A DNA stretch of 64,000 nt from Pseudomonadota bacterium. Lineage in GTDB: Bacteria > Pseudomonadota > Alphaproteobacteria > Acetobacterales > Acetobacteraceae. Made by a program: the position numbers and the translations under genes. Shown piece by piece: positions 1-64,000 of the stretch (position 1 is the first letter of the stretch; every line of letters starts with the position of its first letter). The stretch spans positions 386,042-450,041 of the forward strand of contig JAKBAD010000002.1 of assembly GCA_021809435.1 (NCBI GenBank), given 5' to 3'. The notes under the pieces are model-generated. The model made no database searches, was not told the DNA's origin, and was given only the letters and a program-made list of their open reading frames with translations.

Positions 1-735
1 CAGATGATCGAAGATGCCGCCCTGGCTCATGCGCTCGAGCAGCAGATGCGTGGCGCGCAGGGCTTCAGAATCGCCCGAGCGGAAGCCTTCCTGCCACAAA
101 AAACGATAGACCGGGGCATTGGGGAATTTGGGCGCGCGGCCAAGCCCGCCTTGGTCCCAATCCTGACCGCGCAAATAAAGCCCGCGAGCGCGCGCCAGCA
201 AAGCGGGCGTGGGGCCTGGGCCAGGGTCGGCGGCGCCTTGGGCGGCGAGCACACGGCTGACCGAGGTGGCGGCATGCAGCAGGCGCGAACGATCCTCGGC
301 CCAGGCGTTGGCCAGGGCGCGCAACACTTGCGCGAAGCTGGGCCGCCCGAAGCGGGGCGTGGGCGGAAAATAAGTGCCGCCCCAAAAAGGTTGGCCCGCG
401 GGGGTGAGCGCCATGGTCAACGGCCAGCCCCCCTGCTCGCCCATGGCATGCAGGGCGGTCATGTACACATGGTCAATATCGGGGCGCTCTTCGCGGTCGA
501 GCTTGATGCTGACGAAATGGCTGTTCATCAGCGCCGCGATGTCTGGGGATTCGAAACTTTCATGGGCCATGACATGGCACCAATGGCAGGCGGCGTAGCC
601 AATGGAGAGCAGCACCGGGCGGTCGAGCCTTTGCGCCTCGGCAAATGCCTCATCGCCCCATGGCTGCCAATGCACGGGATTATCCTTGTGCTGGAGCAGA
701 TAGGGCGAGGTTGTCTCGGCCAGTCGGTTGCGCAT
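1..735 (-). CDS. Thioredoxin domain-containing protein, YyaL/SSP411 (DUF255) family, partial
   Basis: The N-terminal 245 residues are present and the C-terminus runs off the window start. The protein opens [20 protein letters not shown], the hallmark of the YyaL/spermatogenesis-associated protein 20 family, which is about 650-700 residues long. It then has a thioredoxin-like fold with a CHWCH active-site motif near residue 47 and a GGWPLT motif. In this family the thioredoxin domain is followed by an (alpha/alpha)6 barrel, which would lie outside the window. The physiological role of the family is poorly defined. The start at 735 is chosen because GAGGAGAG lies just upstream; an in-frame ATG at 753 is an alternative. 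It is divergent from the ferredoxin gene to the right. Confidence 0.88.
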
Positions 736-793
736 CGAACTCTCCTCGCTCATCTTGGTGCTCAGATAGGTGCACGAGACGAGGAGAACCAGA

Positions 794-1129
794 TTGGGCA
801 CACGACATGACGACGATCCGCCGCTTTATTTCGAGACCCATGTGTTCGTGTGCGGCAACCGCCGGCCAGAAGGCCACCAGCGCGGCTGCTGCGCGAGCAA
901 GGGGTCGGAGAAAATCCGCGATTATATGAAGGCGCGGGTGAAGGAGCTGGGGCTCACGGGCGTGCGGGTGAACCAGGCCGGCTGCCTGGACCGGTGTGAG
1001 CTTGGCCCCTGCGCCGTGCTCTACCCCGAGGGCGTGTGGTACAAGCTCGATAGTTTCGAGGCCGTGGACCGGGTGCTCGATGAGCATATCGCCAAAGGGG
1101 GGCGGGTAAAGGCGTTGCAGCTGCCTTGA
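794..1129 (+). CDS. Thioredoxin-like [2Fe-2S] ferredoxin
   Basis: A small protein of about 111 residues resembling the thioredoxin-fold [2Fe-2S] ferredoxins (NuoE-like, Aquifex Fd4 type). Features are the [10 protein letters not shown] opening, a GCC motif, then a CLDRCELGP segment; these cysteines would bind the cluster. It probably acts as a cytosolic electron carrier; the partner is unknown. No ATG fits. I chose a TTG at 794 with AGGAGA six bases upstream, which starts the protein just before the conserved part. A GTG at 770 in the same frame would add eight residues. The gene ends shortly before a strong intrinsic terminator. Confidence 0.85.
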
Positions 1130-1194
1130 GCGGCCAACGGGCTTGACCTGAAGCCTGAACAGGCAACAGGGCGGCAGCGCCCCGCATGGCGGAC

Positions 1195-1227
1195 AAACCC
1201 CGTCAAATTTTGACGGGGTTTGTTTTT
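1195..1227 (+). terminator. Rho-independent terminator after the ferredoxin gene
   Basis: A near-perfect inverted repeat, AAACCCCGTCAAA paired with TTTGACGGGGTTT, is followed by GTTTTT. It lies about 65 bases past the ferredoxin stop and before the convergent pheA end, so it may also act against readthrough from pheA. Confidence 0.85.
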
Positions 1228-1259
1228 AGCCCTGTGGTTTGGGCTTGTTGAGCTGGTGA

Positions 1260-2102
1260 TTACGCCTGCAGGGCCAGGCGGAACGGATCGGCGGGGTAGG
1301 TGCCCAGGATTTTGATCTCGGTCGAGAAGAAGGCCAGCTCCTCGAAGGCATGGCGCAAGGACGGCAGATCCGGGTGGCCTTCCACCTCGGCCAGGAACTG
1401 GGTGGCCGTGAAGCTGCCATTGACCATGTAGCTCTCAAGCTTGGTCATGTTCACACCGTTGGTCGCAAACCCCCCCAGCGCCTTGTACAATGCGGCCGGC
1501 ACGTTGCGCACGTTGAACACGAAGGTGGTCATGAGGTTGGGGGTCTCGGGCGCGAGCGCGAGCGGCGCGCGGGCCATGACGTAGAAGCGCGTGGTGTTGT
1601 GAGGTTGATCCTCGACATTGCGGCGCAGGATTTCCAGCCCGTGCAGATCGCCGGCCAGCGAGGAAGCAATGGCGGCGTCCTCGATATTATTCAGCCGCGC
1701 CACGATCTCGGCGGCGCCCGCCGTGTCATATTCCACCACCGGCGAGGCGCCCAGCTCGGCAAGCAGCTTGCGCACCTGCCCCAGCGCCACGGGATGAGAG
1801 TGGATGCGGCGGATGGAAGCCAGCGTCGCCCCCTTGGGGGCGAGCAGGCAATGCTCGATGCGCTGAAACTTCTCGCCGATGATGGACAACCCGCTCTCAG
1901 GCAGCAGGGCATGCATGTCGGAGACACGCCCCGCGATCGAATTTTCGGGCGGCAGCATGGCCAAATCGGCGCGGCCGTCATGCACGGCCTCCATGGCGGC
2001 GGCAAAGGTCTCGCAGGGCAGCGTTCCCGCGCCCGGAAAAGCGTTGCGGCAGGCCAGATCGGAATAAGCGCCGGCCTGACCCTGAAAAGCGATCACCGTC
2101 AT
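1260..2102 (-). CDS. pheA: Prephenate dehydratase
   Basis: This 280-residue protein converts prephenate to phenylpyruvate in phenylalanine synthesis. It opens with the family signature FQGQAGAYSDLA, has the PPENSIAGRV segment and the TTRFYV catalytic motif (the Thr-Arg-Phe triad). It ends in an ACT regulatory domain (TTFVFNVRNVPAALYKAL, then NMTKLES), the usual site of phenylalanine feedback. It is monofunctional: no chorismate mutase domain is present, and that enzyme is encoded at 17998-18843. The start at 2102 lies one base past the kdsB stop, with GGGGA upstream, so it is probably coupled to kdsB. Confidence 0.95.
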   Translation of the reverse strand: MTVIAFQGQAGAYSDLACRNAFPGAGTLPCETFAAAMEAVHDGRADLAMLPPENSIAGRVSDMHALLPESGLSIIGEKFQRIEHCLLAPKGATLASIRRIHSHPVALGQVRKLLAELGASPVVEYDTAGAAEIVARLNNIEDAAIASSLAGDLHGLEILRRNVEDQPHNTTRFYVMARAPLALAPETPNLMTTFVFNVRNVPAALYKALGGFATNGVNMTKLESYMVNGSFTATQFLAEVEGHPDLPSLRHAFEELAFFSTEIKILGTYPADPFRLALQA

Positions 2103-2103
2103 G

Positions 2104-2847
2104 TCAATTCCCCAGAATCTGCCGGGCACGCTCAAGGTCGGCCGGCGTATCGACGCCAAACGGCGCCTCGGAAATCCGCGCGACGCCGATGCGAAGACCG
2201 GCTTCAAGCGCGCGCAATTGTTCAAGCTTCTCGCGCAACTCCAGCGGCGAGGGCGGCAGCGACACGAATTTAGCCAGCGCGGCCCGGGTATAGGCGTATA
2301 TGCCAATATGATGCCATAGCGGCCCTTCACCGCCAGGCACGCGATTGCGTGAAAAATACAGGGCCGGAGCGGTTTCGGCGCCGGCGGGGAAGGCGCACAC
2401 GCATTTGACCACCGACGGCGCCGCCGCCTCCTCGGCCGAAGTAATGGGCGCGACCAGCGTGCCGATCTCGTAGCCAGCCCGAAGGGGCCGCAGCACATCG
2501 GCCAAGCATTCGGGCCCGATGGCGGGCAGATCGCCCTGCAAATTGATCACGGCCTCGAACGCGCCGGACGGGTCGAGCTCCCGCAAGGCGGCAAAAATCC
2601 GGTCTGAGCCCGAGGGCAGATCAGGGTCGGTCAGGATCGCCTGTCCGCCCGCGGCGCGGACCGCCTCGGCGATCTCCGCCTCGCCGCAGGCAACGGCAAC
2701 CGGCCCCAACCCAGCCTCCTGGGCGCGGCGCAGCACATGCACGATCATCGGTACTCCCGCGATATCGGCCAGCACCTTGCCTGGCAGGCGTGTCGAGCCA
2801 AGGCGGGCGGGAATGAGAATGATCGGTCGCACGGGCGGAACTCGCAA
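2104..2847 (-). CDS. kdsB: 3-deoxy-manno-octulosonate cytidylyltransferase
   Basis: A 247-residue protein that activates Kdo with CTP to make CMP-Kdo for the inner core of LPS. It shows the nucleotidyltransferase opening ILIPARLGSTRLPGK, the VACGEAEI segment, and NLQGDLPAI, where the metal and sugar are bound. Its length matches E. coli KdsB (about 248). The gene sits directly upstream of pheA on the same strand and is divergent from the cytochrome c gene. Confidence 0.96.
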   Translation of the reverse strand: MRVPPVRPIILIPARLGSTRLPGKVLADIAGVPMIVHVLRRAQEAGLGPVAVACGEAEIAEAVRAAGGQAILTDPDLPSGSDRIFAALRELDPSGAFEAVINLQGDLPAIGPECLADVLRPLRAGYEIGTLVAPITSAEEAAAPSVVKCVCAFPAGAETAPALYFSRNRVPGGEGPLWHHIGIYAYTRAALAKFVSLPPSPLELREKLEQLRALEAGLRIGVARISEAPFGVDTPADLERARQILGN

Positions 2848-2930
2848 TAATGGCTTGTCGGGCCTGACTAAAACGCTGTAGCGTCCATGGCAATCGCACC
2901 AGCGAAAAAGAACGGGGAGAACGGCACTCG

Positions 2931-3488
2931 ATGAGCGGATCGGGGAAGGACGGCCTTCTAGGCAACAAGATCGCGGCGGGCCTGCTGACAGCGGGCCTGG
3001 TGTTTTGGGGCGCCAACCGGATCGCCCATGTCGTCATACCCGATGACACGCCCAAAACCCCCGCCATTGCCATGACCAGCCTGGCCACGGCCACCCCCGT
3101 GGTGGTGGCCACCGCCGCCCCCGCCGGGGTGGATTTGAACACCGCCCTGGCGAATGCCGACATCGCCAAAGGGCAGGCGCTGGTCGCGCAGCAATGTTCG
3201 GCCTGCCACACGCTCACCAAGGGCGGCGCCAACGGCGTGGGGCCAAACCTTTACGGCGTGCTCCAGCACAAGGCCTTCTCGGCGCCCGGCTTTGGCTATT
3301 CAAGCGCGGTGAGCGCCAAAGCAGGGCAGCCCTGGACGCCGGACAGCTTGAGTGACTGGCTGAAAGCGCCTAACAGCTTTGCGCCGGGTACGGCGATGTC
3401 GTTCGCCGGTATCAAGAACGACCAGACGCGAGCTGATGTCATTGCCTATCTCAACAAGAATTCCGACGCCCCTGCCAAACTCCCCTGA
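2931..3488 (+). CDS. Membrane-anchored class I cytochrome c (CycM-like)
   Basis: A 185-residue protein with an uncleaved-looking N-terminal transmembrane anchor (about residues 13-34, IAAGLLTAGLVFWGA) and an Ala/Thr/Pro-rich linker. A mono-haem cytochrome c domain follows: CSACH is the haem attachment site, VGPNLYG follows it, and a Met in AMSFAGIK is the likely axial ligand. This layout matches CycM/cytochrome c552, which carry electrons between the bc1 complex and the terminal oxidase at the periplasmic face. The 3' end overlaps the start of hisN by 53 bases. Confidence 0.93.
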   Translation: MSGSGKDGLLGNKIAAGLLTAGLVFWGANRIAHVVIPDDTPKTPAIAMTSLATATPVVVATAAPAGVDLNTALANADIAKGQALVAQQCSACHTLTKGGANGVGPNLYGVLQHKAFSAPGFGYSSAVSAKAGQPWTPDSLSDWLKAPNSFAPGTAMSFAGIKNDQTRADVIAYLNKNSDAPAKLP

Positions 3489-4257
3489 CGGCTGGATTGC
3501 CGCGGGCGAAGCCGCGCTCGATGCCGCCGGTGCCGCCATCCGCCCTTATTTCCGGGTCGGGCTCGAAGCCGACGACAAATCGGATGAAAGCCCGGTGACA
3601 GTTGCCGACCGCAAGGCCGAGGAAACATTGCGCGCGGCCATCCTCGCCGCCTTCCCCGAGCATGGCATCATTGGCGAGGAATTCCCCCCCCACAACCCGG
3701 ACGCCAAATATGTCTGGGTGATCGACCCGATCGACGGCACGCGCGCCTTCATTACCGGGCGCACGACCTTCTGCTCGCTGCTCGGGCTGCTCGAAGACGG
3801 CGTGCCGGTGCTGGGCTTCATCGACCAACCCGTCACCCGCGAACGCTGGATTGGCGGGCGCGGCGTGCCGACGCGCTTTACCGGCCAGTTTGGCGGCCAG
3901 GTGGGCACGCGCGCGCATGTTACCCTGCCCGAGGCCGAACTCTCCTCGACCGCGCCGGAAATGTTCACCCCCGCCGACGCCGCGCGCTTCGCCAAACTGC
4001 AGGCCGCCGCCAAGCGGGTTTATTGGGGCGGCGATGCCTATGCCTACGGGCTGCTGGCGCTGGGGCAGATTGATCTTGTGGCCGAATGCAGCCTCAAGCC
4101 CTGGGACTGGGCGGCGCTTGGCCCGGTGGTGGAAGGCGCGGGCGGCGTGGTAACCGACTGGGCCGGGAACCCCTTGCGCCTGGGCGCCGACGGCTCGGCG
4201 CTGGCCACCGCCAATCCGGCGCTTCATCACGCCGCGCTCAAGGTTCTGGCCGGCTGA
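3436..4257 (+). CDS. hisN: Inositol-monophosphatase-family phosphatase, probable histidinol-phosphatase
   Basis: A 273-residue Mg-dependent phosphatase of the IMPase superfamily. Metal-binding motifs are in order: GEEFP (about residue 80), WVIDPIDGTRAFITG (DPxDGT), and the C-terminal WDWAALGPVVEGAGG. The GTRAFITG and WGGDAYAYGLLA features match the HisN type, which dephosphorylates histidinol phosphate. The start MSLPISTRIP at 3436 lies inside the end of the cytochrome gene in another frame; no better start keeps the N-terminal helix. An inositol or PAP phosphatase role cannot be excluded. Confidence 0.85.
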   Translation: MSLPISTRIPTPLPNSPDGWIAAGEAALDAAGAAIRPYFRVGLEADDKSDESPVTVADRKAEETLRAAILAAFPEHGIIGEEFPPHNPDAKYVWVIDPIDGTRAFITGRTTFCSLLGLLEDGVPVLGFIDQPVTRERWIGGRGVPTRFTGQFGGQVGTRAHVTLPEAELSSTAPEMFTPADAARFAKLQAAAKRVYWGGDAYAYGLLALGQIDLVAECSLKPWDWAALGPVVEGAGGVVTDWAGNPLRLGADGSALATANPALHHAALKVLAG

Positions 4258-4292
4258 GCCGGCCATGACCCGCACCGAACGGGAAACCGCTG

Positions 4293-6818
4293 ATGTCTGG
4301 CTTTGAGCCACGGGTAAAGGCCGTTCTGGGCCCCACCAACACGGGCAAGACGCACCTGGCGCTGGAGCGGCTGCTGGCGCACGGCTCAGGCATTATCGGC
4401 TTTCCGCTGCGTCTGCTGGCACGCGAGAATTACGACCGCATGGTGGCGCGCAAGGGCATCCGCGCGGTGGCGCTGATCACGGGCGAGGAAAAAATCGTGC
4501 CGCCGGGGGCCAAATGGTTCTCCTGCACGGTCGAGGCCATGCCGCTCGACCGTAAGGTCGAGTTTCTGGCCGTCGATGAGATCCAGCTTTGCGCCGATCC
4601 GGACCGGGGGCATATTTTCACCGACCGGCTACTCAACGCGCGCGGCATGGTCGAGACGATGTTTTTGGGCGCCGAGACCATCAAACCACTGATCCGGCGA
4701 CTGGTGCCGGGGGTGGACATCGAAACCCGCCCGCGCCTCTCGCAGCTCTCATTCGCGGGTGGCGTCAAGCTCTCGCGCCTGCCGCCGCGCGCGGCCATCG
4801 TCGCCTTCTCGGCGGCCGATGTGTATGCCATCGCCGAAGCCGTGCGCCGCCGCCGGGGCGGGTGCGCGGTGGTCATGGGCCGGCTCTCGCCGCGCACACG
4901 CAACGCCCAGGTGGCGCTGTACCAGGAAAAGGAAGTCGATTTCCTGATCGCCACGGATGCCATCGGCATGGGGTTGAACATGGATGTCGATCATGTGCGC
5001 TTCGCCGGCATCCAGAAATTCGACGGCCGCCAGCCCCGTGCCCTGCATGCCACCGAAATTGCCCAGATCGCGGGGCGCGCGGGGCGGGGCATGCGCGATG
5101 GCACCTTCGGCACCACCGCCGACTGCCCCCCCCTGAGCGAGGCGGTGGTGGAGGCGGTGGAGGCCCATGAATTCGAGCCGCTGGAACAATTATGTTGGCG
5201 CAATGCGGCGCTGGATTTCACCTCGGTCGATGATCTGCTCGGCAGCCTGAGCGCGCCGCCCAAACTGCCAGGGCTGGTGCGCGGCCAGGATGCCGCCGAT
5301 CTGCTGACGCTCACGGCGCTGGGCCACGATGCCGAAATACGCAAGCTGGCCCAGGGGCGCGGCGCCGTGCGGCTGCTGTGGGAAACCTGCCAGATCCCCG
5401 ATTTCAGGAAATTAGCCACCGACGCGCATGTAAAACTGTGCGGCCGGGTGTTCCGGCATTTGCGCGCGGGCGAAACATTGCCCGAGGACTGGATCCGCCA
5501 GGAGATTGAAAATCTCGACCGGATGGACGGCGACATTGACACGCTGATGCAGAGGCTGACGAATGTTCGCGTTTGGGCGTATATAACAGCCCGTACGGAG
5601 TGGATGAAGGATGCCGACAGCTGGGCCATGCGTGCCCGGGCGGTCGAGGATCGGCTTTCAGACACGCTGCATGTTAGGCTAATGGCTCGGTTTGTGGATA
5701 AGAGGGCGGCACATTTGACGAGACGTTTGGAAGACGCCGAGGCGGCGGAACTGCAGGCTGTGGTGACCAATAACGGCACCGTGCTGGTCGAGGGCCACGA
5801 GGTTGGACGGGTGGAGGGTTTTCAGTTCCACCCCGACCCCTCAACGCAGGGGGCCGAGAAAAAGCTGGTGCTGCGCGCCGCGCGCCGCGCCCTGGCCGTG
5901 GAGATGCCCCAGCGCATCTTACGCGCCGAAACCGCCGCGGATGAGGCCTTCACCCTGACCGATGAACGCCAGATCATCTGGGAAGGTGCCAAAATCGCCC
6001 GCCTCAAGCGGAGCGAGACGTTTCTCAAACCCGGCATCGAGGTCATTCACTCCGAATTTCTCGACGGGCTGGCCCGCGAACGGCTGCGTGCCAGATTGGC
6101 GCAGTATCTCGCCACCGAGACTGAAAAACACCTTGGCGCGCTGCTCAAGGCCATGGAAAATCCGCCGCCGCCGCTGCGCGGCATCGTGCACCGCCTGAGC
6201 GAGTCGGGGGGCGTGCTCGGGCCCGAGGCCGTGCCGGTCGAGCTGCGCCAGGAAGCCAAGAAATTTGGCATCGATCTGGGGCGGTTCGCTATTTATCTGC
6301 CTGCCGCCCTCAAGCCCGGCGCCGCCAAGCTGCGCGCGCTGTTCTGGGGCGTGTGGCATGACCGCAACCCGCCCCCCCTGCCCGCCCCCGGACTGGTGAG
6401 CGCCCCGATGCCCGATAATTGGGGGCATGATTTTGCCCTCGATATGGGCTGGCTACCGGCCGGGCCGGTCATGGTGCGGCTCGATATCGCTGAGAAACTG
6501 ACCCGCGAGCTGCATTATCTGCTGCGCAAACATCCAATTCTGCTTCCCCCCAACATCGGCAGCCGCATGGGCCTCAAACCCGACCAGCTGGCGCCCGTGC
6601 TGCATGTGCTGGGGTTTCGCATCATTGCCGCCGGCACGCTCGGCCCCAAGCATTACGGCCCGCCAAACCCAGCCATACTGGCCCGGCGCAAGCAAGACCA
6701 TGCGCCCCGCGTCCATCAGCCCACGGCCAAGGCAGCCCCCGCTCCCGCGCCGGTGGAGGTGGATGCCGACAACCCCTTCGCGGCGCTGGCGGCGCTGCGC
6801 CAAGCCAAACGGCGGTAA
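4293..6818 (+). CDS. Suv3-like superfamily 2 RNA/DNA helicase
   Basis: An 841-residue helicase resembling the mitochondrial degradosome helicase SUV3. Walker A is GPTNTGKT (13-20), the DEIQ box is at 95-98, and the QIAGRAGRG motif VI lies near residue 255. Helical and Suv3-type C-terminal regions follow. The Pro/Ala-rich tail is probably disordered. It is expected to unwind structured RNA or RNA-DNA hybrids in an ATP-dependent way. The next gene (S4 RNA-binding protein) starts directly after the stop, which supports an RNA-related operon. Confidence 0.92.
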   Translation: MSGFEPRVKAVLGPTNTGKTHLALERLLAHGSGIIGFPLRLLARENYDRMVARKGIRAVALITGEEKIVPPGAKWFSCTVEAMPLDRKVEFLAVDEIQLCADPDRGHIFTDRLLNARGMVETMFLGAETIKPLIRRLVPGVDIETRPRLSQLSFAGGVKLSRLPPRAAIVAFSAADVYAIAEAVRRRRGGCAVVMGRLSPRTRNAQVALYQEKEVDFLIATDAIGMGLNMDVDHVRFAGIQKFDGRQPRALHATEIAQIAGRAGRGMRDGTFGTTADCPPLSEAVVEAVEAHEFEPLEQLCWRNAALDFTSVDDLLGSLSAPPKLPGLVRGQDAADLLTLTALGHDAEIRKLAQGRGAVRLLWETCQIPDFRKLATDAHVKLCGRVFRHLRAGETLPEDWIRQEIENLDRMDGDIDTLMQRLTNVRVWAYITARTEWMKDADSWAMRARAVEDRLSDTLHVRLMARFVDKRAAHLTRRLEDAEAAELQAVVTNNGTVLVEGHEVGRVEGFQFHPDPSTQGAEKKLVLRAARRALAVEMPQRILRAETAADEAFTLTDERQIIWEGAKIARLKRSETFLKPGIEVIHSEFLDGLARERLRARLAQYLATETEKHLGALLKAMENPPPPLRGIVHRLSESGGVLGPEAVPVELRQEAKKFGIDLGRFAIYLPAALKPGAAKLRALFWGVWHDRNPPPLPAPGLVSAPMPDNWGHDFALDMGWLPAGPVMVRLDIAEKLTRELHYLLRKHPILLPPNIGSRMGLKPDQLAPVLHVLGFRIIAAGTLGPKHYGPPNPAILARRKQDHAPRVHQPTAKAAPAPAPVEVDADNPFAALAALRQAKRR

Positions 6819-7082
6819 ATGGCGGCGGAGGAGCTTCGTCTCGACAAGTTCCTGGTTTTCGCGCGGTTCTGTAAAACCCGCGAAGCCGCCGCCCTGCTGG
6901 TGGAGAAAGGCGCGGTGCGCATTAACCGCCAGGTGACCGAAAAGCCGCATGCCAAGGTGCGCCCGGGCGATGTGCTCACCCTGGCCCTGCCCCACGGCGT
7001 CAAGGTGATCGAGGTGCTGGGCCTGCCCGCGCGGCGCGGCCCAGCACCCCAGGCGCACAGCTGCTACCAGGACATCTCGTGA
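6819..7082 (+). CDS. S4 domain RNA-binding protein, HslR-like
   Basis: An 87-residue protein made almost entirely of an S4 RNA-binding domain: LRLDKFLVFARFCKTREAA, then VRINRQVTEKPHAKVRPGD. This is the pattern of Hsp15/HslR and related small proteins. E. coli Hsp15 recycles stalled 50S subunits carrying nascent chains. The gene begins immediately after the helicase stop, so the two are translated together. Confidence 0.9.
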   Translation: MAAEELRLDKFLVFARFCKTREAAALLVEKGAVRINRQVTEKPHAKVRPGDVLTLALPHGVKVIEVLGLPARRGPAPQAHSCYQDIS

Positions 7083-7170
7083 CCCGGCCCGCAACGCCGT
7101 TACTTGCGAAAATCCGCGCCCGCGCGCATACGGGGGCACCAAACCGTCTTTGCTTCTCTAGGAGTGCCTG

Positions 7171-7503
7171 ATGACCTACGTGGTCACCGAAAACTGCATC
7201 AAGTGCAAATACATGGACTGCGTGGAAGTATGCCCGGTGGACTGCTTCTATGTCGGTGAGAACTTCCTCGTCATCAATCCCGACGAGTGCATCGATTGCG
7301 GCGTGTGCGAGCCCGAGTGCCCGGCCGAGGCCATCTTCCCCGACAGCGACGACCGCGCCACCGCCTGGGCCGAGCGCAACCGCGACCTGGCCAAGATTTG
7401 GCCCAACATCACCCGCAAGGGCACGCCGCCGGCTGATTCAGACGAATGGAAGAATAAGCCCGGCAAGGAAGCCCTGCTCTCGCGCGAGCCCGGCCAGCCG
7501 TGA
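7171..7503 (+). CDS. fdxA: Seven-iron ferredoxin FdxA
   Basis: A 110-residue ferredoxin with two cysteine clusters, [18 protein letters not shown] and [12 protein letters not shown], as in the [3Fe-4S][4Fe-4S] FdxA family of Azotobacter ferredoxin I type. The C-terminal extension ([19 protein letters not shown]) is also typical. It is a cytosolic low-potential electron carrier. AGGAG lies nine bases upstream of the ATG. Adjacency of fdxA and carD is common in alphaproteobacteria. Confidence 0.95.
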
Positions 7504-7607
7504 GCGCCGCCCCCGGCGTGACGGGGGCGCAAAAATGTGATATGGACGTTTCATTCATGCCGGGGGGCGGGAAAGCCGCGCCCCGGTTTTTGGTGGTTGG
7601 AGCGGTA

Positions 7608-8315
7608 ATGAGCGAGAAACAGAAATCTGCCACGGCGAAGAAGACGGCGAAGACGGTGCCCGATGGCACCGAGGCCGAGAAGACCGGGCCCCGGCAGAAG
7701 CCCGAGATAAATGCCGAGCCCCCCGCCCCCCGCGCCAAGGAGGCCGCCGAACCGGCGCCGGTGATGCATGGCGGCATTCCCGCCGGGCCGCTGCGCCCGC
7801 TCTCGCCGCCGCGCGCCCCGGCCAAGGCCGAGAATTTTCAGCAGGGCGATTACGTGGTCTATCCGACCCACGGCGTGGGCAAGGTTGAACGGATCGCGGT
7901 TGAGGAGATCGCCGGCCATACGCTGGAGCTGATCCACATCACCTTCGATGAAAACCGCATGACCCTGCGCGTGCCCACCGCCAAGGCCCGCACAGCCGGG
8001 CTGCGCAAACTAACCTCACGCAAGCAGTTCGACGATGTGCTGAACGTGCTCAAGGGCCGGGCGCGCATCAAACGCACCATGTGGTCGCGCCGCGCGCAGG
8101 AATATGAAGCGAAGATCAACTCGGGCGACCCCTCGGCCATTGCCGAAGTGGTGCGCGATTTGCACCGCAATGCCGGCCAGCCAGACCAGAGCTTTTCAGA
8201 GCGCCAGATTTATGAATCAGCCCTCGACCGCTTGGCCGCCGAATATGCCGCGCTTGAGCAGATCGACAAACCCGCCGCCATCGAGAAGCTGCTCGGGCAC
8301 TTGAAGTCAGAGTAA
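7608..8315 (+). CDS. carD: CarD family transcriptional regulator
   Basis: A 235-residue protein. Residues 1-75 are a low-complexity Lys/Ala/Pro-rich tail. The CarD/TRCF RNA-polymerase-interacting domain follows (GDYVVYPTHGVGKVERI, about residues 82-98), then a helical C-terminal domain containing MWSRRAQEYEAKINSGD. CarD proteins bind the RNA polymerase beta subunit and stabilise open complexes, often at rRNA and stress promoters. The ATG at 7608 has GGAG five bases upstream. An in-frame GTG at 7500 would overlap fdxA and is less likely. Confidence 0.93.
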   Translation: MSEKQKSATAKKTAKTVPDGTEAEKTGPRQKPEINAEPPAPRAKEAAEPAPVMHGGIPAGPLRPLSPPRAPAKAENFQQGDYVVYPTHGVGKVERIAVEEIAGHTLELIHITFDENRMTLRVPTAKARTAGLRKLTSRKQFDDVLNVLKGRARIKRTMWSRRAQEYEAKINSGDPSAIAEVVRDLHRNAGQPDQSFSERQIYESALDRLAAEYAALEQIDKPAAIEKLLGHLKSE

Positions 8316-8344
8316 CAGCCAAAAATTATCGAACGTTTTTTACG

Positions 8345-8369
8345 GGTTGGGGGGGTTACCCCCCCAACC
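8345..8369. terminator. Perfect 11-bp hairpin between convergent carD and tldD
   Basis: GGTTGGGGGGG, loop TTA, CCCCCCCAACC forms a perfect stem. It lies in the 63-base gap between the two convergent stops. There is no clean T-run after it on either strand, so it is a candidate bidirectional stop rather than a classic terminator. Confidence 0.55.
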
Positions 8370-8378
8370 AAGCCGCCA

Positions 8379-9815
8379 TCATGCGGCGGTGCCGCCCACC
8401 GTGAGACCCGAGAGCTTGATGGTCGGCTGGCCAACGCCAACGGGCACGCCCTGGCCGTTTTTGCCGCAGGTGCCAATGCCGGGGTCGAGCGCCATGTCAG
8501 CGCCAATCATCTCCACCTTGGTGAGCGCATCCGGCCCATTACCGATCAATGTCGCGCCCTTCACCGGCGCGGTGACTTTGCCGTTTTCGATCAAATATGC
8601 CTCGGAGGCGCTGAATACGAACTTGCCCGAAGTGATATCGACCTGCCCGCCGCCAAAATTAACCGCATAGAGCCCGCGCTGGATGGATTTGATCATGTCC
8701 TCGCGTGAAGCCTGGCCGCCTAGCATGATGGTGTTGGTCATGCGCGGCATGGGGGCGTGGGCATAGGATTGGCGCCGGCCATTGCCGGTGGCGCGCATGT
8801 TCATCAGCCTGGCGTTTTGCCGGTCTTGTAAAAACCCGATCAGCACGCCGTCCTCAATCAGCGTGGTGCGCGAGGTGGGCGTGCCCTCGTCATCGATGGT
8901 CAACGAGCCGCGCCGTCCGGGGAGGGTGCCGTCATCGACCACCGTGACACCGGGCGCGGCGATGCGGCTGCCCATGAGCCCCGCGAAGGCGGATGTGGTC
9001 TTGCGGTTGAAATCTCCCTCCAACCCATGGCCAATGGCCTCGTGCAGCAGAATTCCGGGCCAGCCTGGGCCCAGCACCACCGGCATCTCGCCTGCCGGCG
9101 CGGGAACCGAGGCCAAATTGACCTCCGCCTGCCGGATCGCCTCACGCACCGCCGCCTGCCAGGCCTGCGTCGCGAGATAAGGCCCATACCCGGTGCGACC
9201 GCCCATGCCATGGCTGCCCGACTCGCGCCGGCCGTTCTGCTCCAGCACCACCGAGACGTTGAACCGCACCAGCGGGCGCACATCGGCCACCACCGCCCCT
9301 TCGGGACGGATGATCTCGATCACCTGCCACTCGCCGGCCAAACTGGCCATAACCTGCACGACCCGCGAATCCGCCGCGCGGGTAAAATCATCAATTTCGC
9401 GCAAAACCGCGGCGCGGGCCGCGAAATCCGTCTCGCGCAGCGGGTTCAGCCCTTCATAGAGCGGTTTCGCCCCCACGGCCGGGCCCGCGAAGGACAAGGA
9501 TGCCTCCGATGTCCGCGCGGCCTCGATGGTCGCCGCCGCGCGGGTGAGCGCGTCGGTGGTCATGTCATCGGAATGGGCGAAATACACAGCCTCGCCCTGC
9601 ACCCCGCGCAGACCAAAGCCGCGGCGTGTGTCGAAACCGGCGGCGCGGATGCGGCCATCATCGAGCGAGACCGACTCGGCTTCGCGATATTCGAGATAGA
9701 GCTCGCCATCATCCATGCCAGCCAGTCCCGCCGCGACGATCCGCCGGGCCTGTTCCGGGTCCAACCCCTGGTGGTCATGAAAAATAGCCTGCGCCGTTTG
9801 CAATGAAGCTGACAT
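8379..9815 (-). CDS. tldD: Metalloprotease TldD
   Basis: A 478-residue homologue of TldD, which works with TldE/PmbA as a zinc protease on unfolded or modified peptides. The catalytic HExxxH motif is seen as HEAIGHGLEGD. The PGRRGSLTIDDEGTP and MRATGNGRRQSYAHAP segments are family signatures. E. coli TldD has 481 residues. The ATG at 9815 is preferred over a TTG at 9833. TldE/PmbA is not in this window. Confidence 0.95.
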   Translation of the reverse strand: MSASLQTAQAIFHDHQGLDPEQARRIVAAGLAGMDDGELYLEYREAESVSLDDGRIRAAGFDTRRGFGLRGVQGEAVYFAHSDDMTTDALTRAAATIEAARTSEASLSFAGPAVGAKPLYEGLNPLRETDFAARAAVLREIDDFTRAADSRVVQVMASLAGEWQVIEIIRPEGAVVADVRPLVRFNVSVVLEQNGRRESGSHGMGGRTGYGPYLATQAWQAAVREAIRQAEVNLASVPAPAGEMPVVLGPGWPGILLHEAIGHGLEGDFNRKTTSAFAGLMGSRIAAPGVTVVDDGTLPGRRGSLTIDDEGTPTSRTTLIEDGVLIGFLQDRQNARLMNMRATGNGRRQSYAHAPMPRMTNTIMLGGQASREDMIKSIQRGLYAVNFGGGQVDITSGKFVFSASEAYLIENGKVTAPVKGATLIGNGPDALTKVEMIGADMALDPGIGTCGKNGQGVPVGVGQPTIKLSGLTVGGTAA

Positions 9816-9829
9816 GCTGTTCCAATCCT

Positions 9830-10879
9830 TCAAGCGGCGGCGGTGCGCGCCACCGGCCGCGCCGCGCCGCGCGCGCCCCGCAGCATATGGCGCGCGGTGA
9901 TCGCCGTTGCAAACAAAGCAATGGCATTAAGCTCGTGGACGTAACCGATATTCACGTTGCCCAGCACAATGGTGATCATGCCCAGCAGATATTGCAGGCT
10001 GACAAACCCGATGAGCAGCAACAACACATCGCGCAGCGCTGGCGGGGGGCGCAGGCGCAATCCAGTAAAGGCCGTGCCCAGCACGGTGAACACGGTGATG
10101 GTGGCGAGCAACCGGTGGAAAAATTGAATCGTGCCCTTATTCTCAACAAAATTCAGTATCCAGGGGTGCAGGCTGAACATCGCGGGCGGCAGCCAGTTTC
10201 CATCCATGGTCGGGAAACTGTTATAGACAGTGATGGCGTTGCTGGTGGCAACCAGGGCGCCAAACAGAATCGTGCACCAGATCAGCGCCACGCACACCGT
10301 CATGGCGGTTTTAAGCCCCAATGCGCCGTCAACCGCCACGGCCTCAGGCCGGCGAAAGGTCAGGCCGGTCCAGATTTCGAGGAAGAAAATGAACATGGCC
10401 GAGCCCAGATGCGGCCCAGCCCAGGCGGGCGGGGGCGAAAGCACACCGGGGCGCATGCCGGTTTGCACCATGTACCAGCCCCAGGTGGCCTGGAATACGC
10501 CAAGGCCGAAGATAAACAGCATCCACAGCGCGCGCTTGCCGCGCAGTTGGCCGGTGGCGAAAAAATAAGCGAACGGCAGCAAAAACACCAAGGCCATCAG
10601 GCGCCCCCAGCACCGGTCGATAAACATCGGCCAGAACAAGGCCTTGTACTGATCGAGCGAGATGGGATGAGCCTGAAAAACCGCCGTCTTCTGATACAAG
10701 CCGAAGAGGTACGCCCAGTCCGCCGAAGAGGTGGGCGGGATGAAGCCGGTGATGGGCCGCCAGACCTGAATGGTGAAACCCGCGCCAATCGTGCGCGCAT
10801 GGCCGCCACCCACCGCCATGCCAAATACCATGAAGGCGAGCAGCAGGCACCAATTGCCCAGAGCCCGATCGGGCTTCAT
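9830..10879 (-). CDS. COX15/CtaA-family membrane protein with an altered haem site
   Basis: A 349-residue, roughly eight-helix membrane protein homologous to haem A synthase and to the gene just upstream. Three of the four expected haem-ligand histidines can be placed (GPHLG near residue 157, FFHRLLA, YVHELNA). The ExxH pair that starts the conserved FW..HR.WGRL segment is MFID (residues 85-88), so both the catalytic Glu and the first His ligand are missing. It starts with a 4-base ATGA overlap with the upstream paralogue. It may be an accessory partner or a diverged oxidase assembly factor; haem A synthase activity is doubtful. Confidence 0.85.
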   Translation of the reverse strand: MKPDRALGNWCLLLAFMVFGMAVGGGHARTIGAGFTIQVWRPITGFIPPTSSADWAYLFGLYQKTAVFQAHPISLDQYKALFWPMFIDRCWGRLMALVFLLPFAYFFATGQLRGKRALWMLFIFGLGVFQATWGWYMVQTGMRPGVLSPPPAWAGPHLGSAMFIFFLEIWTGLTFRRPEAVAVDGALGLKTAMTVCVALIWCTILFGALVATSNAITVYNSFPTMDGNWLPPAMFSLHPWILNFVENKGTIQFFHRLLATITVFTVLGTAFTGLRLRPPPALRDVLLLLIGFVSLQYLLGMITIVLGNVNIGYVHELNAIALFATAITARHMLRGARGAARPVARTAAA

Positions 10880-11904
10880 GCGGTGGCCCCGCGCAGGCGG
10901 TGTAGCAGGCGCAGCAACGCGCCCAGCAGCAACACGGCGTTCATCTGATGGATGACGCCGATATCGATCATTTTAGACACCAGCGCGGACACACCCAGCA
11001 CGAACTGCAAAATCACCAAACCGGCGGCCAGGGCGGCGCCATCCTGCACGGGCCGGGGGTATTCGTGGCGAAATGTCTGTACGCCAAGCGTGAGAATGAC
11101 GAGCGCGGCAATGACGGCGAGCAACTGATGGTCGAAGATGATGGTCGCCGTATCGGTGAAAATGCCACTGAAAGGCCAGCCGGCGGGCGGCATGCCAGTG
11201 CCGATATTCTGGGCGACATTAAACGCATCAATGCCGTGAATGCCGGACACAAACGTGCCCCCGAACATGGCGAGCAGCAACAGCACGAAGCTGAGCTGGG
11301 CCAAGCGCTTGAAGCCAAGCAGGCCGGGCTGGGGCGTGGGCGCCGGGGTTTCGACGGTCATCGCGGTCCAGAGCACGGCGCCGAGCAGGAACATGGCGCC
11401 AAAAAAATGCAGCGACAGGCGCCAGGGCTCAACCGCCACCGAATCAGGGAAAAACCCCGACGCGACCATGAACCAGCCAATGGCCCCCTGCAGCCCGCCC
11501 AGCACGAACAGCAACCCAAGCCAGGGAATCAGGCGCTTCTCCAGCCGTCCCGTCACCGCGAAGCCAATGAGCGGCACCAGCAGCACCACCCCCATCAACC
11601 GGCCCCACAGGCGATGAAAATATTCAGGCCAGAATAAATGCTTGAACCCAGCCAGATCCATGCCCTGGTGCAGCAGCTGGTACTGCGAAATGGACTGGTA
11701 GAGCGCGAACATCTTGTTCCATTGGGCCGCGCTCAAAGGCGGCAGAACACCGATGATCGGATCCCAGACCATGATGGAGAGGCCAGAACCGCTATCGCGG
11801 GTATAACCTCCAATGCCCACCATAACCCAGATCATGAACGCCAGCACGTAAAGCCAAGTAGAGACCAGACGGCGGCTTTCCCGGCTGGTGGCAGCCTGCG
11901 ACAT
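10876..11904 (-). CDS. ctaA: Haem A synthase, COX15/CtaA family
   Basis: This 342-residue polytopic membrane protein oxidises haem O to haem A for cytochrome oxidase. The key ExxH motif is intact as FWPEYFHRLWGRLMG (E94, H97). Further histidines are in LSLHFFG, FDHQLLAV and GVIHQMNA, the positions of the other haem ligands. The HR pair in the third site is HQ, a small deviation. The start MSQAATS at 11904 has AAGGA about nine bases upstream; an ATG nine bases earlier is also in frame. It is co-translated with the altered paralogue downstream. Confidence 0.92.
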   Translation of the reverse strand: MSQAATSRESRRLVSTWLYVLAFMIWVMVGIGGYTRDSGSGLSIMVWDPIIGVLPPLSAAQWNKMFALYQSISQYQLLHQGMDLAGFKHLFWPEYFHRLWGRLMGVVLLVPLIGFAVTGRLEKRLIPWLGLLFVLGGLQGAIGWFMVASGFFPDSVAVEPWRLSLHFFGAMFLLGAVLWTAMTVETPAPTPQPGLLGFKRLAQLSFVLLLLAMFGGTFVSGIHGIDAFNVAQNIGTGMPPAGWPFSGIFTDTATIIFDHQLLAVIAALVILTLGVQTFRHEYPRPVQDGAALAAGLVILQFVLGVSALVSKMIDIGVIHQMNAVLLLGALLRLLHRLRGATA

Positions 11905-12021
11905 ACTCAACATCCTTCCCTGAAACCAAATACCGGCACAGGGCTTAAACCGCTCCCACCCGCCATTCGCAAGGGGGGAGCCCATAAAACACCGGTTGAA
12001 CGCAGAGACTGGCCCGGAGGC

Positions 12022-12666
12022 TCAAGCCTCCAGGCTCGAGCAGTTACGCGGCGAGATCATGGCCAAAAACTCACGCCGCGTTGAGGAATCATCGCGGAAC
12101 GCGCCCAGCATGCGGCTGGTGACCATGCTGGCCCCCGGCTTGTGCACGCCGCGCGTGGACATGCATTGATGCCCGGCCTCGATCACCACGGCCACCCCGC
12201 GCGGCTGCAACACCGTGTTGATGGTGTTGGCGATTTGCGCGGTCAGTTTTTCCTGAATCTGAAAGCGTTTGGCATAGGCATCCACCACCCGGGCGAGCTT
12301 GGAAATGCCAACCACGCGCGATTGGGGCAGATAAGCAACATGAGCCTTGCCAATGATCGGCACCATATGATGCTCGCAATGGCTCTCGATGCGGATATCG
12401 CGCAGCACGACCATTTCGTCATAGCCCTCCACCTCCTCAAAGGTGCGGGCCAGCAGGGCCTCGGGGTCTTCGCGGTAGCCGCTGAAAAACTCTTCATAAG
12501 CCTTGGCCACCCGGGCGGGCGTATCTAGCAGCCCTTCCCGGCTCGGGTCTTCGCCCGCCCACATCAATAAGGTGCGGATGGCGGCTTCGGCCTCGGCGCG
12601 GGAGGGACGCCCTTCGGCGCTCAACACGCGGGTGCTTATATCGGCTTTTTTGATCTCGACATTCAC
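12022..12666 (-). CDS. folE: GTP cyclohydrolase I
   Basis: A 214-residue enzyme making dihydroneopterin triphosphate from GTP, the first step of folate synthesis. Zinc-site and active-site motifs are [19 protein letters not shown], the [18 protein letters not shown] helix, and [10 protein letters not shown] prefer a GTG start at 12666 with GGAG eight bases upstream; another GTG at 12711 would add 15 residues without recognisable homology. folP, a later folate gene, is about 2.3 kb upstream on the same strand. Confidence 0.95.
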
Positions 12667-12805
12667 GTCTTTAACTCCGTCGCTCGGACGCACAAAATAA
12701 CCGCCCCTCACAGCCCAACTGATATGGAGGCAAAACCCAATACGGCAAGTGCGCCGCCATGGATCACATGGCGCTCGGCCATATCATCCATCTCACCCCC
12801 CTGCA

Positions 12806-13591
12806 TCATGGCTCGAACTCTCGTACCAAATGGTTAAGCGGCCCGTGCCCCCGGCCAAATCCGGGCGCCTGGGCAATGGCGGATTGCAAATAATGGCGCG
12901 CGCGCCTGGTCGCCGTGCACAGGCTCAGCCCCTGGGCAAGGCCCGTGGCAATGGCCGAGGCCATGGTGCAGCCCGTGCCGTGGGTGTTTCTGGTATCGAT
13001 CCGCGCGAACCCGATTTCCTCCACCGCGTCCGGCGTGACCAGATAATCAACCAAAAACGGATTATGGTCATGCCCGCCTTTCACCAGCACGGCGGCCGCG
13101 CCCTGCGCCAGCAGCAGGCGCGCCGCCGCCAGACGATCGGGTACCGTCTCCACCCCCTGCCCCGCCAGCTTGGCAAGCTCGGGCAGGTTGGGGGTGACCA
13201 GCGCGGCACGCGGCAACAGCCGGTTTTTGAGCGCGGAGATGGCATCATCGGGCAATAATACCGCGCCCGAGGTCGCCACCATCACCGGGTCGAGCACAAC
13301 CGGCACATCGGCGGGCAGCGCCTCGGCCACAGCGTGGATAATACCGGCATTGGCGAGCATACCCAGCTTGACCGCATCAACCCCGATATCGCTCAGCACC
13401 GTCTCAACCGAGAGGCGAACAAACTCGGGCGGCAAAACATGCACCGCCGCCACCCCCAGCGTATTCTGCGCGGTCACCGCCGTGATCGAGGTGCAGGCAT
13501 AAGCGCCCAGTGCCGAGATGGTCTTGATATCGGCCTCGATTCCGGCGCCGCCGCCGGAATCGGAGCCGGCAATCGTTAAAACGCGTTTCAT
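12806..13591 (-). CDS. thiD: Hydroxymethylpyrimidine/phosphomethylpyrimidine kinase
   Basis: A 261-residue ribokinase-fold kinase that phosphorylates HMP and HMP-P in thiamine synthesis. Signatures are IAGSDSGGGAGIEADIK at the N-terminus, VLDPVMVATSG, and NTHGTGCTMASAIA with the catalytic Asp/Cys region. The ATG at 13591 has GGGGAGA eight bases upstream. Only 25 bases separate it from glmM, leaving no room for a TPP riboswitch, so it is probably expressed from the glmM side. Confidence 0.94.
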   Translation of the reverse strand: MKRVLTIAGSDSGGGAGIEADIKTISALGAYACTSITAVTAQNTLGVAAVHVLPPEFVRLSVETVLSDIGVDAVKLGMLANAGIIHAVAEALPADVPVVLDPVMVATSGAVLLPDDAISALKNRLLPRAALVTPNLPELAKLAGQGVETVPDRLAAARLLLAQGAAAVLVKGGHDHNPFLVDYLVTPDAVEEIGFARIDTRNTHGTGCTMASAIATGLAQGLSLCTATRRARHYLQSAIAQAPGFGRGHGPLNHLVREFEP

Positions 13592-13616
13592 GGCAGTTCT
13601 CCCCGTGGCCCGCCTG

Positions 13617-14987
13617 TTATTCAGCGGCGTTTGCCGTCGCCTGAGCAATCTCGGCGCACAGCTCGCTCACGATCTGCTGGATCAACCCAGCATCCTCCCC
13701 CTCGGCCATCACCCGGATCAGCGGTTCCGTGCCCGAGGGGCGGATCAGCACCCGCCCCCGCTGGCCCAAACGCGCCGAGGCCTCGGCAATCGCTGTCTTA
13801 ATGTGCGGCGCCCCCAGCGGCGATGCGCCGCTATAGCGGACATTGCGCATAAGCTGGGGCAGCGGCGCGAACACCCGGCACGCCTTGGAGGCCGGCTGGC
13901 CGCTGCGCACCAGCACCGCCAGCACCTGCAGCGCGGCAACCAGCCCATCGCCAGTGGTGGCGAAATCTGATAAAATCACGTGCCCCGACTGCTCGCCGCC
14001 AAGATTGAGCCCGAGATCGCGCATGGTCTCGGCCACATAGCGGTCACCCACCTTGGTGCGGTGCAGCGCCAGCCCAAGCCCCGCGCAAAACCGCTCCAGC
14101 CCGAGATTGCTCATGACCGTGGCGACGATCCCCGGGCCGGTCAGGCGCCCCTGGGCATGCATGTCGCGGGCAATCAGCCCCAAAATCTGGTCACCATCGA
14201 TGATCTCGCCGGTCTCATCGGCCAGAATAACCCGGTCGGCGTCGCCATCGAGCGCGATGCCGATATCAGCGCCATGCTCAAGCACGGCCTCGCACAGCTG
14301 GCGCGGCGCGGTTGAGCCGGCATCGCGGTTGATGTTGAAGCCGTCAGGATGAACGCCCAGGGCAATCACCTCAGCGCCCAGCTCATAAAGCGCCGCCGGA
14401 GCAACCTTATAGGCCGCGCCATGGGCGCAATCGAGCACGATTTTCAGCCCATCCAGCCGCAGCCCCCGCGGCAGCGAGGATTTCGCCGCCTCGATATAGC
14501 GCCCCGCCGCATCCACCAGCCGCGAGGCCCGGCCCAAATGCTCCGGCCCCGCCAAACGCGCGGTCAGATCCTGCGCCATCAAGGCCTCGATCTCAAGCTC
14601 CGTCTCATCGGAGAGCTTGGTGCCATCAGGGCCGAACAGCTTGATGCCGTTATCCTCGAACGGGTTATGCGAGGCCGAGATGACCACCCCCAGATCGAGC
14701 CGCAACGAGCGGGTGAGCATGGCAATGGCCGGCGTGGGCAACGGCCCCGCCAGCGTGACATTCATGCCCGCCGAAATAAACCCCGCCGTGAGCGCGGGCT
14801 CGAGCATATAGCCCGAGAGGCGCGTATCCTTGCCGATGATCACCCGGTGACGGTGATGGCCGCGCGTGAACAAAATGCCCGCGGCCTGCCCCAGCTTGAG
14901 CGCGGTTTCCACGGTCATGGGGTAGGTGTTGGCCTTGCCACGGATGCCATCCGTGCCAAAAAACCGTCTCTGAGGCGTATTACCCAT
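13617..14987 (-). CDS. glmM: Phosphoglucosamine mutase
   Basis: A 456-residue enzyme interconverting glucosamine-6-P and glucosamine-1-P for UDP-GlcNAc synthesis, upstream of GlmU (20819-22111). It has [13 protein letters not shown] at the N-terminus, the phosphoserine loop VISASHNP (S106 is the likely phosphorylated Ser), the metal loop LDGDADR, the sugar loop GGEQSGHV and the phosphate loop [12 protein letters not shown]. The start overlaps the end of folP by eight bases, indicating coupling. Confidence 0.97.
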
Positions 14988-15822
14988 TCTCTCTCTTGCT
15001 CAACTCCTGCCACACACGCAGCCCCTGGCTGGCGCCGGCCACGTCATGAACCCGTATTATATGCGCCCCTTGGGCACACGCATAAAGCCCGGCCGCGTGC
15101 GACCCCGCATCCCGCTCAGCGGGAGACACCCCCCCCACCATCTGGCCGATGAAGCGTTTGCGCGATACCCCCACCAACAGCGGCTGCCCCAGCGCCAGCA
15201 GCGCCGGAATCCCGCGCATCAGCTCGATATTCTGGCGCGCGGTCTTGGCAAAGCCATATCCGGGGTCGAGGCAGATATGTTCCGGCGCGATCCCCGCCGC
15301 CAACGCCTCGTCACGCCGCAGCGCCAGCTCACGGGCGACATCGGCCACCACATCGTCATAGGCGCAGAACTCATCCATAGTCTGGGGCGTGCCGCGCATA
15401 TGCATCAGCACCACCGGGCAGCCGCGCGCCGCCGCCAGCGCGCGCGCCGCGGGGTCGAAGGCCAGGCCGGAAATATCGTTGATGATCCGCGCCCCGGCAT
15501 CGAGCGCGCTCGCCATGGTGGCGGCATTGCGGGTATCAACCGAAATCACCGCGCCTTCCTCCGCCAAGGCGGCGATGACCGGCACGACCCGCGCAATCTC
15601 CTCGGCCACCGTCACGGCCGCCGAACCGGGGCGCGTGCTTTCCCCGCCAATATCGAGAATATCCGCCCCAGCCTCGCGCAGGCGCTGCCCGGCGGCAATC
15701 GCGGCCTGAGCATCGAAATGCTGGCCGCCATCGGAGAAGGAATCGGGGGTGACGTTCAAAATCCCCATCACCAGGGGGCGGGTCAGCGGCAAGCCGGCCC
15801 AGAACTGCGTCTGCGGTCTCAT
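14980..15822 (-). CDS. folP: Dihydropteroate synthase
   Basis: This 280-residue TIM barrel condenses dihydropterin pyrophosphate with p-aminobenzoate. It carries [30 protein letters not shown], and the basic SRKRFIG segment near the C-terminus. The folP-glmM pair is the order seen in many proteobacteria. It is divergent from the GST gene, with about 96 bases between the start codons. Confidence 0.96.
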
Positions 15823-15918
15823 GAATACAGGCTAGCATGCCGCCCTCCCCCCACCAACTCCTTGTCTTGCCCCCAGGATATGACATAGGTGAAACCGCTT
15901 TGACGGTTTGAGAGGCAT

Positions 15919-16575
15919 ATGACAGCACGGCTTTATCTGGGAACGCGGCGCTACTCGTCCTGGTCGATGCGCGGATGGCTGATGGTCCGGCTGGCCGGGC
16001 TGGCGGCCGAGGAAATTTATATCCCGCTGGCGGGCGGCAACACCGCCGCCATCAAGGCGGTTTCACCCGGCGGCACAGTGCCCTATCTCGAACATGAGGG
16101 GGCACGGATCTGGGAGAGCCTCGCCATTGCCGAATATTGCGCTGAACTTAACCCCGCCCTGTGGCCAGCCGAGCGCATCGCCCGCGCCCATGCACGGGCC
16201 ATTGCCGCTGAAATGCATGCCGGGTTCCGCGCCCTGCGTCTCGCCATGCCCATGAATTTAGGGCGCGACTATGCCGGTTTGGGGCAAACCCCTGAGAGCC
16301 TGACCGATATCGCGCGGATCGAAACGCTGTGGGCCGATACAAGGCAAAGATTCGGCGGCACGGGGCCGTATTTATTCGGCGCCGCTTTTACCAACGCCGA
16401 CGCCATGTTCGCCCCCGTGGTCGCGCGGTTCCTCACCTATCATCCTCCCCTGCGGCCTGAAGCCCAGGCCTATTGCACCTCCGTGCGCGCCCACCCGCTG
16501 GTGGCCGAATGGTATGACGCATCGGCACAAGAACCCGCCTCCTGGCTCTTAGACAAATTCGAGACGATGTCATGA
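15919..16575 (+). CDS. Glutathione S-transferase family protein
   Basis: A 218-residue cytosolic GST-like protein. The thioredoxin-like N-domain starts LYLGTRRYSSWSMRGWLMVR, with the Ser of SSWS at the usual catalytic position, and contains GTVPYLEHEGARIWESLAIAEY, the glutathione-binding loop. An all-helical C-domain follows. The substrate is not predictable. Its last codons overlap the next gene by four bases (ATGA), so the two are probably co-translated. Confidence 0.92.
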   Translation: MTARLYLGTRRYSSWSMRGWLMVRLAGLAAEEIYIPLAGGNTAAIKAVSPGGTVPYLEHEGARIWESLAIAEYCAELNPALWPAERIARAHARAIAAEMHAGFRALRLAMPMNLGRDYAGLGQTPESLTDIARIETLWADTRQRFGGTGPYLFGAAFTNADAMFAPVVARFLTYHPPLRPEAQAYCTSVRAHPLVAEWYDASAQEPASWLLDKFETMS

Positions 16576-16991
16576 AATTTCACCTATCCGCCGCCATAAT
16601 CGGCTTTTTCGCCCTCTCCAGCCCTGCCCTTGCCGATGTGATCATCGTTCTCAATCACGGCACGGTCTGGGAAACAGGTAACGCCCAGCTCTCGACCGAC
16701 GGCTTCATCGAGATTCACAATCAGGGCAGCACCGATGATGTCCTCACCGGTTGGGATTGCCCGCTCGCCCAATCCACCACGCTGCTCACCAGCAAAGGCG
16801 AGCCCGTGACCAGCCTGCCCATTCCCGCAGGGAAAACGGTGACACTCAGCCCCACCGCCCTGCACCTGCATCTGCAAACACTCAGCTATCCGGTGCCGTT
16901 CGGCAGCGTCATTCCCTGCTCCTTCACCTTCCAGATCGCCGGTTCGGTCGGCGGCTATCTCAACGCCGAGCCCGCTCCTCACTCGCCCTGA
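16572..16991 (+). CDS. Periplasmic PCuAC-like protein lacking the copper ligands
   Basis: A 139-residue protein with a clear Sec signal peptide (about residues 1-21, cleavage after ALA). The C-terminal half follows the PCu(A)C/DUF461 copper chaperone pattern: IPAGKTVTLSP, then LHLHLQTLSYPV, VIPCSFTFQIAGSV. Where the family has HLMLM it has HLHLQ, and the upstream His/Met cluster is absent; the protein has no methionine after the start. Copper delivery as in normal PCuAC is therefore doubtful. Two cysteines (WDCP, IPCS) could form a disulfide or bind metal. Confidence 0.75.
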   Translation: MKFHLSAAIIGFFALSSPALADVIIVLNHGTVWETGNAQLSTDGFIEIHNQGSTDDVLTGWDCPLAQSTTLLTSKGEPVTSLPIPAGKTVTLSPTALHLHLQTLSYPVPFGSVIPCSFTFQIAGSVGGYLNAEPAPHSP

Positions 16992-17020
16992 GGCCGGCCC
17001 GGCACGCGGCCCCGCGAAAA

Positions 17021-17470
17021 TCAGGAGGGCAGCGCATGCGCCAGCGCCCGGGCATGGGCCACGCGCTGCTCCTCGCTGACATAGAGGTCCATAAGGTCGT
17101 CAACCTTCATCGATGCCGCCCTGTCGCCATCGGTCATGATCAGCAGGCGCAGCATTTTTTCCAGCCCGCTTTTGATTTGCAAAAAATAATCGTGGCGCTG
17201 CGCGTGCAGCATGCAAATCTGATCGACATCCCGGCGCAGCGCCTCGATCTCAGCCAGCTGGGCGCCTGGCGGCGCATTCCCCGGGCGCGGCACTTCCACC
17301 GGCGTCTCGGCCATATCCGCCACAATGGCCGCCAGCTTGGCGACCAGGCTGGACGTTCGCCATAAAATATCGAACGCCGCCGCGCCATCGAAGCCGGCGG
17401 TCGAGGTCTCGAGGTGACAAAGCAGAACCGCTTCAGCCCGCCTGACAGCACTGCCCGCTTGATCGGCCAT
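17021..17470 (-). CDS. Unknown protein paired with a CheY-like regulator
   Basis: A 149-residue protein of unrecognised family. It looks largely alpha-helical and soluble, with no signal peptide or membrane segment, and has a charged amphipathic stretch around residues 75-110 (AEIEALRRDVDQICML). It starts six bases after the stop of the response regulator, so the two form an operon. A role as regulator, phosphatase or output partner of that CheY is inference from position only. Confidence 0.7.
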   Translation of the reverse strand: MADQAGSAVRRAEAVLLCHLETSTAGFDGAAAFDILWRTSSLVAKLAAIVADMAETPVEVPRPGNAPPGAQLAEIEALRRDVDQICMLHAQRHDYFLQIKSGLEKMLRLLIMTDGDRAASMKVDDLMDLYVSEEQRVAHARALAHALPS

Positions 17471-17476
17471 TGGCGC

Positions 17477-17848
17477 TCATCTCGGCGGGCAAAGCTGCTT
17501 GACAACCGCCAGCAGCTGGTTCGGCTCGGCCGGCTTGGTCAACCAGCCCGAAGCCCCAGCGGCCCGCGCCTCGTCGCGCTTGCGCCCGCCCGATTCGGTG
17601 GTCAGGACAATGATCGGCGTGAATTTCGCCGCGGCGATTTTCCGCGCCTCTTTAATAAAGCCAATCCCATCGAGTTCCGGCATGTTCAGGTCGGTCAGAA
17701 TGACGTTGGGCTTAATGCCGCCAGTGAGCTTCTCGATGCCTTCCCGGCCGTTCATGCCGGTTTCCACCTCGTATCCCGCGCCTTTCAGGATATGCGCCAG
17801 ACTCATGACCATGGTAGCAGAGTCATCAAGAACAAGGATCGTCGGCAT
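17477..17848 (-). CDS. Single-domain CheY-like response regulator
   Basis: A 123-residue receiver domain with no output domain. The acidic pocket is D8/D9, the phospho-acceptor D53 (ILTDLNMPELDG), the switch residue T82 and the conserved K104 (LTKPAE). Receivers of this kind signal to the flagellar motor or act in phosphorelays. No histidine kinase or Che gene is nearby. A divergent gap of about 150 bases separates it from the chorismate mutase gene. Confidence 0.93.
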   Translation of the reverse strand: MPTILVLDDSATMVMSLAHILKGAGYEVETGMNGREGIEKLTGGIKPNVILTDLNMPELDGIGFIKEARKIAAAKFTPIIVLTTESGGRKRDEARAAGASGWLTKPAEPNQLLAVVKQLCPPR

Positions 17849-17997
17849 TTTAAGGTATGCTCCGTCGGGCTAATTTTACTTCAAGACCCCCCTATGGTCG
17901 CCCAGATGTATTGAGACACCGTTAAAGCCGGTTAAATGCCGCCTTCGTTCGCCCTGGCTTTGCGGCGGCGGCGTAATTGGGCTAACAGGGGCGCGCA

Positions 17998-18843
17998 ATG
18001 AAACCACCTTCCTCCTCAAACCGCCTGGCTGAGCTGCGCGCCAAGTTAGACAGCATAGATGACCAAATCCTCGAGCTTTTCGCTCAAAGGGCGGGCATTG
18101 TCAGTCTGGTGGCATCCGAGGGCGGCAAGGTGGGTGTCAAAATCCGCCCTGGCCGCGAGGCTGACATTTTGCGTCGGCTCCTTGGGCAGCTCACCGGCAA
18201 TTTTCCCCGCCAGGCTGTGGTGCGGATCTGGCGCGAGGTATTCGCCGCCGCCCTGATCATCGAGGGCGGCCAGAAACTCTCGGTGCTGGCGGGCCCAGGT
18301 GGCGAAAACCGGCTGGCCCTGGCGCGCGAGCATTTCGGCCCCCTAACTCCCGTGCGCCACCATGCCCAGCTGCAAGACACGTTGGACGACCTTCTGAACG
18401 AGCGCGCGCAAGTCGCCGTTCTGCCCGACCTCTCCGAGCGTCAGGAGGCGTGGTGGCCGGCACAGCTCACGCAAGGCACGCGGCGTCTTTATGTCATCGG
18501 TAAAATCCCCTTCTGGGCGCCGCGCGCCGAAGGGCTGCCAACCGGGCAAGCCTATCTGGTCGCCACCGTCCCCCCCGATGCCAGCCGCCATGATCATAGC
18601 CTGATCGGTGTGTCGGCGGCCAAGCCCCTTGGCCCGGCGGAGGTGCAAATGGCCATGCTGCGCGCGGGCTTCCAACCGACCCAGATCTGGGTGGCACCGC
18701 CCACGAGCCCGCCCGGCCTGTGCGCGGTCGCTGAAATCCCCGGCTTCATCACCACCGCGCCCGTCACCGGGCCAGATGGCCAGCCGCTCGATGTCACCCT
18801 GTCCGTCCTGGGGGGCTTTGCCGTCCCCGTTGGAGAAGCCTGA
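17998..18843 (+). CDS. Chorismate mutase with a degenerate prephenate-dehydratase-like extension
   Basis: A 281-residue protein. Residues 8-90 form an AroQ-type chorismate mutase domain ([20 protein letters not shown], then [15 protein letters not shown] and a final [13 protein letters not shown] helix). The remaining 190 residues keep the order of a P-protein: a PDT-like segment ([25 protein letters not shown]) and an ACT-like end. The TRF catalytic motif is not visible. The gene makes prephenate for both pheA and the tyrC encoded two genes downstream. It overlaps hisC by one base. Confidence 0.85.
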
Positions 18844-19928
18844 TGAGCGCCCCCCGTCCACGCCCGGAGATTTTCTCCATCGCCCCCTATGTCGGTGGCG
18901 AATCCAAGCTGCCCGGCATCGCGCGGCCCTTGAAGCTGTCCTCGAACGAAGGGGCGTTCGGCCCACCGCCCGGCGCGCGCCAGGCCGCCGCCGAGGCCGC
19001 CGCCGGTATGCACCGCTACCCCGACCCCAGCTCGGCCCAGCTGCGCCAGGCCATCGGCGCCAAATTCGGGCTCAACCCAGCGCAAATCGTCTGCGGCAAC
19101 GGCTCGGATGAGCTGCTGACCCTGCTCATCCAGTCTTATGGCGGGCCGGGCACCGAACTGATCATGAGCGAGCACGGTTTCTCGATTTACGAGATCGCCG
19201 GCAAGCTGTGCGGCTGCACGGTGGTCAAGGTGCCCGAAACATCCCTCACCACCGACATTGACGGCATCCTGGCCGCGGTCACGCCCCACACCACCATGGT
19301 GTTCATCGCCAACCCCAACAACCCCACCGGCACCATGGTAACCAACGCCGACATGCGCCGCCTGCGCGCCGGCCTGCCCGCGCATGTGCTGCTGGTGATC
19401 GACGCTGCCTATGCCGAATATGTCACCCGCGCCGATTACGATGCCGGCAGCGCGCTGGTCGATGAAGGCGAGAATACCGTGATGACCCGCACCTTCTCGA
19501 AGATTTTCGGCATGGGCGGCGCGCGGTTGGGCTGGGCCTACGCGCCCACCGCCATCGTCGATATTCTCAACCGCGTGCGCCCGCCTTTTCCGGTCAATAG
19601 CGCCGCCTCGGCCGCCGGCATCGCGGCGCTTGCCGAACCTGGCTGGCTGGAAATGAGCCAGGCGCACAACCAAAAAGCCCGCCAGCGGCTCTCCGAGCGC
19701 CTGAGCCAGACGGGCCTGACCGTCTATCCCTCCGAAGCCAATTTCATCCTGGTCGATTTCGAGACCGAAGCCCGCGCCGTGCGGGCCGACGAGTTCTTGC
19801 GCGCGCAAGGCATCATCGTCCGGCGTGTCGCCTCCTACAAACTGCCGACCTGCCTGCGCATCACCATCGGCACCGATGACGAGTGCAACCGTGTCGCCGC
19901 GGCGCTGGCGGAGTTCGTTCATGGCTGA
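18843..19928 (+). CDS. hisC: Histidinol-phosphate/aromatic aminotransferase
   Basis: This 361-residue PLP-dependent fold-type I aminotransferase has the [10 protein letters not shown] substrate segment, the [10 protein letters not shown] cofactor motif, DAAYAEYV, and the PLP lysine in [15 protein letters not shown]. HisC paralogues placed between chorismate mutase and prephenate dehydrogenase usually transaminate aromatic keto acids as well as histidinol phosphate. The stop overlaps the tyrC start by eight bases. Confidence 0.94.
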
Positions 19929-20808
19929 GCCGGTCTTTAACACCCTCACCCTCATCGGCATCGGCCATATCGGCAGTTCCATCGCCCGTGGCCTGCAGGC
20001 CGCGCCGGGCACGGTGGGCTGCCTGCGCATCTACGATGCCAATGCCGATCACCTGAACAAGGCCCGCGAACTCGGTCTTGCCGATGAATATCACCGCACG
20101 GCCCGCGAGGCGGTGAGCGGCGCCGATGGCGTGATTCTGTGCACGCCCGTCGGCACCTTCGCGGCGCTGGCCGCCGAAATCGGCCCGCATCTGGCGCCCG
20201 AGACCGTACTCTCCGATGTCGGCTCGACCAAACAATCCGTGATCGCCGATGTCAGCCCCCATCTGCGCCCCGACACACGCTTCGTGCCCGCCCACCCGCT
20301 GGCCGGCACCGAATTCTCGGGCCCGACCTCGGGCCTCGCCCATCTGTTCCAGGGCCGCTGGTGCCTGCTCACCCCCACCGAAGCGGCGACCGATGAGGCC
20401 ACTGGCAAGATCGAGGCGCTGTGGGCCAGCCTGGGCGCCCGCACAGCCCGCATGAGCCCCGCTCATCATGACCGCGTCACCGCCATCGTCAGTCACCTGC
20501 CCCATCTCATCGCCTTCACCATCTGCGGCACCGCCGATGACCTGGCCGATGAGATCCGCGAGGAAGTGCTGCAATTCGCAGCCTCGGGCTTCCGCGATTT
20601 CACCCGTATCGCCGCCTCCGATCCGGTGATGTGGCGCGATATTTTCATCAACAACAAAGACGCCCTGCTCGAAATGTTCGCGCGCTTCTCCGAGGACGCG
20701 CAGGCCATGGCGCGCGCCGTGCGCTGGGGCGATGTCGATTACATCGAAGACCGCATCAATCGCAGCCGCAAGATCCGCAAGAGCCTGATCGACATCAAAC
20801 AGGCGTGA
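19921..20808 (+). CDS. tyrC: Prephenate/arogenate dehydrogenase
   Basis: A 295-residue NAD(P)-dependent enzyme for tyrosine synthesis. The Rossmann motif GIGHIGSS is near residue 14, followed by DVGSTKQSV, the [13 protein letters not shown] active-site segment and the SHLPHLIAF helix. The family acts on prephenate, arogenate or both (cyclohexadienyl dehydrogenase); the sequence does not say which. The start at 19921 is the first ATG before the Rossmann fold and is inside the end of hisC. Confidence 0.93.
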
Positions 20809-20818
20809 GACACCGCAT

Positions 20819-22111
20819 ATGAATTCCACCGCCGTCATCATCGCCGCCGGTCTCGGCACCCGCATGAAATCGCGGTTGCCCAAGGCCGCCCATAAAATCG
20901 CCGGGCGCGAAATGCTGCGCCATCTCATCCTGGCCGCCGAGCAGGTGTTCGAGCGCATCGTGGTGGTCATCGGGCCCGAGATGGACCAGCTGGCAACACT
21001 CAGCCGCCCGCACCATGTGGTCATTCAGCATGAACGGCTGGGCACCGCCCACGCCGCCCAGCAGGCCGCGCCGTTCTTCGGTGCCGGCCCAACCGCGATT
21101 TTCTACGCCGACAACCCGCTCGTCTCCGCCCAGACCATGACCACCCTGCTGGCCCGGCTGCAATCGGGGGATGCCCAGCTGGTGCTGATGGGCACCACCC
21201 CGCCCGATGCCGGCAAATATGGCCGGCTGATCATCGAGGATGGCTATGTGCGCAAAATCGTCGAATTCAACGACGCCACGGCCGATGAGTTGCAAATCGG
21301 GTTCTGCAACGCCGGCGGCCTGATCGCGGCGGGGCGCGACATTGCCGCCTGGCTCTCGCTGGTCGGCAACAATAACGCCAAGGGCGAATATTACCTCACC
21401 GATATCGTCGAGATCGCCAACCGCCTGGGCGCGAACGTGGCCGCGCTCGATATCGCGTTCGAGGAATGTATCGGCGTCAACTCGCGCGCCGAGCTGGCCC
21501 AGGCCGAGGCGCTGTTCCAACGCCGGGCGCGCGATGCGGCCATGGCCAACGGCGTGACCATGCAGGCGCCCGAGACGGTCTTCCTCGCGGCCGACACAGA
21601 GCTTGGCGAGAACGTCACCATCGCCCCTCATGTGGTGTTCGGCCCCCATGTCCGCGTCGAGGCGGATGCCGAGATCAAATCCTTCTCGCATCTTGAGGGC
21701 TGCGTGGTGCGCGCGGGCGCCATCATCGGGCCGTTCGCCCGCCTGCGCCCCGGCGCCGATATCGGCGAGAACGCCCATATCGGCAATTTCGTCGAGGTGA
21801 AGGCGGCAACGCTCGAAGCCGGCGTGAAAGCCAACCACCTCGCCTATATCGGCGACGGGCATGTCGGCGCGCAAACCAATATCGGCGCGGGCACGATCTT
21901 TTGTAATTACGATGGCCGCACCAAGCACCAGACCAAAATCGGCGCCCGCGCCTTCATCGGCTCCAATTCCGCGTTGGTTGCCCCCGTCACCATCGGCGAC
22001 GAGGCGCTGGTCGCCGCCGGGTCGGTGGTGACCGAAAACGTGCCGGGCGGCAGCGTGGCCATTGCCCGTGGCCGCCAGGTCAACAAGGAGAAAAAACCGC
22101 CCCAGCCATAA
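20819..22111 (+). CDS. glmU: Bifunctional UDP-GlcNAc pyrophosphorylase/glucosamine-1-P acetyltransferase
   Basis: A 430-residue two-domain enzyme that completes UDP-GlcNAc synthesis for LPS and peptidoglycan. The N-terminal uridyltransferase carries [16 protein letters not shown], the GTAHA loop and YADNPLV (the metal Asp). The C-terminal left-handed beta-helix has hexapeptide repeats and ends with the acetyltransferase region ([34 protein letters not shown]). It is slightly shorter than E. coli GlmU (456). It probably continues the upstream operon, ten bases after tyrC. Confidence 0.96.
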
Positions 22112-22208
22112 GGCTTCCCGCGGGCATCTCGCCACTCTTTACGGCGTGGCAATATCACCACTCTACTGGCACAACCCGCCAGACCAGTTGAACCAAAGGA
22201 CAAAGACG
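22112..22208 (+). promoter_or_regulatory. ahcY leader with two small hairpins
   Basis: In this 97-base gap GCCAC and GTGGC pair around a ten-base loop, and CTGGC and GCCAG pair around ACAACCC just downstream. AAGGA lies nine bases before the ahcY ATG. The leader does not match the SAH riboswitch consensus as I remember it. It may be simple 5' UTR. Confidence 0.35.
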
Positions 22209-23510
22209 ATGGCAGACCAAGCCCACGATTATAAGGTCAAGGATATTTCCCTCGCCGCCTGGGGGCGCAAGGAAATTGAAATGGCCCAGGATGAAATGCC
22301 CGGCCTGATGGCGCTGCGCGAGGAATATGGCAAGAGCCAGCCGCTCAAGGGCGCGCGCATCGTCGGCTGCCTGCACATGACCATCCAGACCGCCGTGCTG
22401 ATCGAGACCCTGACCGCGCTGGGCGCCAGCGTGCGCTGGTCGTCGTGCAACATCTTCTCGACCCAGGACCACGCCGCCGCCGCCATCGCGGCCGCCGGCA
22501 TCCCGGTATTTGCCTGGAAGGGCATGAGCGAGGAGGAATTCTGGTGGTGCATCGAGCAGACCCTGCGCGGCCCCGATGGCTGGACCCCCAACATGATCCT
22601 CGATGATGGCGGCGACGCCACCCAGATCATGCACGACAAATACCCCGAAATGCTCGAGCACGTGCGCGGCGTCTCCGAGGAAACCACCACCGGCGTGCAC
22701 CGCCTGTGGGAAATGGCCCGCGAGGGTACGCTCAAAGTCCCGGCCTTCAACGTCAACGACTCGGTCACCAAATCGAAATTCGACAATCTCTATGGCTGCC
22801 GCGAAAGCCTCGTCGATGGCATCCGCCGTGGCACCGATGTGATGATGTCGGGCAAGGTGGCGGTGGTGAACGGGTTTGGCGATGTCGGCAAAGGCTCGGC
22901 CGCCTCGCTGCGCAATGCCGGCTGCCGCGTGAAAGTGTGTGAGATCGACCCGATCTGCGCGCTCCAGGCCGCCATGGAAGGCTATGAGGTGGTCACCATG
23001 GAAGATGCCGCCCCGGAAGGCGACATCTTCGTCACCGCCACCGGCAATGTCGATGTCATCACCATCGAGCACATGCGCGCCATGAAGCACCGCGCCATTG
23101 TCTGCAATATCGGCCATTTCGACTCCGAGATACAAGTCGAGGCCCTGCGCAACTACCAGTGGGACAATATCAAGCCGCAGGTCGATGAAATCGTCTTCCC
23201 CGATGGCAAGCGCCTGATCCTGCTCTCCGAGGGCCGCTTGGTTAACCTTGGCAACGCCACCGGCCACCCGAGCTTCGTGATGAGCGCCAGCTTCACCAAC
23301 CAGGTGCTGGCACAAATCGAGCTCTGGACCGCGCCCAAGGGCAAGTACGAGAATAAGGTTTATGTGCTGCCGCGCCACCTCGATGAGAAGGTCGCCGCGC
23401 TGCACCTGGCCAAGGTCGGCGCCAAACTGACCCAACTGACCTCGAAACAGGCCGAGTATCTGGGCCTCGAAGTCGCCGGGCCCTTCAAGCACGATCTGTA
23501 CCGCTACTGA
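22209..23510 (+). CDS. ahcY: Adenosylhomocysteinase (S-adenosyl-L-homocysteine hydrolase)
   Basis: A 433-residue NAD-dependent enzyme that splits SAH into adenosine and homocysteine in the methyl cycle. Motifs include [37 protein letters not shown], the NAD-binding [10 protein letters not shown], and the C-terminal KHDLYRY tail whose Lys and Tyr contact NAD from the neighbouring subunit. The ATG at 22209 has AAGGA upstream; starts further upstream add no conserved sequence. Its stop overlaps the next start by one base. Confidence 0.98.
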
Positions 23511-23944
23511 TGAAACACTGGGGCGGCATCCTCAACGTGGTCGGGCTTGGCCTGCTGGCGGGCGGGATGCTGTTCTTTGGCGCCGTCATGGCGCCATTGG
23601 TGTTCGCCCGCCTGCCGCTGCCCGTGGCGGGCGGGTTCATCCGTCAGGCTTTTCCGCTTTATTTCGTCTATAGCCTGGCCACGGGCACGCTGGCCCTGGC
23701 GGGTGCGCTTCTGCAAGGCCAACGCCTGCGCGCCATCGCGCTGGCGCTGGTCGCGGCCTCAAACGTCTGGGGCCTTATCTGGCTCATCCCGGTCATGGAC
23801 CGGCTGCGCGCCGCCCATGACAGTGCGGGCTTCTCGTTCTGGCATCTGGTGTCCACCAGCGTGAACGGCGCGGCGTTCTTTGTAACGCTGCTGCTGCTCG
23901 CCCGCGCCGGGCTCGAAACCAGCCGCCCGCCGCGCGCGGGCTGA
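23510..23944 (+). CDS. DUF4149 family membrane protein
   Basis: A 144-residue integral membrane protein with four predicted transmembrane segments (about residues 7-30, 48-66, 73-93 and 112-133). The opening (GGMLFFGAVMAPLVF) and general layout match DUF4149, whose function is unknown. It begins at the ahcY stop (TGATG type), so it should be co-expressed with ahcY. Confidence 0.82.
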   Translation: MKHWGGILNVVGLGLLAGGMLFFGAVMAPLVFARLPLPVAGGFIRQAFPLYFVYSLATGTLALAGALLQGQRLRAIALALVAASNVWGLIWLIPVMDRLRAAHDSAGFSFWHLVSTSVNGAAFFVTLLLLARAGLETSRPPRAG

Positions 23945-23947
23945 GGC

Positions 23948-24901
23948 TCACTCGTCCTTCAAAGCCCGGCCCATCAGCCCGGCCATCGTCTGTGTAACAT
24001 TTCGCTCGCCCGCGAGCAGCCGGGTCACGGCCTCGGTAATCGGCATGTCCACCCCGGCTTTTTGCGCCCGGGTGAGCAAGGCGGGAGCGGTGGTCACACC
24101 CTCGGTCACGGTGGTCCTCTGGCCCAAAACCGCCCCCAGGCTGTTGCCCTGGCCCAATGCGAAGCCCAGCGAATAATTGCGCGATGACGGGCCCGTGCAG
24201 GTCAGCAGCAAATCCCCCAGCCCCGATAGGCCCGAGACCGTCTCCGCCCGCCCGCCAATGGCCAAAGCCAGGCGCGCAATCTCGGCCAAGCCCCGGGTGA
24301 TCAGCGCGGCGCGGGCATTCTCGCCCAACCCCGCGCCCATCACCACGCCAGCGGCAATGGCGATGACATTCTTGGCCGCCCCACCCAGCGCCGCGCCCAG
24401 CATGTCCGGGCTGCCATAAAGGCGCAGACTGTCGGTGCGTAACAAGCCCATCAGCTCGGCGCGCAACATGTCATCGGGTGTGGCGAGCACGGCCGCCGCT
24501 GGCAGGCCGGCAGCCACCTCATGGGCGAAATTTGGCCCCGTCAGCACCGCCAGGCGCTCACCCACGGCAAATTCCGGCGGTAGCAGCAGCGAGCCAATTT
24601 CCAGCCCCTTGCAACATAGAACCAACGGCCCGCCCTGGGGCAGACGCGGCATCAGCGCGCGCAAATGCTGCGTCGGCACCACCACCAGGCTGGTGCCGGC
24701 CTGGGGCATGTCGGCGGTCACCGCCAAAGTCTCGGGCAACACCACGCCCGGCAAGCGCGGCGCCACGCGCCGTGCCGCCATCTCGGCCGCCATCGCGGGG
24801 TTGCGCGCCCACAGCACCACCGCCTTGCCCGCGCGGGCGAACAGCACGGCCAGCGCCGTTCCCCAGGCGCCCGCCCCAATCACATTGATCTGGTTATTCA
24901 T
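23948..24901 (-). CDS. gpsA: NAD(P)-dependent glycerol-3-phosphate dehydrogenase
   Basis: A 317-residue enzyme making sn-glycerol-3-phosphate for phospholipids. It has the N-terminal Rossmann motif VIGAGAWGTALAVLFA, the LTGPNFAHEVAAGLPAAAV segment, and the catalytic KNVIAIAAG lysine region. The start MNNQINVIG at 24901 has AAAGG seven bases upstream. It overlaps the end of rlmJ by eight bases, making a tsaD-rlmJ-gpsA operon read leftward. Confidence 0.96.
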   Translation of the reverse strand: MNNQINVIGAGAWGTALAVLFARAGKAVVLWARNPAMAAEMAARRVAPRLPGVVLPETLAVTADMPQAGTSLVVVPTQHLRALMPRLPQGGPLVLCCKGLEIGSLLLPPEFAVGERLAVLTGPNFAHEVAAGLPAAAVLATPDDMLRAELMGLLRTDSLRLYGSPDMLGAALGGAAKNVIAIAAGVVMGAGLGENARAALITRGLAEIARLALAIGGRAETVSGLSGLGDLLLTCTGPSSRNYSLGFALGQGNSLGAVLGQRTTVTEGVTTAPALLTRAQKAGVDMPITEAVTRLLAGERNVTQTMAGLMGRALKDE

Positions 24902-25706
24902 CGGCCAGCCTTTCAATGGCGAAGGAAGCCCCCGCCTCACCCAGCCTCTGGGCACAAGCGGCGAGAATCGGCTGAGCGGCCAGCTCGAAGCCAAAGGGCG
25001 GGTTTATGATGAGCAGCCCGCAACCATTCAGGCGGTTCGGATCGGTATCGGGGCGCTTGAGCAGCTCAAACGCCACCATGTCCCGAACCGGCCCTTGCTT
25101 GAGCGTCTCGAAAAACGCCCGCACCGGGGCGCGGTGCTTGATCGGGTACCAGACGCAAAACACCCCCGAGGGGAATTTGCGCCAGCCAGCCTCCAGCGCG
25201 CGGGCCACCACCGCGAATTCGTCGGTCCGCTCGAAAGGCGGGTCGATCAAAATCAGGCCGCGCTTCTCGGGGGGCGGCAAAAACGCGCTCACCGCCTCAT
25301 AGCCATCCCGAAAATGCACCGCCACGTTGGGCGTGTGGCGCATGGCCCGGCGCAGGGTCTGGGCATCCTCGGCATGCAGCTCGCACGCCACCAAACGCTC
25401 CTTGGGGCGCATCAGCCCGGCCACCAAGCAGGGCGAGCCGGGGTAAAGTCCCAGCATTTTCACCAGCTCCACATAAGCCGCGAGCGCGGGCGGTGGGTCA
25501 TCCAACAGCAATCCGATACCCGAGCGCCACTCGCCGGTTTTCTCCGCCTCGGCCGCGCTCACATCATAGCGCCCAATCCCGGCATGGGTATCGAGGATCA
25601 AAAACGGCTTATCCTTGCGCTGCAAGGCGCGCATCAGCTCGATATAGAGCGCATGTTTCATCACATCGGCAAAATTACCGGCATGGAAAATATGGCGGTA
25701 ATTCAT
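24894..25706 (-). CDS. rlmJ: 23S rRNA (adenine2030-N6)-methyltransferase
   Basis: A 270-residue SAM-dependent methyltransferase. It opens [18 protein letters not shown], which is diagnostic for RlmJ, has [10 protein letters not shown] (the SAM-binding motif I region) and the catalytic DPPFE motif of N6-adenine methylases. It modifies A2030 of 23S rRNA. Its ATG overlaps the tsaD stop (ATGA), so translation is coupled. Confidence 0.94.
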
Positions 25707-26746
25707 GCGGCGCCCAGGGGCCAGCGGGGTTTGCAGGGCGCCGCGAGCGGGCTGGCGAACCCCGCCCGCAACCGCTCGATCGCCGCCCACGCCACCATCA
25801 CCGCATTGTCAGTGCATAGCCGCACGGGCGGGGCGATCAGGCTTGTACCCGCCGTCCTCGCCACGGCCTCCAGCCGCTCCCGGATGAGCCTGTTGGACGC
25901 CACCCCCCCGGCAATGACCAAAGCCGTCGCCCCCGGGCACAAAGCCAGCGCATGGCGCACACGGTCTTCGAGACTATCCGCCACCGCCGCCTGAAAGCTC
26001 GCGGCAATGTCGGCGGCCAAGGCGCTCGGCAAGGCCCCGGCAGCTTGCGCCGCCACCAGCTGCGCCACGGCGGTCTTCAACCCCGAGAACGAGAAATCAC
26101 ATCCCTCGCGGTGCAGCAGCGGTCGCGGCAGCGTGATCGCGGCGGGATTCCCCTGCCGCGCCAAAGCCTCCAGCGCCGGCCCGCCAGGATAGGGCAGCCC
26201 CAGCAGCTTGGCGGTTTTGTCGAAGGCCTCGCCCACCGCGTCATCGAGCGTGGTGCCGAGCAGGCGGTAACGCCCCACCCCCTCGACCGCCACGCACTGG
26301 CTGTGGCCGCCCGAGAGCAGCAGCAATAAATAGGGAAATTGCGGCGCCCGCGGCGCCAGCCCGGGCAAGCGCGCGGTCAGTGCATGGGCCTCGAGATGAT
26401 TAATCGCCAGATAGGTGGCGCCAGTGGCGGCGGCAACGCCCTTGGCATAACCCGTGCCCACCAGCAACCCGCCAATCAGCCCGGGCCCCGCCGTGGCCGC
26501 CACGGCGGCGAGATCGGCAAAGCCCAGCCCCGCCTCGCGCAGGCAGTCCTTGGCCAGCCCATCCAGCGCCGCCAGATGCGCGCGCGCGGCAATTTCAGGC
26601 ACCACGCCGCCAAAGGCCGCGTGATCGGCAATCTGGCTCAGCACCCGCTCGGCGAGCACGGTGCCATCGGGCGCCAGCAAGGCGGCGGCCGTCTCATCGC
26701 ACGAACTCTCCAGCCCCAGAACCGGGCCGCTCTCTTTTCTTTCCAT
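25703..26746 (-). CDS. tsaD: tRNA N6-adenosine threonylcarbamoyltransferase
   Basis: A 347-residue ASKHA-fold enzyme that transfers threonylcarbamoyl to A37 of ANN-reading tRNAs, with TsaB and TsaE. It has [14 protein letters not shown], the metal-binding NHLEAHAL (HxxxH), [10 protein letters not shown], and [16 protein letters not shown] with the CTDNAVM end. The start MERKESGPV at 26746 leaves a 23-base gap to the divergent hemC, so any promoters of the two genes overlap. Confidence 0.96.
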
Positions 26747-26769
26747 GTCACACGCTCTAGACCAGTCGC

Positions 26770-27756
26770 GTGAAAACCGTAACACCCCCCACCCAGCTCC
26801 AATCCCGCAACCAACCGTTCAAGGCCGGTACGCGCGGGTCACCGCTCGCCCGCCAGCAAACCGCCACCGTGCTCGAGCTGCTCCGCCAAGCCTGCCCGGC
26901 GCCGGATGGGAAGACAATGTTCGAGGAGCACATCATCGTCACCACCGGCGATGCGGTGCTCAACAAACCCCTCGCCGAAATCGGTGGCAAGGGGCTGTTC
27001 GCCAAGGAAATCCACGAATCGCTGGCCGCCGGCCGGATCGACTTCGCGGTCCACAGCCTGAAAGATCTGGAAACCGGCCTGCCGCCGGGCATTGTGCTGG
27101 CATGCACCCTCACGCGCGAAGATCCGCGCGATGTATTGATCCTGCCGCCCGGCCGCACCCCCGCCAGCGCCAACGATCCGCTGAGCGCACTGCCACAGGG
27201 CGCGGTGGTCGGCTCTGCCTCGGTGCGCCGTCAGGCTCAGCTCAAACATGCCCGCCCCGATCTGCGCTTCACGCTGCTGCGCGGCAATGTTGGCACACGC
27301 CTTGGCAAAATAGAGGCTGGCGAGCTCGACGCCACGCTGCTCGCCTATGCTGGCCTCCGCCGGCTCGGCCTGGCCGACAAAGCCAGCCTCGTGCTGGAGA
27401 CCGAACACATGCTACCCGCCGCCTGCCAGGGCATTGTCGGCATCACCGCCCGCGAAACCGACAGCGACCTGCTGGCCCTGCTCGCCGCCATCGAAAACCC
27501 AGCCTCGAAAGCGGTGGCCACCGCCGAGCGCGCCCTGCTCTCCACGCTCGATGGCTCCTGCCGGACCCCGATCGCCGGCTATGCCACCTTGAACGACGAC
27601 GGCTCGCTCCATCTCACCGGCCTGGTCGCGCGCCATGACGGCTCGTTCCTCCTCCGCCGCGACATCACCGGCAGCGCGGCCGATGCCGCGCTCATGGGCC
27701 GCGAACTGGGCCTGTCTCTCAAAGCCGACAGTCCGGGCGACATCTTCCTGCCGTGA
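26770..27756 (+). CDS. hemC: Hydroxymethylbilane synthase (porphobilinogen deaminase)
   Basis: A 328-residue enzyme that polymerises porphobilinogen to hydroxymethylbilane. Motifs are [38 protein letters not shown], and [13 protein letters not shown], whose Cys carries the dipyrromethane cofactor. The start is GTG at 26770. The stop overlaps the hemD start by four bases. Confidence 0.97.
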
Positions 27757-28421
27757 AGCTGCTGGTCACCCGGCCGGAACCTGGCGCCACCGCCACCGCC
27801 CAGCGGCTCACACTGGCGGGCCATTCGCCGGTTATCTTGTCATGCCTCACCATCTCACATCTCAGCCCGCGCTTTCCCGAGCAAATCGGCGCCTTGCTGG
27901 TCACCAGCGGCCAGGCCATTCCCGCCCTGCCCCCACGCCTGCACACCGTACCCACCTTCTGTGTCGGTGACGCCACCGCCGCCAAACTGCGCGAGGCAGG
28001 GTTTTTGAGCGTGGAAAGCGCCAGCGGCACCGCCGATGACCTGCGCCGCCTGGTCAGCGCCCGGCGCCTGCGCGGACTGCACGTGCTGGCAACCGGCTCA
28101 CGGCTCGGGCTGCAGCTGCTGGCCGATTTACGAAATGCCGGCCTTACGGCCACCCGGCGCGTGGTGTACCGCCCCCGCCCGATCCGCCTCCTGCCGCCCG
28201 CGATCAAAACCACCCTCGAGCAGGGCGGGTTCGAGGGCGCGCTCTTCTATTCCGCCGAAACCGCGCGCGCTTTTGCCGCCCTGCACCCGCCCGGCACCGC
28301 CGCCTTGTCGGCCTATGCGCTGAGCCCGGCGATCGCCAAATCACTCCAGCTCTTGCCCTGGCGCGATATTCGTGTCGCACTAGCCCCCACCGAAGCTGAC
28401 ATGATGGCCCTATTGACATGA
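27753..28421 (+). CDS. hemD: Uroporphyrinogen-III synthase
   Basis: A 222-residue protein of the sequence-divergent HemD family. It opens LLVTRPEPGATATAQRL, has VGDATAAKLREAGF near the domain linker, ALFYSAETARAFAAL, and ends ALAPTEADMMALL. It cyclises hydroxymethylbilane to uroporphyrinogen III. GTG start, overlapping hemC; it also overlaps the next gene by four bases. Confidence 0.93.
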   Translation: MKLLVTRPEPGATATAQRLTLAGHSPVILSCLTISHLSPRFPEQIGALLVTSGQAIPALPPRLHTVPTFCVGDATAAKLREAGFLSVESASGTADDLRRLVSARRLRGLHVLATGSRLGLQLLADLRNAGLTATRRVVYRPRPIRLLPPAIKTTLEQGGFEGALFYSAETARAFAALHPPGTAALSAYALSPAIAKSLQLLPWRDIRVALAPTEADMMALLT

Positions 28422-29269
28422 ACGACATCACTCCCAGCATGCCCGCCACGCCACCCGCGGCGCCCACCGCCGCCAAATCAGGCACCGGCCGCGCCCTGTT
28501 CAGCGCGCTGCTGGGCACTGGCATTGTGCTGCTTGCCGCCGGCGAGGGCTATCTCTGGTTCAACCAGCGCGCCCATCAGGCCGACAGCACGCAACTCGCC
28601 GTGCTACAAACCCAAGTGGAGGATTTACGTACCGCCTTCGCCCATAGCGCCCCCCCGCCCGACAGCCTGCAAGTGCAGGCAAATCTGGCCCAGAAACTCA
28701 TGGCATTGGGCGCCCAGTTCACCGCGCTCCAGACCCAGCAGGCCGCCGACCATGGGCAACTGACCCAAATGCAGGCCAACAGCGCCAATCTCGGGCAGCT
28801 CACCCAGCGCCTCGCGCTGCTGAACGCGCTCGAGACCGCGCGGCTGGCCCTTGAGAGCGGCCGCCCGTTAGGCACCATCCCCAACGCCCCGCCGGCGCTC
28901 ACGCGCTATGCCACCACGCCGTTGCCCAGCATGGCCCAGCTGCAAGAAACATTTCCCGCCGCCGCCGAGGCCGCCCTGGCCGCCAGCGTTTCCGAGACCG
29001 GGCAGGCCAGCGTCTGGGCACGGGTGAAATTGCGGCTGGAAAGCCTGATCACCATCCGCAACGGCTCCCATGTGCTGTTCGGCCCTCCGGCCGCCGCGGC
29101 CTTGCAACAAGCGCAAATCGCCCTGCGGGCGGGCGACCTGCAAGGCACCGTCAGCGCCATCGAAACCCTGCCCGCCGGCGTGCTCAACGCCATGGGCACA
29201 TGGCCTGCCCAGGCCCAGGCCGTGCTCGCGGCGCAGGCGGCCCTCATTGCCATGGCGCAGGCGGACTGA
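28418..29269 (+). CDS. Mitofilin/Mic60-like inner-membrane protein
   Basis: A 283-residue protein with a short cytosolic tail, one transmembrane segment (about residues 27-48), and a long periplasmic helical region rich in Gln and Ala (TQVEDL, LTQMQANSANLGQLTQRLALLNAL). A mitofilin-signature-like C-terminal region follows. Position between hemD and hemY is where alphaproteobacterial Mic60 homologues lie. Mic60 shapes intracytoplasmic membranes and mitochondrial cristae. Sequence similarity is weak, so the call depends partly on context. Confidence 0.75.
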   Translation: MNDITPSMPATPPAAPTAAKSGTGRALFSALLGTGIVLLAAGEGYLWFNQRAHQADSTQLAVLQTQVEDLRTAFAHSAPPPDSLQVQANLAQKLMALGAQFTALQTQQAADHGQLTQMQANSANLGQLTQRLALLNALETARLALESGRPLGTIPNAPPALTRYATTPLPSMAQLQETFPAAAEAALAASVSETGQASVWARVKLRLESLITIRNGSHVLFGPPAAAALQQAQIALRAGDLQGTVSAIETLPAGVLNAMGTWPAQAQAVLAAQAALIAMAQAD

Positions 29270-29272
29270 GCC

Positions 29273-30466
29273 ATGTGGCGCGCAACCAAGCTCATTTTGC
29301 TCACCGCCCTGTTCCTGGCCCTTGCCTGGTGGGTGTGCATCCTGCCGGGCACCGTAACAGCCCAGGCTGGCCCCTATACCATAAACGCCTCCCTGCCGGC
29401 GGCACTGATATTGCTGGTGGCGGCCATGGCCCTGCTCACCATGCTGGTGCGCGTGATCGGGGGTATCTGGCGTACCCCTGTGCATTTCAAAATCTGGCGT
29501 GATCAGCGCAAAACCACCGCCGGCGACATCGCCCTCCAGCGCAGCCTAACGGCCATCGCCGCCGAGGATGCCCGCAAGGCGCTGGCCGAAGCCACCAGAG
29601 CCGCCAAACATCTCGGTGATCAGCCCCTGGTTCTGCTGGCCCGCGCCGAGGCCGAACGCCTGGCCGGGCACCGGGCTGAAGCCGCCGCCCTGTTTGAAGC
29701 CCTGACCAAAACCAGCGAGTTGCATTTTCTGGGCCACCAAGGTCTGCACAAGCTCGAGATGGCAGCCCCTGAAGGCCCCGCCTCCAAGCGCCACCTCCAA
29801 AACGCCGAAGCCGCCTACCCCGATGCGCCCTGGGTTCGCGCCCAACAGCTTTCCCAGGCCCTGCAGGCCCATGACTACGCCGCGGCCCTGCCGCTCGCCA
29901 CACAGCCCAGCGAACGCGCCGCCCTGGCCACCGCCGCCGCCCGCGCCGCCGCCTCGCCTGAAACGGGCCTGAGCTTCTGCCGCCAGGCCCTGAAAGCGGT
30001 CCCGGATTTCATTCCCGCCCTGACCACCATGGCCGCGCTCCTGCGCGCCACCGACCACGCCAAGGCCGCGCGCAAATTGCTGTTGAAAGCCTGGCGCGCC
30101 CACCCCCACGCGCTGCTGGCGCAAGCCTGGACCTCGCCTGAGGCCACCGCCCTGAGCATCGCGCAGGATGCGGTGTATCTGGCCGAAGCGGTTCCCAAAA
30201 CGCTCGAATCCGAACTCTATTTGGCCCAAACAGCTCTCGCCGCCGGACTGAAGGCTGAGGCCAACCGTCACGCCACCCACGCGCTGAGCCTCGCCCCCGA
30301 AAGCCGGCGGGCCAAGGCCATGCTCACGGCGATGCAAAACAACACTCCGCTGCCACCCGCTGGGCGCTGGCAGTGCACCGCCTGCCGCGCGACATCAGAT
30401 GAGTGGGAACCAATCTGCCCGATCTGCCAAAAACTCGGCACCCTGCAATGGGGCGAGCCGCAATAG
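29273..30466 (+). CDS. hemY: HemY-like TPR membrane protein with a C-terminal zinc ribbon
   Basis: A 397-residue protein with two N-terminal transmembrane segments (about residues 5-24 and 42-63), a HemY_N region (WRTPVHFKIWRDQRK) and TPR-like helical repeats to about residue 350. The C-terminus has two CxxC pairs (CTAC and CPIC, 14 residues apart), a rubredoxin-like zinc ribbon like that of LapB. The N-terminal half matches HemY; its link to haem synthesis is by operon position and its biochemical role is unsettled. It is four bases past the mitofilin-like gene. Confidence 0.88.
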   Translation: MWRATKLILLTALFLALAWWVCILPGTVTAQAGPYTINASLPAALILLVAAMALLTMLVRVIGGIWRTPVHFKIWRDQRKTTAGDIALQRSLTAIAAEDARKALAEATRAAKHLGDQPLVLLARAEAERLAGHRAEAAALFEALTKTSELHFLGHQGLHKLEMAAPEGPASKRHLQNAEAAYPDAPWVRAQQLSQALQAHDYAAALPLATQPSERAALATAAARAAASPETGLSFCRQALKAVPDFIPALTTMAALLRATDHAKAARKLLLKAWRAHPHALLAQAWTSPEATALSIAQDAVYLAEAVPKTLESELYLAQTALAAGLKAEANRHATHALSLAPESRRAKAMLTAMQNNTPLPPAGRWQCTACRATSDEWEPICPICQKLGTLQWGEPQ

Positions 30467-30507
30467 GAAAATCAACAGGCTAACTTTTCATTTGAGCGCG
30501 CAATTTC

Positions 30508-30547
30508 ATTGGCTTAAATCGTGTCTGACGATTCGATTTAAGCCAAT
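30508..30547. terminator. Palindrome between convergent hemY and the flagellar block
   Basis: ATTGGCTTAAATCG and CGATTTAAGCCAAT pair perfectly over 14 bases around a 12-base loop, and flanking GCAAT/ATTGC extends the stem past a three-base bulge. Both neighbouring genes end toward it. A T-run is lacking, so it is a likely bidirectional transcription block rather than a canonical terminator. Confidence 0.6.
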
Positions 30548-30559
30548 ATTGCGGCATCA

Positions 30560-31024
30560 TCACGCCTCGGCGATCAGCCGGCCGCCTTCGTTCAGCCCAA
30601 CCGAGGCCAAGGCTCTCAATGCCGAGTTCAGGCCCCGGTTCATTTGCTGTGCCCGCCGATTGGCGCTGACCGTTCGCGTGGCCACCCTGGTCAATGAAAG
30701 CCGCAGGGCCTCGGCTAAACCCGCGGCATCTTGCTGCTCAATCCGCCTTAGCTGCGCGGCAGCCGCGAACAAATTATCCGCCCCCAAATCCCTCATCACA
30801 TCGGTGATCCGGCTTATGGCCGGCGCGGCATCTTTCAATGCCAGTTCAAGGCTGGCGGCCGCTTCCGAAATCTCAATCGGCTTGCCCGCCAGCATCAGGC
30901 AGTCAAGCTGTTGCAACTGGGCACTGATACCATTGATCAGCTCAACCCCACATCGCAGCACCTCCGTAACTGACAGCTCATGCCCCTCACCGCCAACATG
31001 CCGAAACGCCCCGGCAGATCTCAT
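30560..31024 (-). CDS. FlgN-like flagellar chaperone candidate
   Basis: A 154-residue, almost all-helical soluble protein at the promoter-distal end of the flagellar block. It is co-translated with flgM by an ATGA overlap. Size, helicity, a C-terminal NRRAQQMNRGLNSALRAL helix and position next to flgM suggest FlgN, the export chaperone for the hook-filament junction proteins FlgK and FlgL. Sequence evidence is weak; position carries most of the call. Confidence 0.55.
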   Translation of the reverse strand: MRSAGAFRHVGGEGHELSVTEVLRCGVELINGISAQLQQLDCLMLAGKPIEISEAAASLELALKDAAPAISRITDVMRDLGADNLFAAAAQLRRIEQQDAAGLAEALRLSLTRVATRTVSANRRAQQMNRGLNSALRALASVGLNEGGRLIAEA

Positions 31025-31326
31025 GAATTCATTTCTTTCAAAACAGATATGATTGCCCTGGCAAGATCATGCGTGGAAACATTATAGGAACCCGCCGCCA
31101 GCTTATCCTTGATCTTCTTGATCGCGACCTCATCGACCCCTTCAGCCTGTTGGGCAGCCTCGAACAAGCTTGCAATATTTTGCGCATTCTGGCTGATGTT
31201 TACCGTTTCGATCTCCCCGCCAGCTTCCGCCACGCCCTGGCTTGCCGGCGCGCTCGCCGGCGGCGCCGCGGCCTCTGCCACATCCCGCACCGGCCTTGAG
31301 GAGACTGACGAAACGATATTGCTCAT
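31021..31326 (-). CDS. flgM: Anti-sigma-28 factor FlgM-like
   Basis: A 101-residue protein with a disordered, Ala/Ser-rich N-terminal half and a C-terminal segment in the FlgM pattern: VDEVAIKKIKDKLAAGSYNVSTHDLARAII. FlgM binds sigma-28 and is exported when the hook is complete, releasing the sigma factor for late genes. A sigma-28-like gene is present in the same block at 44399-44968. It overlaps fliS and flgN by four bases each. Confidence 0.78.
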   Translation of the reverse strand: MSNIVSSVSSRPVRDVAEAAAPPASAPASQGVAEAGGEIETVNISQNAQNIASLFEAAQQAEGVDEVAIKKIKDKLAAGSYNVSTHDLARAIISVLKEMNS

Positions 31327-31712
31327 GCCACAGGCGCGCCTTCCACACCCATTTTCATATCTTGATCAAGAATCATCAAAGCCGCTTCAAAATCATCGAG
31401 TGCGGCAGAATCATTATCGAGGTTCGCACGCAGCAGCGTGAAGCGCAACGCGGAATATATCGTCATCAATGCATTACCTAGCGTAACGCCTTCCGAGGTA
31501 TCGATAATACCAACCATGAAGGTCAGCAACTCATCGGCCTTGGCAATCATCTCCGCCTTCCGTCCCACATCCCCCGCCGCTATGGCGGCTTTGGCCCTGC
31601 GTCCATATTGTCGTAATCCCCGCCACCCCTGCCGCAACCACAAAATATCCGCCGGTCCATCAAACATGGAGGCGCGGTAGCTCATAATAAGATTCGCTGA
31701 AATATCATTCAT
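31323..31712 (-). CDS. fliS: Flagellin export chaperone FliS
   Basis: A 129-residue helical-bundle protein following fliC and fliD. Family traits are the early Tyr of SYRASMFDGPADI, a long helix with AAIAAGDVGRKAEMIAKADELL, and the LGNALMTIYSALRFTLLRANLDNDSAALDDF end. FliS binds the flagellin C-terminus and prevents early polymerisation in the cytosol. It lies three bases after fliD and overlaps flgM. Confidence 0.8.
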   Translation of the reverse strand: MNDISANLIMSYRASMFDGPADILWLRQGWRGLRQYGRRAKAAIAAGDVGRKAEMIAKADELLTFMVGIIDTSEGVTLGNALMTIYSALRFTLLRANLDNDSAALDDFEAALMILDQDMKMGVEGAPVA

Positions 31713-31715
31713 GGT

Positions 31716-33110
31716 TTAGCTCGAGCTTGAGGTTGTGGTGTTGAAAATTGACAGATACGCCTCCGTGATCGAGGCGCTGGAACTCTTGGTCTCGGCCGCC
31801 GTATATTGGCTGAGCAAGGTTTTAATCGCCGCGGCATTTTGCTGCTGAATCGACGAGATCTGACTGTTCAGCGACGTGACCACACCATTCAGCGCCGTGG
31901 TTTGCGCGGCTATAAAGCCAGTCTCCGCCGTTCCCGTGGCCGTTGCCGCTGAACTCGCGCCAATGGCGCCCACGGTAATATTATTGAGCTTCGCATAAAG
32001 ATCACCAACCAGCTTCTGCACCGCCCCCGGATTCTGGGCATACTCGCTGGCAAAGCTGGTGGCATTGAAAGACACACTCCCCGCGCTATTGATCGACAGC
32101 CCCACGGCCGCCGCGCTAACGCCGCTGGCAACCAGGCCGCTGACCGATGACATCAGATCGTTCTTCAACGATGTCGCTGAGAAATTACCCAGCAAAGCGC
32201 CTGACTTCGCACTCCCCCCGCTCGAAGCGGCGCTCGATGCCGACGAGGCCGGAACATATTTGGTTTGTTTGGCAATCGTTGAAATCGCCGTATTCAGACT
32301 GGTGGCAATCGCCGCGACTGAACTTGAAAGGCCCGTTGGCGAGGAGCTGACGGAAATCACCGAACTTCCCGTTCCAGCCAGAGAAATCGTCAGCCCTCCC
32401 ACCGCACTGCTCAGCACATTGCTGGTGCTGGTAATCGGAATCCCGTTCAACGTCACGGAAGCATCAGACGCTGACTGCGCCAAAATTTCACTGCCGGCCG
32501 CGCCGGTGGGGTTATAGCTGAACTGCGCCATAGCCCCCGTGCCCGACACGGTAAAAGCCGCCGCCGAGCCGGTGGCACTGCTGGCCAGCACCAACCTGGC
32601 TCCAGCCGACGTGCCCACCACACTGGCCGTCACGCCATCGGCGGCCTTGTTCACGGCCGCCGCCACACCGTTCAGCGTCAAGCTGCCCGAGCCAATGGAA
32701 ATCGTCGCCTTGCTGCCGCCGCTGGTGGTCAACACCAAATTGCCTGCCCCTCCCGCAAGTGTGGCGCCGGCAGAGCCCAACAGGCCCGAGTAAATTTCCT
32801 GCGATTTCGCCAGGGATATATTGGTCAGATGATAAGCGCCCGCTGCCGCGCTGTTGCTGGCCGTTGCCTTTGCCGCGCTGCTATTCGTGCTCGTCGCCGT
32901 CCGGCTGCTGATCGTATCGACATTTTTGATGTTCGAGAGCGCCTGCGACAAAGACGACATCGCGCCATTAATCTGCCCCCATGCCGAGATGTCCGCCTTC
33001 TCGGTGGTCACCTGAGATTTGAGAGTGGTGATCGGCGCCAGCATCTTCGATTCAGCCGTCGCGATTTGGGAATTAATGGCGGAGGAGCTGAGCGAACTTA
33101 CCGAGGTCAT
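31716..33110 (-). CDS. fliD: Flagellar filament cap protein FliD
   Basis: A 464-residue Ser/Ala/Thr-rich protein without cysteine. Its N-terminal coiled part (MLAPITTLKSQVTTEKADIS) and C-terminal coiled part (VVTSLNSQISSIQQQNAAAI) match FliD/HAP2. The central region has repeated beta-rich, low-complexity sequence. It caps the filament and folds incoming flagellin. AAAGG precedes the ATG. The gene lies just beyond the fliC terminator, so its transcription is readthrough or has a separate start. Confidence 0.92.
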   Translation of the reverse strand: MTSVSSLSSSAINSQIATAESKMLAPITTLKSQVTTEKADISAWGQINGAMSSLSQALSNIKNVDTISSRTATSTNSSAAKATASNSAAAGAYHLTNISLAKSQEIYSGLLGSAGATLAGGAGNLVLTTSGGSKATISIGSGSLTLNGVAAAVNKAADGVTASVVGTSAGARLVLASSATGSAAAFTVSGTGAMAQFSYNPTGAAGSEILAQSASDASVTLNGIPITSTSNVLSSAVGGLTISLAGTGSSVISVSSSPTGLSSSVAAIATSLNTAISTIAKQTKYVPASSASSAASSGGSAKSGALLGNFSATSLKNDLMSSVSGLVASGVSAAAVGLSINSAGSVSFNATSFASEYAQNPGAVQKLVGDLYAKLNNITVGAIGASSAATATGTAETGFIAAQTTALNGVVTSLNSQISSIQQQNAAAIKTLLSQYTAAETKSSSASITEAYLSIFNTTTSSSS

Positions 33111-33127
33111 GGGACACCTTTATGAGC

Positions 33128-33168
33128 AAAAAATACCGCCAAGCCGGCTGGTCTTCCGGCTTGGCGGT
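33128..33168 (-). terminator. Strong rho-independent terminator after fliC
   Basis: Read on the minus strand, ACCGCCAAGCCGG, an eight-base loop and CCGGCTTGGCGGT are followed by ATTTTTT. The 13-bp GC-rich stem with a T-run begins about 12 bases after the fliC stop. It would make fliC mRNA abundant and largely separate from fliD. Confidence 0.92.
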
Positions 33169-33179
33169 CAATCAACCGC

Positions 33180-34673
33180 TTACGGCAGCAGCGAGAGATA
33201 GCTCTGCTGCAGCGTGGTCGATGATTTGAGCGCCGCCACACCGGCCTGCGCCTGAATCTGCGCTTCCGTGAGCTTGTTGCTGACGGCAGGAATATTGGCA
33301 TCCTGCACCACACCAAGCGCGGTGGTCAGATTTTGGCTGGTGGTGTTCATATTGTTGATATTGGCGGTCAAGGCCTGCTGCACGGCCCCCAGCTGGCCAC
33401 CCTGATTATTCAGCGCGCCCAGCGAATATTTAACGATATTGATCGCCGCGTTGGCACTCGACGTGGTGGAAACATTAACACTCGACAACGATGCCAGGTT
33501 CGATTTGGTGGTGACGTTCGTGCCAGTCCATCCCAGCGCCGAGGCATTGGACACCGAAAACGCCCCCGAGGATTGCAGCTGCACGCGCCCCTGAATCAGC
33601 GCATCCTTGTTCGTGCCGCTCACCAGCGCGGTGGCGCCCTGCTTCAAGCTGCCCGAGCCGCTGAAATTGGTAATATTGATGTTCTGGCCGGCCGATTGCG
33701 TCAACACCAGCGCGCCGGAGCTGTTGAGCGAGGCGACAATGCCGCTGGTCGAGGATTGGCCATTGATCTGCGACACCATGCCCGCCGCCGAAGAGGCTGT
33801 AACGGTCACCGCCTTGCCGATCGTGTTGGTCGATGAGGACGCACCGCTACTCGCCGCCTGGACAGTGAAGGAAACCGGATTATTGCTGGCACCGGCGGTA
33901 AAGCTGAGCGTGGCCTGGGTATAGGCCTGCGCCTGTACGCCCGTCTTCGACGACACCGCGTTAATCGAGCTCGCCAAAGTCGCCGCCGATTCAGTGGCTT
34001 TTGACTTAGCCAACGTCGCCGAGCCACCGTTAGGGCCAGAAATCTTGGCCGATGAGGTCGTTGAGAACTCACCCGTGGTCGGGAAGGTCGCGCCTCCCTT
34101 GGCATAGGCCGACCCAATTTGGCCGGTCTTCCCACCCGTGGCCGAGGCATAGTTCATACCAATGGCCGAGGCGGTCAGATTGTTGATCGAGAGGGTCATC
34201 GTCTGCCCCTCATTCGCGCCAACCTGGAACTGCACCCCCGAGAAAGAGCCATTCATCAGATTGATGTTATTAAACTGCGTCTGATTGGCGATGGTCGAAA
34301 CCTGCCCGGTCAGCTGCCCCACCAGCGTCTGCAAAGACTGCGCCTCGGAGGCGGTCTGGGTACCGTTGGCGGCCTGCACGGCAATCGAGTTCAATTGCTG
34401 CACAACACTGATCTGCTGAGTAATGGCGCCCTGCGCGGTCTGCAGCAAGGAAACCCCCTGATTGGCATTCGACAGCGCCTGGGTCAAACCATTCAGCTGA
34501 GAGGTAAAGCCTTGCGCCGTAATATAGCCCGCCGGATTATCAGCCGGCGAATTGATCGACATACCGCTGGCCAACTGCCCCTGCAACGATGTGTTCTGCG
34601 ACGATGTCGTTGAAATCGAGTTAAGTGCCTGCAGCGCACCAGTATTCGTCAAAATGGAACCTACGGCCGACAT
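33180..34673 (-). CDS. fliC: Flagellin
   Basis: A 497-residue flagellin. Conserved D0/D1 regions are at both ends: N-terminal SILTNTGALQALNSI, LASGMSINSPADNPAGY, QFNNINLMNG; C-terminal NTTSQNLTTALGVVQDANIP and LKSSTTLQQSYLSLLP. The central domain (about 175-400) is rich in Ser, Thr, Ala and Gly, which gives many possible O-glycosylation sites; a large transferase is encoded about 0.8 kb upstream. No cysteine. AAGGAG sits seven bases before the ATG. It is flanked by an AT tract and a strong terminator, suggesting its own transcript. Confidence 0.96.
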   Translation of the reverse strand: MSAVGSILTNTGALQALNSISTTSSQNTSLQGQLASGMSINSPADNPAGYITAQGFTSQLNGLTQALSNANQGVSLLQTAQGAITQQISVVQQLNSIAVQAANGTQTASEAQSLQTLVGQLTGQVSTIANQTQFNNINLMNGSFSGVQFQVGANEGQTMTLSINNLTASAIGMNYASATGGKTGQIGSAYAKGGATFPTTGEFSTTSSAKISGPNGGSATLAKSKATESAATLASSINAVSSKTGVQAQAYTQATLSFTAGASNNPVSFTVQAASSGASSSTNTIGKAVTVTASSAAGMVSQINGQSSTSGIVASLNSSGALVLTQSAGQNINITNFSGSGSLKQGATALVSGTNKDALIQGRVQLQSSGAFSVSNASALGWTGTNVTTKSNLASLSSVNVSTTSSANAAINIVKYSLGALNNQGGQLGAVQQALTANINNMNTTSQNLTTALGVVQDANIPAVSNKLTEAQIQAQAGVAALKSSTTLQQSYLSLLP

Positions 34674-34773
34674 GTGAAACTCCTTGGGTTGAGATTGTCG
34701 TACCCCTTAATTCGCCTCTCCCCTCCAAAGTTTTCCGACTTTTACCACCTAAAATTGTTTTTTTAAAAAAAAT
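34674..34773 (-). promoter_or_regulatory. flgA-fliC spacer with an AT tract, likely fliC promoter region
   Basis: This 100-base spacer begins, on the minus strand, right after the flgA stop with eight T then seven A, and ends with AAGGAGTTTCAC before fliC. It contains GGTAAAAGTCGG, partly like a sigma-28 -35 element, but I could not find a clear GCCGATAA-type -10 element. The AT tract could bend DNA or act as a weak terminator for flgA. Confidence 0.4.
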
Positions 34774-35490
34774 CTACTTCAGGTTTATAACCGGACCATC
34801 CGGAGTGACCAACGCTGTAAAGCGCCGGCCAGATGTAGGGTTGGTAAACAAAATCAAATCTCCCGCCCTGCCGTCCTGATCGGCAACCGCGAGCAGGCTT
34901 ACCGCAATGCCATTGCCATCAACCTTCACCATCACCTGCTGTCCGGCCTTTATCAAAACCGGCTGCTGAATATCTTGCTGCGTGACCACCATGCCAGACG
35001 AGATCGACATCATCGCCTCCGCCCCGACAACAGGCGCCGTGTTGTAAAAAACCTGCCGGCCGGCAAATATCTCGACTGGTTTCGACATCATCATAAGATC
35101 GCCTTCCCCAATCACGCTTCCCGCGGCAATCGGCCTCGCCGCCACCACCACCTGCTCAGACTGCGCAACCTCGACCTGCACGTAAAACACCCATGATGGC
35201 GCGCCGCATTTCACCGCGGCCTGCTCATAAGGAATGACGCCGCTCACGCTGACCGCCAAAGGCACCGAACAGGCCGACATGTATTTCACCCCGTCCAAGG
35301 TTCCCAGATGCAGCGTCGCACCAGGCGGCGTAACGGGCATAACGGCGCTCTTCACCGCCGCCGCCACCGCCTCGGGGCTTTCTTGCCCCGTCACCGGGGT
35401 GGCGGCGGCAGAGACCCACCATCCGCAAATAGCGGCCACAACACATAGCCCCCACAGCCGGGCATGGCGCCCCACCATCCGCCGCGTCAT
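34774..35490 (-). CDS. flgA: Flagellar P-ring assembly protein FlgA
   Basis: A 238-residue periplasmic chaperone needed for FlgI P-ring assembly. It has a signal-like N-terminus (LWGLCVVAAICGWWVSAAA). The C-terminal SAF/FlgA region is VVAARPIAAGSVIGEGDL, QDIQQPVLIKAGQQVMVKVDGNGIAV and the TSGRRFTALV end. It overlaps the giant transferase gene by four bases (ATGA), so the two are translated together. Its substrate FlgI is not in this window. Confidence 0.92.
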   Translation of the reverse strand: MTRRMVGRHARLWGLCVVAAICGWWVSAAATPVTGQESPEAVAAAVKSAVMPVTPPGATLHLGTLDGVKYMSACSVPLAVSVSGVIPYEQAAVKCGAPSWVFYVQVEVAQSEQVVVAARPIAAGSVIGEGDLMMMSKPVEIFAGRQVFYNTAPVVGAEAMMSISSGMVVTQQDIQQPVLIKAGQQVMVKVDGNGIAVSLLAVADQDGRAGDLILFTNPTSGRRFTALVTPDGPVINLK

Positions 35491-38400
35491 TCCGCGGCGG
35501 ATGGCAGCGCCGCCTCACGCATCGCCGCACCGCTCAACCAGTCAGGCCACGCCGCCTCAACCGGCGGCAAGGCCAAAGCGGCTTCACGCGTGCGCTTGCC
35601 GGCCGCCAGCGTTTCAGGCAGCGCGGCCATGGCCTGCTTCACTGCCTCTATCCAGGCCGCCAACCGGTTGGGCAGAAGCACCGGCATCAGCGCGCCCGGC
35701 ATATCCAAACGCTCATCCACAAATAGCTGGCACCCGGCCGCGGCGGCCATCAGCGCCGGATAATGATCAAGCGCATGCTCCGTCCCAACAGGCCTGACCA
35801 TGATATGGGGCCCAAGCTCGGCCAACGTCTTGGCCCAGGCATATTCCGACTCAGGCGGATCAATGCGCCCCACCGCGCCATCATAATCCCCACCGGGGCG
35901 CTGCACAACGATCCAGGACGCCACATCCATCGTTGCCTGAATGAGGTCCGCCACCCAGGGCGGCGCCACTCCTTCATCCACCCACAAAATGCGCGGCCGG
36001 GAATTCATTCCTCGCCCGAACTCCAGATCGACCCAAACCTGCCTCGACAATGCCGGCCGCCACAGCTCAACACGGCATGAAGGCGGGCATAATTTCTGCA
36101 CCCTCTTCACCAACCCCGGCGAGGTGGCCACCGCCCGCGCCATATGCGCCAGCGGGGCGGTCATCTCATCGCTCGGCGGCACCGTGAAGACCGCGACATA
36201 GTCCGGGCTCTCGGGCTGTGCATCGCGCACCGGATTAACCCTCACCCAAACCGCGGGCGCCCGGCGGCCAATATCCCCGGCGCTCGGCAGGTCCGGCACC
36301 CAGTCCGCCTCCACCTCGCCCGTCCGCCTTGCCGCCCGCGCCGCATTCAACACCGCGGCACCGCGCTGCGGGTCACCGCTAATCACAACATTGCGCGCCT
36401 CGGCGGGCATGGCGCGCACCAGCCCGGTACGCGTCTCGGCGGCCAACAAATCCCCATGCAACGAGAGCGCCGGGTGATGAAACGGATCCATCCACGCCAG
36501 CCCGCGCGCAACCTCCGATCCGCGCCGGAATGCACAGGCCGCGTCAACCTCGATCGCCTCCGGCGGGACCACAAACGACACATCCGGCGTCCACACGATT
36601 TTTCTGCCCTGGGCACGAATTTGCGCGCATAAATCAATCCACAGCGCATCGCCGGTTAACTCCGCAAAGCTGCAGGCCGCCAAAACCTCCCGGCGCGCCA
36701 TCAGCCCTGGCGGAGCCACGGCGCTCACCTCCTGGTCCACCAGCAACCAACCGCCCGGGCCGGGATCATCCACCGCACGGCCCGCCCCCAGGCGCGTATC
36801 GGCGCCCACCACAATCGGCCCCTGCACAAACGCGTTCTGTCCCCCCTCGCGAACAGACACCGTGAGCGTCCGCCCCCCAACAATGCCCACGCTCTCATCA
36901 TCGAGCCTCATGCGCAGCATCTCCCCCCATTGCGGCTGGGCAGCCGCCGCCCGGGCATCAATCACCACGACAAACGCCGTCACCGCCAAATCCAGAGCCG
37001 CGCGTAGCGTTTCAGCGCCCGGCACATCAGGCGCCGCCACCACCGCCCGCACCTGCCCGTGCAACTCGGCCTCCTGCGCCCGCACGGCGGTTAAATAAGC
37101 GCGCACTTCGGGCAGCAGAATCGTGCCGTATAAAATCACCGGCCCGGACATGACATGTCTGGTCAGCAATTCGCTCAAAAACCCATCCAGTGTCTTCACA
37201 TCCACCCTGTCGCAGCTCACCAGAAGGCTCGTGGCTCCCCCCCGGGCGGCGCGAATATGGTGGAACAACCCAACAAATTGGCGCCCCTGCACCTCGCTTG
37301 CCAGGCCCACGGCCGCCATATGCGCCTTCACCGCCTCAGCGGCCCGCGCACAGAACACATCCGTCTTGATATCATCTCGCCGGCTGCTGGCATGGCGCAC
37401 AAACAGCGTCTCGGGCAGCCGCTCCACCCGCGCCCCCGCGGCGGCCAGCCTGAGTTGGAAATCATACTCCTCGGCGCCCGCCCGCGTCGCGTCGAACCCG
37501 CCCAAGGCCGACACAGCCGCCCCCGCGTACCACACCCAATCGCCAATATAGGCCGCCTGGCGCAGCCTCGTCACATCCCAGGCCGGCTTATACCTGACCC
37601 AGTCGCCCTCCTCCCGGGGCACCACCTCGTCGCAATAAATCATCGCGGCCGAGCTTGCAGCCGCCGTAAGGGCAAAGCGGGCGCAGGCATCAACAGCCAC
37701 CGTGTCACCTGCATTGATCACCGCCACATAATCACTCTCGCGCGCTTCCTCATTGAGCAGCCGGCAAACCGCCGCCGTTGCCGCTTCCGGCTCATCTCCA
37801 ACCGCCACCACCCGCTCACTGCCCAGCACCACCCGGTCAGCGGCCAGCACCGTCACCTTGGGGTTAACAAAAATTTGTCCCCTGAGCGCCTCAAGTGTTT
37901 CGGAAACAGCCGAAACCCGCCCCTTGGGCGCCACCACCACCACCGAAACCGTGGGTATCTTGGCACATTGCGCCACCTGCCGCGCCAACGCGGCCCGCCC
38001 GCCTTCATCAAGCCGTTCGGGCGGGCGCAAATATCCGGCTCCAACCATGGGCTGCGGTGCCATGGTCAGCGCCGCCATTCCCCCCAGCGCCGGAATCACC
38101 CGCCCCTTGCTCGCCCCCACCTCGGTCAGGAACGACACGATCTCCGCCGTCTCCGCGGCCAGCGCATCCCACCGCGCCGGCGCCAAATCGCGCGCGCAAA
38201 TCATCCCCCATGTCCGCTCAACAAGATCGCGCAGCGGCGGAAACACCTTCGTCGCATCCAACGGCACCGAACGGTTCAGGCGCTGGGTAAAATAAGCCGC
38301 CGCCGCCTGCACCCCCGCCGGCTTCAAGCCCACCAGCCCAAGCCCCAAATCCCGGTCAATCCGCTCGATCTGCCCCACCGGATCGGCAAGCAATTCATGA

Positions 38401-38936
38401 TACGTCACCCAACTCCTGGGCAGTTTGCGCGCCACCGCCTCGGCCGACGTCGCATAGCTCATCCACAGCAACAGCGCATGCGCCCGGCTCAAGCCGTTTT
38501 TCAACTGTTGGCTGGCCGCCGCGGTCCACGGGTCTCTGAACACATGAATAACATGCGGCTCATGCCCCGCCTGTCGCACGACACGCTCATAAATCGGCAA
38601 TGTCCTGCATAAATGCGGATGCTTCAGTCCCCATACCCCATCACTCTGGCCAAATCGACGTCTAACAATATCATCAAGCTGCCCCATGAACGGGGCCAAA
38701 TCGGCACGCTCAACCCAGCCACTCTGCAAGCCGCGCACATCGGTCCATTCCACACCCAGCTTGGCGAATAAATTGACATCAAAATCAATCAACTCCGGAA
38801 TTTCATAAAACCCCAAAGGATTATGCTCATTCGGGTCGGCATCATTATAGATCTTGACCCCCAGCGCCGATAAAGCTCCAGACAGCGCCGATGTACCGCT
38901 CCGATAATATCCGACAACAAATATCGCGTCCGACAT
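35487..38936 (-). CDS. Giant sulfotransferase-glycosyltransferase fusion, likely flagellar glycosylation
   Basis: An 1149-residue cytosolic protein. Residues 1-230 resemble P-loop sulfotransferases: VVGYYRSGTSALSGAL (5'-phosphosulfate loop, 7-22) and HVIHVFRDPWTAAAS (3'-phosphate site, 128-142). Residues 328-560 look like a GT2 glycosyltransferase: VSVVVVAPKG, DYVAVINAGDT, and GGFDATRAGAEEYDFQLRL. Residues 565-800 are a second GT2-like unit (FVVVIDAR, GIVGGRT). Residues 845-1149 recall a GT-B (GT4-like) domain (HYPALMAAAAGCQLFVDE). It lies between flgL and flgA, 11 bases after flgL. Glycosylation, with possible sulfation, of flagellin is inference from position; the domain calls beyond the first two are tentative. 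Confidence 0.82.
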   Translation of the reverse strand: MSDAIFVVGYYRSGTSALSGALSALGVKIYNDADPNEHNPLGFYEIPELIDFDVNLFAKLGVEWTDVRGLQSGWVERADLAPFMGQLDDIVRRRFGQSDGVWGLKHPHLCRTLPIYERVVRQAGHEPHVIHVFRDPWTAAASQQLKNGLSRAHALLLWMSYATSAEAVARKLPRSWVTYHELLADPVGQIERIDRDLGLGLVGLKPAGVQAAAAYFTQRLNRSVPLDATKVFPPLRDLVERTWGMICARDLAPARWDALAAETAEIVSFLTEVGASKGRVIPALGGMAALTMAPQPMVGAGYLRPPERLDEGGRAALARQVAQCAKIPTVSVVVVAPKGRVSAVSETLEALRGQIFVNPKVTVLAADRVVLGSERVVAVGDEPEAATAAVCRLLNEEARESDYVAVINAGDTVAVDACARFALTAAASSAAMIYCDEVVPREEGDWVRYKPAWDVTRLRQAAYIGDWVWYAGAAVSALGGFDATRAGAEEYDFQLRLAAAGARVERLPETLFVRHASSRRDDIKTDVFCARAAEAVKAHMAAVGLASEVQGRQFVGLFHHIRAARGGATSLLVSCDRVDVKTLDGFLSELLTRHVMSGPVILYGTILLPEVRAYLTAVRAQEAELHGQVRAVVAAPDVPGAETLRAALDLAVTAFVVVIDARAAAAQPQWGEMLRMRLDDESVGIVGGRTLTVSVREGGQNAFVQGPIVVGADTRLGAGRAVDDPGPGGWLLVDQEVSAVAPPGLMARREVLAACSFAELTGDALWIDLCAQIRAQGRKIVWTPDVSFVVPPEAIEVDAACAFRRGSEVARGLAWMDPFHHPALSLHGDLLAAETRTGLVRAMPAEARNVVISGDPQRGAAVLNAARAARRTGEVEADWVPDLPSAGDIGRRAPAVWVRVNPVRDAQPESPDYVAVFTVPPSDEMTAPLAHMARAVATSPGLVKRVQKLCPPSCRVELWRPALSRQVWVDLEFGRGMNSRPRILWVDEGVAPPWVADLIQATMDVASWIVVQRPGGDYDGAVGRIDPPESEYAWAKTLAELGPHIMVRPVGTEHALDHYPALMAAAAGCQLFVDERLDMPGALMPVLLPNRLAAWIEAVKQAMAALPETLAAGKRTREAALALPPVEAAWPDWLSGAAMREAALPSAAE

Positions 38937-38947
38937 TTTTCACCACT

Positions 38948-40156
38948 TTAAAGATAATTAAACAGACTCAAATTCTGCACGGTACCAAAGGCCTTCATGG
39001 CCGCCTGAAGTGAGGTCAGCGTCTGGTCGAGTTGAGAAATCGCCACCGGCGTATTCACCGCCGTGGCGTTGGTCACGGCGGTTTGCAAAGCTGTTGATTG
39101 GTTGGTATTACCCGCCGAAATATTATTGATGGCATTGAGCGCGATACCGTTTTGCGCCTGCGCCGTCGTCACCGCCTGCTGATATTGCGACAAAGTGGCC
39201 AGGCTTTGATTAAGCACCTGCTTGGTCTGCGCCACCTGAGCCGGCGTACTCGCCGCCCCCTGCAAAGCCCCCGCAATTTGCTGCAAGAGTGAAAATGCCG
39301 TCTGCGGTCTGGATGGGCTGATGGTAAAACTGTCCCCCGCCGCCGGGCTCCCCGTCACTTGAAAGCTCATGCCGCTGATCTGAATGGTCCCCGCCCCGGC
39401 GGCATTTTGCGTCACCGTACTGCTGGCAAGCGTTGCCCCCCCTTGCGTCTCGACATAACTGCCATTGGCGCCAAATGTTACCGCCACACTTGCATTGCCA
39501 CTCTGAAACGCCGAAGCTTGCGCAAGATTAACAACGCCCTGCTGCAAAATCTGCCCGGTGCCGGTATTGGCCGTATTGGCGGTCACACTTGAAAACCCAT
39601 CCCCCATCATCCCGGCCATGAAGACTTCGCCATTCCCCACCGTCGGCACCACTTGCCCCTCACCAACCTGCGCATAAGAGGACCCGCCATCGCCATAATA
39701 AGCGATCGTGCCACTAGCATTTTTCTGAAACGGCGTCAGACCACCGGTCGTTCCGCCAAATAAATACGCGCCGGATGTCCCCTTGCTGTTCGCCAACCCC
39801 AGCAGCTGCTGCCCCGCCGAAGTTATTTGATTGGCAAGGGTATTCATATTCTGGCTGTTGGTCGTGCCGTTCAGCGCCTGTTCCACAACCGCCTGCACAT
39901 TGTCAAACAGGCTGCTCACGGCGCTGTATGCATTGTCAGCCGCCCCGAGTTGTGCGCTGACGGTCGCCTGATTCGTAGTGTCCGTACTGAGCGCCGAGAT
40001 CCGGTCATTAGCGGCCGTTGCCGTCTGATAGGCCGCCGCGCCCTGGTCGGGCGTCTGCACCGTCAGGCCGCTGGCAATTTGCTGCTGCACACGGCCAAGC
40101 TGCGCCTCGCCCTGCGTCAGCGCCGCGGAGAAATTTGAATAAAACGCCAAATTCAT
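38948..40156 (-). CDS. flgL: Hook-filament junction protein FlgL
   Basis: A 402-residue HAP3 protein. The flagellin-like N-terminus (LGRVQQQIASGLTVQTPDQGAAAY) and the C-terminal helix (ISQLDQTLTSLQAAMKAFGTVQNLSLF) match FlgL. GAYLFGGTTGGLTPF is the common FlgL loop. It joins hook and filament with FlgK, which is absent from this window. AAAAGGTGG lies a few bases upstream of the ATG. It sits two bases after fliJ. Confidence 0.93.
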   Translation of the reverse strand: MNLAFYSNFSAALTQGEAQLGRVQQQIASGLTVQTPDQGAAAYQTATAANDRISALSTDTTNQATVSAQLGAADNAYSAVSSLFDNVQAVVEQALNGTTNSQNMNTLANQITSAGQQLLGLANSKGTSGAYLFGGTTGGLTPFQKNASGTIAYYGDGGSSYAQVGEGQVVPTVGNGEVFMAGMMGDGFSSVTANTANTGTGQILQQGVVNLAQASAFQSGNASVAVTFGANGSYVETQGGATLASSTVTQNAAGAGTIQISGMSFQVTGSPAAGDSFTISPSRPQTAFSLLQQIAGALQGAASTPAQVAQTKQVLNQSLATLSQYQQAVTTAQAQNGIALNAINNISAGNTNQSTALQTAVTNATAVNTPVAISQLDQTLTSLQAAMKAFGTVQNLSLFNYL

Positions 40157-40158
40157 AC

Positions 40159-40602
40159 CTAGCCACCTTTTGATCTCGAGCGCGACACGAGCAACCCAAT
40201 CTGTTCGTCCATCTCTTTTCGCGCCAAATTACTTTCTTCTTTCTTTATGTCCGTGGCTTTACCTTCATTCAGACGAATTATTTTCTTCTCCAAGCCCGCT
40301 ATTATGCCCCTGTTAACCTCCAAGCGTTCTTTCAAAATCTCGGCCTGGCTCGCCAACATCTCGCCGTGGCGGCGCGTCGCCGCCGCCAACTTCATGGCCG
40401 TCATGATCATACTGCCATTCACCAAATCATCTTCCGCCCAGTAGCTCCTCATTCTACGGGCATAATCCGCAAGCAATTGCTCCTGTCTGGATAACTCAGA
40501 AGTTTTCCGCTCCATATCCTGCGATATATCTCTTAACCGGCGCTCCTTCTGCTCACTCATGAGAATCAATCTTTCGCGCGTCTTGCTTCTCATCGCCATC
40601 AT
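40159..40602 (-). CDS. fliJ: Flagellar export protein FliJ-like
   Basis: A 147-residue, highly charged coiled-coil protein. FliJ sits in the centre of the FliI ATPase ring and links it to FlhA. Length (147 in E. coli), heptad-rich sequence (RRLRDISQDMERKTSELSRQEQLL) and position directly after fliI support the call. Three ATG codons lie close together; 40602 overlaps the fliI stop by one base (TGATG). Confidence 0.85.
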   Translation of the reverse strand: MMAMRSKTRERLILMSEQKERRLRDISQDMERKTSELSRQEQLLADYARRMRSYWAEDDLVNGSMIMTAMKLAAATRRHGEMLASQAEILKERLEVNRGIIAGLEKKIIRLNEGKATDIKKEESNLARKEMDEQIGLLVSRSRSKGG

Positions 40603-41927
40603 CAAATCGCAATCTTCAATGCATCAATGCTGGCCGCCAAACTCACCTCCTCACTCACCGCTTGGCGTAAAAACGCTTCCATCGCTGGCGCCTTGCGCAG
40701 CGCTTCATCCAGCACGGCATCACGGCCTGGCGTGTAGCCGCCAAAATCCACCGCATCCTGCTTTTGCTGTTTATAAGTCCATAAAGCCCTGAATTTTGTC
40801 GCCAGCTGCAAATGCTCATCCGACACCACCGCCCCCATGACCCGCGACAGTGAGGCCGCAATATCAATCGGCGGATAGATCGCCGCCTCCGCCAACGTAC
40901 GCGACAAAACAATATGTCCATCCATCACCGACCGCGCGGTATCCGCGATCGGGTCGGCGATATGATCATCCCCCTCGACCAGAACGGTGTAAATCCCCGT
41001 GATCGACCCCTCATGGTCTCCCCCGGTTCCCGCCCGCTCAATATAAGCCGCCAAGGCTCCAAATACCGAAGCCGGATATCCGCGCGCAACCGGCGGCTCA
41101 CCCGCGGCCAGCGCCACCTCTCTAAGCGCCATGGCCAACCTGGTCAGCGAATCAACCATGAGCAAAACAGTCTTACCCGCGGCGCGAAAATACTCAGCCA
41201 CCGCAATGGCCCGATAAGCGCCATGCACCCGGCTGATCGCCGTCTCATCTGCCGGAGACGCAATCACCACCGCCTTCTCTCGCGCCTCACCAATATGGCA
41301 CTCAATAAACTCGCGAACCTCCCGCCCGCGCTCACCAATCATCCCCACCACCACCACATCCGCGCGCGCGAACCGGGCAATCATCCCCAAAAGAGTGGTC
41401 TTGCCAACGCCCGAGCCCGCAAACAACCCAACCCTCATACCGGTGCCAATGGTAAGCAACCCATTAATCGACCTCACCCCCACATCAAACGGCGCTTCCA
41501 GCCGCTGCCGGCTAAGCGGGTTCTTGCTGGCCGCGATCATTGGCCACCCCTGGCGTAAAATCGGCGGTCTGAGACCATCAATCGCCTCACCGCGACCATT
41601 GAACACCCGCCCCAACATTCCCTCGCCCACCATCAATTCCGGTGGACGCGGCCTGACAAAAACGCGGCTTCCCTTTATAACGCCCCTCGTGCCGCGCTCA
41701 GCCATAATCACCAAGCCGCTATTATCGAACCCAACAACTTCCCCACTCAGCTCGGCGCCATCAACATTTTCAATAACACACTTCGCCCCCACCGGCGCCT
41801 TCACCAAGCTGGAGTGCAAAACCTCACCGTCACATTTCACGACCCTGCCAAAGGTTCTCACCTGCTCGACCGATAACACCCGATCAATACGCGCCAGCAC
41901 ACGGTCCAAAATTTTGTGTCTATCCAT
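40602..41927 (-). CDS. fliI: Flagellum-specific ATP synthase FliI
   Basis: A 441-residue F1-beta-like ATPase of the flagellar type III export apparatus. Walker A is AGSGVGKT (170-177), followed by MIGERGREV (catalytic Glu) and the Walker B strand VLLMVDSLTRLAMALREV. The GDHEGSITGIYTVLVEGDDHIADPIAD segment is typical. It works with FliH and FliJ encoded on either side. It overlaps fliH by eight bases. Confidence 0.97.
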   Translation of the reverse strand: MDRHKILDRVLARIDRVLSVEQVRTFGRVVKCDGEVLHSSLVKAPVGAKCVIENVDGAELSGEVVGFDNSGLVIMAERGTRGVIKGSRVFVRPRPPELMVGEGMLGRVFNGRGEAIDGLRPPILRQGWPMIAASKNPLSRQRLEAPFDVGVRSINGLLTIGTGMRVGLFAGSGVGKTTLLGMIARFARADVVVVGMIGERGREVREFIECHIGEAREKAVVIASPADETAISRVHGAYRAIAVAEYFRAAGKTVLLMVDSLTRLAMALREVALAAGEPPVARGYPASVFGALAAYIERAGTGGDHEGSITGIYTVLVEGDDHIADPIADTARSVMDGHIVLSRTLAEAAIYPPIDIAASLSRVMGAVVSDEHLQLATKFRALWTYKQQKQDAVDFGGYTPGRDAVLDEALRKAPAMEAFLRQAVSEEVSLAASIDALKIAI

Positions 41928-42564
41928 CGGATTTGGCTAAATCTCCCAACCCATCTCGAATAAGCGCAAGCTTCGCCTGAATGCTGGCATCCCAACCAAT
42001 ATTTTGAAACGGATCATTAGACTGGCCAAACACCTCAACCACCACACCGCCCCGCAGTACCGTCTTATCACCAATATAGTGAGCATTGGCATCACGAGCC
42101 TCGGCCGCCAAAATCGCTAAATCCTCTGGGTTAAGCCTTATCTCAACCCTCTTAGCAAAACTGAATCCTGAGACCTCATGCCAAATATACTCCAAAACGC
42201 GCGCGCCGTTCTCCTGAAACGAGTCACCAGACAGCGAACATAGTTCCACAATCCGAAAGGCGCACTTTAAAATAATATCTTCAATCACGTCCTCAAAACT
42301 CTTAATCGGCACTGTCAGCTCATCAACAGCGCTAACCAGCGCCGCCTCCACAGTCTCCAGGCGTTTTTTATAAGCCTCGATCTCCCGCGTTGCCGTCTCC
42401 TGACCAGCCGCATAACCATCGGCATATCCAGCGTTTCTCAGCTTCTCCACCTCAGCCTTAACCCGCCGGTCGATTTCCGCTGCATTATCAGCCGAAAAGG
42501 CATCTTTTGCCTCCACAACCACCTTCAGCAAATCATTCCTCTCCGACTTTCTGACAAAAGCCAT
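41920..42564 (-). CDS. fliH: Flagellar assembly protein FliH
   Basis: A 214-residue regulator of FliI. The N-terminal part contains GYADGYAAGQETATREIEAYKKRL, a GxxxG-type helical repeat found in FliH. The C-terminal region (VEIRLNPEDLAIL and DKTVLRGGVVVEVFG) matches the FliH/YscL/V-ATPase E family. The start at 42564 has AGGGA seven bases upstream; a GTG at 42582 is possible but would overlap the preceding gene. Confidence 0.88.
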   Translation of the reverse strand: MAFVRKSERNDLLKVVVEAKDAFSADNAAEIDRRVKAEVEKLRNAGYADGYAAGQETATREIEAYKKRLETVEAALVSAVDELTVPIKSFEDVIEDIILKCAFRIVELCSLSGDSFQENGARVLEYIWHEVSGFSFAKRVEIRLNPEDLAILAAEARDANAHYIGDKTVLRGGVVVEVFGQSNDPFQNIGWDASIQAKLALIRDGLGDLAKSDG

Positions 42565-42568
42565 AAAC

Positions 42569-42793
42569 CTATCCCTGACCACTCATTTTTTTCAGTGATT
42601 TGGCAAAGATCGACAGTGCCGGAATAATAATCATGGCACAGGATGTCGCCGCGACAAACATGAGTATAAATCTAATCCCAAATACCAGGCTGTTATCAAA
42701 ATCAAAGCATGATGGCTGATGCCCGGCAGCCCAGGCCGCCCCAAAAGCAAGCCCTATCGCAATGGGTTTGATTGTAACATCCTTGCCTTTCAA
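42569..42793 (-). CDS. Small two-helix membrane protein of the flagellar operon
   Basis: An unrecognised 74-residue protein between motB and fliH. It has two hydrophobic segments (about residues 10-22, IAIGLAFGAAWAA, and 38-60, VFGIRFILMFVAATSCAMIII) and a basic C-terminal tail (KSLKKM). It starts at a TTG with GGAGGA four bases upstream, just past the motB stop, and ends four bases before the fliH ATG, so it fills the gap exactly. No family is recognised. A motor or export role is inference from position. Confidence 0.55.
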   Translation of the reverse strand: MKGKDVTIKPIAIGLAFGAAWAAGHQPSCFDFDNSLVFGIRFILMFVAATSCAMIIIPALSIFAKSLKKMSGQG

Positions 42794-42808
42794 GACTCCT
42801 CCTAACAA

Positions 42809-43615
42809 TCATTCAGATGACTCAGCCGCCCTCACAACCACCACAACACGCCTGTTCTTTGCCCTACCTTGAGCGTTTGAATTATCAGCGACCGGAGAAA
42901 ACTGACCAAACCCCTGTGCCGACAAGGCATCTCCATTCACACCAACTGATTCAAACAGCTCCACCACCGTCACCGCCCGTTCCGCCGATAGTGACCAGTT
43001 CGAGGAAAATTGTGCCGTGGAGATCGGCTGATTATCGGTATATCCTTGAACAACAATCTTGAACTGTCCTGGTAATTGCGCAAGCCCATCGCCCACCTGC
43101 CTCAGCAGCGCCACCGCATCCGGCTTTAACGCCGCCTGACCAGATTGGAATAAAACCGAGGCATCCAGCTGTATTGTCAGAGACAAAGGCGCGCTGGTAA
43201 TGGCAACCGATTTTTGTGCAATCAAAGGCTGAAAGATAGACATTAGCTTTAGTTGTAGCGCCTCGAGATTCTGCACTTCCTTTTCTATCTGCTGCCTCAT
43301 GTTATTTGAGAGATTAGATTTTTTCTTATCTCTGACATCCGTCGGCGCCGGTATATTAATCTTTTCCAAAATTCCGTTAGAGGCTCCCGGCTTGGTTATA
43401 ATAACACTCGGCGGCGTACCATGAAACGCCTTAATAAAGGCTTGCGCAAACTCATCCTCCTTATGCTTACTTCTCGTTGACGATGCATATAAAACAACGA
43501 ATGTCGCCAAAAGAAGCGTCAGAAGATCGGCGTAGGAAATAACCCACCGTTCATGATTTGCATGTTTCTCCGGCTCCTGGCGGCGCCCTTTCGATTTACG
43601 TCCAGAACCACTCAT
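42809..43615 (-). CDS. motB: Flagellar motor stator protein MotB
   Basis: A 268-residue stator subunit. It has a charged cytosolic tail, one transmembrane segment (about residues 26-46, WVISYADLLTLLLATFVVLY) with the proton-carrying D30, a linker with plug-like sequence, and a C-terminal OmpA-like peptidoglycan-binding domain (QGYTDNQPIS, NWSLSAERA, NRRVVVVV). It overlaps motA by four bases. Confidence 0.95.
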   Translation of the reverse strand: MSGSGRKSKGRRQEPEKHANHERWVISYADLLTLLLATFVVLYASSTRSKHKEDEFAQAFIKAFHGTPPSVIITKPGASNGILEKINIPAPTDVRDKKKSNLSNNMRQQIEKEVQNLEALQLKLMSIFQPLIAQKSVAITSAPLSLTIQLDASVLFQSGQAALKPDAVALLRQVGDGLAQLPGQFKIVVQGYTDNQPISTAQFSSNWSLSAERAVTVVELFESVGVNGDALSAQGFGQFSPVADNSNAQGRAKNRRVVVVVRAAESSE

Positions 43616-44406
43616 TCTCCCGCCTCTGGTGCACTTTCTCCCGCCCCCTCCAAAGTCTTCACGTCCTTATTCTTTGATATGAACGCATCGAGGCTCTGCC
43701 TGATCACCACGCCAGGCTTACCCTCCGCCAGCAAAATGAGCCCCTTAACCAATATCGATCTCTCGTGCCCAAGCTCCTTTGCCAAATGTTTCAACCGCGC
43801 TCCTAATGGTAAGGCAATTAAATTGGCAAACCCGACACCATAAATCGTTGCCACAAAAGCCGTGGCAATACCCTCGCCAAGCTCCTCGGGATGATTAAGC
43901 CTCATCATGACATGAATAAGACCCAGCACAGCGCCCATCACACCAATTGTTGGTGAATACCCTCCAATCGCTTCCCAAACTTCACCAGCTTCCGCCTGCG
44001 TCTTGCCACTGATTTCAGAGCACTCAAAAAGAATCGTCTCCAAATCATCCAATGAGCTATTATCAATAATCAGTTGAAGCCCCCGCCTCTGAATGGGCTC
44101 ATCAACATCATTAATAATTTTTTCGAGCGCCAACGTACCTTGGCTTCTTGCTAATGACGACCATTCCGAGAGCTTTGAAACAAACGCCGTCAAATCAACC
44201 CTCGGCGGCTTTGCCAACCAGAGAATGGCCTTGAAAGCGCCCAGTACCGATTTAATACCAAAATGAACCATCGTCGCCGATAGCGAACCACATATAACAA
44301 TGATTACAGCCGTCAGGGAGCAAAGGGATGATAATGGGTCGTGATCAGAGAGCGCTCCTCCAATTACAACCAAAAACCCTAAAACGAGTCCCAATAAACT
44401 AGTCAC
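43612..44406 (-). CDS. motA: Flagellar motor stator protein MotA
   Basis: A 264-residue, four-helix membrane protein of the MotA/PomA family. The pore-lining segment is GGYSPTIGVMGAVLGLIHVM, and a second is GEGIATAFVATIYGVGFANLIALPLG. The large cytosolic loop carries the rotor-contact charges (EKIINDVDEPIQRRGLQ). The sequence looks closer to PomA/MotC types than to E. coli MotA; the coupling ion cannot be told. It overlaps the sigma factor gene by eight bases. Confidence 0.94.
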   Translation of the reverse strand: MTSLLGLVLGFLVVIGGALSDHDPLSSLCSLTAVIIVICGSLSATMVHFGIKSVLGAFKAILWLAKPPRVDLTAFVSKLSEWSSLARSQGTLALEKIINDVDEPIQRRGLQLIIDNSSLDDLETILFECSEISGKTQAEAGEVWEAIGGYSPTIGVMGAVLGLIHVMMRLNHPEELGEGIATAFVATIYGVGFANLIALPLGARLKHLAKELGHERSILVKGLILLAEGKPGVVIRQSLDAFISKNKDVKTLEGAGESAPEAGE

Positions 44407-44968
44407 TCATTTGACTCCGCTTTGCCATCCAACCATTCACACGCGATGCGATTTTACTTATCGCATTTTTCTTAATTTTGGATGCGTAGCCTTCGCTGAT
44501 CTCTAATATTTTGGCGATTTCCCGATTGTTTAAGTCTTCATAAAAATGGAGCGTTACGATGCGATATTCAATCTCAGATAAGCTTTTAAGAGCCTCTTCA
44601 ATCAGTGCGGCATTATCCTCGTTAACCAAACCCGATAACGGCACCTCACCTCGCGCATTGCCCTCAACAGCACTTATATTTTCAAGCTCTTCGACCTCAA
44701 CTCGCCCCCGCCTCTGCCGCCCCTCCCGGCGCAGCCCATCTATCATTGCCCCCCTGATACGTCGTGCCGCAAAAATCCGAAACTCTACACCTTTTTGAGC
44801 ATCGAAACGGGCCACAGCCTCCATCATTCCAATCGCCCCGAGCTGCAAAAGCTCATCCAAATCCGCCCATGGCATTCGAGACTTAACGAGAAGAGCCGCC
44901 TTCTTAATATCATTCGCGTAGATATCAATTATCGCACGATCTAAACAATGCCCCTCAAGCTCTTTCAT
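44399..44968 (-). CDS. fliA: Sigma-28-like flagellar sigma factor lacking region 3
   Basis: A 189-residue sigma-70-family protein. Region 2 is DLDELLQLGAIGMMEAVARFD, then FRIFAARRIRGAMIDGLR. Region 4 is ALKSLSEIEYRIVTLHFYEDLNNREIAKIL followed by the EGYASKIKKNA helix. The two are joined by a short charged linker of about 45 residues, with no recognisable region 3, and the protein is about 50 residues shorter than E. coli FliA. Position among flagellar genes and the FlgM-like gene in the block support a FliA role. It overlaps the end of flhA. Confidence 0.85.
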   Translation of the reverse strand: MKELEGHCLDRAIIDIYANDIKKAALLVKSRMPWADLDELLQLGAIGMMEAVARFDAQKGVEFRIFAARRIRGAMIDGLRREGRQRRGRVEVEELENISAVEGNARGEVPLSGLVNEDNAALIEEALKSLSEIEYRIVTLHFYEDLNNREIAKILEISEGYASKIKKNAISKIASRVNGWMAKRSQMSD

Positions 44969-47024
44969 CGCTAAGACCAAGAGTGTAAACTACCTTCATT
45001 CTAATACTATCTGGAATCTCATCTATCCCCAGCACAGTTAAAATATCGCCCACAACCTTGAATATTTTTCGTCTTATCAAAGAAGGCACGACAAGCGGAA
45101 CTCCCCCTCCAATTTCCCGTATATTTTTCAAAACCTCAAATGCACTCTCCCGTAAATGCCCAACAACATCTGGAGGAATATCCATATTCTCGCCAACATC
45201 CTTGGCCGCCTTGATAGACCGATAAACCAAATCTTCAAGCTTATCTCCAAGCACAATAACCCGTAGAACCCCCTCCTTGGTCACAAATTTATTGACGATA
45301 TACCTTCCAAGCCTTGCCCTAACCGCACTTAACAAGATATCGATATCTTTACCTCCAGATTCAGCACACTCAACCAAGGCCTCCGATATTCTTTCAAAAT
45401 CTCGGATAGCTATTCCCTCCATTAATAACGCCTGAAGAACCTGCCTGATTATGCTAACGCTAAGAGCCGTTCGGAGATCTTCAGCTAATCTAGGCGTCCC
45501 TTCAGCTAACCGCAAAATAAGCGCTTCCACTTGAGGACGCCCCAAGAGCTCAGCTCCGTATTTTTTAAGAATTTCTGAGAAATGCGTCGCTATCGCGGAA
45601 GATGCGTCAACAACAGTATATCCCATTTCTTCAGCCAGGGATATATCCCCTTGCGATATCCACACCGCCGGTTCGCCAAATGCAGGGTCTTTTACGTGAT
45701 GACCTTTGTTGAGTTTATTTATTACGTTTTGACCACCGAGCGCCAGCCACTGGTTCGGCCACGCCTCACCTTCAGATATATACGCCCCCCTGATTGAAAA
45801 CCGATATCCATGTATTGGAATATCAGAAGAATCTCGAATATGAACCGCAGGAACCAGAAATCCCATAGATCGTCCATATCTCTGCCTGACCGCAGTCAAT
45901 CTCTTCAGAAGTTTGGCATCCTCCCCACTAACAAGAGAAGACAAACCAAATCCAATGCTCATACCTAACGGGTCAACTCCAGTGACATCTGGAATCGCAT
46001 CTATCTTTACTTCATTCTTTGAATCATTTTTTTCTGAAACTTCCCGTGAAATAGTAGAAATTTCATCCTGACTTTCATTAATTTTCCATGCTGATCCAGC
46101 CAAAAGACCGGAGAAGAGAAAGAACGGCACATGCGCCATATGGGGTACGACACCCAGAATGCCTGTAATTAAAGCAGACACACCTAAAGCCTGAGGATAT
46201 TTTGATATTTGACTCGAAATTTGGGAATGAATATCCTCTCCTGTTGAGACTCTCGTAACAATCAAGCCCGCTGAAATCGAAATTGCCAAAGAGGGAATTT
46301 GAGCGGCCAGTCCATCACCAACCGTAAGTAATGTAAATGTTCGCGCAGCTGCGCCTAGATCTAGCCCATACTGAAAAACGCCGACAAGAAGGCCGCCAAC
46401 CATATTTATTGCCAGAATCGAAATAGCCGCAACTACATCCCCCCGCACAAATTTAGAAGCGCCATCCATAGCTCCAAAAAAATCAGCTTCTTTACGTAAT
46501 TCAGTTCTACGCCGCTCCGCCGCATCACTATTTAAAACCCCGGCATTGACCTCTGCATCAATCGCCATCTGTCGCCCAGGAAGAGAATCCAGCATAAATC
46601 GCGCCGCAACTTCGGCAACACGACTCGCTCCTTTTGTTATAACAACAAAATTAATTATGATAAGAATTATGAATACGATTCCACCAACAACATAATTTCC
46701 TCCGACCATAAAATAACCAAATGCTTCAATTACCTTTCCCGCAGCACCAGGTCCGCTATAACCATCCAGAAGGATGGTACGTGATGTCGCAACATTTAGC
46801 GCTAAACGCATCAAGGTTGTCGACAGCAAGACTGATGGAAATGAAGAAAACTCCGCTGGCGATTGGACATATAACGATGCAGATAAAACAACCAACCCTA
46901 TGGCGATATTTAGAGCAAATAAAAAAGATATTGCAGCACCTGGCAACGGTACAACTAGCATTGCCAAAATCACTAATACAATTGCAGGCCCAGACAGCTG
47001 CGATATTGATATATTTTTTTTCAT
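44955..47024 (-). CDS. flhA: Flagellar export gate protein FlhA
   Basis: A 689-residue export-gate component. About eight transmembrane segments lie in the N-terminal half, with the FHIPEP-family core (TRVAEVAARFMLDSLPGRQMAID is the equivalent region, ending in LPGRQMAID). The cytosolic C-domain (about residues 350-689) forms the ring that docks substrates and chaperones. Its codon and base composition is clearly AT-richer than the housekeeping genes. It is followed directly by the sigma factor gene. Confidence 0.96.
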   Translation of the reverse strand: MKKNISISQLSGPAIVLVILAMLVVPLPGAAISFLFALNIAIGLVVLSASLYVQSPAEFSSFPSVLLSTTLMRLALNVATSRTILLDGYSGPGAAGKVIEAFGYFMVGGNYVVGGIVFIILIIINFVVITKGASRVAEVAARFMLDSLPGRQMAIDAEVNAGVLNSDAAERRRTELRKEADFFGAMDGASKFVRGDVVAAISILAINMVGGLLVGVFQYGLDLGAAARTFTLLTVGDGLAAQIPSLAISISAGLIVTRVSTGEDIHSQISSQISKYPQALGVSALITGILGVVPHMAHVPFFLFSGLLAGSAWKINESQDEISTISREVSEKNDSKNEVKIDAIPDVTGVDPLGMSIGFGLSSLVSGEDAKLLKRLTAVRQRYGRSMGFLVPAVHIRDSSDIPIHGYRFSIRGAYISEGEAWPNQWLALGGQNVINKLNKGHHVKDPAFGEPAVWISQGDISLAEEMGYTVVDASSAIATHFSEILKKYGAELLGRPQVEALILRLAEGTPRLAEDLRTALSVSIIRQVLQALLMEGIAIRDFERISEALVECAESGGKDIDILLSAVRARLGRYIVNKFVTKEGVLRVIVLGDKLEDLVYRSIKAAKDVGENMDIPPDVVGHLRESAFEVLKNIREIGGGVPLVVPSLIRRKIFKVVGDILTVLGIDEIPDSIRMKVVYTLGLSDERA

Positions 47025-47036
47025 AACAAAACTTAA

Positions 47037-47306
47037 CTAGGGATGAACAATCGAAGGAATTAGACGATATGTATCCTTTGCATAAACCGTTAATAAATCG
47101 AATATTTTAGACCCCATCAAAATCACGATAAAAAAAATCACCCCCAACTTGCCTACAACCACAAGCGACGCTTCTCTTATTTGTGTTGCAGCCTGAAAAA
47201 TTCCACCTAAAATCCCTACCACTAAAAGCGGCAGAAGAAATGAAAACGAAAAAATTGACAATGATATGATAAAATTAGCAGTCAACCTACTTACTCCCGC
47301 TTTCAT
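47037..47306 (-). CDS. fliQ: Flagellar export protein FliQ
   Basis: An 89-residue membrane protein with two hydrophobic hairpin helices (about residues 11-36 and 50-72), the size and layout of FliQ in the FliPQR export gate. The segment VVGILGGIFQAATQIREASL matches the family (GLxxSxFQAATQIxExTL). Its start lies 20 bases inside the end of the fliM-fliN fusion in another frame. FliP and FliR are not in this window. Confidence 0.9.
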   Translation of the reverse strand: MKAGVSRLTANFIISLSIFSFSFLLPLLVVGILGGIFQAATQIREASLVVVGKLGVIFFIVILMGSKIFDLLTVYAKDTYRLIPSIVHP

Positions 47307-48552
47307 TATTTATCTGATCAATATCCTCAGCCAACGACGTCACTCTTATCCCGTATCGATCATTACCAACGGCTACGACTTCTCCGTATCCAAATTTTTG
47401 CCCATTAACATAAATTGAAAGAGGATCGCCAACTTGCTGATCCAACGCCAACACCTGTCCGTGCCGGACGGCCCGCGCCTCCTTTAGAGTTAACTTAGTC
47501 CTCCCCAACTCAACTGTAACCTCTACTTCAATTCGATCCAAAGCAGCCCTGATGATCGGCCTACTGGTTACCTTCTTAATTGCCTGCATTTGCTCAAGCT
47601 CAAGGTCTTGAACTTTTTTTTCTTCATCTACGCTTTTTAACGTGGAATCGGCATCCGCATTTGACATATTATTTTCTCCATTCAGCAGGGTTGAACAACA
47701 TATTACGCCGTTAATCTGTCCGTATTTAGCTTCAAACAATAAAATTTCGTCAGATAATATTCGACAAATTTCACCAAGCGAAATTGGGAGTATCGCCCCC
47801 ACCTCCCAGCCATTAATATGGCTAATCGGTAAAGAAAATCTGATCAACTCGGCTCTGATATTTAACGAAATATCATCGAGTAATTTTTCTATCGTATGCG
47901 CCCATAACCAATCGTCGGCTTGCCCCGTCAGTAAGCCAGACTGATTGCTTATCTTTGCCTCCAGCGGATCTAATGTCGAATACGGGATGATTAATTTTAT
48001 TGTTCCGGCTCCTAATGTCGTCTCAAAAATTCCCGTAAGAACAACAACCCAGTCCTTGGCGTCTCCTATTGCCAAAAGGGCACTAGAGGTTTCAAATGAT
48101 AATGGTTCTGGATGTATCTCAATTAAAGGAGCAAGTGAATCTTCAAAAGTTTTCGTCGTCAATATAATAAGCTGCTTTCCAATTCTTGCCTCCAAGCTTG
48201 AAAGCTCATACCTTTCAAATGGTATCGAAGCAGTCGAGCCACATAGCGCATCCACGATAGCGCCGATCAAATCTCCATCGACAACGACGAGAATTCTTCC
48301 CCTCAATGGAGAAATATCGATCATTCCGGCGAGCATTACATCCGGCAAAGACCCTAATGCTGATTCATGGGTAATAACATTTGTAATACAAGACAGGACT
48401 TGCACGGGATATCTTGTCTTTTGAAAAATATTTACAGATATCTGTCTAAGTATTCTGTCGGATAGACTCTCTATCAAAACCGAGCGAAGCTGTGGATTTC
48501 TACCCGTATCGAGCAGATCAAGTGCCTCATATTCGTCGTATTTGTCAGGCAT
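47287..48552 (-). CDS. FliM-FliN fusion, flagellar switch (C-ring) protein
   Basis: A 421-residue protein joining two normally separate C-ring subunits. Residues 40-290 follow FliM: a CheC-like middle domain with the PLRGRILVVVDGDLIGAIVDALCG strand-helix, then the first SpoA domain. Residues 296-421 are a complete FliN: a charged linker (STLKSVDEEKKV) and a SpoA domain (IEVEVTVELGRTKLTLKEARAVRHGQVLALD). The N-terminal CheY-binding motif of FliM (EIDALL) is only loosely present in KYDEYEALDLLD. There is no stop or frame change at the joint. It overlaps the FliK-like gene and fliQ. Confidence 0.9.
   Translation of the reverse strand: MPDKYDEYEALDLLDTGRNPQLRSVLIESLSDRILRQISVNIFQKTRYPVQVLSCITNVITHESALGSLPDVMLAGMIDISPLRGRILVVVDGDLIGAIVDALCGSTASIPFERYELSSLEARIGKQLIILTTKTFEDSLAPLIEIHPEPLSFETSSALLAIGDAKDWVVVLTGIFETTLGAGTIKLIIPYSTLDPLEAKISNQSGLLTGQADDWLWAHTIEKLLDDISLNIRAELIRFSLPISHINGWEVGAILPISLGEICRILSDEILLFEAKYGQINGVICCSTLLNGENNMSNADADSTLKSVDEEKKVQDLELEQMQAIKKVTSRPIIRAALDRIEVEVTVELGRTKLTLKEARAVRHGQVLALDQQVGDPLSIYVNGQKFGYGEVVAVGNDRYGIRVTSLAEDIDQINNESGSK
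47665..47679 (-). promoter_or_regulatory. Internal ribosome binding site and ATG for a free FliN
   Basis: Inside the fusion, at residue 296, the minus strand reads GGAGAAAATAATATG: GGAG, an eight-base spacer, then ATG. Translation from here would give a 126-residue FliN (E. coli FliN is 137) ending at the same stop. Internal starts producing the C-terminal SpoA part are known for SctQ in type III secretion systems. Confidence 0.7.
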
Positions 48553-49636
48553 ATTTGATTACATCTTTATTTTCAAAACTCAAAGATTCTATTCCATATT
48601 CAGATGATTTTCCAAAACTCTGCCTGCTTCTTGGCCGCCATCTATCAGAGGAATTTTGTGATGCCCCCTGCTGTTCGCCGCTATATTGTAAATTCAACGA
48701 TGATTGCTGATCTACACCAGATATTGACTGCCTTAAATCTGACGTACGAGACGTATCAGAGTGTACATTTATCATAATCATATTATTTGATATCGATACT
48801 TTAACTTTCGAGATCCCTATCCCATGAGCCATAACATTGAGTGTAACCTCACTGACATTATCACCCCTAATGTGACTGTTTATTTTCAAACTTTCAATAT
48901 TATCCACAGCTGTAATTTTCGCGCTAGATCTCGATACCGAAGCTAAATTATTAGCCGTCCCATTTACCTCTTTCATATTAAACATGTAGGTGTCACTAGT
49001 TCCTTGTTGAGGAATCAAAGACACATCACAAGTCGAGAGCTTATCTTTTGTATAATCGATTTTTTTTATCTCATGTCCCACAGAGCCTGAGTTTTCAATC
49101 AAGACATTTTGATTTCTGATATTATTTTTTTCTTCTATCCTGCGGGGTGACGTAGATTTAGACGACATTCCTTCAAATAAATTAAAAGTTTTTTTTATAT
49201 CAATTTTATCCTTGGACCTCGAATTAGGAAGCCTCTGGCTATTTTGGCTTTCAGAAACTCCAGCCAAATCTATCTGCTCGACAGATCCACTCGTAATTTT
49301 ATCTGGAATATCGATAGAACTTTGCAATATGGGACGCTCATCTCTTACCGACTTAATATTGCTAGACATATTATCCTGCGGCTGAATTGTCTTATCTCGC
49401 CCCCCCTGGTGCACCAGCTTTTTTTGGTCCTCGAGCTCCTTACCAAAGCTTGCTTTTTGTAAGGAAACACTACTCAAGAGCGGAGTTTCCTCAACACTAT
49501 GAGTGTGCCCAACCAGAGGCTCTCCAGTCACACTTCCATACCTCACCTGGCTTCCCGAAAACAGAGAATCCTTATGCTTTGCCGCGATCTGCCTGTGAAC
49601 TGGTGTGTGTTTCTGAATATCCGATATATTAATCAT
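48545..49636 (-). CDS. FliK-like hook-length control protein candidate
   Basis: A 363-residue, hydrophilic and probably largely disordered protein rich in Ser, Lys and Asn. Its C-terminal part (about residues 265-330, SEVTLNVMAHGIGISKVKVSISNNMIMINVHSD) follows the FliK C-domain pattern of alternating strands. Position between fliG and fliM and the long unstructured N-terminus fit FliK, the ruler and export-specificity switch. Sequence similarity is low. The 60 bases at 49141-49200 contain only 18 G+C. It overlaps fliG and the fusion gene by four and eight bases. Confidence 0.65.
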   Translation of the reverse strand: MINISDIQKHTPVHRQIAAKHKDSLFSGSQVRYGSVTGEPLVGHTHSVEETPLLSSVSLQKASFGKELEDQKKLVHQGGRDKTIQPQDNMSSNIKSVRDERPILQSSIDIPDKITSGSVEQIDLAGVSESQNSQRLPNSRSKDKIDIKKTFNLFEGMSSKSTSPRRIEEKNNIRNQNVLIENSGSVGHEIKKIDYTKDKLSTCDVSLIPQQGTSDTYMFNMKEVNGTANNLASVSRSSAKITAVDNIESLKINSHIRGDNVSEVTLNVMAHGIGISKVKVSISNNMIMINVHSDTSRTSDLRQSISGVDQQSSLNLQYSGEQQGASQNSSDRWRPRSRQSFGKSSEYGIESLSFENKDVIKYA

Positions 49637-50661
49637 ATCATTTCGTCCGTTTGCCCAAGGGTAATCTTACCCTCTGAAGAAAGTCTGAGTGCGATCTCAA
49701 CCACTTCTGCCTGGGCTGCAATCGCATCCGAGCGTCTAATCGGCGGACCAGACCTCAACTCTTCTTTCAGTATTTCAACCTGTCTTGATGACATATTCTG
49801 AAAAAATCTATTTCTTAGCGTGTCATCAACCAACCTAAGTGCCGCGGCAAGCTTATCTCCATTAACTTCTCGCAACAGGATTTGCATACCACGATCAGGA
49901 AGATTTCCCAGATCAATAAAGGTAAACAAATTCTCCTTTATCTTCTCAGAAACAACTTCGTCACGTTCCTTAATAGTGTTCAAAATTGAATCAGAGAGCG
50001 AACTCGAAAAGTGATTTAATATATCCGCCGCCTGCTTCGGTCCTCCCAAATTCGTTACCCGCCGATTTCCAGAAACCTCAAGATCCACTGACTTTTCCAA
50101 CATCTCTTTCAACTCCAGAACAGCTATCGGCGAAACCACGTCGAGCGTGGTAAACCTGAACAGTGCCTCTGCCGCCAACTCTTCGGGCAGGTTAGATAAT
50201 ATATTCGCCGCCAATTCATGCGGAACATGAGCCAAAAGCAGCGCAATGGTTTGGGGCCGCTCTCTTGAAATTTGAACCGCTAACGCTCTTGGGTCCGTAT
50301 TCGCAGGCAGCTGAAATACGTCCCGACGTTTTACTTTGCTGATTTTTGAAAGTATCTCTTTCGCCTGCGCATCTCCTAGGGCGTTTGTTAAAACCCTTGT
50401 CAAAAACTTAATACCATCAACCCCCACCCCCGCCCCCTGGAGGTCAGCCGCAAATGATATCATCACGTCATTTAAGGTTGATACAGGAATATCTCTAAGA
50501 GATGAAAATGACTGTGATATTTTGCCAACAACAGCACCGTCCATCTCTTTCAATATTTGTGAAGCGACATCCTCTCCAAGCTCACGCAAAACAAGCGCCG
50601 CCCTTGTCGGGCCGGAAAGCTGTTCAGCTGATTGTGCTTTTTGCTCATCAGTCATTCTCAT
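49633..50661 (-). CDS. fliG: Flagellar motor switch protein FliG
   Basis: A 342-residue rotor protein that transmits torque from the stator and binds FliF and FliM. It has the N-domain LSGPTRAALVLRELGEDVASQILKEMD, the middle-domain ERPQTIALLLAHVP motif (EHPQ in E. coli), GGPKQAADILNHFS, and a C-terminal charged torque helix (DRGMQILLREVNGDKLAAALR). Length is close to the usual 330. It overlaps fliF by 14 bases. Confidence 0.96.
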   Translation of the reverse strand: MRMTDEQKAQSAEQLSGPTRAALVLRELGEDVASQILKEMDGAVVGKISQSFSSLRDIPVSTLNDVMISFAADLQGAGVGVDGIKFLTRVLTNALGDAQAKEILSKISKVKRRDVFQLPANTDPRALAVQISRERPQTIALLLAHVPHELAANILSNLPEELAAEALFRFTTLDVVSPIAVLELKEMLEKSVDLEVSGNRRVTNLGGPKQAADILNHFSSSLSDSILNTIKERDEVVSEKIKENLFTFIDLGNLPDRGMQILLREVNGDKLAAALRLVDDTLRNRFFQNMSSRQVEILKEELRSGPPIRRSDAIAAQAEVVEIALRLSSEGKITLGQTDEMI

Positions 50662-52159
50662 CTACCCAGCTTTGCAAAATCCTTGCCACTCCAGGTATAT
50701 TATCCGAAACATAAGATTTGACATCTGGGTATGCCGGAGATGCAATCTGAAGCTCCTGCGGAGCCTGTTTTTTTTCAGGTAGCGCGCGTCTTTCGGCCAT
50801 CAAATAGAGCTTTTTCCCAGCCGGCCTGACAATACCAAACAAAATCGTGATGACCGCCAGAAGCTCAAAAACAGGCTGTGAGATGGATGGAGCAATGGCC
50901 GAAATCTCTGACGAAATTTGCGTCCCCTTCGGCAGTTGATACCGCTCGTCATAAACAGATATGGTTGTTGGCTGATTTGAAAACGAACTCGAAATTATGC
51001 TCTTGATTCCTGAGTCTTTAATTCCATTACCCAAGGCCGTTGTGTTGATAACAATCGATACAGAAAGTGATTTCAGGGCCCAAGGCGCGTTGGTGATTTT
51101 CGTTTCCCGCTCATCATTAAGATAAAGCTGGTCATAACTCTCGTCTGTATTCGCCGGTTTGGCCGCGGCGCCAGCCGAAGCTGTATTCTGCGCTCCTTGC
51201 CCGTTAGGCGGCGGCGGCGTCGTGGATGTCTGCCCAGGGGGCTCGTTCGACAAGGCCCCAGGTATGCCATAAGCGGCATCCATATTTGATTTCACCGAGC
51301 TATTCGTCGTTAGATGTGAAAAATCATGCCCTGGACCGTAACTAATCTGATGAATATCAACCTGCGAGAAATCAACATTCGCCAGAACCGAGACACGAAA
51401 ATTATCCGCCCCCAAGATCGGGGTCAGCAATGACGTAATACGTTGCTGTGCGTCAGCTTCTATTTCCCTGGTGACTTGTATTTGGCTCTCTGGAATCAGA
51501 GCCTTTGATGCCGGAAATACCGTAGTACCAGACAAAGTCTGGATCGATATATCGTCGGACGAAATTCCTGGCACAGCTCCTGAAATCAAATTGGCAATAG
51601 CCTGCGCGTCCGCCCGGGCAGTCTCATCGGTAGCACCAATTATTACAGATGCAGAAGGTTTTGGGCTATCTTGTAAAAACGGCGTATCATCCGGCGTTGC
51701 CACAAAAACCTGAGCACTCTGCACGCCGTTCATTTGCATGATTGAGTCAGATATAGACTGCTCGAGCGCCCGCGTCGCCAATGTCTGTTGCGCCAAATCT
51801 GACGCTGTAAGCGGCGCATTCACCAGTGCGTTCACAGCATCCTGTGCGCCAGATTGCGGAATTTGCGCGTCTCCAAGCTCCAGCCGTGCCTGTCCCAGCA
51901 TGTCATCCGGCACGGCAATCACATTGCCGGCCTGCTCCAGCCTATACGGAATCCCAAGCTTTTGTAACTCCGCAATAATCTTTCCGCCGTTTGCCGGTGT
52001 CAGCCCGTCGCTCAAAACCGCATAGGGCGGACCAGCTAATTCAACCCCTCCGCCAATCGCCGCGGCCAGCACGGCAATCCCCACCAGCATCCACCCCCAC
52101 AGCGGAACATTGGCGAGATACCCAGCGACTTTCTTATAGGAGTCAGCAAGTGATGGCAT
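50648..52159 (-). CDS. fliF: Flagellar MS-ring protein FliF
   Basis: A 503-residue MS-ring subunit. TM1 is about residues 19-42 (VPLWGWMLVGIAVLAAAIGGG), the periplasmic ring-building motifs follow (GIPYRLEQAG, ARLELGDAQIP, AQVFVATPDDTPF), and TM2 is near 430-450 (PVFELLAVITILFGIV). The short C-terminal tail binds FliG. It is somewhat shorter than the 550-residue E. coli protein, with a reduced cytosolic tail. Confidence 0.95.
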   Translation of the reverse strand: MPSLADSYKKVAGYLANVPLWGWMLVGIAVLAAAIGGGVELAGPPYAVLSDGLTPANGGKIIAELQKLGIPYRLEQAGNVIAVPDDMLGQARLELGDAQIPQSGAQDAVNALVNAPLTASDLAQQTLATRALEQSISDSIMQMNGVQSAQVFVATPDDTPFLQDSPKPSASVIIGATDETARADAQAIANLISGAVPGISSDDISIQTLSGTTVFPASKALIPESQIQVTREIEADAQQRITSLLTPILGADNFRVSVLANVDFSQVDIHQISYGPGHDFSHLTTNSSVKSNMDAAYGIPGALSNEPPGQTSTTPPPPNGQGAQNTASAGAAAKPANTDESYDQLYLNDERETKITNAPWALKSLSVSIVINTTALGNGIKDSGIKSIISSSFSNQPTTISVYDERYQLPKGTQISSEISAIAPSISQPVFELLAVITILFGIVRPAGKKLYLMAERRALPEKKQAPQELQIASPAYPDVKSYVSDNIPGVARILQSWVDEND

Positions 52160-52161
52160 TG

Positions 52162-52464
52162 TTAGATTTGCATGTTAAAAATTGCCTGATACGCGCCAAC
52201 TAACTCATTGCGCACACCAAGTGTCGCATTCCACATAACCTGCGCCCGGTCACTGGAAACCAATGCCTTTCCCAGCGTATAGCCAGGCAACCCGGTTGTG
52301 TATCCGGCCTCGGCGGTGGTCGCGGCTTTTTGGCTGTCGCTTACCGTCGTAAGCGCCTGATTGAGCAGCGTAACAAAACTCGTCCCCCCGCCTGAGGAGG
52401 CGGTCGGCAAGACCTGACCCAAGGGCGCAATGGCCCCCACAGACATCTGCGATATGTTTGTCAT
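52162..52464 (-). CDS. fliE: Flagellar hook-basal body protein FliE
   Basis: A 100-residue proximal-rod adaptor that connects the MS ring to the rod. The C-terminal segment DRAQVMWNATLGVRNELVGAYQAIFNMQI is the conserved FliE end (VRNKLVxAYQEIMRMQ). It is the first gene of the leftward flagellar block, two bases before fliF. Confidence 0.92.
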   Translation of the reverse strand: MTNISQMSVGAIAPLGQVLPTASSGGGTSFVTLLNQALTTVSDSQKAATTAEAGYTTGLPGYTLGKALVSSDRAQVMWNATLGVRNELVGAYQAIFNMQI

Positions 52465-52857
52465 GATTGATTAAATCTCGAATCAGGCGTGGAGGTTGCA
52501 AGAACCTGAAAATAGACCAAAGCCGAACAAATTCTGTCGCCCTTCCAAGCTGCATGTTACGCGTGTATCGTTGGCTGGTTTATAACAAGGCAGCTAAAAT
52601 TCAGTTAACTTTGGTACCCGCCGGCTTTAATCTGAACGGTTGCCCCCGAACCGTCCGTCACCACCTGGCGAGCACAAAAGCTGATTGGCGCAAACTCGAA
52701 CGAGCCTGCCCTATCCACCTCATCCGCCCCACCAGACCCGCCTGTGCCTACTCCTCGCCTGACCGGCGCGATTTATTTTGCCTCATTATAATCGGCCAGC
52801 GCCCATTGCGGCCCGCGTCCAGCGCGCCTAACTGGCAGAAAACGTCAGGACCATTGC
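52465..52857. promoter_or_regulatory. 393-base divergent spacer between fliE and the RND efflux operon
   Basis: This gap holds no convincing gene. For the rightward operon a perfect TATAAT is at 52787-52792 but with no fitting -35. An inverted repeat ACGGTT/AACCGT with a seven-base loop is at 52636-52654 and could be an operator or a small hairpin. AGGA lies seven bases before the adaptor ATG. No TetR- or MarR-type regulator gene adjoins the pump operon. Confidence 0.4.
52579..52608 (-). promoter_or_regulatory. Candidate sigma-70-like promoter for the flagellar block
   Basis: On the minus strand TTAACT and TATAAA are separated by 18 bases, about 115 bases upstream of the fliE start. It is the best -35/-10 pair I found in the gap. 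No convincing sigma-54 (GG-N10-GC) or CtrA (TTAA-N7-TTAA) site was found. Confidence 0.35.
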
Positions 52858-53928
52858 ATGAAACGCCTTCCGCCCGTCGCCATCCTGGCCTTGCTGGCCG
52901 CTCCCGCCCTGGCCCAGACACCCCCCGCCCCCCAGGCCGGCTACATCGTCGTGGCTCTCCAGCCTGTGCGCGACCAAACCAGCTACACAGGCCACATCGC
53001 GTCCCCTGGCGTGGTGCAGATCCAAGCGCGCGTGACTGGCTATCTCGAAGCCCAGGACTTCACCGACGGCGCCTACGTCACCAAGGGCCAGACGCTCTAC
53101 GAAATCGAGCGCCCGCCCTATCAAGCCGCCCTGGCCCAGGCCCAAGCCGCCCTGGCCCAAGCCCAGGCGCAAGAAAAGCTCGCCCAGGTGACCCTGGCCC
53201 GCGCCAAGGCGCTGCTCCATACCGCCGCCGGCACCCAGGCCGCGCTCGACCAAGCCCTGGCCACTGACCAAAGCGACCAAGCCGCCGTGCTGGCCGCCCA
53301 GGCCCAAGTGCAAACGGCCCAGATCAATCTTGGCTACACCACCATCACCGCGCCCATCAGCGGGCTCATCGGCGCCACCACCGTCACGCCGGGCAATGTC
53401 GTTGGCCCCTCCACCGGCACGCTGGCCACCTTGGTCACGCAAGACCCCATGTATGTCGACTTCGCCCTCCCCGACGCCGACGCCCTCAAATTCCAGTCCC
53501 ACATCTCCCAACTCGACGTGGTGCTCACCCTGCCCGACGGCAGCACCTACGGCCCCACCGGCCGGGTTGATTTCACCGGCAATCAGGTCGATGAAAGCAC
53601 CGACACGCTGGCCTGGCGGGCCACCATCGCCAACCCCGGTCACCGCCTCCAAGACGGCGAATATGTTCAGGTCACCCTACGTGACCGCACACCCAAACCG
53701 GCCATCCTCGTACCGCTCGCCGCCCTGGGCACCGACCAGATCGGTACTTTCGTGCTGGTCATCGGCCCCGGCGACAAAATCATCCGCCGCAACGTCACGC
53801 TCGGCCCACAATCCAACACCAGCGTGCAAATCCTTTCCGGCCTTCACCCGGGCGACAGGCTGGTGGTCGAAGGGCTGCAAAGCCTGCATCCCGGCGTGGT
53901 GGCCAAGCCCTACAAGGCCGCCCCATGA
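52858..53928 (+). CDS. RND efflux periplasmic adaptor subunit
   Basis: A 356-residue membrane fusion protein (AcrA/MexA type). A Sec signal peptide is at 1-19 (cleavage after ALA); no lipobox Cys is seen, so it is probably soluble or peripherally attached. Lipoyl halves ([24 protein letters not shown] and [22 protein letters not shown]) flank an Ala/Gln-rich hairpin ([17 protein letters not shown]), and a beta-barrel domain follows. It links the pump encoded downstream to an outer-membrane channel. Its stop overlaps the pump gene by four bases. The outer-membrane factor is not in the window. Confidence 0.94.
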
Positions 53929-56900
53929 TCTCCAGCTTCTTCATCGACCGGCCGCGCTTTGCCGGCGTCATCGCCATTGTCACACTGCTGGCCGGCGCCA
54001 TTTCGCTCACCCGCATTCCCATCGCGCAATTCCCCGATATCGTGCCTCCCCAGGTCATGGTCACGGTCAATTATCCCGGCGCCTCGGCGAAAGTGGTCGA
54101 ACAAACGGTCGCCGAGCCGATCGAGGCGGCGGTCAACGGGCTGAATGACGAGCTCTATATGTCGTCAACCTCTGGCAATGACGGTTCCTACACCCTCAAT
54201 GTCAGTTTCCGCGTCGGCTCCAACCCCGACATCGACACAGTCAACGTCACCAACGCGGTGCAGCAAGCCACCAGCCAGCTGCCCGCCCTGGTTCAGCAGG
54301 AAGGCATCACCGTCCGCAAGCGTTCCAGCGCGGTGCTGGAATTCATGTTTGTCTACAGTCCCGGCAATGCGCTCAGCCAGCTGCAAGTCTCCAACTACGT
54401 CACCATCAACATGCTCGATGCCCTGGCCCGCGTGCCGGGCGTCGGCCAGGCGATTCTGTTTGGTCCCCAGAGCTATTCCATGCGGGTCAATTACTCGGTC
54501 GCCCGCCTGACCCAGCTCGGCCTCACCCCGGCCGACATCGTCAGCGCCATCAATTCCCAAAACGTCGAGGCCCCGCTCGGCGCCATCGGCGAGGAGCCCG
54601 GCGCCGACAACCAGCAACTCCAGCTCACCGTCGAGGCCAAAGGCCGCCTGACCACCCCGGCCCAGTTCGGCGACATCGTGTTGCGCGCCAACCCCGACGG
54701 ATCCCTGCTGCGCCTCAAGGATGTCGCCACCATCACGCTGGGCGCGCAAAGCATCACCCGCTTCAACAAGCTCGATAATAACCCCGGCCAGGCCATCGCC
54801 ATCTTTCTGGCGCCCGGCGCCAACGCCATCTCCACCGCCAAGGCGGTGAACGCCGAAATGGCCCAGCTCCAAACCCGTTTCCCCCAGGGGCTCAAGGCCA
54901 GCGTGGTGTTCAACACCACCGATTTCGTCCAGGACACGATCCACGAGGTCGAGCACACCCTGGCCGAGGCCTTCCTGCTCGTGGTCGTCGTGGTGTTCCT
55001 GTTCCTGGGCGACTGGCGCGCCGCCCTGGTGCCCATGGTGGTGGTGCCCATCGCGCTCATTGGCGCCTTCACCTTTTTGCTGGCCTTTGGCGGTTCAGCC
55101 AACACGGTCTCGCTGCTGGCGCTGGTGGTGGCCACCGGCATCGTGGTCGATGACGCCATCGTGGTGGTCGAGAATTGCGAACGCGTGATGGCCGAACGCC
55201 GCGACCTCTCCAAGCGCGAGGCCGTCAAGCTCGCCATGAGCCAGATCACCGGCCCGATCATCGCCATCTCGCTGGTGCTGCTCTCGGTGTTCGTGCCCAT
55301 CGCCTTCATTCCCGGCCTCTCGGGGCTGCTGTTCCAGCAATTCGCCCTCACGGTCAGCGTGGCCATGCTCATTTCGGCGGTCAACGCGCTCACCCTCTCC
55401 CCGGCCTTGTGCGCCATCCTGCTGCGCCCTGGCCACATCGCCCATGGCGTGCTCGGCCGCGTGCTCACCGGCATCGAGGCCACCCGCGAAGCCTATGCCC
55501 GCGTGGTTCGCCGCCTGCTGCGCCGCGCCTGGATCGGCATCCTCGCCGTGGCCTTGTTTGCCCTGGGCGCGGGCGGGCTCAAGCTCATCACACCGGGCGG
55601 CTTTCTGCCGAGCGAAGATCAGGGGGCGTTTTTCGTCCAGGCCACGCTGCCCCCCGGCGCCGCCCTGGCGCGCACCAACGCGGTGGCCGCCGAGCTGACC
55701 AAACAGTTCGAAAAACTGCCCCAGGTCGATGAGGTGCTCTCGGTCTCCGGCCTCTCGATCATCGACTTCGCCACCGAACCCAACGCGGCCTTCTTCGTCA
55801 TTCACCTCAAACCCTTCTCGGCTCGCCCCGGCGCCAAAAACGGCGCCGACGCGGTCATCCGCGAAATCTTCGCCATCGGCGCCCGCCAGCACGCGGCCAA
55901 GGTGATCGCCTTCAACCTGCCGCCGATTTTGGGGCTCTCCACCAATGGCGGCTTCCAATATGAGCTCGAAAACCTCGATGCCGCGTCCGAGCAGCGCCAA
56001 CAGCAAGTGCTCAACGGCCTGCTCATGGCCGCCAACGCCGACCCCAAGCTCGCGCATGTGTTCTCAACCTACAACGCCGATAATCCGGCCCTCGAACTGA
56101 CCCTCGACCGCGACAAGGCCGCCGCCCTGGGCGTCACGCCCGCGGCGGTGTTCAATGTCCTGCAAGCCACGCTGGGCAGCCAATATGTCAACCAGTTCAA
56201 CCTGTTCGGGCGGGTCTGGCAGGTCAATATCCAGGGCCAGCCCGCCGACCGCGACACGCCCGACGCCATCAACAAGCTCTATGTGCGCTCAAGTTCGGGC
56301 GCCATGGTGCCCCTGCGGTCGCTGGTCACGCTGTCCACCAGTCTCGAGCCCCAAATCATCTCCCGCTACAACAATATCGAAGCCGTGCAGGTCAATGGCA
56401 GCCCGGCAGCGGGGGTTTCATCCGGCGCGGCCATCGCCGAAATGGCCAAACTCTCCGCCCGTGTCCTGCCCAGCGGCTTCACCTTCGACTGGACCGGCAC
56501 GGCCTACCAGGAAGTCACCGCCCAAGGCCAAACCGGCCCCCTGCTCGGGCTTTCGGTGCTGTTCGCCTATCTGTTCCTGGTCGCGCTTTATGAAAGCTGG
56601 GTAATCCCGCTGCCCGTTCTGCTCTCGGTCACCATCGGCGCGTTTGGGGCGCTGCTCGGCACCAAGCTGTGTGGCCTCACCGTCAATCTCTACGCCCAAA
56701 TCGGCCTCGTCACCCTCATCGCCCTGGCGGCCAAAAACGGCATCCTGATCGTCGCCTTCGCCAAGGAACGGCGTGAAGAGGGCATGGACATCGTCGAAGC
56801 CGCCGCCCAGGGCGCGCGCATGCGGTTTCGCGCCGTCACCATGACCTCGTTTGCCTTCATCGCCGGGCTGACCCCGCTGGTGGTGGCCTCGGGCGCCGCC

Positions 56901-57023
56901 GAAATCACCCGCCGCTCACTCGGCACGCCGGTGTTTTTTGGCATGATGGCCGCCTCCGCGATCGGCATTTTCATCATCCCCCTGCTCTACGTCACCTTCC
57001 AACGGCTGCGCGAGCGGCGCTAA
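53925..57023 (+). CDS. RND efflux pump permease, HAE-1 (AcrB/MexB) type
   Basis: A 1032-residue inner-membrane drug/proton antiporter with 12 transmembrane segments and two large periplasmic loops. The proton-relay Asp pair is in [14 protein letters not shown] (TM4), and the partner Lys is in [17 protein letters not shown] (TM10). Length and motifs match the hydrophobe/amphiphile efflux family; the substrates cannot be told. It is followed by a palindrome-rich gap before lptF. Confidence 0.96.
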
Positions 57024-57128
57024 CCCGCCCCGGCCTCGCCGGCGGGCCATCGTCACACATCGTCACCCGCCCCGCCGGATCACCAGAGCCTTGGAAAAGC
57101 GGCATAATTTTTGCCGCATTGCCAAGGC
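57024..57128. repeat. Palindromes after the RND pump gene
   Basis: Just past the pump stop, CCCGCC pairs with GGCGGG (57024-57046). Further right a nested hairpin is found: GCCTTGG (57088-57094) and CCAAGGC (57122-57128) enclose GCGGCA (57099-57104) and TGCCGC (57112-57117). They may end the efflux transcript or protect its 3' end. Confidence 0.5.
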
Positions 57129-57192
57129 CTTGCCCGGCGCGGGGCCCCACGCTCTTGCCTAACGCGCCACGAATGGCCACAACGCTCACGAC

Positions 57193-58299
57193 ATGCCGCC
57201 CCGCCGCTTCCCCTCTTTGCTCGACCGCTACATCATCAGCCAGCTTTGCGTGGCGCTGGTGCTGGTCACGGTCGGCCTGCTGGCGCTCATCTGGCTCACC
57301 CAGTCACTCCGCTTCATCCAAATCGTCGTCGATCACGGCCTCTCCCCGTTCGTGTTCATCAAGCTCACCGGCCTGCTGGTGCCGAGCTTCCTGTCGGTCA
57401 TTCTCCCCATCACCTGCTTCATCGTGGTGTTGTTCACCTATTCCCGCCTGAACGGCGACCGCGAGCTGACCATCATGCGCGGCACCGGCCTGTCCGACCT
57501 GCGCCTCGCCCGCCCCGCCCTGGCCGTGGCGCTCGGCTCGACAATTCTCGGCTATCTCCTCACCCTGGCCGTGGTGCCAGGCACGCTCAAAGCCTTCCAT
57601 GATTACGAATTCGAAATCCGCAGCCAGGTGGCGGCTTTTCTGCTCCAGCCCGGCGTGTTCACCCATGTCTCGAACGACATCACGGTCTATGTGCAAAACC
57701 GCAGCGCCAACGGCACGCTGACCGGCATCCTGATCGAAGACACCCGCGACCCCACCGCGCCCGCGACCATTTTGGCCAATAGCGGCCAGATCGTTTACGA
57801 TTCCGCCGGCCCCATGGTGGTGCTGACCAACGGCTCGCGGCAGGTGATCGACCCTCATACCGGCCGGCTCGATGTGCTGAGCTTCACCCGCAACGAAATC
57901 TCGCTCGCGGTCGCCGCCCATGCCGGCGCCAATCTCTATCTCGACGCCTCCGAGGTACCACTCTCCGACCTGCTCCATCCCGATGGCAGGGTACTACCGC
58001 AAAACCGCGGCAAATGGGCGGTCGAGGCCGAACGCCGCCTGTCCGCCCCGCTCGGCACCATCACCTACACGCTCATCGCGCTCATCGGCGTCCTGCGCGG
58101 CGGCTTCCGGCGCCATGGCGGGCTGGTGCGGCCCATCGGCGCGGTCGGCGCCGTCACCGCGCTGGTGGCGCTCACCCTTGGCGTCGATAATCTGGCCGCG
58201 CGCAACACCGCGTTGCTGCCCCTCATCTGGGTCATGGCCCTGCTGCCCCTCGCCGGCGCCTTGTATCTGCTCGCGCGCCAGAGGCTGATGCACGCATGA
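57193..58299 (+). CDS. lptF: LPS export permease LptF
   Basis: A 368-residue permease of the LptB2FG ABC transporter that extracts LPS from the inner membrane. It opens LLDRYIISQLCVALVLVTVGLLALIWLTQSLRF, has six transmembrane segments and a central periplasmic beta-jellyroll domain (about residues 110-265). The ATP-binding partner LptB is elsewhere. It overlaps lptG by four bases. Confidence 0.94.
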   Translation: MPPRRFPSLLDRYIISQLCVALVLVTVGLLALIWLTQSLRFIQIVVDHGLSPFVFIKLTGLLVPSFLSVILPITCFIVVLFTYSRLNGDRELTIMRGTGLSDLRLARPALAVALGSTILGYLLTLAVVPGTLKAFHDYEFEIRSQVAAFLLQPGVFTHVSNDITVYVQNRSANGTLTGILIEDTRDPTAPATILANSGQIVYDSAGPMVVLTNGSRQVIDPHTGRLDVLSFTRNEISLAVAAHAGANLYLDASEVPLSDLLHPDGRVLPQNRGKWAVEAERRLSAPLGTITYTLIALIGVLRGGFRRHGGLVRPIGAVGAVTALVALTLGVDNLAARNTALLPLIWVMALLPLAGALYLLARQRLMHA

Positions 58300-59408
58300 A
58301 GCTGCCGCTCACCCTCTCGCTCTATTTCGGACGGGTCTTCACCCTTGCCGTGGCCGCCATGCTCGCCGGCCTCACCGCCATCGTCTCGCTGTTCGACTTC
58401 CTCGAATTGCTGCGCGAATCAGGCTCCCGCCCGCAGGCCTCCTTTGGCATCGTGCTGCAAATCGAAATTCTGCGCCTGCCCTGGAGCATCCTGCAGCTCC
58501 TGCCCTTTGCCGTGCTGCTCGGCGGGCTGTTCGCCTTCTGGAAACTGGGCCGCGCCTCGGAGCTGGTGGTGGCGCGCGCCTCCGGCATTTCCGCCTGGCA
58601 GTTCCTGGGTGGCCCCGTGCTGCTGGCCGCCTGGCTGGGCGCGTTTGGCACCGGCGCGCTCAGCCCCATTTCGGCGGCCATGTTCGCCCGCGCCGAACTG
58701 CTCGATAACGCCTACCTCAAGCCCGGCGGCGGCCCGCTCTCGCTCAATGGCGGCGATCTCTGGGTGCGCCAGACCGACAAGGGCCTCAGCCCTCAGGGAA
58801 TCGCCATGGTGCATGCCGATAATGTGCATCTGAAGGGCACCGAACTCGATACCGACCAGATCTCGATCCTGCGCCTCGATGGCGGCTCATCGCTGCTCGA
58901 GCGCATCGAGGCGGCCCATGCCACCTTGGTCACAGGCTCGTGGCAGCTCAGCGATGTCAGCCTGCTGACCCCCGGCAATCCCCCCGCCCATGAAGACACG
59001 CTGACCTTCCCCACCGACCTCACCGTCAACCGCGTCCAGCAAAGCTTCGCCTCCCCCGACAGCCTGTCCTTCTGGGAACTTCCCAGCTTCATCCGCCTGC
59101 TCAAACGCTCCGGCTTTTCCGCCACCCAGCATGAGCTGGCCTTCCAAACCCTGTTTGCCCTGCCGCTGCTGTGCGCCACCATGGCCCTGGTCGCGGCCGG
59201 GTTCTCCATGCGGCAAAGCCGGCGCGGTGGCACTGGCAAAATGGTCACGCTCGGCGTTGCCGCCGGATTTTCGCTGTTCATGATTTCCGAAATCGCCAAC
59301 CAGCTGGGCAATTCAGGGGCCGTGCCGGTGGTGCTCGCCGCCTGGGCGCCCACGCTGTCCGGGCTGTTCTTCGCGCTTGCTTTGTTGCTGCATCTGGAAG
59401 ATGGCTGA
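58296..59408 (+). CDS. lptG: LPS export permease LptG
   Basis: A 370-residue homologue of LptF, with six transmembrane segments and a periplasmic jellyroll. LSLYFGRVFTLAVAAMLAGLTAIVSLFDFLELLRE is the start, and the C-terminal membrane half (AAGFSMRQSRRGGTGKMVTLGVAAGFSLFMISEI) is typical of LptG. It acts as a heterodimer with LptF and precedes lptD by three bases, so the whole transport chain is one operon. Confidence 0.93.
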   Translation: MKLPLTLSLYFGRVFTLAVAAMLAGLTAIVSLFDFLELLRESGSRPQASFGIVLQIEILRLPWSILQLLPFAVLLGGLFAFWKLGRASELVVARASGISAWQFLGGPVLLAAWLGAFGTGALSPISAAMFARAELLDNAYLKPGGGPLSLNGGDLWVRQTDKGLSPQGIAMVHADNVHLKGTELDTDQISILRLDGGSSLLERIEAAHATLVTGSWQLSDVSLLTPGNPPAHEDTLTFPTDLTVNRVQQSFASPDSLSFWELPSFIRLLKRSGFSATQHELAFQTLFALPLLCATMALVAAGFSMRQSRRGGTGKMVTLGVAAGFSLFMISEIANQLGNSGAVPVVLAAWAPTLSGLFFALALLLHLEDG

Positions 59409-59411
59409 ACC

Positions 59412-61697
59412 ATGATCCGCCCAGGCCGACTCCTGTCCCTTCTTGCCGCCGCCACCGCTCTTTCCGGCATGGCGCCGCTGTCCTGGGCCGTGGCCCAGCA
59501 ATTGCCCGGCACCGTCCAAACCCCGGCCCCCGCCGGCTTCGCGGCCAAGCCTCCAGCCCTGCCCGGTGCCACCCTTCCCGCCAGCGCCCAGAAACAACCC
59601 TTCAGTTTCCAGGCCGACCGGCTCAGCTACGACAAAACCGGCAACATCATCATTGCCGAGGGCCATGTGCATGCCATCCAGGATGGCCGAACCCTGATCG
59701 CCGACAAGGTCACGTTCGACCGCACCACCAACGTCGTCACGGCCGATGGCCACATCGCCCTCATCTCCCCCGACGGCCAAACAGTCTACGCCGATCATGC
59801 CGTGCTCAACAACGCGCTCAAGAACGCCGTCATGCAAGGCGTCTCGGCCCGCCTCGCCGATAATGTCCGCCTCATCGCCAATGGCGGCGAACGCTATGGC
59901 GGCTTGATCGACGAATTCGCCAAGCTGGTTTATTCGCCCTGCCTTCCCTGCGCGGCCAATCCGCGTGCCGCGCCCTTCTGGCAAATCCGCGCCCGCACCG
60001 CCACCCGTGACCTCCAACACAAAATGATCGAGTTCCGCAACGCGGTAATCGAGATCAAGGGTGTCCCGGTCGCCTACATCCCCTACCTCACCGCCCCCGA
60101 CCCCTCGGCCGGGCGCCAAAGCGGCCTGCTCATCCCGTCCGTGGGCTCCACCTCGCATCTCGGGCTGTTTTATGCCCAACCCTATTACTGGGTCATCAGC
60201 CCCTCGTCCGACCTCACCCTCACCCCCATCATCGCCACCCACCAGGGCCCCGCCCTGCACGGCGAATATCGTGAGGCTTTCAACCAGGGCACCCTGAATC
60301 TGCAAGTCACGGGCGGGCGTGACCACGGCACCTTCGGCAATGCCATGTTTGGCAACGGCACGTTCGACCTCAGCGATTCCTGGCGCGCGGGCTTCACCTT
60401 CAACCGCGCCTCAAACGCCACCTTCCTCGATGATTTCTCGACCCTGCCCAGCCAGTCTTATCTGTCGAGCAACCTCTACCTCGAAGGCTTCGCCCCCGGC
60501 GCCTATACCAAGCTGGAAGCTGAAACCTACCAGGGCCTGGTGGCCAGCGTGACCCAAGGCCGCGTGCCCATCGTCTTGCCTTACGGTCAATATGATTTCC
60601 TGTCCTCGCCCGATGCCTGGGGCGGCCAGATCAGCGCCAATCTCTCACTGTTCAACGTCATGCGTAACCAGGGCACCAACACCCGGCGCATCGCGTTCCT
60701 GCCGGGCTACCAGCTGCCGTTCGCGCTGCCGGGCGGCATCATCGGCCAAGCCCGCTTCCAGCTCATCGCCGCCGGCTACGACGCCGATAAGCTGAACCAG
60801 CAGCCCAATTACAGCGTCACCAACGCCGCCAGCACCGGCCGCGCCGAACCTTACGGCGCCGTCATGCTGCGCTGGCCGCTCATCCGGCCCTCAAACAACA
60901 TGGGCAGCGTGCTGATCGAGCCCGAGGTGCAGTTCGTCACCGCGCCCAATATCGGCACCAGCCAGAACAACAGAATCCCCAACGAAGACAGCCTGAGCCT
61001 CGAATTCTCCGACGCCAACCTGTTCGACCTGAACCGCTACCCCGGCATCGACCGCCTGGAAGGTGGCGCGCGGGTTGATTACGCGCTCCACGGCGCCTGG
61101 TATCTGCCGTCGGGCGCCAGTGTCGATGGGCTGGTTGGCCAGTCCTACCGGCTGCACAAAGATCATGTCTACCTGCCCGCCTCCGGCCTGAACGGCAACA
61201 TGTCTGACTATGTCGGCCATATCGAAGTCGCGCCCGCCAGCTGGCTCAACGCCAGCTTCCGCACCCGCCTCGATCACCACACCCTCGGCCCGCGCATGAT
61301 CGATACGGTTCTCACCGTCGGCACCAAGAGCCTGAGCGTCAATGGCGGCTATTATTTCAGCTCAACCGACCAGTACCCGCTTTATAATCTCGCGCCAGGC
61401 CTTGGCGGCATCACCCTAAACCCGCCCGCGGCCTATTTCACCACGCTGCGCGAGGTCACGGCGGGCTTCCAGGCCAATTACGGCCAGTGGTCGCTCTCCG
61501 CCAACATGACCCGCAACCTCACCACCGGCAAATTCGATACCGCGGGCGCCTCGCTCGGCTGGGCCAATGATTGTTTTGGCGCCAACCTGATCTATTCCCA
61601 GCGCTTCACCTCGTTCAACCTGGACAAGGGCAGCACCCTCGTGCTCTTCCAGCTCAGCTTCAAAACTCTCGGCAACCTTGGATTCAACGCCCTATGA
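59412..61697 (+). CDS. lptD: LPS-assembly outer-membrane protein LptD
   Basis: A 761-residue outer-membrane protein inserting LPS into the outer leaflet. It has an N-terminal signal peptide (about 1-26), an OstA/LptA-like beta-jellyroll (FSFQADRLSYDKTGNIIIAEGHV, residues 58-200) and a large beta-barrel. A CLPC pair is at residues 177-180 (SPCLPCAANPRAAP), and a further Cys lies near the C-terminus (WANDCFGANLIYSQRF); disulfides are needed in LptD of other species. The stop overlaps the surA ATG. Confidence 0.95.
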   Translation: MIRPGRLLSLLAAATALSGMAPLSWAVAQQLPGTVQTPAPAGFAAKPPALPGATLPASAQKQPFSFQADRLSYDKTGNIIIAEGHVHAIQDGRTLIADKVTFDRTTNVVTADGHIALISPDGQTVYADHAVLNNALKNAVMQGVSARLADNVRLIANGGERYGGLIDEFAKLVYSPCLPCAANPRAAPFWQIRARTATRDLQHKMIEFRNAVIEIKGVPVAYIPYLTAPDPSAGRQSGLLIPSVGSTSHLGLFYAQPYYWVISPSSDLTLTPIIATHQGPALHGEYREAFNQGTLNLQVTGGRDHGTFGNAMFGNGTFDLSDSWRAGFTFNRASNATFLDDFSTLPSQSYLSSNLYLEGFAPGAYTKLEAETYQGLVASVTQGRVPIVLPYGQYDFLSSPDAWGGQISANLSLFNVMRNQGTNTRRIAFLPGYQLPFALPGGIIGQARFQLIAAGYDADKLNQQPNYSVTNAASTGRAEPYGAVMLRWPLIRPSNNMGSVLIEPEVQFVTAPNIGTSQNNRIPNEDSLSLEFSDANLFDLNRYPGIDRLEGGARVDYALHGAWYLPSGASVDGLVGQSYRLHKDHVYLPASGLNGNMSDYVGHIEVAPASWLNASFRTRLDHHTLGPRMIDTVLTVGTKSLSVNGGYYFSSTDQYPLYNLAPGLGGITLNPPAAYFTTLREVTAGFQANYGQWSLSANMTRNLTTGKFDTAGASLGWANDCFGANLIYSQRFTSFNLDKGSTLVLFQLSFKTLGNLGFNAL

Positions 61698-62977
61698 AAA
61701 CCTTATCGCGCGTGGCCCTGCTTGTGGGCACCTTCCTCGGCGCCCCGGCATTCGCGCAAACCGCGGCGGCCACCGCGCCCGATAGCAGCGCCGTCGCGGC
61801 GGTGGTGAATAACCAGGTCATCACCACCGGCGACGTTAACGCCCGGGCGCGGCTTTTTGCCCTCTCCATCGGGCTGCAACCCACCCCCGAGGTTATCTCC
61901 AACCTGCGCGGCCAAGTCACCAACCAGCTCATCGATCAGGCGCTGCAACAGCAGGAAATCGAGAAAGACGGCATCACCGTCTCCGATTCCGACCTCGCGG
62001 CCGCGATCGCCCATATCGAACAGAACAACAACATGGCGCCCGGCGCCCTGCGCGCGCACCTCCAGGCGGCCGGCGTGCCGTTCGAGAGCATGCTGTCGCA
62101 AATGCGCATCCAGCTCGGCTGGCAAAGCGTGCTGCACAAGGTTCTGGGCCCTGGCCTGCAACCCACCCCGGGCGACATGGCCTCCGAAAAGGCCGCCCTC
62201 AAGGCCGAAATCGGCAGCACCCAATATCATCTGGCCGAGATTTTCGTCCCCGTGAGCGACCCGGCCGATGAGCACACCGCCTACGACTTCACCCAAAGCA
62301 TCATCGCCCAGCTGCGGGCCGGCGCGCCGTTCCCCATCATCGCCGCCCAGTTCAGCCAGGCGCCCAGCGCTCTCCAGGGCGGCGATATCGGCGCCCGCCA
62401 CCTCGACCAGCTCGACCGGCCGGTGGCCGACACCGTGGCCGAAATGCCGGTCGGCGCCATCTCCAACCCCATCCGCGTGCCGGGCGGCTATGAAATCGTC
62501 GAACTGATCGCCAAGCAGCAAATCAGCGCCGGCCCGCAAACCGTGCTCAACATCCGCCAAGCCTTCGCGCCCTACAGCACGCCGATCACCGGCGGCCAGC
62601 TCGGCCCCAGCCAGATCGCCACCGTCCAGGCGCTCATGACCAAGGCAAAAGCCGCCAAGAGCTGCGCCGACATCGCCGCCCTCAACGATTCCTATGGCGA
62701 TGTTCGCCCCTCCGATCCCGGCCCGGTCAATCTCGCCACCGTCGCCCCACCCGCCTTCCAGGCCATTCTGTCCAAGCTCTCGGTCGGTCAGATCACCCAG
62801 CCCCTGGTGGCGCCCGATGGCGTGTCCGTGGTCATGCTCTGCGGCACCAGCCAACAGGCCGTCGCCCTGCCCTCCGATCAGCAAATCGGCGATCTCATCA
62901 TCAACCAGCGTGTCGAGATGGAAAGCCAGCAATTGCTCGACCAGCTGCGTAACCACGCGCTGATCACCCGCAACTGA
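61694..62977 (+). CDS. surA: Periplasmic chaperone/peptidyl-prolyl isomerase SurA
   Basis: A 427-residue periplasmic chaperone with a signal peptide (1-21, cleavage after AFA). It has a SurA N-domain (AAVVNNQVITTGDVNARARLFALS), then a PpiC/parvulin domain (YHLAEIFVPVSD, FPIIAAQFSQAPSALQGGDIG, about 175-275), then a second weaker parvulin-like region. It helps fold beta-barrel proteins such as LptD, encoded immediately upstream with an ATGA overlap. Confidence 0.94.
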   Translation: MKTLSRVALLVGTFLGAPAFAQTAAATAPDSSAVAAVVNNQVITTGDVNARARLFALSIGLQPTPEVISNLRGQVTNQLIDQALQQQEIEKDGITVSDSDLAAAIAHIEQNNNMAPGALRAHLQAAGVPFESMLSQMRIQLGWQSVLHKVLGPGLQPTPGDMASEKAALKAEIGSTQYHLAEIFVPVSDPADEHTAYDFTQSIIAQLRAGAPFPIIAAQFSQAPSALQGGDIGARHLDQLDRPVADTVAEMPVGAISNPIRVPGGYEIVELIAKQQISAGPQTVLNIRQAFAPYSTPITGGQLGPSQIATVQALMTKAKAAKSCADIAALNDSYGDVRPSDPGPVNLATVAPPAFQAILSKLSVGQITQPLVAPDGVSVVMLCGTSQQAVALPSDQQIGDLIINQRVEMESQQLLDQLRNHALITRN

Positions 62978-62978
62978 A

Positions 62979-63557
62979 ATGCTGCGCAAAACCTACGATC
63001 ACGTGATCGCGCATGCGGCCAAGCCGCACGCGTTGGCGTGGCTGTTCTGCATCGCCTTCGCCGAAGCCAGCTTCTTCCCCATCCCCCCCGATGTGCTGCT
63101 CATCCCCATGGCCCTGGCCGCGCCGCGCCGCGCCTGGCTGTTCGCGCTAACCGCCACTCTGGGCAGCGTGCTGGGCGGGGCTCTGGGCTACCTCATCGGC
63201 TTTGAACTGTTTGCCAAGCTCGCCCAGCCGATCATTCATATCTACCATTACGAACAGGCCTTCGCCACGTTCCAGCAGGAGTTCGCCAAGTATGGCGTGG
63301 CGATCATCCTGCTCAAGGGCCTGACCCCGATTCCCTATAAAATCGTCACCATCGCGGCCGGCGCGGCGGCATTTTCCTTCCCCCTCTTCATGGCCGCCAG
63401 CCTGGTCACGCGCGGTGGCCGCTTCTGTCTCGAAGCCCTGCTGCTGCGCTATTTCGGCGAACCCGCGCGGGCCTTCATCGAAAACCGGCTGGGCATCGTC
63501 ACCGCCGTCATCGCGCTCGGCATCATCGCCGGCTTTGTCATCATCAAGCTGGTGTAG
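62979..63557 (+). CDS. VTT/DedA-like (YqaA family) membrane protein
   Basis: A 192-residue polytopic membrane protein. It has the VTT-type motif FAEASFFPIPPDVLLIPMALA, a GSVLGGALGYLIG segment, a re-entrant-like KYGVAIILLKGLTPIPYKIVTIAAG with the conserved Gly-Pro-Pro-type residues, and a C-terminal transmembrane helix. DedA/YqaA proteins are linked to membrane potential homeostasis and lipid scrambling. It is one base past surA. Confidence 0.9.
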   Translation: MLRKTYDHVIAHAAKPHALAWLFCIAFAEASFFPIPPDVLLIPMALAAPRRAWLFALTATLGSVLGGALGYLIGFELFAKLAQPIIHIYHYEQAFATFQQEFAKYGVAIILLKGLTPIPYKIVTIAAGAAAFSFPLFMAASLVTRGGRFCLEALLLRYFGEPARAFIENRLGIVTAVIALGIIAGFVIIKLV

Positions 63558-63579
63558 TGTCACCCCAATAAAGAAAGAA

Positions 63580-63603
63580 GCGGCCTTTTTGAAAAAAGGC
63601 CGC
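63580..63603. terminator. First of two tandem hairpins between convergent operons
   Basis: GCGGCCTTT pairs with AAAGGCCGC around TTGAAA (the T/A part can extend the stem). It lies 22 bases past the VTT-protein stop. On the minus strand it is preceded by the second hairpin, so both may serve ppdK as well. Confidence 0.7.
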
Positions 63604-63624
63604 CCCCAAAAACTTTTAAAATCT

Positions 63625-63651
63625 GGGGTAGGTGCCAACACCTGCCCCTTT
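63625..63651 (+). terminator. Second hairpin with a T-run
   Basis: GGGGTAGGTG, loop CCAA, CACCTGCCCC form a stem with one T-G pair, followed by TTTATT. It is the better rightward intrinsic terminator of the pair and sits just before the ppdK stop. Confidence 0.7.
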
Positions 63652-63658
63652 ATTGTGC

Positions 63659-64000
63659 TTACTTGTCGCGAAAATGCGTCTCTTTCGCCTCAATGGCCGC
63701 CTGCGCCGCCGCCAAGCGGGCCACCGGCACGCGGTAAGGCGAGCAGGAGACATAATCCAACCCCACCTGGTCGCAGAACGCGATCGAGGCCGGGTCACCG
63801 CCATGCTCACCACAAATGCCCAGCTTGAGGTTGGGCTTCTTGGCCCGGCCCTTCTCGGCGGCAATCTTCACCAGCCCGCCAACGCCATCCACGTCGATCG
63901 ACACGAACGGATCTTTCGGCAAAATCCCCTGCTCGACATAAGCCGGCAGGAACTTGCCGGCGTCATCGCGCGAGAGGCCAAACACCGTCTGCGTCAGGTC
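63659..64000 (-). CDS. ppdK: Pyruvate phosphate dikinase, C-terminal part
   Basis: The last 113 residues of PPDK are present; the gene continues beyond the window end. The PEP/pyruvate domain end is seen as [33 protein letters not shown], and the catalytic [11 protein letters not shown] (the Cys is the acid/base), then [22 protein letters not shown] interconverts pyruvate, ATP and phosphate with PEP, AMP and pyrophosphate. Confidence 0.95.

Follow-up and report, generated by a model that had tools for sequence, protein, structure and literature searches.

The flagellar switch ring needs about three FliN for each FliM, and the Salmonella C-ring has been counted at 34 FliM and 102 FliN subunits (PMC11087270). 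In ordinary flagella the two proteins are encoded separately. In injectisomes, SctQ (YscQ, SsaQ, Spa33, SpaO, HrcQ) is described as the product of one gene that carries two SpoA domains in a single chain, and an internal start within this gene yields a second product comprising SpoA2 (PMC4832279, PMC8553256). Full-length SctQ has been described as a FliM-FliN fusion that binds two of the internally started C-terminal copies, a unit equal to FliM plus three FliN, while the N-terminal domain of Spa33 has been argued to differ from that of FliM (PMC4832279).

FliM and FliN have also been joined in flagella by mutation or by design. A Salmonella FliM-FliN fusion mutant forms few and fragmented C-rings and is rescued by FliN and not by FliM (Kihara 1996, quoted in PMC4832279), and such a fusion is stated to support flagellin secretion and some swarming (PMC4443714). 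These proteins, like the engineered FliM(SPOA)::FliN of PDB entry 4YXB, are partly functional joined forms (PMC4832279, PMC4443714); unlike the gene described here they are a mutant or a construct and not a natural, fixed arrangement, and what these two sources say of them includes no report of a conserved internal start. Hints of internal starts within flagellar C-ring genes are given for Thermotoga FliY and E. coli FliN (PMC4832279), but neither is a FliM-FliN fusion and the internal product is an extra there. In the open-licence literature we found no description of a natural FliM-FliN fusion of a flagellum.

We analyzed a 64,000-nucleotide stretch of DNA (the window) from a genome of the Acetobacteraceae (2.65 Mb in 12 contigs, listed as 100% complete). 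Judged from sequence and its conservation, one gene in this window would supply two C-ring subunits, namely a fused FliM-FliN and a free FliN made from an internal start, a reading to which we assign a probability of about 0.87.

FliM and FliN in a single frame

An earlier inspection of the letters alone (the sequence-only reading) had described a continuous frame holding a FliM-like part and a full FliN-like part, with GGAG, 8 nt and ATG at their joint. Both are present, on the minus strand; the plus strand of 47287-48552 is full of stops. The main type referred to below is defined in the following sections.

47287..48552, minus strand: fused fliM-fliN gene (fliMN), a 421-aa ORF with an ATG start, containing PF02154 and two PF01052 stretches
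47668..48552, minus strand: FliM part, residues 1-295, with the FliM middle domain (PF02154, 27-200) and the first SpoA domain (the weaker PF01052 place)
47287..47667, minus strand: FliN part, and predicted free FliN of 126 aa from the internal ATG (PF01052, residues 337-407)
47676..47679, minus strand: internal Shine-Dalgarno GGAG, 8 nt 5' of the ATG, assigned from sequence and from conservation among main-type copies
47665..47667, minus strand: internal FliN start codon ATG, assigned from sequence and found in all 29 main-type copies

The FliM middle domain matches residues 27-200 of the fused protein at 69.4 bits (5.1e-19; Pfam cut-off 27). FliMN_C/SpoA (PF01052) matches two stretches (5.1e-29 for the whole protein), the better at residues 337-407, and the second provides the C-terminal SpoA domain that follows the FliM middle domain. 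At the DNA level, exactly two places in the whole genome exceed the PF01052 cut-off of 23.8 bits, with 75.1 bits for the FliN part and 32.2 for the FliM part. Because both fall in the fused ORF, the whole-genome PF01052 search found no separate fliN in this genome, which removes an outcome that the sequence-only reading had named as fatal to it.

Against the more specific NCBIfam models, the FliM part is divergent: the FliM equivalog TIGR01397 scores 129.9 bits, under its cut-off of 219.6, and the best FliM match covers residues 27-282. The FliN model TIGR02480 reaches 79.7 bits, just under its cut-off of 84.05. The CheY-binding motif at the N-terminus of FliM is of the EIDALL type, and inspection by eye shows EALDLLD at residues 9-15 of the FliM part, at most a possible counterpart. 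The best match in the PDB is 4YXB, which covers both SpoA domains (residues 223-409). A structure prediction of the fused protein (AlphaFold, with an alignment of two sequences) gave a mean pLDDT of 29.9 and was too poor for use.

The gene is embedded among flagellar genes, of which the nearest are as follows.

49633..50661, minus strand: fliG, with FliG_N, FliG_M and FliG_C
48545..49636, minus strand: upstream ORF of 363 aa in the fliK place, sharing 8 nt with the start of fliMN; it is called fliK by location only, as a guess
47037..47306, minus strand: fliQ (PF01313), downstream, overlapping the fliMN end by 20 nt
44955..47024, minus strand: flhA (FHIPEP, 1.9e-215)

For fliQ, the best NCBIfam match is also fliQ, under its own cut-off. 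The neighbours on the same strand encode FliD, flagellin, an FlgA-like protein, FliI (identified by its ATPase and T3SS_ATPase_C domains), FliH, MotB, MotA and a sigma factor, as well as FlhA, FliQ, the fliK-place ORF, FliG, FliF and FliE. The gene set is a flagellar cluster.

The layout is SctQ-like, as had been noted from the letters: two SpoA domains lie in one chain together with a conserved internal start signal, although here the start is known from its sequence signal. One could then ask whether the gene is an injectisome sctQ and not a flagellar switch gene, and the NCBIfam SctQ model (SpaO_YscQ, TIGR02551) does match residues 317-407 at 67.4 bits. This match is under the cut-off of 100.8 and is confined to SpoA2, whereas the protein has a FliM middle domain and its best FliM match spans 27-282. 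Moreover, the neighbours include flagellin, FliD, FliG, FliE, FliF, the stator proteins MotA and MotB and an FlgA-like protein, and no injectisome cluster. We regard an SctQ identity as very improbable. Compared with ordinary flagella, in which FliM and FliN are separate, the domains and the neighbours are the same; the difference is that here the two share one frame, and that free FliN would arise inside it.

Distribution of the fusion

Among 38 genomes of the genus, 33 have protein matches and 31 carry the fusion, 30 of them unbroken and one (G013) split over two contig ends, where the second piece covers the joint. In place of the fusion, G004 and G027 carry a distant fliM of the ordinary kind and of normal length, and G004 has a separate fliN as well. 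These two genomes, although placed in the same genus, possess a different flagellar system (L066-L068, L095, L096) with an flhA only 40% identical. Five genomes gave no match. In four of these flhA was not found either; in the fifth, G031, the contig stops about 60 nt past flhA, toward the fliQ/fliMN place. G005 and G008 each have a second fused copy. These second fusions (L057, L058) lie in second flagellar clusters and have a weaker internal signal.

The search was extended to samples of the family (299 genomes), class (385) and phylum (398), each counting the window's own genome. Under the strict limits used for the class (E up to 1e-15) and phylum (E up to 1e-13), no further unbroken match covering both parts was found; the matches there that did cover both parts contained stops. 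Outside the fused group, the matches inspected in the three samples, for the family among the matches listed, are separate genes or are broken by stops. A tblastn search of plasmids found FliM/FliN only at less than 60% identity, in 22 records, mostly from enterobacteria and Cupriavidus. A scan of genome contigs yielded a single locus, L056, which judging by length is the contig already represented by L004.

The comparison of related genomes for split and fused forms, which the sequence-only reading had proposed, thus places the fusion in 31 of 38 genomes of the genus, and a sequencing error at the joint, another of its stated risks, is refuted by these relatives. An artefact that joined two separate genes would be easiest to imagine where a single stop separates genes sharing one frame, as is the case at L035 and L036 of another genus; set against 30 genomes with an unbroken fusion and one more with it in two contig pieces, its probability is negligible. 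The fusion is a fixed arrangement of the lineage.

Conservation of the internal start

The main type comprises 29 fused copies, namely L003-L028, the second copies of G005 and G008, and the G013 piece. All 29 have an in-frame ATG at the joint. We compared the region 4-12 nt 5' of this ATG with shuffled sequences in which synonymous codons were redrawn using each gene's own codon usage. GGAG occurs in 26 of the 29 copies versus 7.5 expected, AGGA in 25 versus 2.6, AGGAG in 22 versus 3.9, and any of GGAG, GAGG or AGGA in 28 versus 15.8. The joint had been proposed to be an internal ribosome binding site, and these counts support the proposal.

A single glycine column illustrates the same point. 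Four residues before the joint ATG, glycine is encoded by GGA in 22 of 23 cases, versus 20 of 625 in 25 other conserved glycine columns of the same genes, none of which has more than three; this comparison uses 26 of the 29 copies (without the AT-rich L003 and L004 and the G013 C-terminal piece), and the same tree serves as its own control. In four copies the ribosome-binding letters are kept despite changed amino acids: the joint of L017 reads GAG GAG GAG, L027 has AGGAG with a longer linker, and the register is shifted in L003 and L004.

Predicted Shine-Dalgarno pairing was also considered. In 25 of the 29 copies, one of which has no other ATG, the joint ATG has the strongest predicted pairing among in-frame ATGs. 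In 23 of 28 copies it also pairs more strongly than the first start, for which the first Met of the frame was used. Both counts carry a mild bias in that the joint Met was taken as the best-paired Met near the joint. Stronger predicted pairing at the internal start than at the first would favour an excess of FliN. Signals are weaker in L028 and in the second copies of G005 and G008. A synonymous shuffle of the joint scored by pairing energy was significant in 0 of 29 main-type copies, since the residues encoded there tend in any case toward purine-rich codons.

On these data, the internal start is both conserved and selected at the nucleotide level. Two other accounts of the joint were weighed. 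It is possible in principle that only the fused protein is made, giving a ring with FliN and FliM at 1:1, and that the internal ATG persists as a relic of the start that fliN once had. The absence of an excess in the energy-based shuffle agrees with this, as does the partial function of the Salmonella fusion (PMC4443714), but a relic would not hold GGA at 22 of 23 while other conserved glycine columns in the same genes and on the same tree stand at 20 of 625. Alternatively, free FliN could be released by proteolysis at the linker between the SpoA domains and not by internal translation. This linker does vary in length and sequence among copies; nevertheless, cleavage leaves the nucleotide-level conservation of a ribosome binding site unexplained, and we consider it still less probable than the relic, which is itself improbable in light of the fusions described next.

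Fusions that lack the internal start

Six further fusions, in G036, G037, G006 and G028 of the same genus and in G090 and G214 of another genus of the family, form clade B. Clade B is monophyletic in the FliM tree (support 99/96, or 100/96 without four rows), and its sister is L028, which has kept the internal start (96/74, or 100/99 without the four rows). On the first tree, the states split, fused with start and fused without start require two changes. The G013 N-terminal piece was left out of the trees, and for clade B the FliN rows were obtained by a crude cut that kept the final 125 residues.

An in-frame ATG in the linker with GGAG, AGGA or GAGG 4-12 nt upstream is present in 0 of 6 clade-B copies versus 28 of 29 in the main type. 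At L033, one ATG is predicted to pair moderately (-6.4 kcal/mol), and certain GTG codons do equally well. Five of the six clade-B genomes have a separate fliN. In each of the five it lies in the interval from fliG to flhA, where fliQ was detected too in four; this site is the usual place of the fused gene. The fused gene is relocated in clade B. In G036, the fused gene (L069 1-10000) shares its contig with two response regulators, an MCP, CheA, CheW, CheR and CheB. Neither a separate fliN nor flhA was found in the G036 assembly, and the flagellar locus is therefore lost or unassembled there.

The separate FliN proteins of G006, G028 and G037 cluster with the FliN part of L028 (84/80), and the FliN domain of the clade-B fusions sits on long branches. 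Since five of the six genomes lacking the signal carry a separate fliN, free FliN seems to be needed, which also stands against a relic start and a ring of fused protein alone. The simplest reading is that clade B, on losing the internal start, regained free FliN by way of a dedicated gene.

Proposed mechanism and origin

Taken together, the Salmonella subunit ratio, the SctQ model, the Kihara mutant and the match to 4YXB are the grounds on which the gene looks like a natural version of a FliM-FliN fusion supplemented by free FliN. We propose that initiation at the first ATG would give the 421-residue fusion, and that initiation at the conserved internal Shine-Dalgarno and ATG would give a free FliN of 126 residues in an amount that we can only infer. 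The fused chain would provide one FliM:FliN (SpoA1-SpoA2) pair, and two free FliN would complete a unit of one FliM to three FliN, presumably assembling as SctQ does with its internal product. Fused protein and free FliN would then be expected at about 1:2, and in the main type the internal product would apparently be the sole source of free FliN.

With respect to origin, loss of the fliM stop had been suggested from the letters. Two genomes of another genus in the family (G286 and G255; L035 and L036) have fliM and fliN at the corresponding place, in a common frame and with a single stop codon between them, which is immediately followed by ATG. These in-frame fliM-stop-fliN pairs fit a fusion that arose by loss of the stop, with the fliN start retained inside. 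We think it likely, with less assurance than for the two-product reading itself, that a flagellum here repeated on its own the event from which SctQ has been proposed to derive: fliM and fliN merged, and the ribosome binding site of the former fliN was fixed as an internal start, which now governs how much fused protein is made relative to free FliN. In one descendant clade the two jobs would then have been separated again, with the fusion moved beside chemotaxis genes, its internal start lost and its FliN domain drifting, and with a stand-alone fliN retained at the old site.

The principle would be the one already known from injectisomes, and the apparent novelty lies in a natural fused FliM-FliN in a flagellum. 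Evolution appears to have tied one FliN to each FliM and to have kept a second start for the remainder, the same solution as that of injectisomes, here in a motor that actually rotates. Its lineage provides a natural series, from split genes to a fusion with an internal start to a fusion without the start plus a separate fliN, in which the requirement of the flagellar switch for free FliN could be tested directly, as could the proposed descent of SctQ from a FliM-FliN fusion.

Other features of the cluster

The 363-aa ORF in the fliK place has no match in Pfam or NCBIfam. It shares 25% identity with its positional counterpart in the nearest relative (L070), where FliG is 91% identical. Between the FlgA-like gene and a flgL-like gene, an ORF of 1149 aa (35487-38936, minus strand) matches sulfotransferase and glycosyltransferase families weakly, with scores below or close to the cut-offs, and is perhaps involved in flagellin modification. 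Finally, within window positions 42000-52499, GC content drops to about 40% across fliMN and the fliK-like gene, versus 61% for the window; the fused gene itself has 43% GC here, 41% in G015 and 51-67% in the other fused copies.
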